Assembly: GCF_014490745.1 (NCBI RefSeq)
Contig: NZ_LZEU01000001.1
Location: forward strand, 620,001-684,000
Direction of reading: 5' to 3'
Length of the DNA stretch: 64,000 nt
Origin: Pseudomonas alcaligenes
GTDB lineage: Bacteria > Pseudomonadota > Gammaproteobacteria > Pseudomonadales > Pseudomonadaceae
Shown: in pieces, positions 1-64,000 of the stretch
Layout: each line of letters opens with the position of its first letter
Numbering within the stretch: the stretch's first letter is position 1
Translations under genes and position numbers: made by a program
Notes under the pieces: generated by a model
Databases searched by the model: none
Told to the model about the DNA's origin: nothing
The model's input: only the letters and a program-made list of their open reading frames with translations

Positions 1-1072
1 GCTGGTCGCCCATGCGGTGCGCCAGGCATACCGCGACGTGCTGTTCAACGGCCGGCATCCGACCTTTGTGCTGTTCCTCGAGATCGATCCGAGCGTGGTC
101 GACGTCAACGTGCACCCGACCAAGCACGAAGTGCGCTTCCGCGAGAGCCGCATGGTGCATGACTTCCTCTACGGCACCCTGCACCGGGCACTGGGCGAGG
201 TGCGGCCGGAAGACCAGCTGGCTGCCCCGGCAGCGGTCAGCCAGATGGTGCGCCCCACGGGCCAGGCGGCCGGCGAGTTCGGCCCGCAGGGCGAGATGGG
301 CCTGGCTGCCAGCGTGCTGGAACAGCCGGCGGCGCCATCGTCGGTGTGGCGCTCGCCCGGTGCCGGTTATCAGGCACCGCGGCCCGAGTCCTTCGTGCCT
401 GCCGCCGAGGCCCAGGGGGCCTATCGCGAGTATTTCGCGCCGCTGCCCGAGGCTGTGCCGGCCGGCCTGCCGCAGACCCAGGGCGATATCCCGCCGCTGG
501 GCTACGCCCTGGCTCAGCTCAAGGGCGTGTACATCCTCGCCGAGAATGCCCAGGGCATGGTGCTGGTGGATATGCACGCTGCTCATGAGCGGATCACCTA
601 CGAGCGGCTGAAGACCGCCATGGCCTGCGAGGGGCTGCGCGGCCAGCCGCTGCTGGTGCCGGAGTCGATTGCCCTGAGCCAGCGCGAGGCCGACTGCGCC
701 GAGGAGCATGGCGACTGGTTCCAGCGCCTGGGCTTCGAGTTGCAGCGCCTGGGCGAGGAGAGCCTGGCGATCCGCCAGATCCCGGCCCTGCTCAAGCAGG
801 CCGAAGCCACCCAGCTGGTGCGCGATGTGCTCGCCGATCTGCTGGAATACGGCACCAGTGACCGCATCCAGGCCCATCTCAACGAGCTGCTGGCGACCAT
901 GGCCTGCCACGGCGCAGTGCGCGCCAACCGGCGCCTGACCATCCCCGAGATGAACGGCCTGCTGCGCGACATGGAGCAGACCGAGCGCAGTGGCCAGTGC
1001 AACCATGGTCGGCCGACCTGGACGCAGCTGGGTATGGATGATCTCGACAAGCTGTTCCTGCGCGGTCGCTGA
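1..1072 (+). CDS. mutL: DNA mismatch repair protein MutL, C-terminal part (5' truncated by window edge)
   Basis: The reading frame is open from base 2 to the TGA at 1070-1072, so only the last ~356 codons are present. It starts near the end of the GHKL ATPase region ([11 protein letters not shown] is the family signature), passes through a low-complexity linker (about residues 75-155 of the fragment) and ends with the dimerisation domain. The C-terminal domain carries [12 protein letters not shown], which fits the MutL endonuclease motif DQHA-x2-E-x4-E with Met for Gln, plus ACHGA and CNHGRPT. This protein should therefore be a nicking MutL, as in most bacteria that lack MutH. It acts with MutS in strand-directed mismatch repair. 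miaA follows 33 bases downstream, the usual arrangement. Confidence 0.97.
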
Positions 1073-1105
1073 GTCGACACCTATTGCGCCTGGAGCGCCT
1101 CTTCG

Positions 1106-2074
1106 ATGTCTCAACTGCCTCCCGCCATCTTCCTGATGGGCCCGACCGCAGCCGGCAAGACCGACCTGGCCCTGGCGCTGGCCGATGCCTTGCCTTGCGA
1201 GCTGATCAGCGTGGATTCGGCGCTGATCTACCGCGGTATGGATATCGGCACGGCCAAGCCGGATCGCGCCACCCTTGAGCGTTATCCGCACCGCCTGATC
1301 GATATCCGCGACCCGGCCGAGAGCTACTCGGCGGCCGAGTTCCGCGCTGACGCCCTGGCGGCCATGGCGGAGATCACAGCGCGCGGGCGCATTCCGCTGC
1401 TGGTCGGCGGCACCATGTTGTATTTCAAGGCGTTGCTGGAAGGCCTGGCCGATATGCCCAGTGCTGACCCCGTGGTGCGCGCCGAGCTGGAGGCGCGGGC
1501 GGCCGTCGAGGGTTGGGAGGCGCTGCACCGCGAGCTGGCGGCGGTCGATCCTGAGTCGGCGGCGCGAATTCACCCCAACGACCCGCAGCGCCTGACCCGG
1601 GCGCTGGAGGTCTACCGTGTCAGCGGCCTCAGCATGACCGCCCATCGGCAGCGCCAGGCTGCGCAAAATAGCGGTTTAGACGCGCCGGAAATGGCGCATT
1701 TGCCTTATACTGTGGCGCAATTCGCCATAGCTCCGACGCAGCGCCAGGTGCTGCATGCGCGTATCGCGCAACGTTTTCACCTGATGCTGGAACAGGGCTT
1801 CGTCGAAGAGGTCGAAGCGTTGCGCCTGCGGGGCGACCTGCATGCGGGATTGCCGTCGATCCGCGCGGTGGGCTATCGCCAGGTATGGGATTACCTGGAC
1901 GGGCGCCTCGGCCGCGAGGACATGGCGGAACGGGGGATCATCGCCACACGCCAGTTGGCCAAGCGCCAGTTCACCTGGTTGCGCAGCTGGGCAGCCCTGG
2001 AGTGGCTGGACAGCCAGGCCGACGACAATCTGTTGCGTACCTTGAAATACCTCAAGACGGTCTCCATATTGTGA
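1106..2074 (+). CDS. miaA: tRNA dimethylallyltransferase MiaA
   Basis: MiaA transfers a dimethylallyl group to N6 of A37 in tRNAs that read UNN codons. The 322-residue product is family length. It has the P-loop GPTAAGKT at residues 12-19 and the [16 protein letters not shown] substrate-binding segment. The start is the first ATG after mutL. Around codons 185-205 the base composition becomes less GC-rich than the flanks and contains TTATACT near 1706; in E. coli hfq promoters lie inside miaA, so an internal promoter is possible here but unproven. hfq follows 102 bases after the stop. Confidence 0.97.
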
Positions 2075-2176
2075 TGAGACCCGTCAATTCGCCGTCTATC
2101 CTTGGTTTTCAAGGCTGATACGGCATAAAAGCCATTTTTGCGTTACTACTTTTAGACCTCTACAGGAGTGCGGCAC

Positions 2177-2431
2177 ATGTCAAAAGGGCATTCGCTACAA
2201 GACCCTTACCTGAATACCCTGCGTAAGGAACGCGTACCGGTTTCCATCTATCTGGTTAACGGCATCAAGCTGCAAGGCCAGATCGAATCCTTCGACCAGT
2301 TCGTTATTTTGCTGAAGAACACTGTCAGCCAGATGGTCTACAAACACGCCATTTCCACCGTGGTGCCGAGCCGCCCGGTGCGTCTGCCGAGCGCCGGTGA
2401 AGGCGAGCAAGCCGAGCCGGGCAACATTTGA
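2177..2431 (+). CDS. hfq: RNA chaperone Hfq
   Basis: The 84-residue protein is an Sm-like hexameric RNA chaperone that pairs small RNAs with mRNAs and, with Crc in pseudomonads, mediates catabolite repression. The Sm1 part ([20 protein letters not shown]) and Sm2 part ending in the diagnostic YKHA motif are intact, followed by a short acidic, disordered tail. I chose the ATG at 2177 (MSKGHSLQD), which has an AGGAG-type site about 8 bases upstream. An in-frame GTG at 2168 would overlap that site. The spacer before it contains a weak CCTTG/CAAGG hairpin but no clear terminator. Confidence 0.98.
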
Positions 2432-2443
2432 CGGGAGTCTGTC

Positions 2444-3745
2444 TTGTTCTTTGAGCGCCACGGTGGTGGTGAGCAAGCGATCCTTGTTCATCTGGAAGGT
2501 GCAAATCCCGAGGCGCGCGAAGACCCGCAGGAGTTCCGCGAACTGGCTCTTTCAGCCGGCGCGGATGTGGTGGCCTTCGTCAATGTGCCGCGCCATATGC
2601 CGACCGCCAAGTTCCTGGTCGGCAGCGGCAAGGTCGAAGAGCTGCGTGATCTGGTCAAGGCCGAAGGGGCCGAGCTGGTCATCTTCAACCACACCCTTAC
2701 ACCCAGCCAGGAGCGCAACCTCGAGCGCGCCTTCGAGTGCCGGGTGCTCGACCGTACCGGTCTGATTCTCGATATCTTCGCTCAACGTGCGCGTACCCAT
2801 GAAGGCAAGCTGCAGGTCGAACTGGCCCAGCTCAACCACATGAGCACGCGTCTGGTGCGCGGCTGGACTCACCTGGAGAGGCAGAAGGGCGGTATCGGTC
2901 TGCGCGGTCCGGGTGAAACCCAGCTGGAAACCGACCGCCGCCTGCTGCGGGTACGCATTCGCCAGATCAAGCAACGCCTGGACAAGGTGCGCAGCCAGCG
3001 CGAGCAGGCCCGGCGCGGGCGCAAGCGGGCGGACATTCCTTCGGTTTCCCTGGTCGGCTATACCAACGCCGGCAAGTCGACCCTGTTCAATGCGCTGACC
3101 ACCTCCGAGGTGTATGCCGCCGACCAGCTGTTCGCCACCCTCGACCCGACCTTGCGCCGCCTCGAGCTGGACGACCTGGGGCCGGTGGTGCTGGCCGACA
3201 CGGTGGGTTTCATTCGCCACCTGCCGCACAAGCTGGTGGAGGCTTTCCGCGCCACCCTGGAAGAGTCGAGCAACGCCGACCTGCTGTTGCACGTGATCGA
3301 TGCTCACGAGCCGGAGCGTGATCAGCAGATCGAGCAGGTCATGGCGGTGCTCGGCGAGATCGGTGCCAACGAGCTGCCGATGCTCGAGGTGTACAACAAG
3401 ATCGACCTGCTCGAGGGCGTCGAGCCGCAGATCCAGCGCGATGGCGACGGCAAGCCGCAGCGCGTCTGGCTGTCGGCGCGCGACGGCCAGGGCCTGGAAC
3501 TGCTGCGTCAGGCGGTGGCCGAGCTGCTCGGTGAGGATCTGTTCGTCGGTACCCTGCGCCTGCCGCAGCGCCTGGGCCGGCTGCGTGCCGGTTTCTTCGC
3601 GCTGAATGCGGTGCAGAGCGAGGCGCATGACGAGGAGGGCGCGATCCTGCTGGCCATCCGTCTGCCGCGGGTCGAGCTTAACCGGCTGGTCAGTCGCGAA
3701 GGTTTGCAGCCGCAGGAATTCCTCGAGCAACACACTTTGCAATAA
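2444..3745 (+). CDS. hflX: Ribosome-associated GTPase HflX
   Basis: HflX is a conserved Obg-HflX superfamily GTPase that splits stalled 70S ribosomes. The 433-residue protein has the N-terminal HflX domain with a glycine-rich segment (RQKGGIGLRGPGETQ) and then the G domain: G1 GYTNAGKST at residues 205-213, G3 DTVGF and G4 NKID. The start is a TTG at 2444, giving MFFERHGGGEQ, which is the expected N terminus; CGGGAG lies 6-12 bases upstream and no ATG alternative fits. It sits 12 bases after hfq and is probably cotranscribed with it. Confidence 0.96.
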   Translation: MFFERHGGGEQAILVHLEGANPEAREDPQEFRELALSAGADVVAFVNVPRHMPTAKFLVGSGKVEELRDLVKAEGAELVIFNHTLTPSQERNLERAFECRVLDRTGLILDIFAQRARTHEGKLQVELAQLNHMSTRLVRGWTHLERQKGGIGLRGPGETQLETDRRLLRVRIRQIKQRLDKVRSQREQARRGRKRADIPSVSLVGYTNAGKSTLFNALTTSEVYAADQLFATLDPTLRRLELDDLGPVVLADTVGFIRHLPHKLVEAFRATLEESSNADLLLHVIDAHEPERDQQIEQVMAVLGEIGANELPMLEVYNKIDLLEGVEPQIQRDGDGKPQRVWLSARDGQGLELLRQAVAELLGEDLFVGTLRLPQRLGRLRAGFFALNAVQSEAHDEEGAILLAIRLPRVELNRLVSREGLQPQEFLEQHTLQ

Positions 3746-3841
3746 AGCCCGCGCCATCGCTTTTGCGGCGGACGGCAGGCATTCTGTAGCATGGGCCGGC
3801 GCGCCGCGGGTGCGTCTTTGCTTTATCAGATGGAGAGCGCT

Positions 3842-4984
3842 ATGGCTTGGAATGAGCCGGGTGGCAACTCGAACAATCAGGATCCCTGGGGTGGCCGCAA
3901 AGGCGGTGGCCGACAAGGGCCGCCGGATCTCGACGAAGCCTTCCGCAAGCTGCAGGAGAGCCTGAATGGCATCTTCGGCGGCGGCAAGAAACGTGACGAT
4001 AGCTCGGGCGGTGGTTTCGGCCTGCTCGGCATCGGTGTGGCGCTGCTGGCGGTCGTCTGGCTGTGGAATGCCATCTATATCGTCGATGCCCAGGAGCAGG
4101 CGGTGATCCTGCGTCTCGGCAAGTACCACGAGACGGTGGGCCAGGGGCTGAACATCTACTTCCCGCCCTTCGACAAGAAATTCCAGGAGAACGTGACCCG
4201 CGAGCGAACCTTCTCCAAGCAGGGGCAGATGCTCACCGAGGACGAGAATATCGTCGAGGTGCCGCTGACCGTGCAGTACAAGATCAGCAACCTCAAGGAC
4301 TTCGTGCTCAACGTCGACCAGCCTGAGGTCAGCCTGCAGCACGCTACCGAGAGCGCCCTGCGCCACGTCGCCGGCTCCACCTCGATGGACGAGGTGATCA
4401 CCCTCGGTCGCGAGCAGATGTCGATGGCGGTGAGCAAGCGTCTGCAGACCTTCCTCGACAACTACGGCACCGGTATCACCGTCACCCAGGTCAACATCCA
4501 GCGTGCGGCGGCTCCGGCCGAGGTCAAGGATGCCTTCGACGACGTGATCCGTGCTCGCGAAGACGAGCAGCGCGAGAAGAACCAGGCAGAAACCTACGCC
4601 AATGGCGTGGTGCCGGAAGCCCGCGGTCAGGCCCAGCGCATCATTGAAGATGCCAACGGCTATCGCGACGAAGTGGTGGCGCGTGCCCAGGGTGAGGCGG
4701 ATCGCTTCACCAAGCTGGTTGCCGAATACCGCAAGGCGCCGGAAGTGACCCGTCAGCGCCTCTACCTGGACACCATGCAGCAGGTCTTCAGCAATACCAG
4801 CAAGGTGCTGGTGACTGGCAAAGAGGGGCAGAACAACCTGCTCTATCTGCCGCTGGACAAGATGATCGACAGCCGCGGCGGTGTGCCGGTCGGTTCCGCG
4901 GCGCCTGCCGCCAGTGGCGAGACCACCACGCGGATCGTTGGCGATCTGCAGCAGCGTGACCTGCGTTCGAGGGAGAGCCGCTGA
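3842..4984 (+). CDS. hflK: HflK, membrane subunit of the HflKC complex
   Basis: HflK is an SPFH (band 7/prohibitin-like) protein that forms a large cage with HflC around the FtsH protease and modulates its activity. The 380-residue product has a Gly/Asn-rich cytoplasmic N terminus, one transmembrane segment at about residues 58-81 and a large periplasmic SPFH domain. I chose the ATG at 3842 (MAWNEPGGNSNNQDPW) over an in-frame ATG 51 bases upstream because it matches the family N terminus. The stop overlaps the hflC start (ATGA), so translation is probably coupled. Confidence 0.97.
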   Translation: MAWNEPGGNSNNQDPWGGRKGGGRQGPPDLDEAFRKLQESLNGIFGGGKKRDDSSGGGFGLLGIGVALLAVVWLWNAIYIVDAQEQAVILRLGKYHETVGQGLNIYFPPFDKKFQENVTRERTFSKQGQMLTEDENIVEVPLTVQYKISNLKDFVLNVDQPEVSLQHATESALRHVAGSTSMDEVITLGREQMSMAVSKRLQTFLDNYGTGITVTQVNIQRAAAPAEVKDAFDDVIRAREDEQREKNQAETYANGVVPEARGQAQRIIEDANGYRDEVVARAQGEADRFTKLVAEYRKAPEVTRQRLYLDTMQQVFSNTSKVLVTGKEGQNNLLYLPLDKMIDSRGGVPVGSAAPAASGETTTRIVGDLQQRDLRSRESR

Positions 4985-5853
4985 TGAGCAACAAGTCCCT
5001 ATTTGCCCTGATCGGCGCGGTGGTTCTGGCTGTACTGGTGTGGAACAGCCTGTATATCGTCACCCAGACCGAGAAGGCCGTGCTCCTGCAGTTCGGTAAG
5101 ATCCAGGTGGCCGATGTGCAGCCGGGCCTGCACGTGAAGATCCCGGGGGTCAACCAGGTGCGCAAGTTCGACGCCCGCCTGCTGACCCTGGAATCGCCGA
5201 TCCAGCGCATCCTGACCAAGGAAAAGAAAGCGGTGATGGTGGATGCCTATGCCAAGTGGCGGGTGGCGGATGCCGAGCGCTTCTATACCGCGACTTCCGG
5301 CCTGAAGCAGATTGCCGACGACCGCCTGTCCCAGCGTCTGGTGTCGGCGCTGTCCAACCAGTTCGGTACCCGTTCGCTCAACGAGGTGGTGTCCGGTGAG
5401 CGCGATGCGCTGATGGCAGCCATCACCAAGTCGCTCAACGGCATGGCGCAGAAGGAGCTGGGCATCGAAGTGGTGGACGTGCGGGTCAAGGCCATCGACC
5501 TGCCGAAAGAGGTCTATCGCAGCGTGTTCGACCGCATGAGCTCCGAGCGTGAGCGCGAAGCCCGCGAACACCGCTCCAAGGGCAAGGAACTGGCCGAGGG
5601 GATTCGCGCCGATGCCGATCGGCAGAAGCGGGTGATCCTGGCTGAGGCCTATCGCGAGGCTGAAGAAGTGCGCGGTGATGGTGATGCCAAGGCCGCGGCG
5701 ATCTACGCCAAGGCCTATGGCCAGGATGCCGAGTTCTACGCCTTCTACCGTAGCCTGGGTGCCTACCGCGACAGCTTCTCCAGCAAGAACGATGTACTGG
5801 TGCTGGATCCGCAGAGCGAGTTCTTCCGCTACCTGCAGCAATCCAAGCCCTGA
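4984..5853 (+). CDS. hflC: HflC, membrane subunit of the HflKC complex
   Basis: This is the partner of HflK. The 289-residue protein has an N-terminal transmembrane anchor (about residues 5-26), an SPFH domain and a charged coiled-coil region (about residues 180-230), which is the normal HflC layout. The ATG at 4984 shares one base with the hflK TGA. A strong hairpin (5864-5890) and a terminator-like structure (5924-5949) follow, so this is probably the main 3' end of the hfq-hflX-hflK-hflC unit. Confidence 0.97.
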   Translation: MSNKSLFALIGAVVLAVLVWNSLYIVTQTEKAVLLQFGKIQVADVQPGLHVKIPGVNQVRKFDARLLTLESPIQRILTKEKKAVMVDAYAKWRVADAERFYTATSGLKQIADDRLSQRLVSALSNQFGTRSLNEVVSGERDALMAAITKSLNGMAQKELGIEVVDVRVKAIDLPKEVYRSVFDRMSSEREREAREHRSKGKELAEGIRADADRQKRVILAEAYREAEEVRGDGDAKAAAIYAKAYGQDAEFYAFYRSLGAYRDSFSSKNDVLVLDPQSEFFRYLQQSKP

Positions 5854-5863
5854 TCGAGGCGCT

Positions 5864-5890
5864 CCCGACGTGGCCGTTCGGCCCGTCGGG
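5864..5890 (+). other. Hairpin downstream of hflC
   Basis: The spacer holds CCCGACG-T-GGCC-GTTC-GGCC-CGTCGGG, an 11-pair stem with a single bulged T. No T-run follows, so on its own it is more likely an mRNA 3'-end stabilising hairpin than a terminator. Confidence 0.6.
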
Positions 5891-5923
5891 GTGACCGTCA
5901 GGGAAAACGTGTTATCATGGGTC

Positions 5924-5949
5924 AGCCGGGTAAACAGCCCGGCTTTTTT
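5924..5949 (+). terminator. Rho-independent terminator after hflKC
   Basis: AGCCGGG (5924-5930) pairs with CCCGGCT (5938-5944) across a 7-base loop and runs directly into TTTTTT. It lies only ~15 bases before the DUF2065 start codon, so some readthrough, or a separate start for the downstream genes, is implied. Confidence 0.75.
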
Positions 5950-5964
5950 GCGTCTGCGGGAATC

Positions 5965-6150
5965 ATGTTGCAGGAATTCGGTATCGCGTTGTGCCTGGTG
6001 TTGGTACTGGAAGGCGTCTTGCCCTTCCTCTATCCCCGGCAGTGGCGCGCAGTGCTCGCCCAGGTGGCGCAGCTGTCTGACCGCCGCCTGCGCCTGATCG
6101 GGCTGGCCAGCATGTTGCTGGGGACTGCCCTCCTGTATCTGCTTCACTGA
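5965..6150 (+). CDS. DUF2065 small inner-membrane protein (YjeT-like)
   Basis: The product is 61 residues with two hydrophobic segments (about 5-21 and 43-60) joined by a short basic loop containing LYPRQWR, the pattern of the DUF2065/YjeT family. That family is regularly found between hflC and hisZ/purA in gammaproteobacteria. Its function is unknown. I chose the ATG at 5965 ([10 protein letters not shown]). A longer frame from 5917 would read through the terminator hairpin and adds unrelated residues. Confidence 0.8.
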
Positions 6151-6185
6151 AGGCTTGCCGCCCGCACCGAGAGGGGAATGGCGAA

Positions 6186-8724
<2,539 letters not shown>

Positions 8725-8742
8725 TCCGTCGGGTGTAATAAC

Positions 8743-8770
8743 AAAAAGGCCGCTCTCGAGCGGCCTTTTT
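8743..8770 (+). terminator. Rho-independent terminator after purA
   Basis: AAAAAGGCCGCT and AGCGGCCTTTTT form a perfect 12-bp stem with loop CTCG. The A and T flanks make it functional in either direction, but only purA converges on it. Confidence 0.92.
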
Positions 8771-8878
8771 GCATGCTGGCAAAGTGCTCTTGGTGGCCTA
8801 TACCTTGCTTTAGGTTACAGCTTTGCTGCCTGCGGCCGATGCCCTGCCGTGGGCCGTCCTGGCGGAAGGAGTTGAGCA

Positions 8879-10813
8879 GTGTCCGTTCTATTTTCGTTGT
8901 TGCGCAGTCGTCTGTTGCGCCCGGTATTCATCGCCCTAGGTCTGGCCATGCTGGTGCAGGTGGGGCTGGCGGTATGGCTGACACGAGCCAGCGTGGATGG
9001 CCTGGTGGTCGATCTGACCCAGCGTCTGGGTGGCGAAAGTGAGCGCCTGGCGGGTGAGCTGGGCAGTGCCGAGAAGGAAATGAGCGCCGGCCTGGCTGCG
9101 CTTTCGGCCAATACCCGCGAGCGCCTCACTGGCGGCCTGTCGGGGCAGCTCAAGGGCGAGCAGGCGCAGCTGCGCAAGGTGCTGCAAGAGAATCTCAAGC
9201 AATCCGGCAACTCGCTGGCGCAGCTGCTGGCCGGCGTGGCGCCCAAGGCCATCTGGGATAACGACTCGCCGGCCCTGACTGCCTTTACCCGCATCGTCCA
9301 GCGCGATCCGGCGGTGCTCTTCGCCATTTACTACGACGCCCAGGGCCAGCGCCTGACGCGCAACTTCAACCGCAGCAGCCCGCAGGTGCGTGAGCTGATC
9401 GCTGCCGGCACGGGGGCAACGCCCCTGGAGAAGCTGGTGGATGCCGCCTCGCGCGACCCGCGGGTGCACCTGGTCGAGGTCGATATCAATCCGATGGGGG
9501 CCTCGATCGGCAAGATCCAGCTGGGGCTGTCACTGGATGCCGTGGAACAGGAGCTGACGGCGTTGGATGGGCGCTTCGCCGTGCTGGTGGGGAGCGCCGG
9601 CGAGCTGGTCGACAGCAGCCTGAGCGGTGCCGCCCAGGAAAGCACCAAGGCGCTGCAGCAGCGCCTGCAGGCGGCAGAGCAGGCGACCCAGGAGATGGCG
9701 CGCAATGGCAGCGATACCGTGCGCCAGTCGACCGATGGTCTGCGCTGGCGTATCGCCCTCGGCTTGCTGGTGGTCGGTGTGCTGACCCTGGTGGCGGTGG
9801 CGCTGGTGCTGGGCTGGCGGGTGCTCAGTCGCCTGCAGCTGCTGATTGCTGCATTGCAGGATCTGGCGGCCGGGGAGGGTGACCTGACTCGCCGGGTGCA
9901 GCTGGATAGTCGCGACGAAGTGGGCGACATGGCCGATGCGGTCAACCGTTTCATCGCCAAGCTGCAGCCTATTGTGCGCGAGGCGGGCGAGGTGGCGGCG
10001 CGTACCGGCGACGAGATCCGCAGCCTGGCGCAGCGCAGTGCAGCGGCGGAGTCGGCTTCGGCTCGTCAGCGCGATGAGGTGGCCGGCAGTCTGCAGGCGC
10101 TGGAGGAAATGGCTGGTGCCGCGCAGGCGGAAAGCCAGGCCATGCATGCGGCGCAGCAGCGGGTGGCGGCGATTCGCCAGGCCGCCCACGAGAATGCGGC
10201 GATTGCCGCCAAGGTCGGCGGCCTGATCGAGGCGCTGGTGGCGCGGGTGGAGAACGGCTCGGCGGTGATCGAGCGGCTGGCGCGGCAGAGCGAGCAGATC
10301 GAAGTGGTGCTGACGGTGATCCAGTCGATTGCCGAGCAGACCAACCTGCTGGCGCTGAACGCGGCCATCGAGGCGGCGCGGGCTGGCGAGAGCGGGCGTG
10401 GCTTTGCCGTGGTGGCCGACGAGGTGCGTGCCCTGGCGAGCAAGACCCAGCAGTCCACCGGCGATATCCAGGCGCATATCGCGGCGCTGCAGAAGGGCGC
10501 GAGCGAGGCGGTGGCGGTGATCGGTCAGGCCGGCGCGCAGGCGGCCGAAGGTCTGCAGGCCCTGCGCGACAGCGCGCGCCTGCAGCAATCGGTACAGGCT
10601 TCGGTGGATGAGGTGCATGGCGCCATCGATGCGGCGACGCGGGCGGCGAGCCATCAGGCCGATGGCGCCAGTGCCGTGCGTGGTCGGGTCGAGGTGATCC
10701 ATGGCGAAGCGCAGCGCGCGGCGCAGGCGGTCAGCGAGACGGCGGCCAGCGGGCGGGTGGTCGATGGTCTGGTGGCACAGCTGAAGGCCAGCTTCGCCCA
10801 GTTCAAGGTCTAG
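8879..10813 (+). CDS. Methyl-accepting chemotaxis protein
   Basis: This 644-residue transmembrane chemoreceptor should signal to CheA/CheW. It has a first transmembrane helix at about residues 14-34, a ~250-residue periplasmic sensor region, a second helix at about 289-313, a HAMP domain to about 365 and a cytoplasmic coiled coil. The tip contains [17 protein letters not shown] near residue 505. I do not recognise the ligand-binding fold; the alternating hydrophobic/charged pattern suggests mostly helical structure. No CheR-binding pentapeptide is present at the C terminus. The start is a GTG at 8879 with GGAAGGA about 9 bases upstream. It is a stand-alone gene between two terminators. Confidence 0.95.
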
Positions 10814-10870
10814 GGTTGGCAGGGGGCGTCAGTGTGGCGCTCCATGGCTTTTTCCGGGCCAGAAAAGACA

Positions 10871-10893
10871 AAACCGAGCCAGTGGCTCGGTTT
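10871..10893. terminator. Bidirectional terminator between the chemoreceptor gene and the tRNA-Leu pair
   Basis: AAACCGAGCC pairs with GGCTCGGTTT around a very short loop, with T-rich sequence on both sides (TTTTGTTTTG on +, TTTTGTCTTTT on -). It can end the + strand chemoreceptor transcript and the - strand tRNA transcript. Confidence 0.8.
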
Positions 10894-10905
10894 TGTTTTG
10901 AAGAG

Positions 10906-10992
10906 TGGTGCCCAGGAGAAGACTCGAACTTCCACGGTGTTGCCACCGCTAGGACCTGAACCTAGTGCGTCTACCAATTCCGCCACCTGGGC
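10906..10992 (-). tRNA. tRNA-Leu (anticodon CAG), copy 1
   Basis: On the - strand this is an 87-nt class II tRNA with encoded CCA. It has acceptor stem GCCCAGG/CCTGGGC, anticodon stem CTAGG/CCTAG enclosing a loop with anticodon CAG (complement of 10956-10958), a long variable arm and a TTCGAGT T-loop. It reads the codon CUG, the dominant Leu codon of this genome. It is identical to the copy 109 bases upstream on the same strand and lies just before the bidirectional terminator. Confidence 0.97.
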
Positions 10993-11100
10993 ACATTGCG
11001 ATGACGAATCATCGACTTTTTGCAGCGTTCATCGGCTATGCCGATACGGTGTTGCTGCTCCGTTGAAGCGAAATCAAGCTGGCGCTCGATTTCTGAATAG

Positions 11101-11187
11101 TGGTGCCCAGGAGAAGACTCGAACTTCCACGGTGTTGCCACCGCTAGGACCTGAACCTAGTGCGTCTACCAATTCCGCCACCTGGGC
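11101..11187 (-). tRNA. tRNA-Leu (anticodon CAG), copy 2
   Basis: This is identical over 87 nt to the downstream copy. It is the promoter-proximal gene of a two-tRNA transcript, with a good sigma-70 promoter 65-93 bases upstream on the - strand. The tandem identical pair fits high demand for CUG decoding. Confidence 0.97.
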
Positions 11188-11251
11188 ACGGGAAACTATG
11201 ATGAATCAGTCGTTTCCGTGTTACAACGTCTCAGCAACGTTGAGGCCGCGA

Positions 11252-11280
11252 ACTATACGGATGCGGTTTTTGCTTGTAAA
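11252..11280 (-). promoter_or_regulatory. Sigma-70 promoter of the tRNA-Leu pair
   Basis: On the - strand TTTACA (-35) and TATAGT (-10) are separated by exactly 17 bp. A GC-rich discriminator follows (TCGCGGCC), as expected for stringently controlled stable-RNA promoters. Confidence 0.8.
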
Positions 11281-11394
11281 CCCCTGACGGTAAAAAAATT
11301 ATTGTCGCGGGAAAAGCTGACCCCCGAGGTCGTTTCGCGCTTCAATAGGCAAATGGCAAACACATCTATATATGCGTAAAGGTGATTTCACTTA

Positions 11395-13905
11395 ATGGCC
11401 GATTGGCAATCCCTCGACCCTGAGGCCGCCCGCGAGGCGGAAAAATACGATAACCCCATTCCCAGCCGCGAGCTGATCCTGCAGCACCTGTCCGAGCGCG
11501 GTTCGCCCGCTGCCCGCGAGGAGCTGGTGGCCGAGTTTGGCCTGACCACCGACGAGCAGCTCGAAGCGCTGCGTCGCCGCCTGCGCGCCATGGAGCGCGA
11601 CGGCCAGCTGATCTACACCCGGCGCGGCACCTATGCCCCGGTGGATAAGCTGGATCTGATCCGCGGGCGCATCAGCGGTCACCGCGATGGCTTCGGTTTC
11701 CTCGCACCCGACGATGGCAGTGACGACCTGTTCCTCAGCCCGGCGCAAATGCGCCTGGTGTTCGATGGCGACCGGGTGCTGGCGCGCGTCGCCGGTTTCG
11801 ACCGTCGCGGTCGCCGTGAAGGCGCGATCGTCGAGGTGATCGAGCGTGCCCACGAGAGCATTGTCGGGCGCTACTTCGAAGAGGCCGGCATCGGCTTCGT
11901 CGAGGCCGACAACCCGAAGATCCAGCAGGAAGTGCTGGTCACTCCAGGGCGTACCGGCGGGGCCAAGATCGGCCAGTTCGTCGAGATCAAGATCACCCAC
12001 TGGCCGACCTCGCGCTTCCAGCCGCAGGGCGACATCGTCGAAGTGATCGGCAACTACATGGCGCCGGGCATGGAAATCGACGTGGCGCTGCGCAGCTACG
12101 ACATCCCGCATGTGTGGCCCGAGGCGGTGATCAAGGAGGCGCGCAAGCTCAAGCCGGAAGTCGAGGAAAAGGACAAGCAGAACCGCGTCGACCTGCGCCA
12201 TCTGCCGTTCGTCACCATCGACGGCGAGGATGCCCGCGACTTCGACGACGCAGTCTACTGCGAGAAGAACAGCAGCCGCTGGAAGCTGTTTTCCGGCGGC
12301 TGGAAGCTCTATGTGGCGATCGCCGACGTCTCCCACTACGTCAAGGTCGGTTCGGCCCTGGACGAGGAGGCGGTCAAGCGCGGTAACTCGGTGTATTTCC
12401 CCGAGCGCGTGGTGCCGATGCTGCCGGAAGAGCTGTCCAACGGCCTGTGCTCGCTGAACCCGCATGTCGATCGCCTGGCCATGGTCTGCGAAATGACCAT
12501 GTCCAAGTCCGGCAAGCTGGTCGATTACCAGTTCTACGAGGCGGTGATCCACTCCCATGCGCGCCTGACCTACAACAAGGTCAGCTACATGTTGGAGCAG
12601 CCGTCGAGCAGCGAGGGCAAGGCCCTGCGCGGCGAGTACAAGGAAATTCTGCCGCACCTCAAGCAGCTGTATGCCCTGTACCAGGTGCTGCTGGCCGCTC
12701 GTCACGAGCGCGGCGCCATCGATTTCGAGACCCAGGAAACGCGGATCATCTTCGGTTCCGGGCGCAAGATCGCCGAGATCCGCCCGACCCAGCGCAACGA
12801 TGCGCACAAGCTGATCGAGGAATGCATGCTGGCGGCCAACGTGGCCACTGCGCAGTTCATGCAGAAGCATGAGATCCCCTCGCTGTACCGGGTGCACGAC
12901 GGCCCGCCGCCGGAGCGCCTGGAGAAACTCAAGGCGTTCCTCGGCGAGCTCGGCCTGGGGCTGCACAAGGGCAAGGAAGGGCCGTCGCCGAAGGACTACC
13001 AGAAGCTGCTGGCCAGCATCCAGGGGCGTCCGGACTTCCACCTGATCCAGACCGTGATGCTGCGTTCGCTGAGTCAGGCGGTGTACAGCGCCGACAACAA
13101 CGGTCACTTCGGTCTCAACTACGAGGCCTACACCCACTTCACCTCGCCGATCCGCCGCTATCCGGATCTGCTGGTGCATCGTGCCATCCGCAGCGTGATT
13201 CGTTCCCGCCTGGAAACCCCGCACGTGCAGCGGGCCGGTGCGGTGAGCATTCCGCGGGCGCGCATCTATCCGTACGACGAGCCGGCCCTGGAGCAGCTCG
13301 GCGAGCAGTGCTCGCTGACCGAGCGGCGTGCCGACGAGGCCACCCGTGACGTGGTCAACTGGCTCAAGTGCGAGTTCATGCAGGATCGCGTCGGCGAGAG
13401 TTTCGAGGGTGTGATTACCGCGGTGACCGGCTTCGGCCTGTTCGTCGAGCTCAAGGACATCTACGTCGAAGGTCTGGTGCATGTCACCGCGCTGCCGGCC
13501 GATTACTACCACTTCGACCCGGTGCACCACCGTCTGGCGGGCGAGCGCAGCGGGCGCAGCTTCCGCCTGGGCGACAGCGTGGAAGTGAAGGTCATGCGCG
13601 TCGACCTCGACGAGCGCAAGATCGACTTCGAGCTGGGTGCTGCGGCGAGCAAGGCCGCGCCGCGCACGCGGCGGGCAGGTGCTGAAACGGCTCCGGCCGG
13701 CAAGGCGCGGGCCAAGGCGGACAAGAGCTTTGGCAATACCGACGTGCAGAAGAGCCGGGATGTGAAGAAGGCTCTGCTGGATGGCGCCAAGAAGGGCGGC
13801 AAACCGGCTGCTGGGGCGGCGAAGAAGCCATCCGGCCATCGCAAGGGTGCGCCCAAGGGCGGTGCTCCGGCGGGTGGCAGGTCGGGCAAGCGTAAGGCGA
13901 ACTAA
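11395..13905 (+). CDS. rnr: Ribonuclease R
   Basis: RNase R is a 3'-5' exoribonuclease that degrades structured RNA and takes part in trans-translation-linked decay and rRNA quality control. The 836-residue protein has an N-terminal winged-helix region (about 20-85), cold-shock domains (about 85-240), the RNB catalytic domain with the metal-binding IDGEDARDFDD at residues 275-285, an S1 domain (about 665-745) and a Lys/Ala/Gly-rich basic tail (about 750-836). The ATG at 11395 gives MADWQSLDPEA; GGTG about 11 bases upstream is a weak ribosome site. It overlaps rlmB by one base (TAATG). Confidence 0.97.
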   Translation: MADWQSLDPEAAREAEKYDNPIPSRELILQHLSERGSPAAREELVAEFGLTTDEQLEALRRRLRAMERDGQLIYTRRGTYAPVDKLDLIRGRISGHRDGFGFLAPDDGSDDLFLSPAQMRLVFDGDRVLARVAGFDRRGRREGAIVEVIERAHESIVGRYFEEAGIGFVEADNPKIQQEVLVTPGRTGGAKIGQFVEIKITHWPTSRFQPQGDIVEVIGNYMAPGMEIDVALRSYDIPHVWPEAVIKEARKLKPEVEEKDKQNRVDLRHLPFVTIDGEDARDFDDAVYCEKNSSRWKLFSGGWKLYVAIADVSHYVKVGSALDEEAVKRGNSVYFPERVVPMLPEELSNGLCSLNPHVDRLAMVCEMTMSKSGKLVDYQFYEAVIHSHARLTYNKVSYMLEQPSSSEGKALRGEYKEILPHLKQLYALYQVLLAARHERGAIDFETQETRIIFGSGRKIAEIRPTQRNDAHKLIEECMLAANVATAQFMQKHEIPSLYRVHDGPPPERLEKLKAFLGELGLGLHKGKEGPSPKDYQKLLASIQGRPDFHLIQTVMLRSLSQAVYSADNNGHFGLNYEAYTHFTSPIRRYPDLLVHRAIRSVIRSRLETPHVQRAGAVSIPRARIYPYDEPALEQLGEQCSLTERRADEATRDVVNWLKCEFMQDRVGESFEGVITAVTGFGLFVELKDIYVEGLVHVTALPADYYHFDPVHHRLAGERSGRSFRLGDSVEVKVMRVDLDERKIDFELGAAASKAAPRTRRAGAETAPAGKARAKADKSFGNTDVQKSRDVKKALLDGAKKGGKPAAGAAKKPSGHRKGAPKGGAPAGGRSGKRKAN

Positions 13906-14657
13906 TGAGTCAGCTGGAAAAGGTCTATGGCGTGCACGCTGTCGAAGCGTTGCTGCGCCATCATCCCAAGCGGGTCAAGCAACTGTGGCTGGCGGAAAGC
14001 CGGCAGGATCCGCGGGTGCAGGTACTGCTCGAGCTGGCTGCTCAGCATCGGGTAGTGGTCGGGCACAAGGATCGCCACGAGCTGGACGAGTGGGCCGAAG
14101 GGGTGCACCAGGGCGTGGTGGCCGAGGTCAGCCCCAGCCAGGTGTGGGGCGAGAACATGCTCGACGAGCTGTTCGAGCGCAGTGAAGGCCCTGCGTTGCT
14201 GCTGGTGCTGGACGGCGTGACCGATCCGCACAACCTCGGTGCCTGCTTGCGCACGGCCGATGCCGCTGGCGCCCTGGCGGTGATCGTGCCCAAGGACAAG
14301 TCGGCTACCCTCAACGCCACCGTGCGCAAGGTGGCCTGCGGTGCGGCCGAGGTCATTCCGCTGGTGGCTGTGACCAACCTCAGTCGCACCCTGGAAAAAC
14401 TGCAGAAGAAGGGCCTGTGGGTGGTTGGCACCGCCGGTGAGGCCGAGCAGGAGCTGTACCAGCAGGACATGAGCGGCCCAACCGTGCTGGTCATGGGCGC
14501 GGAGGGCAAGGGCATGCGCCGCCTGACCCGCGAGCACTGCGACTTCCTGGTGAAGCTGCCGATGGCGGGCAGCGTCAGCAGTCTCAACGTCTCGGTGGCC
14601 ACCGGCATCTGCCTGTTCGAAGCGGTGCGCCAGCGCCAGGCCAAGCTCAAGGCCTAG
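13905..14657 (+). CDS. rlmB: 23S rRNA (guanosine-2'-O)-methyltransferase RlmB
   Basis: RlmB methylates the 2'-OH of G2251 in the 23S rRNA P-loop. It is a SPOUT (TrmH-type) enzyme of 250 residues. An N-terminal substrate-binding domain is followed by the knotted domain with the three SpoU motifs: DGVTDPHNLGACLRTADA, VLVMGAEGKGMRRL and LPMAGSVSSLNVSVATGI. The start overlaps the rnr stop by one base, so the two are translationally coupled. Confidence 0.96.
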   Translation: MSQLEKVYGVHAVEALLRHHPKRVKQLWLAESRQDPRVQVLLELAAQHRVVVGHKDRHELDEWAEGVHQGVVAEVSPSQVWGENMLDELFERSEGPALLLVLDGVTDPHNLGACLRTADAAGALAVIVPKDKSATLNATVRKVACGAAEVIPLVAVTNLSRTLEKLQKKGLWVVGTAGEAEQELYQQDMSGPTVLVMGAEGKGMRRLTREHCDFLVKLPMAGSVSSLNVSVATGICLFEAVRQRQAKLKA

Positions 14658-14667
14658 GTCGTCCCGT

Positions 14668-14695
14668 CAGCGAGCCCCGTCTGGCGGGGCTGCTG
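14668..14695 (+). terminator. Hairpin, probable terminator after rlmB
   Basis: CAGC-G-AGCCCCG pairs with CGGGGCT-GCTG around TCTGG. The stem is strong but the following sequence (CTCAAATAA) is not T-rich, so it may be a processing or weak termination site. Confidence 0.45.
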
Positions 14696-14717
14696 CTCAA
14701 ATAATCACCAGTTTGCC

Positions 14718-14746
14718 TTGCGCCGGGCAGGGGGCTTCTCTAGAAT
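14718..14746 (+). promoter_or_regulatory. Promoter of the rpsF-rpsR-rplI operon
   Basis: TTGCGC (-35) and TAGAAT (-10) are 17 bp apart. A GC-rich discriminator (GTCGCCCC) follows, consistent with a growth-rate-controlled ribosomal promoter. A transcript from here would carry a ~110-nt leader before rpsF. Confidence 0.65.
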
Positions 14747-14812
14747 GTCGCCCCTTGCCGTGTCGGCGGGCGCTCTGGTGCCTTTCGTTCGGCAAGTAAA
14801 ACGAGTCATTCA

Positions 14813-14859
14813 CTCCTTGCCTGACCACTTTCAGTTGGCAGGCTACAACCCGTAAGGAG
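14813..14859 (+). promoter_or_regulatory. S6:S18-type ribosomal protein leader in front of rpsF
   Basis: CTCCTT at 14813-14818 can pair with AAGGAG at 14854-14859, which is the rpsF ribosome-binding site. An inner stem GCCTG.CC/GG.CAGGC lies within, and an unpaired CCG sits at 14850-14852 on the 3' side. A hairpin sequestering the SD with a bulged CCG is the published layout of the S6:S18 autoregulatory motif, in which the S6-S18 complex represses its own mRNA. The assignment is by structure and position; I could not run a covariance model. Confidence 0.6.
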
Positions 14860-14864
14860 CATTC

Positions 14865-15278
14865 ATGCGTCATTACGAAATCATCTTTCTGGTTCACCCG
14901 GATCAGAGCGAGCAAGTCGGCGGCATGGTCGAGCGTTACACCAAGCTGATCGAAGAAGACGGCGGCAAAGTACACCGTCTGGAAGACTGGGGTCGTCGCC
15001 AGCTGGCCTACGCCATCAACAACGTACACAAAGCTCACTACGTGATGCTGAACGTTGAGTGCAGCGGCAAAGCCCTGGCCGAGCTGGAAGACAACTTCCG
15101 CTACAACGACGCCGTGATCCGCAACCTGGTCATCCGTCGCGACGAAGCCGTTACCGGCCAGTCCGAGATGCTCAAGGCCGAAGAAAACCGCAGCGAGCGC
15201 CGCGAGCGCCGTGAGCGCGTTGAAACCGACTCCGCCGAAGGCGAAGACGGTGACAACAGCGACAACGCTGACGAGTAA
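14865..15278 (+). CDS. rpsF: 30S ribosomal protein bS6
   Basis: bS6 binds with bS18 on the 30S platform. The 137-residue sequence begins [17 protein letters not shown], has the central [17 protein letters not shown] segment and ends in a charged Glu/Arg/Asp-rich tail typical of pseudomonads. RimK adds glutamates to S6 tails in Pseudomonas and E. coli. It is the first gene of the operon. Confidence 0.98.
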
Positions 15279-15306
15279 TCCACGGATCTATTGAGGAGCC
15301 ACATTC

Positions 15307-15537
15307 ATGGCACGTTTCTTCCGTCGTCGTAAATTCTGCCGTTTCACCGCTGAAGGCGTGAAAGAGATCGACTTCAAGGATCTCAACACCCTGAAGGCCT
15401 ACATCTCCGAAACCGGCAAGATCGTTCCTAGCCGTATCACCGGTACCAAGGCCAAGTACCAGCGTCAGCTGGCTGTCGCTATCAAGCGCGCCCGCTACCT
15501 GGCCCTGCTGCCCTACACCGACAGCCACGGCCGTTGA
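15307..15537 (+). CDS. rpsR: 30S ribosomal protein bS18
   Basis: This 76-residue basic protein ([33 protein letters not shown]) is the partner of S6. It starts 28 bases after rpsF behind a GAGGAG ribosome site. Confidence 0.98.
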
Positions 15538-15573
15538 TAGCAGGCAGTCGACTCGTAGCAAAGGATAAACCGC

Positions 15574-16467
15574 ATGCGCGCCTTGGCTGATTTCATCATG
15601 CGCGGCCGCGTGCAGGCCACCCTGGTGGTGGTTGGATCGGCGGCTGTGCCGCTGTTGTTCTGGTTGAGTGCCGCCGCCAGCAGCCTGGTGCTGTTGCGGC
15701 GGGGCCCCAAGGATGCCGTTGGCATCCTCGTCTGGGCGATGCTGCCGGCTCTGGCCTGGTGGCATTTCGGCGAACCGCGCACCCTGCTGGTGTTGCTCGG
15801 TACGCTGGGGTTGGCGCAGCTGTTGCGCGCCGGCCAGGCCTGGACACGCGTGCTGCTGGTCAGCATGGCGCTGGGGCTGGTGTATGCAGTGGTTCTGGGG
15901 GCGGAGTTCCGCGAGCCCATTGCGAACATGGCGGCTGAGCTGAACAAGCTGATGCCGCAGATGTTCGCGGAGCTCTACCAGCAGTTGCCGGTAGATGAGC
16001 GGATGCGCCTGGAGTCGCTGACAGCCCCGGTACTCACCGGTCTGATGGCTGCACTGTTGCAAATCGTCAGTCTGCTTTGCCTGGTACTCGGGCGTTTTTG
16101 GCAGGCGGCGTTGTACAACCCCGGCGGTTTCGGGCGCGAGTTCCGCGTTCTGAAGCTGTCCCCGGCACTGGCCCTGGGCCTGTTGGCCGCCATGCTACTG
16201 GGCCCGAACATCGGCACCGGGCTGGCGATGTTGACGCCCATCAGCAGTGTGCCCCTGGCGTTTGCCGGTGTGGCGCTGCTGCATGGTCTGGTTGCCGAGG
16301 GGCGTCTGGCCAGGTTCTGGCTGGTGGGGCTGTACGTGCTTCTGCTGCTGCAGATGCAACTGGTTTATCCGTTGCTGGTGGCCTTGGCCATCGTCGACAG
16401 TCTGATGGATTTTCGTGGTCGCCAGGCGCGCAAGAACGGCGCCGGCCCCGCGAACGGTGAAGGTTAA
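15574..16467 (+). CDS. DUF2232 integral membrane protein
   Basis: The 297-residue product is strongly hydrophobic, with about seven or eight predicted transmembrane segments (for example residues 13-45, 50-80, 85-112, 150-175, 200-235 and 240-285). It is the DUF2232 membrane protein that pseudomonads carry between rpsR and rplI. Its function is unknown. Its position inside a ribosomal protein operon implies high transcription, but the codon choice is less optimised than in its neighbours. The ATG at 15574 follows an AAAGGA site. The next gene, rplI, starts 22 bases after its stop. Confidence 0.88.
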
Positions 16468-16489
16468 AAGTTCAAGAGGTAAGACCCAA

Positions 16490-16936
16490 ATGGAAGTTAT
16501 CCTGCTGGAAAAAATCGCCAACCTGGGCAACCTGGGCGACAAGGTCAACGTCAAAGCCGGTTACGGCCGCAACTTCCTGCTGCCGCAGGGCAAAGCGACC
16601 GCCGCTACCGCCGAGAACGTAGCTGCGTTCGAAGCGCGCCGCGCCGAGCTGGAAAAAGTTGCTGCCGAGAAGAAGGCTTCGGCCGAAGCTCGCGCTGCTC
16701 AGCTGGCCGAGCTGGAAGTCACCATCACCGCCGTCGCCGGCGATGAAGGCAAACTGTTCGGCTCCATCGGTACCCACGACATCGCTGATGCCCTGACCGC
16801 CTCCGGCGTCGAAGTGGCTAAGTCTGAAGTGCGTCTGCCGAACGGCACCATTCGCCAGGTTGGCGAATTCGACGTAGCTGTGCACCTGCACACCGACGTT
16901 GAAGCAACCGTCAAGGTTGTTGTCGTAGCTGCCTAA
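16490..16936 (+). CDS. rplI: 50S ribosomal protein bL9
   Basis: bL9 is a two-domain protein with a long connecting helix that helps maintain reading frame. The 148 residues match the family length. [19 protein letters not shown] is the N-terminal RNA-binding domain, an Ala/Glu/Lys helix spans about residues 40-75, and the C-terminal domain follows. I chose the ATG at 16490 behind AAGAGGT; the upstream in-frame extension overlaps the DUF2232 gene. Confidence 0.98.
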
Positions 16937-16984
16937 GTCAGCCGACTTGCGGGCTTGCGCTTAGGCACAGGCCTGCAGACAATC

Positions 16985-17025
16985 GGGCACGACATCGCAT
17001 CCGCGGTGCCGTGCCCTTTGTTTTT
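16985..17025 (+). terminator. Rho-independent terminator after rplI
   Basis: GGGCACG (16985-16991) pairs with CGTGCCC (17010-17016), with additional pairing inside the 18-base interior, and is followed by TTTGTTTTT. It separates the ribosomal operon from dnaB. Confidence 0.75.
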
Positions 17026-17088
17026 CCGCAGAGTTTTTTGCAAAGCCCGCTTTTGCAAAAGCTTCTGCGCTTTGGAATTTCAGGTGCC

Positions 17089-18483
17089 ATGAACGATATC
17101 AGCACTCCCCAGCAGTACGACCTGGAAACCGCCGCCCTCAAGGTGCCGCCGCATTCCATCGAGGCCGAGCAGGCCGTGCTCGGCGGCCTGGTGCTGGACA
17201 ACAACGCCTGGGAGCGGGTACTCGACCAGGTCTCCGATGGCGACTTCTACCGCCATGATCACCGCCTGATCTTCCGCGCCATCTTCAAGCTGGCCGAGCG
17301 CAACTCGCCGTTCGACGTGGTGACCCTGGCCGAGCAACTGGACAAGGAGGGCCAGCTGGCGCAAGTCGGCGGCCTGGCCTATCTGGGCGAGCTTGCCAAG
17401 AACACCCCGTCGGTGGCCAACATCAAGGCCTATGCACAGATCATTCGCGAGCGCGCCACCTTGCGCCAGCTGATCGGCATCAGCTCGGAGATCGCCGACA
17501 GCGCCTACGCGCCGCAAGGCCGTACCGGCGAGGAAATTCTCGACGAGGCCGAGCGCCTGATCTTCCAGATCGCCGAGGCGCGGCCGAAAACCGGCGGTCC
17601 GGTGGGCATCAACGACATCCTGGTCAAGGCCATCGACCGCATCGACAGCCTGTTCAACGCCGGCGACGCGATCACCGGCCTGTCCACCGGCTTCACCGAC
17701 CTGGACAACCTGACCAGCGGCCTGCAGCCGGCCGACATGATCATCGTCGCCGGCCGTCCCTCCATGGGTAAGACCACCTTCGCCATGAACCTGGTGGAAA
17801 ACGCCCTGATGCGCAGCGACAAGGCGATCCTGGTCTACTCGCTGGAAATGCCCTCGGAATCCATCGTCATTCGTATGCTGGCGTCCCTGGGTCGCATCGA
17901 CCAGACCAAGGTGCGCTCCGGCCGCCTGGATGACGACGACTGGCCGCGCCTGACCTCGGCGGTCAACCTGCTCAACGACCGCAAGCTGTTCATCGACGAT
18001 ACCGCCGGCATCTCGCCATCGGAGATGCGTGCGCGTACCCGCCGCCTGGCCCGCGAGCACGGCGAGATCGGCCTGATCATGGTCGACTACCTGCAGCTGA
18101 TGCAGATCCCCGGCTCCAGCGGCGACAACCGGGTCAACGAGATTTCCGAGATCTCGCGCTCGCTCAAGGCCCTGGCCAAGGAATTCAACTGCCCGGTCAT
18201 TGCCCTGTCGCAGCTCAACCGCGGCCTGGAACAGCGCCCGAACAAGCGCCCGATCAACTCCGACTTGCGCGAATCCGGTGCAATCGAGCAGGACGCCGAC
18301 ATCATCTTGTTCGTCTACCGCGACGAGGTCTATCACCCCGAGACCGAGTACAAGGGCGTCGCCGAGGTCATCATCGGCAAGCAGCGTAACGGCCCGCTGG
18401 GTACCGCGCGCCTGGCCTTCCTCGGCAAGTACTCGCGCTTCGAGAACCTGGCGCCGGGTGCCTATCAGTTCGACGACGAATAA
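17089..18483 (+). CDS. dnaB: Replicative DNA helicase DnaB
   Basis: DnaB is the hexameric 5'-3' helicase at the replication fork. The 464-residue protein has an N-terminal primase-interacting domain (about 20-125), a linker and a RecA-fold motor with Walker A GRPSMGKT at residues 222-229 and Walker B LIMVDYLQLMQ. No intein is present. I chose the ATG at 17089 (MNDISTPQQYDLETAALKVP) because it matches the family N terminus; the frame is open 78 bases further upstream. Confidence 0.98.
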   Translation: MNDISTPQQYDLETAALKVPPHSIEAEQAVLGGLVLDNNAWERVLDQVSDGDFYRHDHRLIFRAIFKLAERNSPFDVVTLAEQLDKEGQLAQVGGLAYLGELAKNTPSVANIKAYAQIIRERATLRQLIGISSEIADSAYAPQGRTGEEILDEAERLIFQIAEARPKTGGPVGINDILVKAIDRIDSLFNAGDAITGLSTGFTDLDNLTSGLQPADMIIVAGRPSMGKTTFAMNLVENALMRSDKAILVYSLEMPSESIVIRMLASLGRIDQTKVRSGRLDDDDWPRLTSAVNLLNDRKLFIDDTAGISPSEMRARTRRLAREHGEIGLIMVDYLQLMQIPGSSGDNRVNEISEISRSLKALAKEFNCPVIALSQLNRGLEQRPNKRPINSDLRESGAIEQDADIILFVYRDEVYHPETEYKGVAEVIIGKQRNGPLGTARLAFLGKYSRFENLAPGAYQFDDE

Positions 18484-18650
18484 ATCGTTACCCCGTAAAC
18501 CTACTGCGCGCAGCACAGACTGCGTCACGCGGTGCGCGCAATCCTCATGAACAGATGTTCACTCCGGTTGCTGTGCTCCGGGCTTCTTGCCTGTGCCGCG
18601 CTCGCTACGGTTTCCGGGGCAACGATGGCATGGCATGGTTTGGATCAATG

Positions 18651-18688
18651 AAAACGGGCGCCCAGCGGTTAAGATGGGCGCCCGTTTT
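18651..18688 (+). terminator. Strong terminator between dnaB and alr
   Basis: AAAACGGGCGCCCA (18651-18664) and TGGGCGCCCGTTTT (18675-18688) form a perfect 14-bp stem with a 10-base loop. It ends only 20 bases before the alr start codon, which leaves no room for a downstream promoter. Confidence 0.88.
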
Positions 18689-18708
18689 CGTTTGCCGGAG
18701 CCTGCGCC

Positions 18709-19785
18709 ATGCGCCCTCTAGTCGCCACCATCGATCTGGCCGCCATTCGCCACAACTACGCGCTGGCCAAGCGCTGCGCGCCGGGCCGCGAGGCCTTTGC
18801 GGTGGTCAAGGCGAATGCCTACGGACATGGCGTGCGCGAGGTGGTTACCGCCCTGCACGACGAGGCCGACGGCTTTGCCGTGGCCAGCCTGGAGGAGGCC
18901 GCCGAAGTGCGCGCCCTGCATGGTACGGCGCGCATCCTGCTGCTCGAAGGTTGCTTCAGCGCCGACGAGCTGCCGATTGCCGCCCAGCTGCGCCTGGATA
19001 TCGTGGTGCAGGGCGTCGAGCAGGCCGAGGCGCTGCTGGCGGCGCAGCTGCCGCAGGCGCTGAATGTCTGGCTCAAGCTGGATTCCGGCATGCACCGCCT
19101 GGGCCTGGCGCCGGCGGCCGTGCGCGACTGGCACGCGCGCCTGCGTGGCGCCGCGCAGGTCGCCGAGCTCAACCTGCTCAGCCACTTCGCCTGCGCCGAC
19201 GAGCGCGGCCATCCGCTCACCGAGCAGCAGGTGGAGCAGTTCCTTGAGCTGCTCGATCTGGATTTCGACCAGCGCAGCCTGGCCAACTCCGCCGCCCTGC
19301 TGACCATTCCCGCATCGCACATGGACTGGCTGCGCCCCGGCATCATGCTCTACGGCGCCACGCCGTTCGCCGAGCTGTCGGCTACCGAATTGGGCCTGCG
19401 GCCGGTGATGAGCCTGCAGGCGCAGCTGATCGCCGTGCGCGAGGTGGCGGCGGGGGAGAGCGTCGGTTACGGCGCCAGCTGGGTGGCCGCGCGATCGTCG
19501 CGGATCGGCACGGTCAGTTGCGGCTATGCCGATGGTTACCCGCGCCATGCGCCGAGCGGCACCCCGGTGCTGGTCGGCGGCCGCCGCGCGAGCCTGGTTG
19601 GGCGGGTATCGATGGACATGCTGGCGGTCGACCTGACCAACCTGCCCGCCGCTCAGGTCGGCGATACCGTCGAGTTGTGGGGCGCGCAGCTGCCGGTCGA
19701 CGAGGTGGCCAGGGCCGCCGGCACCATCGGCTACGAGTTGCTGACCAAGGTCACCGCGCGGGTGCCGCGCCGCTATCTGGCCTAA
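18709..19785 (+). CDS. alr: Alanine racemase (PLP-dependent)
   Basis: Alr interconverts L- and D-alanine for peptidoglycan. The 358-residue protein has the PLP lysine in AFAVVKANAYGHG (Lys34), the barrel-domain segment LKLDSGMHRLG and the second catalytic base, Tyr at about 254, in SVGYGASWVA. The ATG at 18709 follows GGAG. The gene lies behind dnaB as in P. aeruginosa. A strong hairpin terminator sits immediately upstream, so expression must depend on readthrough or on a promoter that overlaps it. Confidence 0.97.
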   Translation: MRPLVATIDLAAIRHNYALAKRCAPGREAFAVVKANAYGHGVREVVTALHDEADGFAVASLEEAAEVRALHGTARILLLEGCFSADELPIAAQLRLDIVVQGVEQAEALLAAQLPQALNVWLKLDSGMHRLGLAPAAVRDWHARLRGAAQVAELNLLSHFACADERGHPLTEQQVEQFLELLDLDFDQRSLANSAALLTIPASHMDWLRPGIMLYGATPFAELSATELGLRPVMSLQAQLIAVREVAAGESVGYGASWVAARSSRIGTVSCGYADGYPRHAPSGTPVLVGGRRASLVGRVSMDMLAVDLTNLPAAQVGDTVELWGAQLPVDEVARAAGTIGYELLTKVTARVPRRYLA

Positions 19786-19794
19786 GAGCCGGCC

Positions 19795-21708
19795 CTAGAG
19801 CAGCCCGCTCGGCACCTTCAGCACATCCAGCTGCAGGCAGGCCTGCGGGCTCAGCTTGCCGTCGCTGCCGGGCATGATGAAGCCCGAGCGGCCCTGCTGC
19901 TTGGCCTGGTACATGGCCTCGTCGGCGGCCTTGTACAGGCTGGCGAACTGCTGGGCATGTTGCGGGAACAGGGCGGCGCCGATGCTGATGGTCACGGTCA
20001 GGCGGTTGGCGCCGTAGAGCACCGGCTTGGCCAGCTCGCAGAGCAGCCGTTCGGCGATTTCCTGGGCATGCTGCTGGGCGTCGGCGCCGCAGATCAGCAG
20101 GGCAAATTCGTCACCGCCGAGGCGCGCGACCATGTCGTTGGCGCGCACATGCTCGCGCAGGCGCTGGCCGATGGTACGCAGCAGCAGGTCGCCGGCGTCG
20201 TGGCCGTAGTGGTCGTTGATCGGCTTGAAGTGGTCGAGGTCGAGCAGCATCAGCACCACCGATTCCTCTCGGCGCTGGGCGTCGGCCATGGCGGTTTCCG
20301 CGCGCTCGATCAGGTAGCGGCGGTTGGGCAGCTCGGTCAGCGGGTCATGGAAGGCGGCGTGCTGCAGTTCGTGCTCGCGCTCGCACAACTGCTGGTTGGC
20401 CAGGGCCAGTTCGGCGGTACGCTGGCTGACGGCGACCTGCAGCTCGTCGGCGCTGTTCTGCATCTGCGCCAGGCGCGCGGTCTTCTCGCGGTCGGCCTGT
20501 TCCAGGGCCTCGGCCTTCTCCTGCTTGAGCATCTGGATGCGGTAGGCCAGGGCGAAGGAGAACAGGATGGATTCGGCGGCCACCGCGATGGGGAACATGT
20601 AGGCGGTGAAGTTGCTCGGCTGGATGATGCCGGCAGCGCGCATCACCAGCACGGCAGTGCTGATCAGCACGGTGCCGTAGCCGATCAGGTAGAAACGCGC
20701 CGGGATAAAGCCCTGGTACCAGCGGATGCCGGCGCTGAGCAGCGCGGTCGGCACCGTGACGATCGGGGTCAGGGCGATCAGCAGGGCCCCTTCGGCGCGG
20801 TAGCCGAAGGCGTTGATCAGGATGGCGATGGCGTACAGCACGCAGCCGGTGTTGAACGCCCGATCTGCCCAGCGCAGGCCGCGGCGGGTGTACAGCAGCT
20901 CCTGGGTGAAACGCATGACGAAGATGCCCCACAGCGAGGGCAGGCTGATGCGATCCAGCCAGAACGGCACCGGCGAGTGGCCCCAGAAATACTGGAAGCC
21001 GTGGCCGGTCATGCTGAGGATGAACACCAGCGCGCAACCGGTGGCCAGCACGTACCACAGGTAGGCCTTGTCGCGCAGGGCGACGAGGATGAACAGGTTG
21101 TACAGGAACAGCGCCAGGATCACCCCGTAGACCAGGCCGAAGCCGAGGTTCTCGCTGGCGCGCAGGTTCTGCAGGTCGTCGTGCTGCCAGACCTTGAGCG
21201 GGAAGGAGTTGCCAGCCGGATCAAAGCTGCGGAAGTAGAAGGTCAGCGGCTGCGCGCCCAGCTCCGGCAGGCGGAACACCATGCGTCGGTAGTCGAAGTC
21301 GCGGCCGGCAGCGAACGGCACGCTCTCGCTGGTTTCCCGCGTGCTCCAGCCACCCTGGCCATCCGGCAGGTAGAGCTGCACGCGGTAGACGGTGATGCCG
21401 GAGTTCTCCAGCCACCACTGGCTGGGCGCGCCCGGGGCCCGTTGCAATTGCACCTTGACCCACCAGGGATGGCGGCTCTGGCCAACCGAGGCGCGGCCAT
21501 TGGCGGGCACGAAACGCTGCTGCACGGCCGGGTCGGCCATGTCGGCGATGCCAAGGCTGCCGTCGACATCTTCCAGCAGCTCGATGTGCTCGTTCAGTGC
21601 CTGCCCGCTGCTGGTGTCCTGCAGCACAAAGGTATCGGCCAAGGCATGACCGCCCTGGATAGCCAGGCACAGGGTCAACAGCAGCGCTTGCAGGAAAGTG
21701 CCTCGCAC
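19795..21708 (-). CDS. Membrane diguanylate cyclase, 7TMR-DISM type (NicD-like)
   Basis: The 637-residue protein should make cyclic di-GMP in response to an external signal. It has a signal peptide (about 1-24), a periplasmic 7TMR-DISM extracellular domain (about 25-185), seven transmembrane helices (about 190-390), a coiled coil (about 395-445) and a C-terminal GGDEF domain. The active site GGDEF is at about residues 531-535. The product-inhibition I-site RAND lies exactly five residues before it, so both activity and feedback should be intact. Position next to alr and ygiQ matches P. aeruginosa PA4929 (NicD, a biofilm-dispersion cyclase); that orthology is from memory. It converges on alr, with 9 bases between the stops. 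Confidence 0.9.
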   Translation of the reverse strand: MRGTFLQALLLTLCLAIQGGHALADTFVLQDTSSGQALNEHIELLEDVDGSLGIADMADPAVQQRFVPANGRASVGQSRHPWWVKVQLQRAPGAPSQWWLENSGITVYRVQLYLPDGQGGWSTRETSESVPFAAGRDFDYRRMVFRLPELGAQPLTFYFRSFDPAGNSFPLKVWQHDDLQNLRASENLGFGLVYGVILALFLYNLFILVALRDKAYLWYVLATGCALVFILSMTGHGFQYFWGHSPVPFWLDRISLPSLWGIFVMRFTQELLYTRRGLRWADRAFNTGCVLYAIAILINAFGYRAEGALLIALTPIVTVPTALLSAGIRWYQGFIPARFYLIGYGTVLISTAVLVMRAAGIIQPSNFTAYMFPIAVAAESILFSFALAYRIQMLKQEKAEALEQADREKTARLAQMQNSADELQVAVSQRTAELALANQQLCEREHELQHAAFHDPLTELPNRRYLIERAETAMADAQRREESVVLMLLDLDHFKPINDHYGHDAGDLLLRTIGQRLREHVRANDMVARLGGDEFALLICGADAQQHAQEIAERLLCELAKPVLYGANRLTVTISIGAALFPQHAQQFASLYKAADEAMYQAKQQGRSGFIMPGSDGKLSPQACLQLDVLKVPSGLL

Positions 21709-21897
21709 CGGTACGGCTCCTTAGTCCTCGGCGCGGGGCCGGGCTGATCTCGATCCCGCCGAGTATAGCCATGAGTGTGGCTGTGATCACAAACTGCTGT
21801 CGTGTTCGGGTATAAGCGACTGAGCGTTCTACTCGGACTCTGTATATTTTTTGTGCTATATTCCGCGCCCCCGTGAGAGCCCGGTTGATCAAAAAAC
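21709..21897. promoter_or_regulatory. Divergent promoter region of the NicD-like gene and ygiQ
   Basis: This 189-bp spacer serves two divergent genes. On the - strand TATACT (complement of 21762-21767) is a plausible -10 for the cyclase gene, about 54 bases before its ATG, with only a poor -35. On the + strand an AT-rich stretch (TGTATATTTTTTGTGCTATATT, about 21841-21862 in two overlapping -10-like pieces) is the likely ygiQ promoter. A 10-bp perfect palindrome TGTGATCACA lies at 21782-21791. Confidence 0.4.
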
Positions 21898-24207
<2,310 letters not shown>

Positions 24208-24216
24208 GCGGCGTGA

Positions 24217-24320
24217 CTCCCTCTCCCTCCGAGAGAGGGTTGGGGTGAGGGTGCCCTAGGCAACTCAGCGTGGCCTGTAAGCCCCTCACCCCCGGCCCCT
24301 CTCCCGGGGGGAGAGGGGAG
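24217..24320. repeat. CCCTCTCCC/GGGAGAGGG intergenic repeat, copy 1 (paired)
   Basis: Two half-elements face each other. One reads CTCCCTCTCCCTCCGAGAGAG and continues into GTTGGGGTGAGGG; the other reads CCCTCACCCCCGGCCCC and continues into TCTCCCGGGGGGAGAGGGG. Each half is an imperfect hairpin, and the two are inverted relative to one another. It fills most of the spacer between ygiQ and the transglutaminase gene. Five relatives occur further right in the window. Confidence 0.8.
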
Positions 24321-24473
24321 CTGGCGCCTTTTCTGTGCGCCGCACTGCCCGCCCTGCGCGCGCCGCCCCGTTGTGGTGCTCGGCACCCCGCGCAACCCGC
24401 TGAAACCGCGAAAAAGTCACTGGCATAACTCTTGCGCAGCCCAGGTATCGCCCTGGCTCGCAGGAGGCCCGCC

Positions 24474-27400
24474 GTGTCGATCCATGTCGCACTGCAGCAT
24501 GTCACCCATTACCGCTACGACCGTCTGGTCAACCTCGGCCCGCAGGTCGTACGCCTGCGCCCGGCGCCACACAGCCGCACGCGCATCCTCTCCTACGCGC
24601 TCAAGGTCGAACCGGGCGAGCATTTCATCAACTGGCAGCAGGATCCCCAGGGCAACTACCTGGCGCGCCTGGTGTTCCCGGACAAGACCGACGAGCTGAA
24701 AATCGTCGTCGACCTGGTCGCCGAGATGGCGGTGTTCAACCCCTTCGACTTTTTCCTCGAGCCCTACGCCGAGCAGATTCCCTTCGCCTACACCGCCGGC
24801 GAGCAGCGCGAGCTGGCGCCCTACCTGGTCAAGCTGGCGGGCGGTGCGCTGTTCGCCGACTACCTGGCCGGCATCGAGCGCAAGCCCAAGGCCAGCGTGG
24901 ACTTCCTGGTTGCGCTGAACCAGAGACTGGCCACCGATATCGGCTACCTGATCCGCCTGGAGCCGGGCGTGCAGACCCCCGAGGAAACCCTGGAGAAGGC
25001 CTCCGGCTCCTGTCGCGACTCGGCCTGGCTGCTGGTGCAGCTGTTCCGTCACCTGGGCCTGGCCGCGCGCTTCGTCTCCGGCTACCTGATCCAGCTCAGC
25101 GCCGACGTCAAATCCCTCGACGGCCCCAGCGGCACCGAAGTGGACTTCACCGACCTGCATGCCTGGTGCGAGGTGTACCTGCCGGGGGCCGGCTGGATCG
25201 GCCTCGATCCGACTTCCGGGCTGTTCGCCGGCGAAGGCCACATCCCGCTGGCCTGCAGCCCCGAGCCGTCCTCGGCGGCGCCGATCAGCGGCGCGGTGGA
25301 CGAGTGCGAGTGCGACTTCGAGCACGAGATGCGCGTCGAGCGCATCTGGGAAGCGCCGCGGGTGACCAAGCCGTACAGCGACGAGCAATGGCAGGAGATT
25401 CTCGACCTCGGCCGGCTGATCGACGGCGACCTGGCCTATGGCGACGTGCGCCTGACCATGGGCGGCGAGCCGACCTTCGTCGCCCTCGACTACCCCGACG
25501 ACGCCGAGTGGAACACTGCGGCCATGGGCCCGAACAAGCGCCGTCTGGCCGGCGAGCTGTTCCATCGCCTGCGCGCGCATTACGCGCCGCAGGCGATGGT
25601 GCATTTCGGCCAGGGCAAGTGGTACCCCGGCGAGCAGCTGCCGCGCTGGTCGCTCAACTGTTTCTGGCGCAAGGACGGCGAGCCGATCTGGCAGGACGCC
25701 GCGCTGTACGCCGACGAGACGCGCTACTACGGCGCCGACGCGCGCCTGGCCGGGCGCTTCCTGGCCGCCCTGGCCGGGCACCTCGGGCTGTCCGCCGAGC
25801 ATGCCTTCCCGGCCTACGAGGACTGGCTCTACTACCTGTGGCGCGAGCGCCGGCTGCCGGCCAACGTCAGCCCGGACGACCCGCGCCTGGCCGACCCGCT
25901 GGAGCGCGAGCGCCTGCGCAAGGTGTTCTGCCGTGGCCTCGGCGAAGTGGTCGGGCATGTCCTGCCGCTGATGTGTGATACCGCCGGGCAGTGGCTGACC
26001 GGCCCCTGGTTCCTGCGCGAAGAGCACTGCCGCCTGATTCCCGGCGACTCGCCACTGGGCTATCGCCTGCCGCTGGATTCGCAGCCCTGGGTCGGCGAGC
26101 TGGACTACCCCTATGTGCAGCCGCAGGATCCCAACCAGCAGTTCCAGCCGCTGCCCAGCCGGCAGAGCATCCAGCAGCAGCTGCGCACCCCGCTGCACCC
26201 CCATGGCAAGGGCGACGGCCCGGCGCTGCGGGCACCGGCGCCGTTCGAGTCGGCCGCCGGCATCGTGCGCACGGCGCTGTGCGCCGAACCGCGCGACGGC
26301 CGCCTGTACCTGTTCATGCCGCCCCTGAGCCGGCTGGAGGAGTATCTGGAACTGGTCGCCGCCATCGAGGCCACCGCCCGTGAGCTGCGCTGCCCGGTGC
26401 TGCTGGAGGGCTACGAGCCACCGGCCGACCCGCGCCTCAACTACTTCCGCGTCACTCCGGATCCGGGCGTGATCGAGGTGAATATCCACCCGGCGAGCAA
26501 CTGGCAGGAGCTGGTCGAGCGCACCGAGTTTCTCTACGAGGCGGCGCGGCAGACGCGCCTGACCAGCGAGAAGTTCATGGTCGACGGGCGCCATACCGGC
26601 ACCGGCGGCGGCAACCACTTCGTCCTCGGTGGCGCCACTCCGGAAGACTCGCCGTTCCTGCGTCGTCCCGACCTGCTGCGCAGCCTGATTAGCTACTGGC
26701 ACAACCACCCGTCGCTGTCCTACCTGTTCAGTGGCCTGTTTATCGGCCCGACGTCTCAAGCCCCCAGGGTCGACGAGGCGCGCAACGATGCCCTCTACGA
26801 GCTGGAAATCGCCTTCGCGCAGATGCCCGAGCCGGGCCGCGACTGCCCGCCCTGGCTGGTCGACCGCCTGCTGCGCAACCTGCTGGTGGATGTCACCGGC
26901 AACACCCACCGCGCCGAGTTCTGCATCGACAAGCTGTACTCGCCGGACAGCGCCAGCGGCCGCCTCGGCCTGCTCGAACTGCGTGCCTTCGAGATGCCGC
27001 CGCATGCGCGCATGAGCCTGGCCCAGCAGGTGTTGCTGCGCGGCCTGGTCGCACGTTTCTGGGACGAGCCCTACCGGCCGCACAAGCTGGCGCGCTGGGG
27101 CACCGAACTGCACGACCGCTTCCTGTTGCCGCACTTCGTCGAGCAGGACTTCCAGGACGTGCTGCACGAGCTCAACGCCTATGGCTATCCGCTGCGCGCC
27201 GAGTGGTTCGCCCCGCACTTCGAGTTCCGTTTCCCCAAGGTCGGCGACTACCAGGTGCGTGGCATCGACCTGGAACTGCGCCAGGCCCTGGAGCCCTGGC
27301 ATGTGCTCGGCGAGGAGGGCGCCGTCGGCGGCACCGTGCGCTATGTGGATTCGTCCCTGGAGCGCCTGCAGGTGCGCCTCGACGGCCTGGCGCCGGATCG

Positions 27401-27770
27401 CTACGTGCTCACCTGCAACGGCGTGCCGGTACCGCTGCGCCCCACTGGCAAGGTCGGCGAGTTCGTCGGCGGCGTGCGCTACCGCGCCTGGCAGCCGGCC
27501 AACTGCCTGCAACCGACCATCGGCGTGCAGGCACCGCTGGTGTTCGACCTGGTCGATACCTGGATGAGCCGCTCCCTCGGCGGTTGCCAGTACCATGTGG
27601 CTCACCCCGGCGGGCGCAACTACGCCAGCCTGCCGGTCAACGCCTACGAGGCCGAGAGCCGGCGCCTGGCGCGCTTCTTCCGCCACGGCCACAGCCCGGG
27701 CGAGCTGACGGCCAGCCAGCCGATCAACAATAATGAATTGCCGATGACCCTGGATCTGCGCCGTGTTTGA
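24474..27770 (+). CDS. Transglutaminase-like protease fused to DUF2126
   Basis: The 1098-residue protein has an N-terminal bacterial transglutaminase-associated domain (about 1-85), a papain-fold transglutaminase core with an apparent catalytic triad Cys180 (SGSCRDSAW), His229 (DLHAWCEVY) and Asp245 (GLDPTSGL), and a ~800-residue DUF2126 region (about 300-1090). DUF2126 is related to the COOH-NH2 ligase fold. The set was predicted by Iyer and Aravind to make or trim peptide-like products; no product is established. The start is a GTG at 24474 with CAGGAGG 6 bases upstream. It leads a three-gene cluster. Confidence 0.88.
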   Translation: MSIHVALQHVTHYRYDRLVNLGPQVVRLRPAPHSRTRILSYALKVEPGEHFINWQQDPQGNYLARLVFPDKTDELKIVVDLVAEMAVFNPFDFFLEPYAEQIPFAYTAGEQRELAPYLVKLAGGALFADYLAGIERKPKASVDFLVALNQRLATDIGYLIRLEPGVQTPEETLEKASGSCRDSAWLLVQLFRHLGLAARFVSGYLIQLSADVKSLDGPSGTEVDFTDLHAWCEVYLPGAGWIGLDPTSGLFAGEGHIPLACSPEPSSAAPISGAVDECECDFEHEMRVERIWEAPRVTKPYSDEQWQEILDLGRLIDGDLAYGDVRLTMGGEPTFVALDYPDDAEWNTAAMGPNKRRLAGELFHRLRAHYAPQAMVHFGQGKWYPGEQLPRWSLNCFWRKDGEPIWQDAALYADETRYYGADARLAGRFLAALAGHLGLSAEHAFPAYEDWLYYLWRERRLPANVSPDDPRLADPLERERLRKVFCRGLGEVVGHVLPLMCDTAGQWLTGPWFLREEHCRLIPGDSPLGYRLPLDSQPWVGELDYPYVQPQDPNQQFQPLPSRQSIQQQLRTPLHPHGKGDGPALRAPAPFESAAGIVRTALCAEPRDGRLYLFMPPLSRLEEYLELVAAIEATARELRCPVLLEGYEPPADPRLNYFRVTPDPGVIEVNIHPASNWQELVERTEFLYEAARQTRLTSEKFMVDGRHTGTGGGNHFVLGGATPEDSPFLRRPDLLRSLISYWHNHPSLSYLFSGLFIGPTSQAPRVDEARNDALYELEIAFAQMPEPGRDCPPWLVDRLLRNLLVDVTGNTHRAEFCIDKLYSPDSASGRLGLLELRAFEMPPHARMSLAQQVLLRGLVARFWDEPYRPHKLARWGTELHDRFLLPHFVEQDFQDVLHELNAYGYPLRAEWFAPHFEFRFPKVGDYQVRGIDLELRQALEPWHVLGEEGAVGGTVRYVDSSLERLQVRLDGLAPDRYVLTCNGVPVPLRPTGKVGEFVGGVRYRAWQPANCLQPTIGVQAPLVFDLVDTWMSRSLGGCQYHVAHPGGRNYASLPVNAYEAESRRLARFFRHGHSPGELTASQPINNNELPMTLDLRRV

Positions 27771-27800
27771 CTTCCTTTTCCGCGTACGGGAGACGGATCT

Positions 27801-27860
27801 GTAGGAGCGAGCTCTGCTCGCGAACAATGCAAAGGCTTCGCGAGCAGAGCTCGCTCCTAC
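27801..27860. repeat. REP doublet (REPIN-like), GTAGGAGCGAGC type
   Basis: Left arm 27801-27824 and right arm 27837-27860 are a perfect 24-bp inverted repeat beginning GTAGGAGCGAGCTCTGCTCG, with a 12-base loop. GTAGGAGCGAGC is the core of the main REP family of P. putida and P. fluorescens group genomes. It sits between two genes that are otherwise probably one operon and could affect mRNA stability there. Confidence 0.9.
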
Positions 27861-27897
27861 CAAGAACACCCCGCGCTAGATATCTCTTGAGCCTGCC

Positions 27898-30393
27898 ATG
27901 CCTGACTTGCTTGCCGACTACCCGCTGAACGAGGCGGCCTACCACGAACTGCTGGATGCCAAGGGCGCGGTACGCCCGCACTGGCGCCGGCTGTTCGAGC
28001 AGCTGCAGCGCAGCAGCCCGGCGCAGCTGCAACAACGCCAGGCCCTGCTCAGCCGGCAGATCCAGGAAAACGGCGTGACCTACAACGTCTACGCCGACCC
28101 GGATGGCGCCGACCGCCCCTGGGAGCTGGATCTGCTGCCCAACCTGATTCCCTTTGATGAGTGGCAGCAGATCGCCGCCGGCGTGGCCCAGCGCGCCGGC
28201 CTGCTCAATGCCGTGCTGGCCGACCTGTACGGCCCGCAACAATTGCTCGCCGACGGCTTGCTGCCGGCCGAGCTGGTATTCGGCCACGACAACTTCCTCT
28301 GGCCGTGCCAGGGCATCCAGCCGCCGGGCGGCACCTTCCTGCACCTGTACGCGGTGGATCTGGCCCGCGCCCCGGACGGCCGCTGGTGGGTCACCGCCGA
28401 CCGCACCCAGGCGCCGTCCGGTGCCGGCTATGCCCTGGAGAACCGGCAGATCCTCTCGCGCGCCTTTCCCGAGCTGTACCGCGACCTGCGCGTGCAGTAC
28501 CTGGCCGGCTTCTTCCGCACCCTGCAGGACACCCTGGCGCGCCAGGCGCCGGTGGAAGGCGGCGAGACGCCGCTGGTGGTGCTGCTGACGCCGGGGCGCT
28601 TCAACGAAAGCTATTTCGAGCACCTGTACCTGGCCCGCCAGCTCGGCTATCCGCTAGTGGAAGGCAGCGACCTGACCGTGCGCGACGCCACCGTCTACCT
28701 CAAGACCCTGGCCGGCCTGCGCCGGGTGCATGCGGTGCTGCGCCGCCTCGACGACGACTTCTGCGACCCGCTGGAGCTGCGTACCGATTCCGCCCTCGGC
28801 GTGCCCGGCCTGCTCGAGGCGGTACGCCAGGGCAAGGTGCTGGTGGCCAATGCCCTCGGCAGCGGTGTGCTGGAGTCGCCCGGCCTGCCCGGTTTCCTGC
28901 CGGCGATCAGCGAGAAGCTGCTCGGCGAGGAACTGCTGCTGCCGTCCATCGCCAGTTGGTGGTGCGGCGAGCCGCCGGTGCTGGACGAGGCGCTGGAGAT
29001 GCTCGACGAGCTGCTGGTGCGGCCCAGCTTCCCGTCGCAGAGCTTCGCCCCGGTATTCGGCCGCGATCTCGACGCGGCGCAGCGCGCCGAGTTGGCCGCG
29101 CGCCTCAAGGCGCGCCCCTATGCCTACGTGGCCCAGGCCCAGGCCCAGCTGTCGCAGGCGCCGGTGTGGCAGGCCGAGGACGGCAAGCTGGCGCCGCGGG
29201 CCATCGGCATGCGCGTATTCGCCGTGGCCAGCGCCGACGGCTACAAGGTTCTGCCCGGCGGCCTGACCCGGGTGGCCGCCGAGGCCGACGCCGAAGTGGT
29301 GTCGATGCAGCGCGGCGGGGCGAGCAAGGACACCTGGGTGCTCGGCGAACGGCATGCCGGCGGCGAGCCCTGGCAATGGCTGCGCCCGCTCGGCGTGGCC
29401 GACCTGGTGCGCAGCGACCCCTACCTGCCGTCACGGGTGGTGGAAAACCTGTTCTGGTTCGGCCGCTACAGCTCGCGCTGCGAGGATGGCGCGCGGCTGC
29501 TGCGCATCATGCTGGCGCGCTATGTCGACGATGACGACGACCCGCAGGCGCTACAGACCGCCCTGGCCCTGGGCGAGAGCCTCGGCCTGCTGCCGGGTGC
29601 CGTCGAGGGCACCCTGGAGCAGCGCCTGCTGCAGGCCCTGCTCGGTGCCGACTGGCCGACCAGCCTGCGCGCCAACCTGCAGCGCCTGCAGTGGGCGGCC
29701 GGCAGCGTGCGCGGCAAGCTGTCGCGGGAGAACTGGCAGGCGCTGGTCGAGCTGCAGCGCGAGGCGCAGAGCCTGGATAGCGAGGGCGCGGACTTCGGCG
29801 AGCTGCTGGATTTCCTCAACCGTCTGCTGATGTCGCTGGCGGCGCTGTCCGGCTTCGCCCTCGACGACATGACCCGCGACGACGGCTGGCGCTTCCTCAT
29901 GCTCGGCCGCTGCATCGAGCGCCTGCAGTTCCTCGCCGAGAGCATCGCCGAGTTCCTGCGTAGCCCGGCGGCGCATGACCAGTCGGCGCTGGAGTGGCTG
30001 CTGGAGCTGGGCAACAGCAGCATCACCTATCGCACCCGCTACCTGGCCAGCGCGCAGCTGATCCCGGTGCTCGACCTGCTCCTGCTCGACGCGCAGAACC
30101 CGCATGCGGTGCTGTTCCAGCTGCGCCAGCTGCTGCGTTCGCTGGGCAACCTCGAGGCCAGCTTCGCCTTCAGCGGCGACAGCCGCCTGGTCGAGCTGGA
30201 GCGCAAGCTGGCCGGCTTCCAGCTGGGCAGCCTGGAGAGCCCGCTGTTCGGCCAGTCCGGCATCCGCGCCGTGCTCGGCGGGCTGGCCGACCTGCTGCTG
30301 CAGATCGCCAGCGCCGCCGGTGCGGTATCCGACCAGCTGGCGCTGCGTTTCTTCGTGCATGTGGACGCCAGCCGCGGGACGCTTTCCGTATGA
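27898..30393 (+). CDS. Circularly permuted ATP-grasp ligase fused to alpha-E domain
   Basis: The 831-residue protein joins a circularly permuted type 2 ATP-grasp domain (about 60-480) to an alpha-E (DUF403) all-helical domain (about 511-825, starting SRVVENLFWFGRYSSRCEDG). ATP-grasp enzymes form amide bonds through acyl phosphates. The two domains are often separate genes, so this is a natural fusion that supports their acting together. It overlaps the next transglutaminase gene by four bases (ATGA). Substrate and product are unknown. The ATG at 27898 follows a CTTGAG site. Confidence 0.88.
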   Translation: MPDLLADYPLNEAAYHELLDAKGAVRPHWRRLFEQLQRSSPAQLQQRQALLSRQIQENGVTYNVYADPDGADRPWELDLLPNLIPFDEWQQIAAGVAQRAGLLNAVLADLYGPQQLLADGLLPAELVFGHDNFLWPCQGIQPPGGTFLHLYAVDLARAPDGRWWVTADRTQAPSGAGYALENRQILSRAFPELYRDLRVQYLAGFFRTLQDTLARQAPVEGGETPLVVLLTPGRFNESYFEHLYLARQLGYPLVEGSDLTVRDATVYLKTLAGLRRVHAVLRRLDDDFCDPLELRTDSALGVPGLLEAVRQGKVLVANALGSGVLESPGLPGFLPAISEKLLGEELLLPSIASWWCGEPPVLDEALEMLDELLVRPSFPSQSFAPVFGRDLDAAQRAELAARLKARPYAYVAQAQAQLSQAPVWQAEDGKLAPRAIGMRVFAVASADGYKVLPGGLTRVAAEADAEVVSMQRGGASKDTWVLGERHAGGEPWQWLRPLGVADLVRSDPYLPSRVVENLFWFGRYSSRCEDGARLLRIMLARYVDDDDDPQALQTALALGESLGLLPGAVEGTLEQRLLQALLGADWPTSLRANLQRLQWAAGSVRGKLSRENWQALVELQREAQSLDSEGADFGELLDFLNRLLMSLAALSGFALDDMTRDDGWRFLMLGRCIERLQFLAESIAEFLRSPAAHDQSALEWLLELGNSSITYRTRYLASAQLIPVLDLLLLDAQNPHAVLFQLRQLLRSLGNLEASFAFSGDSRLVELERKLAGFQLGSLESPLFGQSGIRAVLGGLADLLLQIASAAGAVSDQLALRFFVHVDASRGTLSV

Positions 30394-31304
30394 AGCGCGC
30401 GCACTATCAGGTTCTCCACGACACCCATTACCGCTACTCGGCGCCGGTTTCCCTGGCCCAGCAGCTGGCGCACCTGTGGCCGAGAGACTGCGCGTGGCAG
30501 CGCTGCCTGGAGCGCCATCTGACCGTCACCCCGCAGCCGACCCGGCGCCTGGATGGCGTCGATGTGTTCGGCAACCCGCTGACCCGCCTGGCCTTCGAGC
30601 GGCCCCACGACGAGTTGCGGGTGATCGCCTGCCTGCGCGTCGAGGTGCAGGCCCGCGAGGATCTGCAGCTGGAGGATTCACCGGCCTGGGAGGAGGCGGT
30701 CGCCGCCCTGCGCTATAGCGGCCAGGCGCTGCCGGCCGAACTGCTGGAGGCGGCGCGCTACCGCTTCCAGTCGCCCTATGTGCACCTCAAGCAGGCCTTC
30801 GTTGCCTTCGCCGCCGAGTGCTTCAGCCCCGGCCGCCCGCTGCTATTGGCGGTGCGTGCGCTGATGCAGAAGATCTTCACCGAGTTCACCTTCGATGCCG
30901 CCGCCACCCAGGTGGCGACGCCACTGCTGCAGGTGCTGGAGGAGCGCCGCGGGGTATGCCAGGACTTCGCCCACCTGATGTTGGCCTGCCTGCGTTCGCT
31001 GGGCCTGTCGGCGCGCTACGTCAGCGGCTACCTGCTGACCCAGCCGCCGCCCGGCCAGCCGCGGCTGATCGGTGCCGACGCTTCGCACGCCTGGGTCTCG
31101 GTGTACTGCCCGCGCCAGGGCTGGGTGGATTTCGACCCGACCAACAACCTGTTGCCGGCGCTGGAGCACATCAGCCTCGGCTGGGGCCGCGACTTCGCCG
31201 ACGTGTCGCCGCTGCGCGGGGTGATCCTCGGCGGCGGCAGCCACGACCCGGAGGTGCGGGTCACGGTTACCCCACTGGGTGAGGCATTGCCGGCTGCGAG
31301 TTGA
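30390..31304 (+). CDS. Transglutaminase-like cysteine protease
   Basis: The 304-residue protein has the bacterial transglutaminase-like N-terminal domain (about 1-90) and a transglutaminase core with Cys190 (GVCQDFAHLM), His233 (ASHAWVSVY) and Asp249 (DFDPTNN). It is the short companion always seen beside the ATP-grasp/alpha-E gene and probably cleaves the peptide or isopeptide bonds that partner makes or needs. Its start overlaps the previous stop. Its own TGA (31302-31304) is followed with no gap by a 140-bp palindromic element. Confidence 0.9.
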   Translation: MKRAHYQVLHDTHYRYSAPVSLAQQLAHLWPRDCAWQRCLERHLTVTPQPTRRLDGVDVFGNPLTRLAFERPHDELRVIACLRVEVQAREDLQLEDSPAWEEAVAALRYSGQALPAELLEAARYRFQSPYVHLKQAFVAFAAECFSPGRPLLLAVRALMQKIFTEFTFDAAATQVATPLLQVLEERRGVCQDFAHLMLACLRSLGLSARYVSGYLLTQPPPGQPRLIGADASHAWVSVYCPRQGWVDFDPTNNLLPALEHISLGWGRDFADVSPLRGVILGGGSHDPEVRVTVTPLGEALPAAS

Positions 31305-31444
31305 GAACCTGCCCAAAGTCTGCTGCGCGTCGGCCATGCTGCGTTGAAAGCAGGCTCGGGCTGCTCATTTACAGCTCGTAAACTCCGCGCCCTCGCCTGT
31401 TTTCGCCTTGCCTGGCTCTAGCTCGCGAGACTTTGAACAGGTTC
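31305..31444 (-). repeat. 140-bp palindromic element, copy A
   Basis: This copy is bounded by GAACCTG and CAGGTTC. Nested inverted stems include CCAAAGTCT/AGACTTTG, a GCCTG/CAGGC-type stem and a TTTAC-GAGCT-GTAAA tip. It is in reverse orientation relative to copy B. It starts on the base after the transglutaminase TGA and ends six bases before the betA stop on the other strand, so it fills the whole spacer between two convergent genes and may terminate both. Confidence 0.9.
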
Positions 31445-31450
31445 TGTGCC

Positions 31451-33145
31451 TCAGGCGCTGAGGGCGCGCAGGGCGGCCTGGCGTACCGGCCGCTCGCCGG
31501 CGACGAAGTAGGCCGCCTCGCTGCGCGGCAGCGGCTGGCGCCCGCGGATGCGGTCGGCGATCTTCTCGGCGAGCATGATGGTGGTGGCGTTGAGGTTGCC
31601 GGTGATGATCTCCGGCATGATCGACGCATCCACCACTCGCAGCCCCTGCAGGCCGTGCACGCGGCCCTGGCCGTCGACCACCGCCATGGCGTCGCTGCCC
31701 ATCTTGCACGAGCAGGAGGGGTGGAAGGCGGTCTCGGCATGGCTGCGGATAAATTCGTCCAGCTCGGCGTCACTCTGCAGGTGCGCACCGGGGCTCAGCT
31801 CGCGGCCGCGGAAGGCGTCCAGCGCCGGTTGGGCCATGATTTCGCGGGTGATGCGGATGCCGTCGCGGAACTCCTGCCAGTCCTGCGGGCTGCTCATGTA
31901 GTTGAACAGGATGCTCGGGTGCTGGCGCGGGTCTTTGGACTTCAGCTGGATGCGCCCGCGGCTGGGCGAGCGCATGGAGCCCATGTGAGCCTGGAAGCCG
32001 TGCTCCTTCACCGCGTTGCTGCCGTTGTAGTTAATCGCTACCGGCAGGAAGTGGTACTGGATGTTCGGCCACTTGAACTCATCCCGGGTACGGATAAAGC
32101 CGCCGGCCTCGAACTGGTTGCTGGCGCCCAGGCCGCTGCCGAGGAACAGCCATTCGGCGCCGATCGCCGGCTGATTCCACCACTGCAGCGCCGGGTACAG
32201 CGACACCGGCTCCTTGCAGGCGTACTGCAGGTACAGCTCCAGGTGATCCTGCAGGTTGGCGCCGACGCCGGGCAGGTCGTGCACCAGGGGAATGTCCAGC
32301 TCGCGCAGCAGGGCCGCCGGGCCGACCCCGGAGCGTTGCAGGATCTGCGGCGAGGCGATGGCGCCGCTGCTCAGCAGCACTTCGCGGCGCGCCCTGACGA
32401 TCACTGGTGTATCGCCGTCGCCATGCAAATAGGCGACGCCAGTGGCGCGCCGGCCGTCGAACAGGATGCGGTCGGTGAGGGCGTGGGTGACGATGGTCAG
32501 GTTGGGCCGGCCGCGGGCCTGATCCAGATAGCCGCGGGCGGTGCTGGAGCGCCGCCCCTGCGGGGTCACGGTGCGATCCATCGGGCCGAAGCCTTCCTGC
32601 TGGTAGCCGTTGAGGTCGTCGGTGCGCGGGTAGCCGGCCTGCACGCCGGCCTCGACCATGGCCTGGAACAGCGGGTTGTTGCCGGCCTTGGGCGTGGTCA
32701 CGCTGACCGGGCCGTCGCCGCCGTGGTAGGGGTTGGCGCCGCTGTCGCGGGTCTCGGCTTTCCTGAAATACGGCAGGCAGTCCAGATAGCTCCAGTCCTC
32801 GAGACCCGGTTGTTTGGCCCAGTTGTCGAAGTCCAGGGCGTTGCCGCGGATGTAGCACATGCCGTTGATCAGTGAGGAGCCACCCAGGCCCTTGCCGCGC
32901 CCGCATTCCATGCGCCGGTTGTTCATGTACGGCTCGGGGTCGGTCTCGTAGGCCCAGTTGTAGCGGCGGCCCTGCAGCGGGTAGGCGAGGGCGGCGGGCA
33001 TCTGGGTGCGGAAGTCCAGGCGGTAGTCGGGGCCGCCGGCTTCGAGCAGCAGCACGCTGACCTCGGCATCTTCGCTGAGGCGGGTGGCCAGCACGTTACC
33101 GGCCGAGCCGGCGCCGATGATGATGTAGTCGAATTCCTGGGACAT
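31451..33145 (-). CDS. betA: Choline dehydrogenase (GMC oxidoreductase)
   Basis: BetA is a membrane-associated FAD enzyme that oxidises choline to betaine aldehyde and on to glycine betaine. The 564-residue protein has the FAD-binding GAGSAG at residues 11-16, the GMC signature [25 protein letters not shown] region near residue 80 and the C-terminal active-site region around [12 protein letters not shown] chose [13 protein letters not shown] at 33145 over a start 33 bases upstream because it matches BetA N termini. It is the last gene of the betIBA group and is separated from betB by palindromic element B. Confidence 0.96.
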
Positions 33146-33224
33146 GGACGTTCCTGTGGCCGGAGGCGCTCCGGGCAAACGCAGTGACTACGCCCGGATG
33201 GCCGGGCCATATTTTTGTGCCGCA

Positions 33225-33364
33225 GAACCTGTTTACGATCTCGCGAGCTAGCGCCAGACAAGGCAAAACTGGCCGAGGGAGCGGAGTTTACGAGCTGTAA
33301 ATGAGCATCCCGAGGCCAGTTTTAACGCGGTCTGGCCGACGCGCAGCAGATCGTAGGCAGGTTC
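33225..33364 (+). repeat. 140-bp palindromic element, copy B
   Basis: The ends are GAACCTG (33225-33231) and CAGGTTC (33358-33364). The nested stems are TTACGATCT/AGATCGTAG, GCCAGAC/GTCTGGC, AAAACTGGCC/GGCCAGTTTT and the tip TTTAC/GTAAA, so nearly the whole unit can fold into one long hairpin. Its right end touches the betB stop codon (TCA at 33365-33367 on +) with no gap. It separates betB from betA. Confidence 0.92.
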
Positions 33365-34837
33365 TCAGAACACCGAGTGGTAATCGCCCAGCTCCACCTG
33401 CACCGACTTGATCCGGGTGTAGTGGCCGAGGGTGGTCAGGCCGTTCTCGCGGCCGACCCCGGACTGCTTGTAGCCGCCCACCGGCATTTCCGCCGGCGAC
33501 TCGCCCCAGGTGTTGATCCAGCAGATGCCGGCTTCCAGCTGGTGGATCAGGCGATGGGCGCGGGCCAGGTCGCGGGTCACCACGCCGGCGGCCAGGCCGT
33601 AGTCGCTGGCGTTGGCGCGGCGGATCACTTCGGCCTCGTTGTCGTAGATGAGGATGCTCATCACCGGGCCGAAGATTTCCTCGCGCACTATGGTCATGTC
33701 GTCCGTGCAGTCGGTGAACACGGTGGCGGCCACGTAGGCGCCCTTGGCGAATTCGCCGCTGGTCACCCGTTCGCCGCCGATCAGCAGGCGGGCGCCTTCG
33801 CTGCGGCCCTTGGCGATGTAGCCGAGCACGCTGTCCATGTGCGCGAAGCTGGTCAGCGGGCCGAAGTTGGTGCGCTCGTCCTGCGGGTCGCCAAGGCGGA
33901 TGCGCTTGACCCGTTCGACCACCTTGGCCTCGAAGCGCGCCTGCAGAGCGCGCGGGATGAACACCCGGGTGCCGTTGGTGCAGACCTGGCCGGAGCTGAA
34001 GAAGTTGGCCATCACCGCGATGTCGGCGGCGCGGTCGAGGTCGGCGTCCTCGCAGATGATCAGCGGCGACTTGCCGCCCAGCTCCATGGTGACTTCCTTG
34101 AGCGACGAGCTGGAGGCGCTGGCCATGACCTTCTTGCCGGTGGCGGTGCCGCCGGTGAAGGAAATCTTCTCGATCAGCGGGTGCTCGGTGAGCCACTGGC
34201 CGACTTCCCGGCCGCTACCGGTGAGCACGCTGAACACGCCATCCGGCACGCCTGCCTCGGTGTAGATCTCGGCCAGTTTCAGCGCGCTCAGCGGGGTCAC
34301 CTCGCTGGGCTTGAAGATCATCGCGTTGCCGGCGGCCAGGGCCGGGGCGGATTTCCACAGGGCGATCTGGATCGGGTAGTTCCACGCGCCGATGCCGGCG
34401 ACCACGCCCAGCGGCTCGCGACGGGTGTAGACGAAGCTGCTGTCGCGCAGGGGAATCTGTTCGCCCTCGATGGCCGGGATCAGCCCGGCGTAGTACTCCA
34501 GCACGTCGGCGCCGGTGACGATGTCCACCGCGCGGGTTTCGCTCAGCGGCTTGCCGGTGTCGAGGGTCTCCAGGGCGGCCAGCTCGTCGTTGCGCTCGCG
34601 CAGGATATCCACGGCGCGGCGCAGGATGCGCGAGCGCTGCATGGCGGTCATCGCCGCCCAGACCTTCTGCCCCTCGACGGCGCAGGCCACGGCGCGCTCG
34701 ACGTCAGCCTGGCTGGCGCGCTGCACGCGGGCCAGCACTTCGCCGGTAGCCGGGTTGATACTTTCGAAGTGGACGCCGCTGCTGCCGTCGACATAACGGC
34801 CGCCGATATAGAGCTGCTGGTCGGGGAAACGGGGCAT
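33365..34837 (-). CDS. betB: Betaine aldehyde dehydrogenase
   Basis: BetB oxidises betaine aldehyde to glycine betaine with NAD(P)+. The 490-residue protein is identical in length to the P. aeruginosa enzyme. The catalytic Cys286 ([10 protein letters not shown]) and general base Glu252 (MELGGKSP) fall at the same residue numbers, and the cofactor motif FTGGTATGK is at 227-235. A BetI-type operator lies 74-101 bases upstream of its start. Its TGA abuts element B. Confidence 0.98.
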
Positions 34838-34910
34838 GGCGCAGTCCTCGGAAACAGGGCCGGCGCAATGGATAGGCAGCCGGCAGAGAGTGTCCGGGTA
34901 CGCTAGATGG

Positions 34911-34938
34911 TTTTTATTGAGCGCTCAATCAATAAAAA
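34911..34938. promoter_or_regulatory. BetI operator upstream of betB
   Basis: A 28-bp AT-rich site contains the perfect palindrome ATTGAGCGCTCAAT (34916-34929) inside TTTTTATTGA...TCAATAAAAA flanks. It resembles known BetI operators (ATTGA-N4-TCAAT). On the - strand TTGAGC and TAGCGT 17 bp apart could be the promoter it covers. Choline would relieve BetI repression of betBA here. Confidence 0.8.
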
Positions 34939-34973
34939 CGACAAGAGCAAGTCATGCGCGACATCGCGCCTCA

Positions 34974-35196
34974 GAACCGCTCCAAAGTCTTGCGGGCTAG
35001 AGCGATGCAAGGCGCAACGACCAACGGGAGTAACCGCGGCAGACTGGCCCGAAGGGTAAGCGCCAGCGAGTTCAACAAGCGAGGGCGCGCAGTGTATGAA
35101 CTGTAAATCAGCGGTACTCACTACGGGCCGCGCTAGCTGCTTTCCAAGCCTGCTTTCAACGCGGCAGTGCCGAAGCGCAGCAGACTCAGCAGATTC
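34974..35196 (+). repeat. Long, diverged copy (223 bp) of the palindromic element, copy C
   Basis: The ends GAACCGC and AGATTC and the segments CAAAGTCTTGCGGGCTAGAGC, CTGTAAATCAG and CCTGCTTTCAACGC correspond to the 140-bp element. About 80 bp of extra sequence is present and the stems are degraded. Its right end again touches a stop codon: the betI TGA is the complement of 35197-35199. It separates betI from the betB promoter. Confidence 0.65.
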
Positions 35197-35805
35197 TCAG
35201 TGGCGGGTGCTGGAGGTGGTGGCCTTGGCCAGCTGTAGATCGAGGTAGTCGTAGGCGATATGCAGCGCCTGCTGGATATCGAAGGTGGTGCCAGACAGCG
35301 CGCCACGCAACCACAGGCCGTCGATCAAGGCAGCCAGGCCACGGGCGGCGGCCCGCGCGTGAGCCTTGTCCAGCGCGCGGCGGAATTCGCAGCACAGGTT
35401 GGAATACAGGCGGTGGTCGTTGATCTTCTGCAGGCGCTGCAGGGCAGGCTGGTGCATGCTGGCAGCCCAGAAGGCCAACCAGGTCTTCATCGCCGGGCCG
35501 CTGACTTGGCTGTCGTCGAAGTTGCCGTCGATGATCGCCCGCAAATGCGCGCGCGGGCTGGCGTCCTGCAGCTCGAAGCGGCGCTGGCGCACGGCATTGC
35601 TCAGCGCCTGCATCAGATGGCGCATGGTGGCTTCGAGCAGGCCGTTCTTGTCCTGGAAGTAGTGGCTGATGATGCCGTTGGAGACCCCGGCGATACGCGC
35701 GATATAGGCGATGCTGGCGTCGCTCATGCCGACCTGGTCGACCGCTTCGAGGGTCGCGGCAATCAGTTGCGAACGGCGGATCGGCTGCATTCCGACCTTG
35801 GGCAT
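35197..35805 (-). CDS. betI: Choline-responsive TetR-family repressor BetI
   Basis: This 202-residue TetR/AcrR regulator has an N-terminal helix-turn-helix (about residues 30-50, [20 protein letters not shown]) and a C-terminal ligand-binding domain expected to sense choline. [15 protein letters not shown] is the BetI family N terminus. It should bind the ATTGAGCGCTCAAT site between itself and betB. Unlike many bet clusters, no betT choline transporter gene is next to it. Confidence 0.95.
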
Positions 35806-35964
35806 CAGTCTCTCCGGCGCGGGTTTCAGGCTAGGATGGGCCTAGTCTAGGGGGCGGCCAATTGCCCCGGCAACCTGCGATGTCGCACGCGGAGATGACC
35901 TGTCGGTCAAGGTCATGCGCGCGCTGCCGGCGAGCGGGCCGTGGCCCGTCCGCCGGCGTTGCCC

Positions 35965-36825
35965 TTACTGCAGCCAGCCGGCAACCCGCTCGGGGTTCTT
36001 GGCGATCCAGTCCTTGGCCGCCTGCTCCGGCTTGGCGCCTTCGCGGATGGCCAGCATCACTGCACCGACTTCCTCGCCGTTCCAGGAGAACTTGCCGAGG
36101 AAGGCGGTGGCATCAGCGGCCTTGCCGGCCAGAGCCGGGTTGACCACGGTGTCGACATGCTCGTCGTCGCCGAAAACCTTCTGCGGGTCGTCGAGGAAGC
36201 GCAGTTTCCACTTGGCGAACATCCAGTGCGGAATCCAGCCGGTGACCACGATCGGCTTCTGATCCTTCTCGGCGCGGGTCAGGGCGGTGGCCATGGCGGG
36301 GCCGGAGCTGGGCATCAGCTTTATGTCGGTCAGCTTGTACTGCTTGATCGCGTCCTCGGTGCGGCGCATCACGCCAGCGCCGGCGTCGATGCCGGTGATC
36401 TTGCCGTCGTAGTCCTTGGCCTGGGCATTGAGGTCGGCAATGCTCTTGGCCGCCACGTAGTCCGGCACGATCAGGCCGATCTTGGCGCCTTTGTAGTTGC
36501 TGCCGAGCACAGTGACCTTGTCCTTGAGCTTGGCGTAGTACTCGCCGTGGGTGGCCGGCAGCCAGGCCGAGAGCGTGGCGTCGAGGTCGCCGCGGGCCAC
36601 GCCCTGCCACATGATCGCCGGCTCTACCGGCTTCAGCTCGACCTTGTAGCCGAGCTTGTCCTGGAGAATCTGCCCGGCGACGAACGTGGCGGCGACGCTG
36701 TCGTCCCAGCCATTGACGTAGCCGATCTTCAGGGTGGGCTTGTCCGCCGCCATGGCGGTCGACAGGCTCAGGGCCAGGGCGGCACTGCCCAGGCCCAGCA
36801 GACAACGGAAGTTGAACTTGCGCAT
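35965..36825 (-). CDS. Glycine betaine-type ABC transporter substrate-binding protein
   Basis: The 286-residue periplasmic protein has a signal peptide (about 1-26, cleaved after AMA) and an OpuAC/ProX-type fold. WDDSVAATFVAG, ATLSAWLPATHGEYY and VVTGWIPHWMFAKWKLRFLDDP supply the aromatic residues that usually cage a quaternary ammonium. It differs clearly from the two choline-type binding proteins nearby, so betaine or a related compound is the likely ligand. It lies 175 bases downstream of the choline-type gene and has its own ribosome site. A GC-rich hairpin (35927-35956) follows its stop. The exact ligand is inferred. Confidence 0.85.
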   Translation of the reverse strand: MRKFNFRCLLGLGSAALALSLSTAMAADKPTLKIGYVNGWDDSVAATFVAGQILQDKLGYKVELKPVEPAIMWQGVARGDLDATLSAWLPATHGEYYAKLKDKVTVLGSNYKGAKIGLIVPDYVAAKSIADLNAQAKDYDGKITGIDAGAGVMRRTEDAIKQYKLTDIKLMPSSGPAMATALTRAEKDQKPIVVTGWIPHWMFAKWKLRFLDDPQKVFGDDEHVDTVVNPALAGKAADATAFLGKFSWNGEEVGAVMLAIREGAKPEQAAKDWIAKNPERVAGWLQ

Positions 36826-37000
36826 CGGTGGTGCTCCATCAGGTGAGTGGCAGTGGTGGGGGTTACTGGCTCGTTCTGATTGCGGGCCTTGCAGCCAGGA
36901 GGCGAAAAGCGGCCATGGCTAATCCGGCCGGGCGGCCCTGTGGGCGCCCGGAGTACGGAACGGGTGGGGAGCGGCCGCCTGGGGCGGCGGCCGTCAGGCT

Positions 37001-37945
37001 TTACAGACCGAGGTACTTCTTGACCGCGGCACTGCCGTCCTGGCCGTCGTAGCTGGTCACGCCGGCCAGCCACTGGTCGAGCATCTGCGGGTTGGCCTTG
37101 AGCCAGTCCTTGGCCACGGTGGTCGGGTTTTCCTTCTTCAGTACCCGATCCATCAGCTGGCTTTCGATTTCGACGCTGAATTGCAGGTTGTTCAGCAGGG
37201 TGCCGACGTTGGCGCAGCGCTCCTGGTAATCCGGCGGCACCACGGTGTAGACCTTGGCCGCGCCGAAGTCGGGGCCGAACACGTCGTCGCCGCCGGCCAG
37301 GTAGGTCAGGTCGAACTGGGTATTCATCGGGTGTGGCGCCCAGCCGAGGAACACCACCGGTTCCTTCTTCTTCACCGCGCGCTGCACCTGCACCAGCATG
37401 CCGGCTTCGCTGGACTCGACCATGCGGAAGCCGCCGAGGTCGAACTGGTTGCCCTTGATCATCTTGTCGATCAGCAGGTTGCCGTCGTTACCCGGCTCGA
37501 TGCCATAGATCTTGCCGCCCAGCTGCTCCTTGAACTTGGCGATGTCCTGGAAGCTCTTCAGGCCAGCTTCGGCCGCATAGGTGGGTACTGCCAGGGTGTA
37601 CTTGGCGCCTTCCAGGTTGGGCTTGGTCAGCACCTTGACCCCGCCGTCCTTGGTGAAGGGCTCGATCACTGGATCCATCGAGGGCGCCCAGTAGCCGAGG
37701 AACACGTCGATCTGCTTGTTCTTCACCCCGGTGAAGGCGATCGGTACCGAGGCCATGACCTTGCGCGGCTGGTAGCCCAGGCCCTCGGTCAGCACCATGG
37801 CCACGCCAGTGGTGGCGGAGATGTCAGCCCAGCCGATTTCGGCGAAGCGCACCTGCTTGCAGCTTTCCGGCTCCTGCGCCCAGGCGCCTTGCAACAAGCT
37901 GCACGACAACAGACCCACGGCGGCAATGCTCTTGATCGTATTCAT
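37001..37945 (-). CDS. Choline ABC transporter substrate-binding protein (ChoX/CbcX family), paralogue 1
   Basis: The 314-residue protein has a signal peptide (about 1-23). It belongs to the ChoX-type choline-binding family: VRFAEIGWADISATTGVAM, IDVFLGYWAPSMDP, KIYGIEPGNDGN and GWAPHPMNTQFDL are its binding-site segments. It begins 37 bases after the cbcW stop, so it is the third gene of the cbcV-cbcW operon. A second, homologous protein is encoded upstream of cbcV, so one of the two is the CbcX equivalent and the other a duplicate with possibly different specificity. Confidence 0.9.
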   Translation of the reverse strand: MNTIKSIAAVGLLSCSLLQGAWAQEPESCKQVRFAEIGWADISATTGVAMVLTEGLGYQPRKVMASVPIAFTGVKNKQIDVFLGYWAPSMDPVIEPFTKDGGVKVLTKPNLEGAKYTLAVPTYAAEAGLKSFQDIAKFKEQLGGKIYGIEPGNDGNLLIDKMIKGNQFDLGGFRMVESSEAGMLVQVQRAVKKKEPVVFLGWAPHPMNTQFDLTYLAGGDDVFGPDFGAAKVYTVVPPDYQERCANVGTLLNNLQFSVEIESQLMDRVLKKENPTTVAKDWLKANPQMLDQWLAGVTSYDGQDGSAAVKKYLGL

Positions 37946-37982
37946 CTGCGACTCCCTGAAGGTGGATAGTACTTGGCGTTTC

Positions 37983-38876
37983 TTATTGGCGTTGCAGCTT
38001 GCTGTTGAACCAGCCGAACAGGCCTGACTGCTTGAGACTGCGTTTGGCGCTCTTGCTGCCGAAACTTTCGGTGATACGGTCGAGAATGATCGCCAGCAGC
38101 ACCACGGCCATGCCGCTCTCGAAGCCGAGGCCGATGTCCAGGCGCTGGATACTGGCCAGCACGTCGTTACCCAGGCCGCCGGCGCCGACCATCGAGGCGA
38201 TGATCACCATCGACAGGGCCATCATGATGGTCTGGTTGACCCCGGCCATGATCGACGGCATGGCGTTGGGCAGCTGCACCTTGAACAGCAGCTGGCGGCT
38301 GTTGCAGCCGAACGACTGGCCGGCCTCGACCAGTTCCTTGTTGACCATGCGGATACCCAGGCTGGTCAGGCGCACCGCCGGCGGCATGGCGAAGATCACC
38401 GTGGCGATGATCCCCGGCACACGGCCGAGGCCGAACAGCATGGCCGCCGGAATCAGGTAGACGAAGGCCGGCATGGTCTGCATGAAGTCGAGGATCGGCC
38501 GGATCACGTAGGCCACGCGTTCCTTCTTCGCCGCCCAGATGCCCAGGGGAATGCCCAGCAGCAGGCTGATCAGGGTCGAGGAGAAGGTCAGGCCGAGGGT
38601 CACCACCGTCTGTTCCCAGAAGCCGGTCATGACAATGAGGATGAAGGACACCGCGGTGAAGGCGGCGAACTTGAAGCCGATGCGCCACAGACCGAGGCCG
38701 ACGAACAGGCTGATCAGCAGCCAGGCCGGCGGCAGCATGAGCAGATTCTCGACCGCTTCGGAGAAGCCGTTGACCACGTTGCCGATGCTTTCGAAGCCGC
38801 CGCTGTAGTTGTCCAGCAGATGCTGTACGCCGTCGTTGACCCAGCTACCCAGATCCAGTTTCTCGCTCATCGTCAT
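37983..38876 (-). CDS. cbcW: Choline/betaine ABC transporter permease
   Basis: This 297-residue inner-membrane permease of the ProW/OpuAB type has about six transmembrane helices (first ones at about 48-66 and 70-90). The EAA loop (GQSFGCNSRQLLFKVQLPNAMPS-like, about residue 195) contacts the ATPase. The start at 38876 overlaps the cbcV stop in ATGA, which decides between two Met codons two residues apart. It forms the transporter with CbcV. Confidence 0.93.
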   Translation of the reverse strand: MTMSEKLDLGSWVNDGVQHLLDNYSGGFESIGNVVNGFSEAVENLLMLPPAWLLISLFVGLGLWRIGFKFAAFTAVSFILIVMTGFWEQTVVTLGLTFSSTLISLLLGIPLGIWAAKKERVAYVIRPILDFMQTMPAFVYLIPAAMLFGLGRVPGIIATVIFAMPPAVRLTSLGIRMVNKELVEAGQSFGCNSRQLLFKVQLPNAMPSIMAGVNQTIMMALSMVIIASMVGAGGLGNDVLASIQRLDIGLGFESGMAVVLLAIILDRITESFGSKSAKRSLKQSGLFGWFNSKLQRQ

Positions 38877-40069
38877 TCTCCCTGCAGGCGGCTCAGCAGG
38901 CGCCCCTTGCTGATGGCGCCGGCGTAGCGGCCGCTGCGGTCGATTACCGGGATCGGCCCTTCATTGATCACCAGGCGCTCGATCACCTGCTCCAGCGGCA
39001 GATCCTCGGCGACCGGGTCGATGTGTTTGAGCAGCTCGGGTACCAGTTCCTTGTGCCGGCCTTCTTCGACGATCAGGGCGATCTTTTCCAGGCTGATCGA
39101 ACCGCAGAAGCGGTTTTCTTCGTCGACGATGAAGGCGTAGTGCTTGTCCTGCGCCTGCAGCTCCTGACACACCTTGAGGGCATCCGGGGCACGGCCGTTG
39201 TGCACGTAGAGCGGCACGCTGTCGGCCTTGAGCTGGCCGGCGGTGAGGTAACGGCTGGTGTCGATGGTGTCGAAGAAGTTGCGCACGTAGTCGTTGGCCG
39301 GGTGGTCGATCAGCTCCTGCGGGGTGCCGACCTGTACCAGCTTGCCGCCTTCCATGATGCCGATGCGCGAGCCGATGCGGATGGCTTCCTCGATATCGTG
39401 GGAGACGAAGATGATGGTACGCCGGTGGGTCTTCTGCAGCTCCAGCAGCACGTCCTGCATCTCGCGGCGCTTGAGCGGGTCGAGGGCGGAGAAGGCCTCG
39501 TCCATGATGATCATCGACGGGTTGACCGCCAGCGCGCGGGCCAGGCCGACGCGCTGCTGCATGCCGCCGGAGAGTTCGTGTGGATACTTGTGGGCGAAGC
39601 TGGCCAGGCCGACCTGCTCGAGTACCGCCATGGCGCGCTGCTCGCGCTCCTTGCGGCTCTTGCCGGCCACTTCCAGGCCGAAGGCGGCGTTGTCCAGCAC
39701 GGTGCGCGAGGGCATCAGGGCGAAGGACTGGAAAACCATGCTCATGTCGCGTCGGCGCAGCTCGATGAGCTGGGCCTGGGGCAGCTTGGCAACGTTCTGG
39801 CCGTCAATGAACACATCGCCGGCGGTGGGTTCGATCAGACGGTTGATCAGGCGGATCAGGGTCGACTTGCCCGAGCCGGAGAGGCCCATGAGGACGAAGA
39901 TCTCGCCTTCCTCGACGCTGAACGACACGTCGCTGACGCCGATCACCGCGCCTTTTTCGGCGAGGATCTGCTCCTTGCTCATGCCCTGCTTGAGCATGTC
40001 GATCGCTTGCTGCGGGTGCTCACCGAAAACCTTGTACAGGTTCTGCACCACGATTTTTCCAGACAACAT
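38873..40069 (-). CDS. cbcV: Choline/betaine ABC transporter ATP-binding protein with tandem CBS domains
   Basis: The 398-residue ATPase of the ProV/OpuAA class has Walker A GLSGSGKST (62-70), signature LSGGMQQR, Walker B MIIMDEAFSALD and two C-terminal CBS domains (about 275-395) that often sense ionic strength or adenine nucleotides. I chose the ATG at 40069 (MLSGKIVVQNLYKVFG) with AGGGG about 9 bases upstream; the frame is open 46 codons further but that stretch looks non-coding. Translation is coupled to cbcW. Confidence 0.93.
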   Translation of the reverse strand: MLSGKIVVQNLYKVFGEHPQQAIDMLKQGMSKEQILAEKGAVIGVSDVSFSVEEGEIFVLMGLSGSGKSTLIRLINRLIEPTAGDVFIDGQNVAKLPQAQLIELRRRDMSMVFQSFALMPSRTVLDNAAFGLEVAGKSRKEREQRAMAVLEQVGLASFAHKYPHELSGGMQQRVGLARALAVNPSMIIMDEAFSALDPLKRREMQDVLLELQKTHRRTIIFVSHDIEEAIRIGSRIGIMEGGKLVQVGTPQELIDHPANDYVRNFFDTIDTSRYLTAGQLKADSVPLYVHNGRAPDALKVCQELQAQDKHYAFIVDEENRFCGSISLEKIALIVEEGRHKELVPELLKHIDPVAEDLPLEQVIERLVINEGPIPVIDRSGRYAGAISKGRLLSRLQGE

Positions 40070-40581
40070 GGGACATTTCCCCTTCGCTAGGCATCCCTGC
40101 GCTGACCCGCCAACGCTGCTGCGTCCGAGGGTCTCGATGCGGATGCCGCAGGCCGCTCGGCCTGTGTGGGTGTTAAATGGTTCCTGGGCTTGGTTCGCTG
40201 CCTGCACCGCGCACCGCCAGGTCGCCGCCGGCTCCGCGCGGGGCGGGCCTTGGTCGAGCTGATGGGCGTTGTAGCAAAACCCGATCCAAACACGCTGGCA
40301 GTGTTACGAGCCCTCATCCAGTGGGCAGTCGCCTGCATCCTGCAAGCGCGTACATCCGAATTTTCTTGTTGGGCCGCCGCCCTAGGGCGTCAGGCACTTG
40401 TCTGTCTTCGGTCCGTGGCGGTGGGCCCCGGTCTGTCGGTGCTTACTGGCAGCGACAGCGACGAAATCGGCTGACTCAACGATATAGCCTTCAGCTTGCA
40501 GGAATTGTCGGTTTGCGACCCCGGCGTGCTGGGTGGCGACATGCTGCCATGCGCCTGGCCGCCCGTCCGCTTGCCTGTCGT
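40070..40581. other. 512-bp spacer upstream of cbcV, no gene supported
   Basis: This spacer should hold the cbcVW promoter and its GbdR control region. Reading frames are open on both strands, but none has a start with a ribosome site or a recognisable product. A short TGCTACAAC extended -10-like sequence lies on the - strand near 40270. I could not identify a GbdR site or a terminator for the upstream binding-protein gene. Confidence 0.5.
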
Positions 40582-41520
40582 TCAGGGGTTGGTCGAGGTC
40601 GCCAGCAGCGACTGTACCGGGCTGCCGTCGCGCCGGGTAACACCCTGCAGCCACTGCTCGACGGTGGCCGGGTTGCTCTGCAGCCAGGAGCGGGCCACGC
40701 GGCGGCGGTTGGTGTTGGGGTCGAGGATGGCTTCCATCAGGTGGTTTTCCATGTCCAGGCTGAAGCGCAGGTTGTTCAACAGGCGGGCGACATTGGGGCA
40801 TTGCTCGGCGTAGCCGGCGCGGATGTTGGTGTAGACGGTAGCGCCGCCGTAGTTCGGCCCGAAGTACTGGTCGCCGCCGCTCAGGTAGCGCATCTCCACC
40901 TGGGTGTTCATCGGGTGTGGTTCCCAGCCGAGAAACACCAGCCACTGCTTGAGGTGGGCAGAGCGGCGTACCTGGGCGAGCATGCGCGACTCGCTGGACT
41001 CGACCAGACGGAAGCCGCCAAGGCCGAAGGCGTTGTCGTCGATCATCTTCTGGATCAGCTGGTTGCCGTCGTTGCCCGGCTCGATGCCATACAGCTTGCC
41101 GCCCAGCTGCTCCTTGAAGCGGGCGATGTCGGCAAAGCTCTTGAGGCCGCCTTCGTACGCCTCGAGGGGCACCGCCAGGGTGTACTTGGCGCCTTCCAGG
41201 TTGGCGCCCAGGCTCTGCACGCTGCCGTCCTGCAGATAGGGGCGGATGTCGCTTTCCATGCTCGGCATCCAGTTGCCGAGGAACACGTCGATCTGCCGAT
41301 GGGCCAGGGCCTTGTAGGTATCCGGCACCGACAGGCGCTTGACCTGGGTGCGGTAGCCCAGCTCGGTGAACACCTGGCGGGCGAGGGCGGTGGTGGCGGT
41401 GATATCGGTCCAGCCAACATCGGCAAAACGCACCGTGTCGCAGGCCGCCGGTTCGGCGGCCTGGGCCAGCAGGGGAGCGCCGAGGAGGGCGGCCAGCAGC
41501 GGGAGCTTACGCAGATTCAT
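40582..41520 (-). CDS. Choline ABC transporter substrate-binding protein (ChoX/CbcX family), paralogue 2
   Basis: The 312-residue protein has a signal peptide (about 1-21, MNLRKLPLLAALLGAPLLAQ region). It has the same binding-site pattern as its paralogue: VRFADVGWTDITATTALA, IDVFLGNWMPSMES, KLYGIEPGNDGNQ and GWEPHPMNTQVEM. Acidic and aromatic replacements at the pocket edges (APSMDP to MPSMES, GWAPH to GWEPH) suggest altered affinity. The ATG at 41520 follows AGGATGG; an in-frame ATG at 41529 is an alternative. Its position between cbcV and sdaB corresponds to cbcX in P. aeruginosa. It is divergent from sdaB. Confidence 0.88.
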   Translation of the reverse strand: MNLRKLPLLAALLGAPLLAQAAEPAACDTVRFADVGWTDITATTALARQVFTELGYRTQVKRLSVPDTYKALAHRQIDVFLGNWMPSMESDIRPYLQDGSVQSLGANLEGAKYTLAVPLEAYEGGLKSFADIARFKEQLGGKLYGIEPGNDGNQLIQKMIDDNAFGLGGFRLVESSESRMLAQVRRSAHLKQWLVFLGWEPHPMNTQVEMRYLSGGDQYFGPNYGGATVYTNIRAGYAEQCPNVARLLNNLRFSLDMENHLMEAILDPNTNRRRVARSWLQSNPATVEQWLQGVTRRDGSPVQSLLATSTNP

Positions 41521-41759
41521 CGGGGCCATCCTGTGCGGGAGTGATCGGGCCTGGGCGCTGGGCGCAGGCGGCGCATGGCCCCGCAACGGGTCTGGCACGG
41601 GGCTGGGCGATCATGCCGGGGTGGCCGGGGCTTGCCTATGTGGCAGGTCGCGAACGGAGCAATGCTGGCGGATTTGGATACGCGCGGGTCGGTGTGGGAC
41701 GCCCGCCGGGACGGCAAATCCCGATGATGGGCGCCTAATTGCCGCCCGAGGAGACTGTC

Positions 41760-43136
41760 GTGGCCATCAGCGTGTTCGACCTGTTCAAGATCGGTATCGG
41801 CCCGTCCAGCTCGCATACCGTCGGCCCCATGCGCGCCGCCGTGCTGTTTCTCGGCGCGCTGCGCGAGCGCGGTCTGCTGGAGGCGGTAGAGCGTCTCGAA
41901 GTGCGCCTGTATGGCTCGCTGGCGGCCACCGGCGTCGGCCATGGCACCGACAGCGCGGTGATCATGGGCCTGATGGGCGAATGGCCGGATCGCATCGACC
42001 CGAGCCTGATCGGCCCGCGCATGAGTGCCTTGCGCAGCAGCGGCGAGCTGCTCCTCGATGGGCGCCTGATCGTGCCATTCGACTGGGCGCGTGACATGCT
42101 GCTGCTCGACGAGAACCTGCCCTACCACCCCAATGCCATGACCCTCAGCGCTTGGGTGGATGGTGCCGTGCTGCACCAGGACACTTACTACTCGGTGGGC
42201 GGCGGCTTCGTTGTCGACGCCGCCCAGGCCGCCACCGGCCAGCTGGATCAGGACGCCAGCGTGCTGCCCTACGACTTCTCCAGCGCCGCCGAACTGCTCG
42301 AGCTATGCCAGCGCCACCAGCTGCGGGTGAGCGAGCTGATGCTGGCCAACGAAAAGGTCTGGCGCCCCGAGGCGGATATCCGCAGCGGCCTGTTGCGCAT
42401 CTGGCAGGCCATGCAGGAGTGCGTGGCCAACGGCCTGCGTCACGAAGGCATCCTGCCCGGCGGGCTGAATGTGAAGCGCCGTGCGGCCAGGCTGCATCGC
42501 AGCCTGCAGGAGCTGGGCAAACCCAACGTGATCGGCTCGACCCTGTCGGCCATGGAATGGGTCAACCTCTATGCCCTGGCGGTCAACGAGGAGAATGCCG
42601 CCGGCGGGCGCATGGTCACCGCGCCGACCAACGGCGCCGCCGGCATTGTGCCGGCGGTGCTGCATTACTACATGCGCTTCAATCCGGATGCCTGCGACGA
42701 CGACGTGGTCAACTTCTTCCTCGGCGCCGCCGCGGTGGGCATTCTGTGCAAGAAGAACGCCTCGATCTCCGGCGCCGAGGTCGGTTGCCAGGGCGAGGTC
42801 GGTTCGGCCTGCGCGATGGCCGCCGCCGGCCTGGCCGAAGTGCTCGGGGCCAGCCCGGGGCAGCTGGAGAATGCTGCCGAGATCGGTCTGGAGCACAACC
42901 TCGGGCTGACCTGCGACCCGGTCGGCGGGCTGGTGCAGGTGCCCTGCATCGAGCGCAACGCGATTGCCGCGGTGAAGGCCATCAATGCCGCGCAGATGGC
43001 CCTGCGTGGTGACGGCGAGCACTTCATCTCGCTGGATCGGGTGATCCGCACCATGCGCGATACCGGTGCCGACATGCACGACAAGTACAAGGAAACCTCG
43101 CGCGGCGGCCTGGCGGTCAGCGCCATCGAGTGCTGA
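41760..43136 (+). CDS. sdaB: L-serine ammonia-lyase (iron-sulfur dependent)
   Basis: The enzyme deaminates L-serine to pyruvate, the final step of choline breakdown after GlyA. The 458-residue single-chain enzyme begins [20 protein letters not shown] (substrate loop SSSHTVGP). It has the cluster-binding cysteines in [16 protein letters not shown] and VPCIERN, which bind an oxygen-labile [4Fe-4S]. The start is a GTG at 41760 with CGAGGAG upstream. Its place beside gbdR and the cbc genes implies GbdR-linked regulation. Confidence 0.95.
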
Positions 43137-43356
43137 TCCGCGAGCGCCCGCTGCCGCACCGCGGCGCCCTGTGCTGGTGCGTCGACGCGGTGTTACGCGC
43201 CGGTTATTTCCCCACGTAGCGAGCTGGCCAATGGCCGCCAGGGCGAGTGCTACCGAATGCCCCAGGGCGGGGCGCCGCCAGTGCCAGCGGCGCTTGGCGG
43301 TGATGCCCCACGTCGTCCGGGTGGGCCGTGGCTGGCGCCCTGCGCGGCACCTTCTA

Positions 43357-43382
43357 TTTTTATTGAATGGTCAATCAATTTA
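43357..43382. promoter_or_regulatory. Second BetI-like operator, without an adjacent bet gene
   Basis: TTTTTATTGA-ATGG-TCAATCAAT repeats the betB operator (TTTTTATTGA-GCGC-TCAATCAAT) with only the central four bases changed and a short 3' difference. It lies in the sdaB-gbdR spacer. Downstream are an SD-like AAAAAGGA (43443-43450) with no ATG after it, and then palindromic element D. The upstream part of the spacer (43137-43356) is GC-rich and shows no gene. Confidence 0.65.
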
Positions 43383-43460
43383 GGCACGGCCTTTGCCTCG
43401 CTTTCCGTGTCCATCCGGGGCGCAAACGATCCCGGGATCATAAAAAGGACTCGCCAGTCA

Positions 43461-43600
43461 GAACCTGTTTACGATTTTCTGAATTAGAGCCAGGCAAGGC
43501 AGAAATAGCCGAAGAAGCGCAGTTTACGAGTGGTAAATGAGCATTCTGAGGCTGTTTCTAACGCGGGATGGCCGCGAGTCAGGAAGTCGTAAGCAGGTTC
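43461..43600 (+). repeat. 140-bp palindromic element, copy D
   Basis: The ends are GAACCTG (43461-43467) and CAGGTTC (43594-43600). The stems are TTACGATTT/AAGTCGTAA, AGAAATAGCC/GGCTGTTTCT and the tip TTTAC/GTAAA. It is the same length as A and B but about a quarter of the bases differ, mostly in paired positions. It ends 38 bases before the gbdR start. Unlike A-C it is not next to a stop codon. Confidence 0.9.
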
Positions 43601-43638
43601 CCAGAGTCCAGACCGTGCCTTGCGTGAGGGTTACACTG

Positions 43639-44730
43639 ATGTCGCAGCTCAATTCGGGGGCTCAACCCCAGAACACCGCTCCTCAGTCCATCGGTTTCCT
43701 GCTGCTGGACAACTTCACCCTGATTTCCCTGGCGGCCGCAGTCGAGCCGCTGCGCATGGCCAACCAGCTGTCCGGCAAGACCCTCTACCGCTGGCACACC
43801 CTGACCCGCGACGGCAGCCCGGTCTGCGCCAGCGACGGCCTGCAGATCACGCCCGATGCCGGCCTGAGCAATGCCCCGGCGCTGAGTGCGGTGATCGTCT
43901 GCGGCGGCATCGACATCCAGCACAGTGTCACCCGCGAGCACCTGCTCTGGCTGCAGAGCCAGGCGCGCCAGGGCCGCCAGCTCGGTGCCGTGTGCACCGG
44001 CAGTTGGGCGCTGGCCAAGGCCGGGCTGCTCGACGGCTACGACTGCAGCGTGCACTGGGAGTGCCTGGCATCGATGCAGGAGGCTTTCCCGCGGGCGGCC
44101 ATCACCACCCGTCTGTTCTCCATCGACCGCAACCGCAACACCGCTACCGGCGGCACCGCGCCGCTGGACATGATGCTGCACCTGATCGCCCGTGAGCATG
44201 GCCGCGAACTGGCCGCGGCAATCTCGGAAATGTTCATCTGCGAGCGCATCCGTAACGAGCAGGATCACCAGCGCGTGCCGCTCAAGCACGTGCTCGGCAC
44301 CAACCAGCCGAAGCTGCAGGAAATCGTTGCACTGATGGAGGCCAACCTGGAGGAGCCGATCGATCTCGACGAGCTGGCCTGCTACGTCGATGTGTCGCGC
44401 CGCCAGCTCGAGCGCCTGTTCCAGAAGTACCTGCACTGCTCGCCGTCGCGCTACTACCTGAAGCTGCGCCTGATTCGCGCGCGCCAGCTGCTCAAGCAGA
44501 CCACCATGTCGATCATCGAGGTGGCGGCGGTGTGCGGCTTCGTCTCCACCCCGCACTTCTCCAAGTGCTACCGCGAGTACTTCGGCATTCCGCCGAGCAA
44601 CGAGCGCGCCGGTCAGCAGGGCGCCAGTGTAGTAGCGCTGCTGCCGATTCCTGGCGAGCTGCATGGCGCCCAGTCGCTGGCACTGAGTCGCGCCCAGGGT
44701 GAATCGAGCTATGCCAGCGTGCGTCTCTGA
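43639..44730 (+). CDS. gbdR: GbdR, AraC-family activator of choline/betaine catabolism
   Basis: GbdR activates the genes for glycine betaine and dimethylglycine demethylation and choline uptake when betaine or dimethylglycine is present. The 363-residue protein has an N-terminal DJ-1/PfpI-like sensor domain (about 12-190, with VCTGSWALAKAG) and a C-terminal AraC helix-turn-helix domain (about 235-335, ending in the conserved GFVSTPHFSKCYREYFGIPP). I chose the ATG at 43639 (MSQLNSGAQ) behind GTGAGGG; the frame is open 34 codons upstream through repeat D and that part is not coding. Confidence 0.96.
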   Translation: MSQLNSGAQPQNTAPQSIGFLLLDNFTLISLAAAVEPLRMANQLSGKTLYRWHTLTRDGSPVCASDGLQITPDAGLSNAPALSAVIVCGGIDIQHSVTREHLLWLQSQARQGRQLGAVCTGSWALAKAGLLDGYDCSVHWECLASMQEAFPRAAITTRLFSIDRNRNTATGGTAPLDMMLHLIAREHGRELAAAISEMFICERIRNEQDHQRVPLKHVLGTNQPKLQEIVALMEANLEEPIDLDELACYVDVSRRQLERLFQKYLHCSPSRYYLKLRLIRARQLLKQTTMSIIEVAAVCGFVSTPHFSKCYREYFGIPPSNERAGQQGASVVALLPIPGELHGAQSLALSRAQGESSYASVRL

Positions 44731-44802
44731 CGCGCTAATTGCATGAGCCCGGTGCTCTCCGTTCTGCGATTGCCTCTCTCGGTGTCCGGGGTCTGACAGC
44801 GC

Positions 44803-44895
44803 CCTGGATTCCCGCCTGCGCGGGAATGACGAAGTCGATAAATAACTCCATGGCCCATTCACACCTCGTCATTCCCGCGCAGGCGGGAATCCAGG
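44803..44895 (-). repeat. 93-bp inverted-repeat element (CCTGGATTCCCGCC type), copy 1
   Basis: Two perfect 28-base arms, starting CCTGGATTCCCGCCTGCGCG at 44803 and complementary at 44868-44895, flank a 37-base spacer. The spacer is homologous, in reverse orientation, to that of the copy at 53614-53700. It is non-coding and lies in the spacer downstream of gbdR. Confidence 0.88.
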
Positions 44896-44916
44896 GGTAG
44901 GCCGCGGAGGGATCGA

Positions 44917-44975
44917 AGGGTGCGCCGTGCGCACCGTGGCTGCTGCGTGGAGGCCTGGTGCGCATGGCGCACCCT
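44917..44975. repeat. REP-like inverted pair (GGTGCGCATGGCGCACC type)
   Basis: Arms AGGGTGCGCCGTGCGCACC (44917-44935) and GGTGCGCATGGCGCACCCT (44957-44975) are inverted with one mismatch around a 21-base spacer. Each arm is itself palindromic. It lies at the convergent end of gbdR and the dgc/etf operon and could serve as a 3'-end structure. Confidence 0.75.
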
Positions 44976-44997
44976 ACGGAGCGCCGGGGCGGGGAGG

Positions 44998-45261
44998 TTA
45001 CGAGGTCGCGCTGTTCTGGCGTGGCACCAGGGCCGGCAGCAGGTGGCGGGAAATCGCCTCGCGCACGGCCGGCAGCAGGGTCGCGCCGCTGCCCAGCAGC
45101 TCCTCCACCAGCCGGCGCAGGGCCTTGGCCCGCTCCGCATCGAGGCCGCTGACGGCCAGTTCGCAGGCCTGTTCGGCGCTGCTGCCGCTGGGAATGCTCA
45201 GGCCCAGGGCCACCAGGCGTTCGCGGAAGTCTTCCTGGTCGATCAGATCGGCATGCATCAT
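44998..45261 (-). CDS. Small hypothetical protein, last gene of the dgc-etf operon
   Basis: The 87-residue product is soluble, acidic and mostly helical, with no motif I recognise. It begins 30 bases after the etfB stop, on the same strand and with a GGAG ribosome site, so it is probably cotranscribed with the dimethylglycine demethylase genes. A short uncharacterised gene occupies the equivalent place beside the ETF genes in other pseudomonads (recalled, not checked). It might be an assembly or stability factor for DgcAB-ETF, but that is only context. Confidence 0.65.
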   Translation of the reverse strand: MMHADLIDQEDFRERLVALGLSIPSGSSAEQACELAVSGLDAERAKALRRLVEELLGSGATLLPAVREAISRHLLPALVPRQNSATS

Positions 45262-45291
45262 GGCGTAGAGCTCCTGTTGCGGGGCAGCGCG

Positions 45292-46065
45292 TCAGCGCAG
45301 CACACCCTCTTCCAGCAATAGTTTGAAAATAGCCTCGGCGCCGGCCTCTGGCGAGATGTCCTTGAGCACCTGACCGCCCCCGCCGCTGGCCTTGGCGGTA
45401 GCCGCCTTCATCCGCTCGGCGCCGGTCTTGGCCTTGATCACCTTGAGTCGCTTGGGGCGTGGCCGTGCCGGCTGCCATTGCGCCTCGGCCTGCAACGGAT
45501 CGTCGACCACGGCTACCGTGTCGCTGTGCAGCTGGCCGCGGCGGGCCGGGCCGAAGGCGCTCTGGCGGGCCGCGGGGGCGGCGTTGTCGACGCTGGCGAG
45601 GAACGGCAGGCGCACCCGCAGGCGGCGTCGCTGGCCGCGCGGCAGGGCCTGCAGCACTTGGGCCACGCCATTCTCCACCTGTTCCACTTCGGCCAGGCCG
45701 ACCACCACGGGCCAACCCAGGCGCTCGGCCAGCAGGAACGGCAGCATGCCCGATCCTTCGCCGGTTTCCGCCTGGCTGCCGGTGAGCACCAGCTGCACGT
45801 TGCTGCCGGCCAGGTAATCGGCCAGCGCCGGCAGGGCGTCGGCGCGGGGCGGCTGGGCGAGCACGGTGAGCGCGTCCAGGCCCATGCCCAGGTAGGCGCG
45901 CAGGGCTTCCTCCTGCGGGTCGCCGGCGTGCAGCAGCTGCAGGCGCGGGCCGACCAGGCGCAGGCCCAGCTCGACGGCGCGGGCATCCTGTTCGGCGCGG
46001 CGGGCGCGGCCCGAGGTGGGGTGGGCGCCCACCGAGACCAGGGTGATGATATTCAGCTCAGTCAT
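45292..46065 (-). CDS. etfB: Electron transfer flavoprotein beta-like subunit
   Basis: The 257-residue subunit has the ETF adenine-nucleotide hydrolase-like fold, seen in the segments YLGMGLDALTVL and LVLTGSQAETGEGSGMLPFLLAERLGWP. The last resembles the CGKQAxDGDxG..P region of ETF beta with substitutions, so AMP binding may be altered. The C terminus ends in a helical arm, as in ETF beta. With the alpha subunit it should take electrons from dimethylglycine demethylase or pass them to quinone. The ATG at 46065 replaces an in-frame start six codons upstream. Confidence 0.85.
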   Translation of the reverse strand: MTELNIITLVSVGAHPTSGRARRAEQDARAVELGLRLVGPRLQLLHAGDPQEEALRAYLGMGLDALTVLAQPPRADALPALADYLAGSNVQLVLTGSQAETGEGSGMLPFLLAERLGWPVVVGLAEVEQVENGVAQVLQALPRGQRRRLRVRLPFLASVDNAAPAARQSAFGPARRGQLHSDTVAVVDDPLQAEAQWQPARPRPKRLKVIKAKTGAERMKAATAKASGGGGQVLKDISPEAGAEAIFKLLLEEGVLR

Positions 46066-46132
46066 GGCGCAGCCTCGAAGCATGAGTGGCGCAGGGCGTC
46101 ACCCGCAGGAAGATGGTGCAGGGCAGGGGTGC

Positions 46133-46165
46133 CCTCACCCCGGCCCTCTCCCGGAGGGAGAGGGG
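46133..46165. repeat. CCCTCTCCC/GGGAGAGGG repeat, copy 2 (single half)
   Basis: CCCTCACCCCGGCCC continues into TCTCCCGGAGGGAGAGGG, a single half-element in the etfA-etfB spacer. Confidence 0.75.
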
Positions 46166-46184
46166 GAATGCCCGCCGGCATCCT

Positions 46185-47417
46185 TCAGGCCGCATCGCGG
46201 GCAGCTCCCTGGCGATGGGCGGTGACCCGCTCGATCAGCGCGGCGAGGATCGCCGCGGAGTCGCCGATCACCGCCAGGTCGGCGCGTTTGATCATGTCGC
46301 AGCCGGGGTCGCGGTTGATCGCCACCACCTTGTCGCAGGCGCCAATGCCCTGCAGGTGCTGGATGGCTCCGGAAATCCCCACCGCCAGATAGACCCGTGC
46401 AGTGACCCAGGTACCGGTGGCGCCGACCTGGCGGCTGCGCGGCATATGGCCGTCGTCCACGGCGACGCGGGAAGCGCCCTCGGTGGCGCCGAGGGTGCTG
46501 GCGGCCTGGTGGAACTGCGCCCAATCCTGCACGCCGTTGCCGCCGGAGAGAATGAACTCGGCCTCGGCCATGGGAATGGCCGCCGGATCCACGGCCACCG
46601 GGCCGAGGTCTTCGAGACGCGGCAGGCAGTGGGCGATGGCGGCGTCGAGGTTGAGCGGACGCGCCTCGTGGCGGCTGTCGCCGACCGGCTCGGCGCACTC
46701 GGCGCTGGCCAGGATCAGCCGTGGCGCGCGTTGGATCAGGTCTTCGCGGCCGGCCCCGGCGCGGCCGCTGGCCTGGCCGTCGGCGACCTGCCAGACCCGC
46801 GTGGCCGGGCGTTCGCCGAGTTTGGCGGCGAGCCGGCGGCCGAGTTCGCCGCCGCCGTTGCGGCTGTCCGGCAGCAGCCAGTGGCGCGGGGCGAACTGGC
46901 TCTCCACGGCGCTCAGGGCCAGCACTCGGGCTTCCGGGGCATAGCCGGCGAATGCCGTGCCGTCGAGCTGCAGCAGGCGATCGACGCCGGCCGTGTCGAA
47001 GGCGTTTTCCTTGTGCTCGCCGAACACCACGGCGATGACCGCGCCATCGTGGCCGGCCAGCTGGCGGGCCAGGCCGAGCAGATCCTTGTCGTGGCTGCCG
47101 AGACGGCCGCCGACCATGTCCGGCACCACGGCGATATGGAACGCCGGCTGCTCGACGATATGCAGCGGCAGTTGCTCCACTTCGCTGGCACTGCTGCGTT
47201 TGCCGCCGGTGCCCTGCTGGGCGCCGCTGCGGTCGATGCGCTTGAGCCCGCTGGGGGCGATAAAGCCGGCCGCGGCGGCATGCGGGTTCTTGCGGATGAT
47301 GCCGTTGGGGCCCATCCAGCTGACCTGGCCCTGTATCTGCAGGGCGGCATGCAACGGGTGCAGGCGGTTACGGGCGATCCATTCGGCACGCGGGTCGCGG
47401 CGGATGATGGTGCTCAT
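46185..47417 (-). CDS. etfA: Electron transfer flavoprotein alpha-like subunit
   Basis: The 410-residue protein is longer than standard ETF alpha (~310). Its N-terminal ~85 residues (MSTIIRRDPRAEWIARNRLH onward) are an added segment. The C-terminal FAD domain is intact: RQVGATGTWV, VYLAVGISGAIQH and INRDPGCDMIKRADLAVIGD are the isoalloxazine and adenine contacts. It precedes etfB in the operon with dgcB upstream. It is predicted to be the electron acceptor for DgcAB or its link to the quinone pool. Confidence 0.88.
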   Translation of the reverse strand: MSTIIRRDPRAEWIARNRLHPLHAALQIQGQVSWMGPNGIIRKNPHAAAAGFIAPSGLKRIDRSGAQQGTGGKRSSASEVEQLPLHIVEQPAFHIAVVPDMVGGRLGSHDKDLLGLARQLAGHDGAVIAVVFGEHKENAFDTAGVDRLLQLDGTAFAGYAPEARVLALSAVESQFAPRHWLLPDSRNGGGELGRRLAAKLGERPATRVWQVADGQASGRAGAGREDLIQRAPRLILASAECAEPVGDSRHEARPLNLDAAIAHCLPRLEDLGPVAVDPAAIPMAEAEFILSGGNGVQDWAQFHQAASTLGATEGASRVAVDDGHMPRSRQVGATGTWVTARVYLAVGISGAIQHLQGIGACDKVVAINRDPGCDMIKRADLAVIGDSAAILAALIERVTAHRQGAARDAA

Positions 47418-47446
47418 ACACGGAACTCCAGGGCTGCGCGGACAAC

Positions 47447-47549
47447 CCCCTCTCCCATTGGGAGAGGGTTGGGGTGAGGGAGGGGAGAGGCAGTCAGGGT
47501 GCCTGAGGATGCCCTCATCCCCGGCCCTTCTCCCGGGGGGAGAAGGGAG
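47447..47549. repeat. CCCTCTCCC/GGGAGAGGG repeat, copy 3 (paired)
   Basis: CCCCCTCTCCCATTGGGAGA continues into GGGTTGGGGTGAGGG. After a spacer it faces CCCTCATCCCCGGCCC, which continues into TTCTCCCGGGGGGAGAAGGG. It occupies the dgcB-etfA spacer. Confidence 0.8.
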
Positions 47550-47565
47550 GCAAGCCACTCATTCA

Positions 47566-49524
47566 TCACGCCACCTCCACTGCGGCTTTAGCCGCCGACG
47601 GCTTTTTTGCTTCCACCGGTGCCTCCAGCAGTACCTCGGCTACCAGCTCGGCGATGTCCTTGATCTCGGGCCGCGGCGCCACCACCCCTTCCAGCATGGC
47701 GGTGCACTGCGGGCAACCGACGGCCACCAGTTCGGCGCCGGTCTCCTTGATGTCCACCATGCGCATGTCGGGGATACGCTGCTTGCCGGGGATATCGGTG
47801 ATCGGCGCACCGCCGCCGCCGCCGCAGCAGCGCGAGCGGAAACCGGAACGGGCCATTTCCCGAACCTCGATGCCGATGGCCTTGAGCACCGTCCGTGGGG
47901 CTTCGTACTCGCCGTTGTAGCGGCCCAGGTAGCAAGGGTCGTGGTAGGTCACGCTGCTCGCTGCATGGCGGCCGAGGTGCAGCGCGCCGCCACGTACCAG
48001 CTCGTCGATAAAGCTGCTGTGGTGCAGCACCTGGTAGTGGCCGCCCAATTCGCCGTATTCGTTCTTCAGCACATGGAAGCTGTGCGGGTCGCAGCTGACG
48101 ATCCGCTTGAAGCGGTACTGGGCCAGGGTGGCGATATTGCGCCGGGCCAGTTGCTGGAAGGTCGCCTCGTCGCCCAGGCGGCGGGCCACGTCACCGCTGT
48201 CGCGCTCTTCCAGGCCGAGTACGGCGAAGTCGACGTTGGCGGCCTTGAGCACTTTCACGAAGGCGCGCAGGGTGCGCTGGTTGCGCATGTCGAAGGCGCC
48301 GTCGCCGACCCAGAACAGCACGTCGACCTCGCGCTTGTCGCTGAGCAGCGGCAAGTCCAGATCCGCCGCCCAGTTCAGGCGGCCGCCGGGGGCGAAGCCG
48401 CCGGGGTTGTCGGTGGCGATCAGGTTGTCCAGCACCTCGGCGCCCTTGTTCGGCGTGGCGCCTTTCTCCAGGGTGAGATGGCGGCGCATGTCGACGATGG
48501 CGTCGACGTGCTCGATCATCATCGGGCACTCCTCGACACAGGCGCGGCAGGTGGTGCACGACCACAGGGTGTCGGCATCGACCAGGGCCTTGCCATCGAG
48601 ATTGACGATCGGCAGGTGCGGGCCGCCGCTATGTTCGCCGATCGGCTTGCCAGGATAGGGCGAGCCGGCGAACTGGGCGTCGCTGCCGCCGGCCAGGCCG
48701 ATCACCATGTCCTGGATCAGCTTCTTCGGGTTCAGCGGCTGGCCGGCGGCGAAGGCCGGGCAGGCCGCCTCGCACTTGCCGCACTGCACGCAGGCGTCGA
48801 AGCCGAGCAGCTGGTTCCAGGTGAAGTCGGTGGGTTTCTCCACCCCCAGCGGTGCCTGTGGATTGTCCAGGTCGAGGGCTTTCAGACCGGTCGAGCGACC
48901 GCCGCCAAAGCGCTCGCTACGGCGGTGCCAGGCCAGGTGCAGGGCACCGGCGAAGGCGTGCTTCATCGGCCCGCCCCAGGTCATGCCGAAGAACAGCTCG
49001 GACACACCCCAGGCCACGCCCACGGCCAGTACCACGGCGAGAATCCAGCCGCCGAAGTTCGCCGGCAGAACCCCGGCCACCGGCAGGGTGGCGATGAAGA
49101 AGCTCGCGGCGAACATCAGCAGGCTTTTCGGCAGGCGCATCCACGGACCCTTCGACAGGCGCGCCGGCGGATCGAGGCGGCGCTTGGCGACAAACAGGGC
49201 GCCGGCGAACATCAGCGCGCAGGCCGCCAGCAGGGCGTAGCCGAGGATCCGGTGGTGCAGGCCGAAGCCGTGCACGGCGATGGCCAACACGGCGGCCAGG
49301 ACGAAGCCGCCAGCGGTGGCCACGTGGGTGTTGGCCATGTATTTGTCGCGGGCCACCACATGGTGCAGGTCGACCATGTAGCGGCGCGGCATCTGCAGCA
49401 GGCCACCGATCCAGGCGACCTGCGCGGGGCGGCCGCGGCGCCACATCAGGAAGCGCTTGCCGGCACCGAGCACGGCCAGGCCGAGGGCGGCGAACAGCAG
49501 GATGGGGAGCAGGGTGTTCAGCAT
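47566..49524 (-). CDS. dgcB: Dimethylglycine demethylase subunit DgcB (iron-sulfur membrane protein)
   Basis: DgcB works with DgcA to convert dimethylglycine to sarcosine. The 652-residue protein has N-terminal membrane helices (about 1-20, 70-100, 110-135, 155-190), two 4Fe-4S motifs CVQCGKCEAACP (about 244-255) and CTTCRACVEECP (about 320-331), and two CCG domains, the second with RCCGGGGG near residue 564 and VGCPQC. This is a heterodisulfide reductase/glycolate oxidase-like redox arm that can pass electrons to quinone. I chose the ATG at 49524 (MLNTLLPILLF); the upstream extension is repeat sequence. Confidence 0.93.
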   Translation of the reverse strand: MLNTLLPILLFAALGLAVLGAGKRFLMWRRGRPAQVAWIGGLLQMPRRYMVDLHHVVARDKYMANTHVATAGGFVLAAVLAIAVHGFGLHHRILGYALLAACALMFAGALFVAKRRLDPPARLSKGPWMRLPKSLLMFAASFFIATLPVAGVLPANFGGWILAVVLAVGVAWGVSELFFGMTWGGPMKHAFAGALHLAWHRRSERFGGGRSTGLKALDLDNPQAPLGVEKPTDFTWNQLLGFDACVQCGKCEAACPAFAAGQPLNPKKLIQDMVIGLAGGSDAQFAGSPYPGKPIGEHSGGPHLPIVNLDGKALVDADTLWSCTTCRACVEECPMMIEHVDAIVDMRRHLTLEKGATPNKGAEVLDNLIATDNPGGFAPGGRLNWAADLDLPLLSDKREVDVLFWVGDGAFDMRNQRTLRAFVKVLKAANVDFAVLGLEERDSGDVARRLGDEATFQQLARRNIATLAQYRFKRIVSCDPHSFHVLKNEYGELGGHYQVLHHSSFIDELVRGGALHLGRHAASSVTYHDPCYLGRYNGEYEAPRTVLKAIGIEVREMARSGFRSRCCGGGGGAPITDIPGKQRIPDMRMVDIKETGAELVAVGCPQCTAMLEGVVAPRPEIKDIAELVAEVLLEAPVEAKKPSAAKAAVEVA

Positions 49525-49564
49525 TGTTGGTCTCCTACCGGGACCTGAAAGCGGCACGGATAGC

Positions 49565-49661
49565 TCCCTCTCCCGGCGGGAGAGGGCTGGGATGAGGGAC
49601 GGCAAGCGGCGTTGCCCGAGCATCCCTCACCCCCGGCCCCTCTCCCGGAGGGAGAGGGGAG
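49565..49661. repeat. CCCTCTCCC/GGGAGAGGG repeat, copy 4 (paired)
   Basis: CCCTCTCCCGGCGGGAGAGG with GGCTGGGATGAGGG faces CCCTCACCCCCGGCCCC, which continues into TCTCCCGGAGGGAGAGGGG. It lies in the dgcA-dgcB spacer and ends eight bases before the dgcA stop. Confidence 0.8.
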
Positions 49662-49668
49662 CCTCGCA

Positions 49669-51729
49669 TCAGAAGTCCTTGCACAGGCGCAGCGCGTCGT
49701 AGATCGCCGCGTGGGTGTTGCGCTGGGCCACGCAGTCGCCGATGCGGAACAGCAGGTAGCCGTCGCCGGGCTGGCTCAGGCAGGGCTGCGGCTGAATGGC
49801 GAACAGCGCCTCGATGTCGATCTGGCCCTTGTTGCGCGAGCTGTCCTTCAGTGCGTAGTACAGGCTCTCGTCGGGGCGTACGCCGTTCTCCACCACGATC
49901 TGGTCGACCACCCGCTCTTCCTTGGCCCCGGTGTATTCGTTCTCCAGCACCGCCACCAGCTTGTCGCCCTCGCGGTAGACCTTCTCCAGCATCAGGTCGC
50001 CGGTCATGATCACTTCCTTGGGGTACAGGCTGCGGTAGTAGGTGGGGAAGGTGGTACCGCCCATGGCCACGCCCGGCTTGATGTCGTCGGTGACGATCTC
50101 CACCTGGGCGCCCTTGTCGGCGAGGAAGTCGGCCACCGACATGCCGGTGAACTCGCAGATGGTGTCGTACACCAGCACGTTCTTGCCCGGCGCGACCTTG
50201 CCGTCGAGCACGTCCCAGCTGCTCACCACCAGGCCTTCGGCCGCGCCCCAGTGTTCGTTCTGTTCGAGGAACGGGTGGCCGCCGTTGGCCAGCACGACGA
50301 TGTCCGGACGCAGGTCGAGGATGGTGGCGACATCGGCGCCGGTGCCCAGGCGCAGGTCGACGTTCAGCCGCGCCAGCTCCAGCTGGAACCAGCGGGTGAT
50401 GCCGGCGATCTGGTCGCGCTGCGGCGCCTTGGACGCGGTGGTGATCTGCCCGCCGAGCTGCTCCTTCTTCTCGAACAGGGTGACGTCGTGGCCGCGCTCG
50501 GCGGCGACCCGCGCCGCCTCCATGCCAGCCGGACCGCCACCGACTATCACCACCTTGCGCTTCACCCCGGTGCTCTTCTCGATGATATGCGGCACGCCCA
50601 TGTACTCGCGGCTGGTGGCGGCGTTCTGGATGCACAGCACGTCGAGGCCCTGGTACTGGCGGTCGATGCAGTAGTTGGCGCCGACGCACTGCTTGATCTG
50701 GTCGACCTGGCCCATCTTGATCTTGGCGATCAGGTGCGGATCGGCGATGTGCGCGCGGGTCATGCCGACCATGTCCACGTAGCCGCCCTCGAGAATACGG
50801 GTGGCCTGGTTCGGATCCTTGATGTTCTGCGCGTGCAGCACCGGCACCTTGACCACTTCCTTGATCCCGGCGGCCAGGTGCAGGAACGGCTCCGGCGGGT
50901 AGCTCATGTTGGGGATGACGTTGGCCAGGGTGTTGTGGGTGTCACACCCAGACCCCACTACGCCGATGAAGTCGAGCATGCCGGTGGCGTCGTAGTAGGC
51001 GGCGATCTGCTTCATGTCCTCGTGGGACAGGCCGTCCGGGTGGAATTCGTCACCGCAGATGCGCATACCCACGCAGAAGTCCGGGCCGACCTCGGCGCGC
51101 ACCGCCTTGAGCACTTCCAGGCCGAACTTCATGCGCCCCTCGAAGCTGCCGCCCCATTCGTCGGTGCGCTTGTTGACCCGTGGGCTCCAGAACTGGTCGA
51201 TCATGTGCTGGTGCACGGCCGACAGCTCGACGCCGTCCAGGCCACCGGCCTTGGCGCGCCGGGCAGCCTGGGCGTAGTTGCCGATGACACGCCAGATTTC
51301 CTCGACCTCGATGGTCTTGCAGGTGGCGCGGTGCACCGGTTCGCGGATGCCCGACGGCGACATCAGGGTCGGCCAGTGCTCGCCATCCCAGCGCGAACGG
51401 CGACCCATGTGGGTAATCTGGATCATGATCTTGGCGCCGTGCTTGTGCATGGCGTCGGCCAGGTTCTGGAAGTGCGGGATGATCTTGTCGGTGGCCAGGT
51501 TGACCGACTTCCACCAGCCCTGCGGGCTGTCGATGGCCACCACCGAGGAACCACCGCAGATGGCCAGGCCGATGCCGCCCTTGGCCTTCTCCTCGTAGTA
51601 CTTCACGTAGCGCTCGGTGGTCATGCCGCCATCGGTGGCGTAGACCTCGGCGTGGGCGGTGCTGAGCACGCGGTTGCGGATGGTCAGCTTGCCGATCTGC
51701 AGCGGCTGGAACATTGCCTCGAAAGCCAT
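49669..51729 (-). CDS. dgcA: Dimethylglycine demethylase subunit DgcA
   Basis: DgcA is an old-yellow-enzyme-type flavoprotein related to trimethylamine dehydrogenase. The 686-residue protein has an FMN TIM barrel (about 1-370, starting MAFEAMFQPLQIGKLTIRNR), a cysteine-rich 4Fe-4S region (CVGANYC...VLCIQN, about 335-360) and a C-terminal FAD/NAD-binding domain with VVIVGGGPAGMEAA at about residue 391. I chose the ATG at 51729 with GGCGGAG upstream; three codons earlier there is a GTG. The product matches the known length of P. aeruginosa DgcA. Confidence 0.95.
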   Translation of the reverse strand: MAFEAMFQPLQIGKLTIRNRVLSTAHAEVYATDGGMTTERYVKYYEEKAKGGIGLAICGGSSVVAIDSPQGWWKSVNLATDKIIPHFQNLADAMHKHGAKIMIQITHMGRRSRWDGEHWPTLMSPSGIREPVHRATCKTIEVEEIWRVIGNYAQAARRAKAGGLDGVELSAVHQHMIDQFWSPRVNKRTDEWGGSFEGRMKFGLEVLKAVRAEVGPDFCVGMRICGDEFHPDGLSHEDMKQIAAYYDATGMLDFIGVVGSGCDTHNTLANVIPNMSYPPEPFLHLAAGIKEVVKVPVLHAQNIKDPNQATRILEGGYVDMVGMTRAHIADPHLIAKIKMGQVDQIKQCVGANYCIDRQYQGLDVLCIQNAATSREYMGVPHIIEKSTGVKRKVVIVGGGPAGMEAARVAAERGHDVTLFEKKEQLGGQITTASKAPQRDQIAGITRWFQLELARLNVDLRLGTGADVATILDLRPDIVVLANGGHPFLEQNEHWGAAEGLVVSSWDVLDGKVAPGKNVLVYDTICEFTGMSVADFLADKGAQVEIVTDDIKPGVAMGGTTFPTYYRSLYPKEVIMTGDLMLEKVYREGDKLVAVLENEYTGAKEERVVDQIVVENGVRPDESLYYALKDSSRNKGQIDIEALFAIQPQPCLSQPGDGYLLFRIGDCVAQRNTHAAIYDALRLCKDF

Positions 51730-51744
51730 CTTGAGCACTCCGCC

Positions 51745-52275
51745 TTACAGGGGTTTGACGATGAACAGGCCGTCGTCGTGGCCTTCTTCCGAGGCCCCGT
51801 GTACCTGCTCGGCCACGGTGCGCAGGGCGCTGCCGCGAGCCTGGAGAATCTGATCCATGGCCCCGGCGAACCAGCCGGTGAACATGTAGTCGACCTTGCG
51901 CCCGCACTTGCCGTAGACGTAGACGAAGGCCGAATGGCGCAGGCGTACGCTGGCGGTGCCCTTGTCCAGGTCGATGGCCTCGATGTCGAACAGGCCCCAG
52001 CCGCGCTGGGACAGGCGCTTCATGTAGTGCTCGAAGACTTCCACGCCGACCAGGCCATGGCATTCGGCTTCCTTCTCGCACCAGTGCCAGGCGGACTTGT
52101 AGCCGGCCTTGTAGAGGATCTCGGCGTAGGCTTCGGCGCCGAGCACCTGCTCGATGCCGATATGGTTGTTGACGAAGAAATGCCGCGGCACATAGAGCAT
52201 CGGCAGGGCGTCGGTGGTCCAGACGCCGGTTTCGTCGTCGACCTGGATGGGCATTTCGGGGGCGTGGGTGGCCAT
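51745..52275 (-). CDS. DUF5943-type protein upstream of dgcA
   Basis: The 176-residue soluble protein has no transmembrane segment. It contains EILYKAGYKSAWHWCEKEAE and a C-terminal CGRKVDYMFTGWFAGAMDQIL segment reminiscent of small-ligand-binding (V4R-like) domains. It starts the dgcA operon, with 15 bases to the dgcA start, and matches the uncharacterised gene found in this position in P. aeruginosa (PA5397, recalled). A role in sensing, delivering or maturing a dgc cofactor is possible, but nothing in the sequence settles it. Confidence 0.75.
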   Translation of the reverse strand: MATHAPEMPIQVDDETGVWTTDALPMLYVPRHFFVNNHIGIEQVLGAEAYAEILYKAGYKSAWHWCEKEAECHGLVGVEVFEHYMKRLSQRGWGLFDIEAIDLDKGTASVRLRHSAFVYVYGKCGRKVDYMFTGWFAGAMDQILQARGSALRTVAEQVHGASEEGHDDGLFIVKPL

Positions 52276-52488
52276 GTGTTCGGTACTCCAGAATTCGTGT
52301 GTTACATGGGGCCTGGCTGGGCCGGGCCGGATGAAAAAGGTTGGCGTGAATGGCGCTGGAGCCGTAGCGAGCGCACCGAGAGCAAGGAGACCCGCAGCGA
52401 CAAGCGAGAGCAGTACGACGGTACGGCGAGCTTGGCGCGAGGACGCGACGCGGCTATCGGTGTGCGCAGTAGGCTCCGGCGGTATTCA
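52276..52488. other. Spacer between dipeptidase and DUF5943 genes
   Basis: This 213-bp GC-rich spacer lies between two same-strand genes. It is rich in GAGC/GCGAGC words and free of stops in one + strand frame, but without a credible start or product. I see no terminator. It may be a further dispersed repeat with only one copy in the window. Confidence 0.35.
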
Positions 52489-53466
52489 TCATTCGCCCCA
52501 GACGTCTGCCAGCACACGCACCCAGTTCTCGCCCATGACCTTGCGCACCACGCGCTCGGGCATGCCGCGCTTGAGCAGGGTCTCGGTGAGGTTGGGGAAT
52601 TCGCCGACGGTGCGGATGCCCAGCGGGTTGACGATCTTGCCGAAGCTGGTCAGGCGGCGGGCGTAACCCTTGTCATGGGTCAGCCACTCGAAGAAGTCCT
52701 GGCCGTGGCCCTGGGTGAAGTCGGTGCCGATGCCGATGGCGTCCTCGCCGACCAGGTTCATCACGTACTCGATGGCTTCGGCGTAGTCGTCGATGGTCGA
52801 GTCGATGCCCTTGGCCAGGAAGGGCGCGAACATGGTCACACCGACGAAGCCGCCGTGGTCGGCGATGAACTTCAGCTCGGCGTCGGACTTGTTGCGCGGG
52901 TGTTCTTTCAGGCCGGAAGGCAGGCAGTGCGAGTAGCACACCGGCTTTTTCGATTCGAGGATGACCTCTTCCGAGGTCTTGGAGCCGACGTGGGACAGGT
53001 CGCACATGATGCCGACCCGGTTCATCTCGGCGACTATCTCGCGACCGAAGCCGGACAGGCCGCCGTCACGCTCGTAGCAGCCGGTGCCGACCAGGTTCTG
53101 GGTGTTGTAGCACATCTGCACGATGCCCACGCCGAGCTGCTTGAACACCTCGACGTAGCCGATCTGGTCCTCGAACGCGTGGGCGTTCTGGAAGCCGAAG
53201 AGGATGCCGGTCTTGCCCTGCTCCTTGGCCTTGCGGATATCGGCGGTACTGCGCACCGGGATGACCAGGTCGCTGTTGTCGCGGATCAGCTGGTTGCTGG
53301 CGGCGATGTTGTTCACCGTGGCCTGGAAGCCTTCCCACACCGACACGGTGCAGTTGGCTGCGGTCAGGCCGCCCTTGCGCATGTCCTCGAACAGTTCGCG
53401 GTTCCACTTGGCGATGATCAGACCGTCGATGACGATGCTGTCGGCGTGCAATTCGGCTGGGCTCAT
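52489..53466 (-). CDS. Membrane dipeptidase-family (M19) amidohydrolase
   Basis: The 325-residue metallohydrolase is of the renal dipeptidase (M19) family. The metal and active-site segments are recognisable: SIVIDGLI (where typical members have DxHxD; here the His and second Asp are not conserved), GFQNAHAFE (Glu/His), CDLSHVGSK, PVCYSHCLP, ADHGGFVGV and IGIGTDFTQGHG. The N-terminal metal site therefore looks modified. It belongs to the conserved dgc gene neighbourhood (PA5396-like) and may act on a betaine-related N-acyl or cyclic compound; the substrate is unknown. Confidence 0.85.
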   Translation of the reverse strand: MSPAELHADSIVIDGLIIAKWNRELFEDMRKGGLTAANCTVSVWEGFQATVNNIAASNQLIRDNSDLVIPVRSTADIRKAKEQGKTGILFGFQNAHAFEDQIGYVEVFKQLGVGIVQMCYNTQNLVGTGCYERDGGLSGFGREIVAEMNRVGIMCDLSHVGSKTSEEVILESKKPVCYSHCLPSGLKEHPRNKSDAELKFIADHGGFVGVTMFAPFLAKGIDSTIDDYAEAIEYVMNLVGEDAIGIGTDFTQGHGQDFFEWLTHDKGYARRLTSFGKIVNPLGIRTVGEFPNLTETLLKRGMPERVVRKVMGENWVRVLADVWGE

Positions 53467-53613
53467 CAGGCTGTCCCTTGGGTCGGTGGCGCTGCGGCGG
53501 ACGGCGGCGCTTTGGGGGCAGCTTATCCCCGGGGGGGATGTCGTCCGGGTGTAAAAACGACCGGGGTATTGCTCAGAGCGTCAAGTGTCCGGGCCGGGCT
53601 GCGTGTTGCCTTG

Positions 53614-53700
53614 CTGGAGCCTGCGCGGGAATGACCAAGTGTGGATGGGCCATAGCGTTACTTACCTACTCCGTCATTCCCGCGCAGGCGGGAATCCAGG
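53614..53700 (+). repeat. Inverted-repeat element (CCTGGATTCCCGCC type), copy 2
   Basis: The right arm 53673-53700 is identical to the copy at 44868-44895. The left arm (53614-53635) lacks five bases, TTCCC. The inner spacer aligns with the reverse complement of copy 1, so the two copies are oppositely oriented. It lies in the 359-bp dipeptidase-fdhA spacer, which otherwise has only a GC-rich promoter region and the fdhA terminator. Confidence 0.88.
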
Positions 53701-53737
53701 GGCGGGGCAGCAGGCCTGCTGCGAGAAAACTGCAGGC

Positions 53738-53763
53738 AAAAAAAGAGGAGCCATGGGCTCCTC
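53738..53763 (-). terminator. Rho-independent terminator after fdhA
   Basis: On the - strand GAGGAGCC and GGCTCCTC pair around a three-base loop and are followed by seven T residues. It marks the 3' end of the fdhA transcript, 62 bases after the stop. Confidence 0.9.
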
Positions 53764-53825
53764 GGAAAGGGCGTCGACCGCTAACTGACGCCGGCCGTGT
53801 TCGCACGCACCGTGCGAAGCTCAGA

Positions 53826-55025
53826 TCAGGCGGCGCTGAACAGCTTGTGCGGGTCGATGACGAATTTTTTCGGCACTCCGGCATCGAACTCGCCGTAGCC
53901 CTTGGGCGCGTCGTCCAGGCCGATCACCTGCACGCCGACCACTTCGGCAATGTTGATGCGATCCCACATGATCGCCTGCATCAGCTGGCGGTTGTATTTC
54001 ATCACCGGGGTCTGCCCGGTGTGGAAGCTGTGCGACTTGGCCCAGCCGAGGCCGAAGCGGATGCTCAGGCTGCCCAGCTTGGCTGCGGCATCCACCGCGC
54101 CCGGGTCTTCGGTGACGTAGAGGCCGGGGATGCCGATCTTGCCGGCCACCCGCACCACCCCCATCAGCGAGTTGAGCACGGTGGCCGGGGCCTCGTGCTG
54201 GGCGCCGGCATGGCCGTGGCCGCGGGCCTCGAAGCCCACCGCATCGACCGCGCAATCAACTTCCGGCTCACCCAGCAGGTTGGCGATCTGCTCGTGCAGC
54301 GGGGTGTCCTGGGACAGGTCGGCGATCTCGAAACCCTGGGCCTTGGCGTGGGCCAGGCGTACCGGGTTGACGTCGCCGACTATCACCACCGCGGCGCCCA
54401 GAAGGCGCGCCGAGGCTGCCGCGGCCAGGCCCACCGGGCCGGCGCCGGCGACATACACGGTGCTGCCCGGGCCGACCCCGGCGGTGACTGCGCCGTGGTA
54501 GCCGGTGGGCAGGATGTCGGACAGGCAGGTCAGGTCGCGTATCTTCTCCATGGCCTTGTCGCGATCCGGCAGCTTGAGCAGGTTGAAGTCGGCGTAGGGC
54601 ACCAGCACGTACTCGGCCTGGCCGCCAGTCCAGTCGCCCATGTCGACGTAGCCGTAGGCGCCGCCGGCGCGCGCCGGGTTGACCGTGAGGCACACCCCGG
54701 TGTGCATTTCCTTGCAGCTGCGGCAGCGCCCACAGGCGACGTTGAACGGCACCGAGACCAGGTCGCCGATCTTCAGGTTTTCCACGTCGCTGCCTTTCTC
54801 GATCACCTCGCCGGTGATCTCGTGGCCCAGCACCAGGCCGACCTGCGCGGTGGTGCGGCCGCGCACCATGTGCTGGTCGGAGCCGCAGATATTGGTGGAG
54901 ACCACGCGCAGGATGACCCCGTGCTCGATCTTGCGGCCGCGCGGATCCTGCATCTTCGGATAGGTGATGTTCTGCACTTCGACCTTGCCGGCGCCCAGAT
55001 AGACGACGCCACGATTACCAGACAT
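53826..55025 (-). CDS. fdhA: Glutathione-independent formaldehyde dehydrogenase
   Basis: This zinc- and NAD-dependent dehydrogenase oxidises formaldehyde from demethylation to formate without glutathione. The 399 residues equal the P. putida enzyme. Catalytic-zinc Cys47 lies in NICGSDQH, structural-zinc cysteines 98, 101, 104 and 112 lie in CGRCRSC...GVC, and the NAD site GAGPVGLAAA follows. It lies after purU with a separate terminator on each side, so it can be transcribed on its own. Confidence 0.97.
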   Translation of the reverse strand: MSGNRGVVYLGAGKVEVQNITYPKMQDPRGRKIEHGVILRVVSTNICGSDQHMVRGRTTAQVGLVLGHEITGEVIEKGSDVENLKIGDLVSVPFNVACGRCRSCKEMHTGVCLTVNPARAGGAYGYVDMGDWTGGQAEYVLVPYADFNLLKLPDRDKAMEKIRDLTCLSDILPTGYHGAVTAGVGPGSTVYVAGAGPVGLAAAASARLLGAAVVIVGDVNPVRLAHAKAQGFEIADLSQDTPLHEQIANLLGEPEVDCAVDAVGFEARGHGHAGAQHEAPATVLNSLMGVVRVAGKIGIPGLYVTEDPGAVDAAAKLGSLSIRFGLGWAKSHSFHTGQTPVMKYNRQLMQAIMWDRINIAEVVGVQVIGLDDAPKGYGEFDAGVPKKFVIDPHKLFSAA

Positions 55026-55146
55026 AGGGTGTTCTCCTTTGTTGTTGTGGATACAAGGCGCGACCGGCGGCCGCGCGACCTTGTCCTGGAGCTGTTATCT
55101 GTGGCCGGAGGCCGCCGGTTCAGGGGCAGGGCGGAATCCGGGTAAA

Positions 55147-55181
55147 ACTTCCCCGCACCGCGGCCAAATGGCCGCAGCGGG
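55147..55181 (-). terminator. Probable terminator after purU
   Basis: On the - strand CCCGC-T-GCGGCC pairs with GGCCGC-GGT-GCGGG around ATTT and is followed by GAAGTTTT. The T-run is short, so confidence is moderate. Confidence 0.55.
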
Positions 55182-55209
55182 CGGGCAATCTGTTGGGCTC
55201 AGCGCGTGC

Positions 55210-56067
55210 TCAGAGCACCACGGTACGGCTGGCGTGGAGGAACACGCGGCGTTCCAGGTAGTAGCCGACGGCCTTGGCCAGGGTCAGGCATTCGATGTCG
55301 CGGCCCTTGGCAATCAGGTCTTCGGGGTAGTGGGCGTGATCCACCGGTTCCACGCCCTGGGCAATGATCGGGCCCTCGTCGAGGTGGTTGTTGATGAAGT
55401 GGGCGGTGGCGCCGACCAGCTTGACGCCCTTCTGGTAGGCCTGGTGGTACGGCTTGGCGCCCTTGAAACCGGGCAGCAGCGAGTGGTGGATATTGATCGC
55501 GCGGCCGTCCAGGCGCTGGCACAGCTCGGGCGACAGCACCTGCATATAGCGGGCGAGGATCACCAGTTCGGCGCCGCTGTCCTCGACTATCTGCAGCACC
55601 TGGCGCTCCTGCGCGGCCTTGTCCAGCGGGTCGAGCGGCAGGTGGTGGTAGGGAATGCCGTGCCAGCGCGCCAGCGGTTCCAGATCCGGGTGGTTGGACA
55701 CCACCGCGGTGATGTCCATCGGCAACTGGCCGATGCGCTGGCGGTAGAGCAGGTCGTTGAGGCAGTGATCGGCCTTGGACACCATGATCACCACCTTGGC
55801 CCGGTACCCCGGCGGGGTCAGCTCGGTGTGCATGTCGAAGGGCGCCACCCGCTCGGCCAGGCCGGCGCGGAAGCTGGCTTCGCTGAAGCCTGAGGGGGCG
55901 CGGAACTCGATGCGGATGAAGAAGCGCGCGGCCAGGCGGTCATCGAAGCTGTGATGCTCGGTGACATAGCAGCCCTGCTCGAACAGGAAGCGCGTGACCA
56001 CGTCCACCGTGCCGAGAATGCTCGGGCTGTGGGCGGTGAGAATCCAGGTGTCGGGTGTGCGGCTCAT
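55210..56067 (-). CDS. purU: Formyltetrahydrofolate deformylase
   Basis: PurU hydrolyses 10-formyl-THF to formate and THF, recycling folate loaded by sarcosine oxidation. The 285-residue protein has an N-terminal ACT domain (about 9-88) and a formyltransferase-like catalytic domain with the Asn-His-Asp set in INIHHSLLPGFKGA and the later NNHLDEGPII. It is the catabolic paralogue found after soxG in pseudomonads; the biosynthetic copy would be elsewhere. Confidence 0.96.
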   Translation of the reverse strand: MSRTPDTWILTAHSPSILGTVDVVTRFLFEQGCYVTEHHSFDDRLAARFFIRIEFRAPSGFSEASFRAGLAERVAPFDMHTELTPPGYRAKVVIMVSKADHCLNDLLYRQRIGQLPMDITAVVSNHPDLEPLARWHGIPYHHLPLDPLDKAAQERQVLQIVEDSGAELVILARYMQVLSPELCQRLDGRAINIHHSLLPGFKGAKPYHQAYQKGVKLVGATAHFINNHLDEGPIIAQGVEPVDHAHYPEDLIAKGRDIECLTLAKAVGYYLERRVFLHASRTVVL

Positions 56068-56089
56068 AACAGACTCCGATGATGTTCAC

Positions 56090-56179
56090 CCCTCTCCCAA
56101 GGGGAGAGGGGGGCGGGGATGCTGGCTCAACGCGGTTCGCTCTTTCCCTCACCCCAGCCCTCTCCCGGAGGGAGAGGGA
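56090..56179. repeat. CCCTCTCCC/GGGAGAGGG repeat, copy 5 (paired)
   Basis: CCCCTCTCCCAAGGGGAGAG faces CCCTCACCCCAGCCC, which continues into TCTCCCGGAGGGAGAGGG. It lies in the soxG-purU spacer. Confidence 0.8.
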
Positions 56180-56196
56180 GCTGTATGCGAGAGCCT

Positions 56197-56826
56197 TCAG
56201 GCCTCGATGGCCAGGCCGTATTCGGCGCCAGCGTCCTGCAGCCACAGCCAGATGTAGTCGGCGAAGCTGCGGCGCACTACCAGTTCCCAGGTCTCTTCGG
56301 CCGTATGGCGAATCACCAGCTGGCTCTTGGCGAAGTGGGTGCCGACCGCCTTGCCCACCGGGAAGCTGTCCGGATGCACGTCGTAGGAGGTGGACTTCAT
56401 CAGCAGCTCGCGCACCTTGGGCCCGCTCAGTTCGACCAGGGTCTGCCCGCCGCTGACATTGATCACCGCGCAGTGCAGCTCGCCGAAGGCGGTGCGCAGG
56501 CGCTGCTCGGTGGCGAATTCCTCGCCGCGCGGCACCACCAGCAGCCACTCGTCCGGGCTCAGCCACTGCAGCGAGCAGTCGCCCTTGGCGGTCAGGGTCA
56601 GGGCGGTGGGCAGCTCCAGGCCGAGGGCCTGGTGCACGCCGCCGGCGAAGGCCGGATCCTTGCCGTCGCCGCGCAGGATCAGGTGGCCGAGCAGGGCCTT
56701 CTCGCGCAGGCGGATACCGGCATTGCCCTGGCCCTTGCCGGCCAGTTGTTCGAGGCCGGCGTGGAACAGCGGCGACTCGCCGCGGGCAGTGGCCGGGCGC
56801 TGGTTGTAGACGTTGATTGCACTCAT
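56197..56826 (-). CDS. soxG: Sarcosine oxidase gamma subunit
   Basis: SoxG is a structural subunit of the heterotetrameric sarcosine oxidase. The 209-residue protein has the GcvT-related fold with LSPDEWLLVVP, INVSGGQTLVELSGP and the C-terminal RRSFADYIWLWLQDAG. It follows soxA by 71 bases in the soxBDAG operon. Confidence 0.95.
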   Translation of the reverse strand: MSAINVYNQRPATARGESPLFHAGLEQLAGKGQGNAGIRLREKALLGHLILRGDGKDPAFAGGVHQALGLELPTALTLTAKGDCSLQWLSPDEWLLVVPRGEEFATEQRLRTAFGELHCAVINVSGGQTLVELSGPKVRELLMKSTSYDVHPDSFPVGKAVGTHFAKSQLVIRHTAEETWELVVRRSFADYIWLWLQDAGAEYGLAIEA

Positions 56827-56897
56827 GTTCTGGTTGTCCTGTGTGGATCAAAGCCGATGCCGCAGAGCGGGGGCGACGGCCCCCGGGCGGGCCTGCC

Positions 56898-59800
56898 TCA
56901 TACGTTCTGGCGTTCGCCTTTGGGGTCGTAGAACACCGAGCTGACGATTTCCGCCTCGATCAGGCTACCGTCGGCCAGCGGCGCGAACACCCGTTCGCCC
57001 ATGCGCTTGAGGCCGCCCTTGACCACCGCCATGGCGAAGCTGTGGCCCATGGCTGCGCTCATGTAGCTGGAGGTGACGTGGCCGACCATCTTCATCGGGA
57101 TGCTTTGCTTGGGCTCGAACACCAGCTGGGCGCCTTCCGGCAGCACCTTGAGCGGGTCGATCGGCTTGAGCCCGACCAGCTGCTTGCGATCCTCGCGTAG
57201 GCAGTCCTCGCGGTTCATGCCGCGCCAGCCAATCCAGGAGAACGGCTTGGTACGGCCGACACACCAGCCCATGTTGAGGTCGTCCGGGGTCACCGAGGCA
57301 TCGGTGTCCTGGCCGACGATGATGAAACCCTTCTCGGCGCGCAGCACGTGCATGGTCTCGGTGCCGTACGGGGTCAGGCCGTACTTCTGGCCGGCGGCGA
57401 TCAGCTGTTCCCAGACGCCCAGGGCGTAGTCGGCCTGCACGTTGACTTCATAGCTCAGCTCGCCGGTGAAGGAGATGCGGAACACCCGCGCCGGCACGCC
57501 GCCGACCAGGCCTTCCTTCCAGGTCATGAAGGGGAAGCCGTCCTTGTCCAGGTCGATGTCGGTGACTTCGGCCAGCAGCTTGCGGCTGTTGGGGCCGGAC
57601 AGGGTCATGGTGGCCCAGTGGTCGGTGACCGAGGTGAAGTACACCTTCATGTCCGGCCATTCGGTCTGGTGGTACAGCTCCAGCCACTGCAGCACGCGGG
57701 CGGCGCCGCCGGTGGTGGTGGTCATCAGGAAGTGGTTGTCGGCCAGGCAGGCGGTCACGCCGTCGTCGAAGACCATGCCGTCTTCCTTGCACATCAGGCC
57801 GTAGCGCGCCTTGCCTACGTCGAGCTTGGTCCAGGCGTTGCTGTACACGCGGTTGAGGAACTCGCGGGCGTCGGGGCCCTGGATGTCGATCTTGCCCAGG
57901 GTCGAGGCATCGAGGATGCCGACGCTGTTGCGCACTGCCAGGCACTCGCGAGCCACAGCGGCGTGCAGGTCTTCTCCGGGTTTGGGGAAGTACCAGGGGC
58001 GTTTCCACTGGCCGACGTCCTCGAACTCGGCACCCTGGGCCACGTGCCAGCTGTGCAGGGCGGTGTAGCGCTTGGCGTCGAACAGCGCGCCGCAGTGGCG
58101 GCCGGCGATGGCGCCGAAGGTCACCGGGGTGTAGTTGGGGCGGAACATGGTGGTGCCCATCTCGGCGATGCCGATGCCCAGCGAGCGGGCGGCGATGGCC
58201 AGGCCGTTGATGTTGCCCAGCTTGCCCTGGTCGGTACCGAAGCCCAGCGCGGTGTAGCGCTTGACGTGCTCGACCGACTCGAAGCCCTCGCGGGTGGCCA
58301 GCTCGATGCCGGCGGCGGTGACGTCGTTCTGCAGGTCGACGAACTGCTTGGGCGCACGCGCCGTGGGCTTGTCGTGGGGCACCTGGAACAGCGCCAGGGT
58401 GGCTTCCTCGACGCGTTTCTCGGTGCGCGGCACGTCGCCGGCCTGGGCCTTGAAGCCGACTTCGCCGGCGGCCTTGGCGCCGGCGGCGAAACCGTCGGCG
58501 ATCACCTCGGCGAGCTTGAACACGCCATTCACCGCACCAGCGTCGATGCGTTTCTGCAGGCCGTTGCCGGCACCGGGGACGAAGGCCAGCAGCTCTTCAC
58601 GCCATTCCGGCTTGCCGCCCAGGTGCGAGGCCAGGTGCACCACCGGGCTGTAGCCGCCGGAGCTGGCGACCAGGTCGCACTCCAGCCACTCGCCGGGGCT
58701 GCTGACGCGCAGGGCCTGCGGGTCGATGGCGGCGATGCGCGCGGCCTGCACGCGCTTGCTGCCGCGCACGTCGATCACCGCGCTGCCGGTGAGGATGCGC
58801 ACGCCGCGTGCGCGCACATCTTCCACCCAGCTGCCGCGCGGGTTGTGGCGGGCATCGGCGATGGCCACCACCTTGAGGCCGGCGTCCAGCCAGTCGAGGG
58901 CCACGCGGTAGGCGTAATCGTTGTTGGTCGACAGCACCAGCTGCTTGCCCGGGGCCACGCCGTAGCGACGCACGTAGGTGGACACGGCGCCGGCCAGCAT
59001 ATTGCCCGGCACGTCGTTGTTGGCGTACACCAGCGGCCGCTCGTGGGCGCCGGCGGCCAGCACCACGCGCCCGGCGCGTACCCGGTGCATGCGCTGGCGG
59101 GCCTGCTGACGGGCGAAGGCGCCGAGCGGGGCGCGCTCGCCGAGGTGGTCGGCGAGGCGCTGGTGAATGGTCAGGAAGTTGTGGTCGTGGTAGCCGTTGA
59201 CCGTGGCCCGTGGCAGCAGGGTCACGCCCGGCAGGCCCTGCAGCTCGGCGATGGCCTTGGCCACCCACTCGGTGGCCGGTTTGCCGTCGAGGGTCTCGCG
59301 GGTGTCGAGCAGGCTGCCGCCGAACTCTTCCTGCTCGTCGGCGAGGATCACCCGTGCACCGCTACGGGCGGCGGCCAGGGCGGCGGCCAGGCCGGCCGGG
59401 CCGGCGCCGATCACCAGCACGTCGCAGTGCTGGTTGATGTGGTCGTAGATGTCCGGGTCGTTCTCGGTCGGCGCGCGGCCGAGGCCGGCGGCCTTGCGGA
59501 TGTACTTCTCGTAGGTCATCCACAGCGAGGAGGGGTACATGAAGGTCTTGTAGTAGAAGCCCGGCGGCATCATCTTGCCGCCGACCTTGCCGAGGATGCC
59601 CATCAGGTCGGTGTTGACGCTCGGCCAGCCGTTGCAGCTGTTGGCCACCAGGCCGGCGTACAGGGCCTGCTGGGTGGCGCGCACGTTGGGGATCTGGGTG
59701 GCTTCGCTGGCGCCGATCTGCAGCACCGCGTTGGGCTCCTCGGCACCGGCGGCGACTATGCCGCGCGGGCGCGAGTACTTGAAGCTGCGGCCGATGATGT

Positions 59801-59936
59801 CCACGCCGTTGGCCAGCAGGGCAGCGGCCAGGCTGTCGCCGGCATAGCCCTGGTAGCTCTGGCCGTTGAAGGTGAAGGTGAGCGGCTGGTTGCGATCGAT
59901 GCGGCCGCCACGGGACAGACGGTTGACCTGGCTCAT
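56898..59936 (-). CDS. soxA: Sarcosine oxidase alpha subunit
   Basis: SoxA of the tetrameric enzyme carries NAD+ and the tetrahydrofolate site. The 1012-residue protein has an N-terminal 2Fe-2S-like fold without cysteines (about 15-100), a dinucleotide-binding domain with VLVIGAGPAGLAAA near residue 170, and a GcvT-like folate-binding C-terminal half (about 600-1000). I chose the ATG at 59936 (MSQVNRLSRGG), which overlaps the soxD stop (ATGA). Methylene-THF made here feeds GlyA. Confidence 0.97.
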   Translation of the reverse strand: MSQVNRLSRGGRIDRNQPLTFTFNGQSYQGYAGDSLAAALLANGVDIIGRSFKYSRPRGIVAAGAEEPNAVLQIGASEATQIPNVRATQQALYAGLVANSCNGWPSVNTDLMGILGKVGGKMMPPGFYYKTFMYPSSLWMTYEKYIRKAAGLGRAPTENDPDIYDHINQHCDVLVIGAGPAGLAAALAAARSGARVILADEQEEFGGSLLDTRETLDGKPATEWVAKAIAELQGLPGVTLLPRATVNGYHDHNFLTIHQRLADHLGERAPLGAFARQQARQRMHRVRAGRVVLAAGAHERPLVYANNDVPGNMLAGAVSTYVRRYGVAPGKQLVLSTNNDYAYRVALDWLDAGLKVVAIADARHNPRGSWVEDVRARGVRILTGSAVIDVRGSKRVQAARIAAIDPQALRVSSPGEWLECDLVASSGGYSPVVHLASHLGGKPEWREELLAFVPGAGNGLQKRIDAGAVNGVFKLAEVIADGFAAGAKAAGEVGFKAQAGDVPRTEKRVEEATLALFQVPHDKPTARAPKQFVDLQNDVTAAGIELATREGFESVEHVKRYTALGFGTDQGKLGNINGLAIAARSLGIGIAEMGTTMFRPNYTPVTFGAIAGRHCGALFDAKRYTALHSWHVAQGAEFEDVGQWKRPWYFPKPGEDLHAAVARECLAVRNSVGILDASTLGKIDIQGPDAREFLNRVYSNAWTKLDVGKARYGLMCKEDGMVFDDGVTACLADNHFLMTTTTGGAARVLQWLELYHQTEWPDMKVYFTSVTDHWATMTLSGPNSRKLLAEVTDIDLDKDGFPFMTWKEGLVGGVPARVFRISFTGELSYEVNVQADYALGVWEQLIAAGQKYGLTPYGTETMHVLRAEKGFIIVGQDTDASVTPDDLNMGWCVGRTKPFSWIGWRGMNREDCLREDRKQLVGLKPIDPLKVLPEGAQLVFEPKQSIPMKMVGHVTSSYMSAAMGHSFAMAVVKGGLKRMGERVFAPLADGSLIEAEIVSSVFYDPKGERQNV

Positions 59937-60259
59937 GCAGTGACTCCTTGAACGGCGGACTTCTTCTCGTTGCCGGTGGCCGCGGTGATGCTCGGCCGCT
60001 CGCCGATCTTGTAGGTCTCGAGAATCTCGTAGCTGAGGGTGTGGCGGGTGGCGTTGAAGTACTTGCGGCAGCCGGCCGCGTGCAGCCACAGCTCGTGGTG
60101 GATGCCGCGCGGGTTGTCGCGGAAGAACAGGTAGTCGCCCCATTCCTCGTCCGTGCAGGCATTCGGGTCGAGCGGCCGCGGAATGTGCGCCTGGCCGGCG
60201 GCGTTGAATTCCTCTTCGGAGCGCAGTTCGCCACAGTGGGGGCAGAAGATGTGCAGCAT
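59933..60259 (-). CDS. soxD: Sarcosine oxidase delta subunit
   Basis: SoxD is the small zinc-binding subunit. The 108 residues begin MLHIFCPHCGELRSEEEF; Cys6, Cys9, His60 and Cys64 (HAAGC) are the expected zinc ligands. It is coupled to soxA by a four-base overlap and starts 11 bases after soxB. Confidence 0.96.
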   Translation of the reverse strand: MLHIFCPHCGELRSEEEFNAAGQAHIPRPLDPNACTDEEWGDYLFFRDNPRGIHHELWLHAAGCRKYFNATRHTLSYEILETYKIGERPSITAATGNEKKSAVQGVTA

Positions 60260-60270
60260 GGCGGGTCTCC

Positions 60271-61521
60271 TTAGTGAGCCACGGCAGCGGCGCCGTGCTC
60301 GTCGATCAGTGCGCCGGTATGGAAACGTTCGATGGCGAAGGGCTTGGCCAGCGGGTGCATCTCGCCCTTGGCCAGGCTGGCGGCGAACACGTGACCGGAG
60401 CCGGGAGTGGCCTTGAAGCCGCCGGTGCCCCAGCCGCAGTTGAAGAACAGGTTGGGCACCGGGGTCTTGGAGATGATCGGGCAGGCGTCCGGGCTGGTGT
60501 CGACGATGCCGCCCCACTGGCGGTTCATGCGCACCCGCGAGAGCACCGGGAACATCTCGACTATGGCCTGCAGGGTGTGTTCGATGGTCGGGTAGGAGCC
60601 GCGCTGGCCGTAGCCGTTGTAGCCGTCGATGCCGGCGCCGATGACCAGGTCGCCCTTGTCCGACTGGCTGATGTAGCCGTGCACGGCGTTGGACATGATG
60701 ACGCTGTCGATGATCGGCTTGATCGGCTCGGAGACCAGCGCCTGCAGCGGGTGCGACTCGATCGGCAGGCGGAAGCCGGCGAGCTTGGCCATATGCCCGG
60801 AGTTGCCGGCGGTGACCACGCCGACGCGCTTGGCACCGATAAAGCCCTTGGTGGTTTCCACGCCGATGACTACCCCGTCCTGCTTGCGGAAGCCGATCAC
60901 CTCGGTGTTCTGCAGCAGGTCGACGCCCAGGGCGTCGGCACCGCGCGCATAGCCCCAGGCCACCGCGTCGTGGCGGGCCACGCCGCCGCGGCGCTGCACG
61001 GTGGCGCCCATGATCGGGTAGCGGGTGTGCTTGCTGCAGTCGAGGTAGGGAATCTCGGTCTCGACCTGGCGGGTGTCGAGCAGCTCGCCGTCGATGCCGT
61101 TGAGGCGGTTGGCGCTGACCCGGCGTTCGGCGTCGCGCATGTCCTGCAGGGTATGGCAGAGGTTGTAGACCCCGCGCGGCGAGTACATGACGTTGTAGTT
61201 GAGATCCTGGGACAGGCCTTCCCACAGTTTCATGGCGTGCTCGTAGAGCTGCGCCGATTCGTCCCACAGGTAGTTGGAGCGCACGATGGTGGTGTTGCGC
61301 GCGGTGTTGCCGCCGCCCAGCCAGCCCTTCTCGACCACGGCCACGTTGGTCACGCCGAACTCCTTGGCCAGGTAGTAGGCGGTGGCCAGGCCGTGGCCGC
61401 CACCGCCGACGATGATCACGTCGTACAGCGGCTTGGGCGTCGGCGTGCGCCACATGCGCTGCCAGTTCTCGTGGTGGCTGAGGGAGTGCTTGAACAGGCC
61501 GAAGCCGGAATAACGTTGCAT
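60271..61521 (-). CDS. soxB: Sarcosine oxidase beta subunit
   Basis: SoxB contains the sarcosine oxidation site with FAD and covalently bound FMN. The 416-residue protein shows the FAD-binding VIIVGGGGHGLATAYYLA at about residues 35-52, a GWLGGGNTARNTTIVRSNYL segment and NCGWGTGGFKATPGSG near the C terminus. It is the first sox gene after glyA, separated from it by repeat copy 6. Confidence 0.97.
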   Translation of the reverse strand: MQRYSGFGLFKHSLSHHENWQRMWRTPTPKPLYDVIIVGGGGHGLATAYYLAKEFGVTNVAVVEKGWLGGGNTARNTTIVRSNYLWDESAQLYEHAMKLWEGLSQDLNYNVMYSPRGVYNLCHTLQDMRDAERRVSANRLNGIDGELLDTRQVETEIPYLDCSKHTRYPIMGATVQRRGGVARHDAVAWGYARGADALGVDLLQNTEVIGFRKQDGVVIGVETTKGFIGAKRVGVVTAGNSGHMAKLAGFRLPIESHPLQALVSEPIKPIIDSVIMSNAVHGYISQSDKGDLVIGAGIDGYNGYGQRGSYPTIEHTLQAIVEMFPVLSRVRMNRQWGGIVDTSPDACPIISKTPVPNLFFNCGWGTGGFKATPGSGHVFAASLAKGEMHPLAKPFAIERFHTGALIDEHGAAAVAH

Positions 61522-61542
61522 GCGAATGCTCCTGGTCTTTTC

Positions 61543-61627
61543 ACCCTCTCCCCTTGGGAGAGGGCTGGGGTGAGGGGCTTGTGTTCCCCTCATCCGCCCT
61601 TCGGGCACCTTCTCCCGGAGGGAGAAG
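61543..61627. repeat. CCCTCTCCC/GGGAGAGGG repeat, copy 6 (paired)
   Basis: CCCTCTCCCCTTGGGAGAGG with GCTGGGGTGAGGGG faces CCCCTCATCCGCCC, which ends in CTTCTCCCGGAGGGAGAAGG. It fills the glyA-soxB spacer and ends eight bases before the glyA stop. Confidence 0.8.
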
Positions 61628-61634
61628 GAAAATC

Positions 61635-62888
<1,254 letters not shown>

Positions 62889-63107
62889 CGCGGATCTCCC
62901 AAGCGGCGAGCGGTGGCGCGCCTGTCATATCGGTGAAGTGAGCCCATGGCCCTTGCTGGCGATGGTAGGTAGCGGGCGTTTGCCTCAGATGCCTGTGCAC
63001 GCCTTGGCTGAGCGTGTTTGCGACATGCCGGTGTCGCTTGTGCATATGCCCCGGTGGCGGCCGGTTTTGCTCCGTGCCGAGTTACCCCCAGAGGTCGTGG
63101 ACGGAGC

Positions 63108-63116
63108 TGTGGATAA
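63108..63116 (-). promoter_or_regulatory. DnaA box (perfect consensus), first of two
   Basis: TGTGGATAA, the complement of TTATCCACA, lies within AGCTGTGGATAAGCTGT. The second copy, AGCTGTGGATAAGTTGT, is 124 bp to the right. Confidence 0.55.
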
Positions 63117-63231
63117 GCTGTCGGCAAGGGGCGCCGCGCCAGGGCCGCCGCGGGTTGCCGGGCTGCGCCTAAAAAACGAGCAGATTCAGTGGCTTGGCAA
63201 TTCAGTTGGGCACAGAATCTGTGCATCAAGC

Positions 63232-63240
63232 TGTGGATAA
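63232..63240 (-). promoter_or_regulatory. DnaA box (perfect consensus), second of two
   Basis: This is the same 9-mer in the same orientation. The two boxes share a 17-bp context with one difference. Confidence 0.55.
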
Positions 63241-63338
63241 GTTGTGCGCGCCCGGCGCTGCGGCAGGCCCGTTGCGGGCTGCCGCCGATCGCTGGTTTTT
63301 TGTACGGCCGGGGTGTGGTGCGGATCGCTCGGGGCGGG

Positions 63339-64000
63339 TCAGTAGTCGATGCACACGTCGCTTTGCGGCACGCTGCAGCAGGACAGGATGTAGCCCTCGG
63401 CGACGTCCTCGTCGGTGATCCCGCCGTTGTGTTCCATGCTCACTTCACCGCTGGTCTTGAGCACCTTGCAGGTGCCGCAGATGCCCATGCCGCAGGCCTT
63501 GGGAATATGCAGGCCGAGGCGGGCGGCGGCGGCGTGCACGGTTTCGCCGTTGCCGACGCGGATGCTCTTGCCGGTGCTGGTGAAGTCCACCAGGCGCAGT
63601 TCGCCAGCGGGCGCCTCGGCGCTCTCGGCCGCCTGCGCGGCGTGTTCCTGGGCTTCCTCGCGGATCTCCTGCGGAGTCGGGCCGAAGGCTTCCTCGTGGT
63701 AGCGGCGCATGTCGAAGCCCTGGGCCTCGAGCAGGCGCTTGATCGCCGCCATGTAGGGGGTCGGCCCGCAGCAGAAGATCTCCCGCTCCATGAAGTCCGG
63801 GGCGATCAGTTGCAACATCGGCTGGTTCAGGTAACCGCGGTAGCCGGACCAGGTCTCGCCGATCTCGTACTTCTCGCAGATCAGGTGCAGCTTGAAGTTG
63901 CTGATGCGCGAGGCCATGTGGCGCAGCTCGCGGTGGTAGATGATGTCCTTGGGCGTGCGTGCGCTGTGCACGAAGACCATATCGACGGCGCCGTTGGTGT
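63339..64000 (-). CDS. gbcB: Glycine betaine demethylase reductase subunit GbcB, C-terminal part (truncated by window edge)
   Basis: The last ~220 codons are present; the 5' part lies beyond base 64000. The visible part is the end of a ferredoxin-NADP reductase-type domain (FCCGPTPYMAAIKRLLEAQGF) followed by a plant-type 2Fe-2S ferredoxin domain with ligands in CGMGICGTC and SCC near the C terminus. This is the architecture of GbcB, which supplies electrons to the Rieske oxygenase GbcA that converts glycine betaine to dimethylglycine. Its place beside glyA-sox supports the call. Confidence 0.9.
   Translation of the reverse strand, partial: TNGAVDMVFVHSARTPKDIIYHRELRHMASRISNFKLHLICEKYEIGETWSGYRGYLNQPMLQLIAPDFMEREIFCCGPTPYMAAIKRLLEAQGFDMRRYHEEAFGPTPQEIREEAQEHAAQAAESAEAPAGELRLVDFTSTGKSIRVGNGETVHAAAARLGLHIPKACGMGICGTCKVLKTSGEVSMEHNGGITDEDVAEGYILSCCSVPQSDVCIDY

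Follow-up and report, generated by a model that had tools for sequence, protein, structure and literature searches.

Why should three palindromic elements at one locus each begin at the first base behind a TGA stop codon, and always by the same end? The question is raised by a window of 64,000 nucleotides from Pseudomonas alcaligenes (contig NZ_LZEU01000001.1, positions 620,001–684,000), for which a first-pass annotation had offered three readings, i.e., that the element moves specifically into stop codons or the bases directly behind them, that it is maintained as a 3′-UTR/terminator module, or that it supplies the stop codon itself. We consider it likely that these elements are non-autonomous MITEs that target TNA, preferably within CTNAG, and of which the stop-duplicating copies persist.

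Three elements directly behind stop codons

The element behind the transglutaminase-like gene (31305–31444, + strand) has the standard length of 140 bp, ends in GAACCTG..CAGGTTC, scores 170.1 bits with the covariance model and contains the conserved core hairpin CATTTAC-N5-GTAAACTSCGC (31366–31388, + strand). The TGA stop of this gene (31302–31304, + strand) is its left target copy, and TGT (31445–31447) stands on its right side. The second element, between betB and betA (33225–33364, – strand; 164.7 bits; core hairpin at 33281–33303, – strand), has its left end at the betB stop, where TGA (33365–33367, – strand) is the left target copy and TGC (33222–33224) the far side. The third, between betI and betB (34974–35196, – strand; 36.9 bits), ends in GAATCTG..CGGTTC, holds extra sequence in both arms and has three mismatches in its core hairpin (35087–35109, – strand); its left target copy is the TGA stop of betI (35197–35199, – strand), and the far side also reads TGA (34971–34973), so that the 3-bp duplication is intact.

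Direct reading confirmed all three junctions, with the same end first: TGA is followed by GAACCTGC and then CTGCTGCGC at the first element and, on the reverse complement, at the second, and by GAATCTGC and then CTGCTGCGC on the reverse complement at the third. All three share one orientation relative to the gene ending there, as had been described. Two further copies in the window were absent from the first-pass annotation, one located off stop codons (43461–43600, – strand; flanks TGG/TGA in element orientation) and one degenerate copy (18484–18627, + strand; covariance-model match of 41.9 bits).

A family associated with gene ends

Altogether, 85 copies of this family were seen in this genome, and the family is present in 31 of 38 genomes (this one included). 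Distant searches of plasmids and phages returned partial matches only (7 plasmid records and 1 phage record), and a 45-base query had no match among plasmids. The proposed listing of copies by distance and orientation to the nearest stop codon, drawn up for 81 copies from a census of ca. 396 kb around elements with genes called by a home-made gene caller, revealed the left-at-stop pattern to be general. In 32/81 copies a same-strand stop is found no more than 1 nt from the left end, and in 8/81 an opposite-strand stop no more than 1 nt from the right end, one copy being at a stop with both ends. In copies from relatives, the same distance holds for 27/61 left and 3/61 right ends, and in the 19 copies at loci selected for young ends for 8 and 1, respectively. 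When the left neighbour gene points at the copy, its stop falls at the canonical left end or within it in 45/54 cases in this genome and 37/44 in relatives; for right neighbour genes and the canonical right end, the corresponding counts are 10/43 and 5/23. With stops inside the left arm included, at-stop copies number 98 out of 143.

Inverted ends and a duplicated TNA target

The elements combine shortness, a multi-copy family and terminal inverted repeats (GAACCTGTTTACGATCT, of the GAACCTG type, in the main subfamily) with a target-site duplication, all of which are characteristic of MITEs. The duplicated target is a 3-bp TNA: among the 18 young loci in which both ends are present, 15 have identical flanking 3-mers, each of them TNA, and matching flank positions across 146 copies number 201, vs. 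a mean of 166.6 and a maximum of 198 in 2000 shuffles. This target is preferred inside CTNAG. C precedes the stop in 78% of 50 at-stop sites vs. 55% of 253 background stops, and G follows it in 62% vs. 41%, while 10 non-stop copies have C before the target in 8 and G after it in 6. Stops of the TAG type, which offer no TNA site, are rare at copies (2/51 vs. 26/167, p = 0.03). As a separate observation, C occupies position –10 in 68% of at-stop sites vs. 42% of the background, a difference uncorrected for the number of positions compared.

The idea that insertion is aimed at stop codons or at what directly follows them could be upheld in part, since the element duplicates TNA and prefers CTNAG, and stops make up 58 of the 131 non-coding CTNAG sites in this GC-rich DNA; left ends nevertheless remain in surplus. 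Plain TNA was rejected as a sufficient cause, as stops account for only 141 of the 1033 non-coding TNA sites, and CTNAG was rejected as a full explanation, as insertions also occur at sites that match on just one side and a weighting that allows for them (with weights derived from 10 sites) lowers the prediction to 29%. Target preference together with a presumed loss of gene-breaking insertions predicts 29–44% of copies at stops, or 15–22% per end. Against the weighted 29%, the at-stop copies amount to 39/81, 30/61 and 9/19 in this genome, the relatives and the young-end loci (p = 3e-4, 9e-4 and 0.08, respectively). Right ends are at or below their predicted share and left ends (40–44%) above it. 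Placement at zero distance is indeed beyond chance, the left-at-stop share of 32/81 differing from the predicted 15–22% with p-values from 5e-8 to 3e-4.

Mechanistically, a transposase supplied in trans would act on the inverted ends, and insertion into TNA, best within CTNAG, would duplicate that TNA. Many CTNAG sites outside genes in this GC-rich genome are TGA or TAA stop codons, and a copy inserted there would persist because the stop is duplicated and the protein unchanged. Such insertions have presumably occurred repeatedly and independently; copies are found at one gene's stop in this genome (L076, TAA/TAA) and in another (G131 L231, TGA/TGA), and at opposite convergent stops in this genome (L027) and a further one (G136 L223). 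By preferring a short target that in GC-rich DNA is often a stop codon, and by duplicating that stop, a mobile element can multiply into scores of copies while doing little damage.

The stop codon is native

The stop is native and duplicated by the insertion, rather than supplied by the element. In 80 betB loci of relatives, which hold no element copy by the core pattern, the stop stands at the same residue in all (39 TAA, 38 TGA and 3 TAG), behind a protein ending in SVF (72/80) or SIF (8/80). This bears out the earlier remark that the betB stop is native, and argues against the suggestion that the element provides it, as does the TGA on both sides of the third element. It is true that the A of TGA pairs with a T beyond the right arm, and that in copy 301210 of this genome the stop overlaps the GA of the element, as if TGA were part of its end. 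However, an A–T pair next to the arms arises from any TNA duplication, TAA and TAG are also found at stops, and non-stop copies show TTA and TCA at the target position. Empty sites had been named as the test, and both in this genome (L083, TAA) and in another (G013 L256, TGA) the gene keeps its stop in the same place without the element, which, together with betB of relatives, refutes supply of the stop as a general rule and makes it highly improbable altogether. None of the empty sites was similar enough downstream for a base-by-base reading of the target.

Orientation bias and its possible causes

Copies with their left end at a stop are two to three times as numerous as predicted, an excess that target preference leaves unaccounted for. 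The common orientation is genuine and was seen again in both additional samples, which come from other Pseudomonas genomes. The left-to-right ratios of 32:8, 27:3 and 8:1 indicate that a symmetric target cannot be its source. In tandem gene contexts, copies at stops are co-directional with the genes in 53 cases and opposed in 9, vs. 10 and 18 elsewhere, and at convergent gene pairs the end at a stop is the left one in 30 cases, the right one in 4, both in 2 and neither in 2. Since only left ends exceed the prediction, surplus and one-way orientation form a single effect beyond target preference, and one that is clean and countable.

This effect would be expected if the host had kept so-oriented copies at stops and lost others because a hairpin in the RNA terminates transcription or shields the mRNA, and the arms do covary: 25 of 32 predicted pairs show double changes, and one compensatory change from A-T to G-C distinguishes the filled sites G131 L233 and G013 L290. 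In a structured RNA, however, wobble pairs should prevail over other mismatches, whereas the 97 non-Watson–Crick cells of the core (one pair left out) comprise 16 G-T, 31 A-C and 50 others, and those of the outer arm only 34 G-T out of 217. That G-T is no commoner than other mismatches argues against an RNA terminator module, as does pairing that is no better at stops (37/682 non-Watson–Crick cells) than in the remaining copies (60/991), and on these two grounds an RNA module was rejected. Moreover, direct reading found no T-run after the right ends of the three elements, i.e., no GC hairpin plus T-run as in an intrinsic terminator, no Rfam family matched the elements at its gathering score, and a bias of 8:1 is also present at young-end loci. 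A 3′-UTR module selected by the host is therefore unlikely, and lying always next to a stop codon is no proof of a terminator. The covarying arms probably reflect a need or process at the DNA level instead (a transposition hairpin, or template-switch correction of near-palindromes).

Alternatively, insertion might be coupled to gene direction, with termination of transcription or translation exposing or marking the stop region and the left end being joined on the gene side. The bias is confined to stops, the excess above target preference to left ends, and both fit such a coupling, as does the presence of the bias at young-end loci. Yet we know of no coupling of this kind for a DDE transposase, no clear orientation bias is visible in the few copies of the sister subfamily, and another family, in G029, has 13 left and 12 right ends near stops (its ends being poorly defined), so that this particular mechanism seems doubtful. 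Slightly more credible, though still tentative, is the broader notion that insertion reads gene direction, the same end being joined to the gene despite the symmetric CTNAG and the whole surplus being of that kind. If true, it would need a transposition step tied to the termination of transcription or translation, or very fast selection at mRNA 3′ ends.

Related insertion sequences

Our preferred reading as MITEs implies a transposase acting on the main-subfamily ends. The IS1031-like group of the IS5 family has a 3-bp TNA target, which is also seen in this element, and the MITEs are probably IS5-like. Ends common to an autonomous element were observed for a sister subfamily with AGGTTCTG ends, which insertion sequences of the genus also carry; for GAACCTG ends, none was seen among the matches listed. 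More specifically, the insertion sequence at L189 (a DUF4096 locus) has ends, AGGTTCTGTACGAAAAGT, identical to those of copy 762914 of this genome (18/18 bases), one base off copy 1339226 and two off copy 4015350, and the ends of that at L191 (with a DUF4096 transposase) are one base off copy 762914. Both insertion sequences and the sister copies have CTAG flanks. L189 and L191 measure ca. 900–950 bp with a transposase gene, and their ends are unlike the GAACCTG of the main subfamily.

Across profile searches and end-motif scans, no autonomous insertion sequence with GAACCTG ends, and no full-length copy with a DDE transposase between such ends, appeared among the loci examined and the matches listed. 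The PF13586 profile had no match in this genome, PF13340 (149 genomes, 30 loci examined) and PF01609 (5 genomes, 7 loci examined) led to no partner with GAACCTG ends, and neither did the end-motif scans among the matches listed. A search for target duplications in G029 was unproductive, the copies there having other ends.

Comparison with known repeats

REP and REPIN sequences are not known to duplicate a target. Excerpts of the literature describe them as palindromes of 20–40 bp (PMC3733652), and identity with them was rejected for an element of 140 bp with a TNA duplication. The titles and abstract openings of the papers listed contained no description of the element itself. RUP, attributed to an IS transposase through common ends, and Correia-type repeats are likewise short, mobile and intergenic, but RUP targets contain TA and the available part of the source holds no stop-codon rule (PMC2229807). 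According to a similarly partial source, MITEPsy1 of P. syringae pv. phaseolicola was shown to transpose and has inverted ends that resemble those of ISPsy2 (entered there as 'IS5?'); it is comparable to our element as a short element with inverted ends and a duplicated target, but differs in its length (100 nt), its ends (GGAAGGTCTGAAAAAGCC) and its 4-nt duplication (CTAG or YTAA), with no stop-codon rule in the part available (PMC3189936). In P. fluorescens, several repeat families favour tail-to-tail gene pairs, and R178, an intergenic repeat of 101 bp that contains an internal inverted repeat and occurs in each of the three strains, is alike by the description in the accessible text rather than by consensus sequence (PMC2718517). 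Finally, as far as the excerpted report goes, QMITE2 of Coxiella is a MITE at the 3′ end of a gene, alike by description, and in one strain the enhC stop immediately precedes it; this is presented there as a single case rather than a rule, in which the stop arose by an indel and another strain has a C-terminal extension (PMC5896051).

Junctions and copies of the element

The first-pass annotation had described three palindromic elements starting directly after TGA stop codons, and the sequence agrees with that description at all three junctions, i.e., those of the transglutaminase-like gene (E1, 31305..31444, + strand), betB (E2, 33225..33364, – strand), and betI (E3, 34974..35196, – strand). 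A fourth copy in the window (43461–43600, – strand) lies upstream of a gene starting at 43639, is not at a stop, and has TGG and TGA as flanks in its own orientation, while a degenerate fifth copy (18484–18627, + strand) was detected by the covariance model only and lacks the exact core. The window also holds a proV RNA (RF03045; 40323–40463, – strand) and two tRNAs (10909–10992 and 11104–11187, both – strand).

Across the window's own genome, BLAST, core-pattern matching, and a covariance model trained on 54 standard copies yielded 81 copies and four more (loci L247–L250), a total that is a lower bound since 81 candidates were scored per genome. The ends of the 81 copies are model alignment ends, except that one end each was lengthened by hand in three copies with inserted modules (L030, L040, and L045), and that the left distance of copies 2482539 and 4799868 was entered as 0 from the directly seen true end. 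Partial matches L058 and L068 were included in the counts, and genes were called with a home-made caller using codon usage. Extra modules (left, GGCTTGCCGCTAACGCG...; right, GATTCGCTGGCGCTCACCCTTCGGGCCAGCC...; partly alike in inverse orientation) are nested in one or both hairpin arms of E3 (34974–35196), L030, L067, L051 (5110–5373), L231, and L233; at one shared site, genome G131 has them and G013 does not.

Stop codons at the left end

A same-strand stop lay within 1 nt of the left end in 32 of the 81 own copies, and an opposite-strand stop within 1 nt of the right end in 8. For L054, L059, L060, and L065, which were all counted, the model's right end falls inside a module, so that these four have no true right distance or right 3-mer. 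One element had stops at both ends. A further 13 left ends had a stop 2–12 nt inside the canonical arm; the sole such case with an empty site (L249, one of the four extra copies, vs. G013 L256) has a native stop, and its left arm looks shortened.

The asymmetry recurred among 61 copies of relatives (left 27, right 3), which came mostly from G001, G013, G012, and G008 and were drawn from the higher-scoring rather than all matches. Likewise, 20 loci of G136, G131, and G278 picked by exact end match gave left 8 and right 1 among 19 copies with both ends, two of these being neighbors met by chance in the same loci; no row came from L221 and L222, where a pair of ends was missing, or from L230, which lacks the exact core. 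The stop codons at 51 left ends were TGA (36), TAA (13), and TAG (2), with one TCG row left out because the model's end there differs from the true end, and with the TAA of 4799868 likewise read at the model's end.

Target duplication and target preference

Flanking 3-mers were the same on both sides in 15 of 18 exact-end-match loci with both ends (TAA 7, TTA 5, and TCA 3, strand as printed), the other pairs being TGA/TGC twice and TAA/TTG. Over 146 copies, left and right 3-mers agreed at 201 positions (shuffled 166.6, maximum 198) and were identical in 21 copies (shuffled 9.3, maximum 18). C just before and G just after the target were in excess at 50 stop sites, and 10 non-stop copies had C before in 8 and G after in 6. 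The CTNAG sites in ~396 kb of element-masked DNA comprised 437 in genes, 58 that are stop codons, and 73 in the rest of the non-coding DNA; when only element-free spacers were counted, there were 34 stops among 78 sites.

Counting full CTNAG sites only, 44% of tolerated insertions would be predicted at stops, or 29% once sites were weighted by observed use (4, 6, and 0 of the 10 non-stop copies at sites with two, one, and no matching neighbors). The observed exact at-stop shares were 39/81 (own), 30/61 (relatives), and 9/19 (exact-end-match loci). Per end, where 15–22% was predicted, left ends were at stops in 40%, 44%, and 42% (p ≤ 0.041 in every set with either prediction), whereas right ends were so in 10%, 5%, and 5%. 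Since only left ends exceeded the per-end prediction, the at-stop surplus and the orientation bias are one effect.

This bias was seen in 143 pooled copies with both neighbors, which lie partly at sites common to several genomes, making p-values optimistic. Between tandem genes, copies at stops were co-directional in 53 cases vs. opposed in 9, and copies away from stops in 10 vs. 18. Between convergent genes, the left end was at a stop in 30 copies, the right in 4, both in 2, and neither in 2; 15 copies lay between divergent genes. No orientation bias was found among the G029 copies.

Filled and empty sites

At one gene's stop, the own copy (L076) is flanked by TAA/TAA and that of G131 (L231) by TGA/TGA, in the same orientation and with different arms and inserts; we infer two insertions, as this is simpler than both duplicates changing in parallel. 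Within one convergent pair, the own copy (L027) is at one gene's stop and that of G136 (L223) at the other's. Another stop is empty in the own genome (L083) and filled in G131 (L233) and G013 (L290), and one spacer carries different subfamilies in opposite orientation (G013 L090 and own L073).

Wherever their limits could be set in 80 relatives' loci, the betI–betB and betB–betA spacers and the 300 bases downstream of betA had no match to the core pattern; none of the 80 loci yielded the transglutaminase gene. BetB ended in SVF (72) or SIF (8), with stops TAA (39), TGA (38), and TAG (3); the stop directly followed aligned residue 490 in the 23 loci listed (TGA 20, TAA 3). In 10 of the 13 relatives listed, the BetI alignment stopped at residue 189–191 (of 197), and BetI here may thus have a few additional residues; the TGA flanking E3 on both sides is what duplication predicts. 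In the betB–betA spacers of some relatives (such as L098, L099, L101, and L104), different short repeat-like sequences rich in GC occur, for example GTAGGAGCGG.

Pairing of the hairpin arms

Double changes were found in 25 of 32 predicted pairs. Among 31 pairs in 54 copies, 97 of 1673 cells were non-Watson–Crick (G-T 16, A-C 31, other 50), with the omission of pair 34–123, which is mostly G with T (36 cells) and never changed on both sides; including it brings G-T to 52. Ten outer-arm pairs gave G-T 34, A-C 73, and other 110. Since G-T makes up 2 of 12 mismatch types, 16/97 and 34/217 are at the level without G-T preference. A-C, which is G-T on the opposite strand, was about twice as frequent in both pair sets, which may reflect structure of that strand or, alternatively, base composition. 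Non-Watson–Crick cells numbered 37/682 in copies at stops and 60/991 in others. Among the matches listed for G136 and G278, both ends of a copy often carried the same variant (GAGCC/GAGCC or TTCACG/TTCACG), a pattern resembling mutual correction of the arms.

Related elements

No description of this family was found in the literature searched. According to PMC3189936, MITEPsy1 is an active MITE with IS5-like ends already known in Pseudomonas. The R178 repeat of P. fluorescens (PMC2718517) could be related. From 149 genomes, 30 DUF4096 loci were retrieved, and 18 of them (including L190, at a contig edge) had both TAGG..TGT ends, flanked by CTAG, TTAG, or CTAA. DUF4096 belongs to IS5-like elements. 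The ends of L189 equal those of own copy 762914 in 18/18 bases. A 267-bp element on a viral contig (L185:2167–2433) shares the GAACCTGTTTACGATCT ends of the hairpin element and is flanked by TTA/TAA, without a core-pattern match. In G029, from another family (L305–L334), the core hairpin occurs with different ends, such as GGGAGCATCTAAAA, so that the core appears to move in combination with three or more types of ends.
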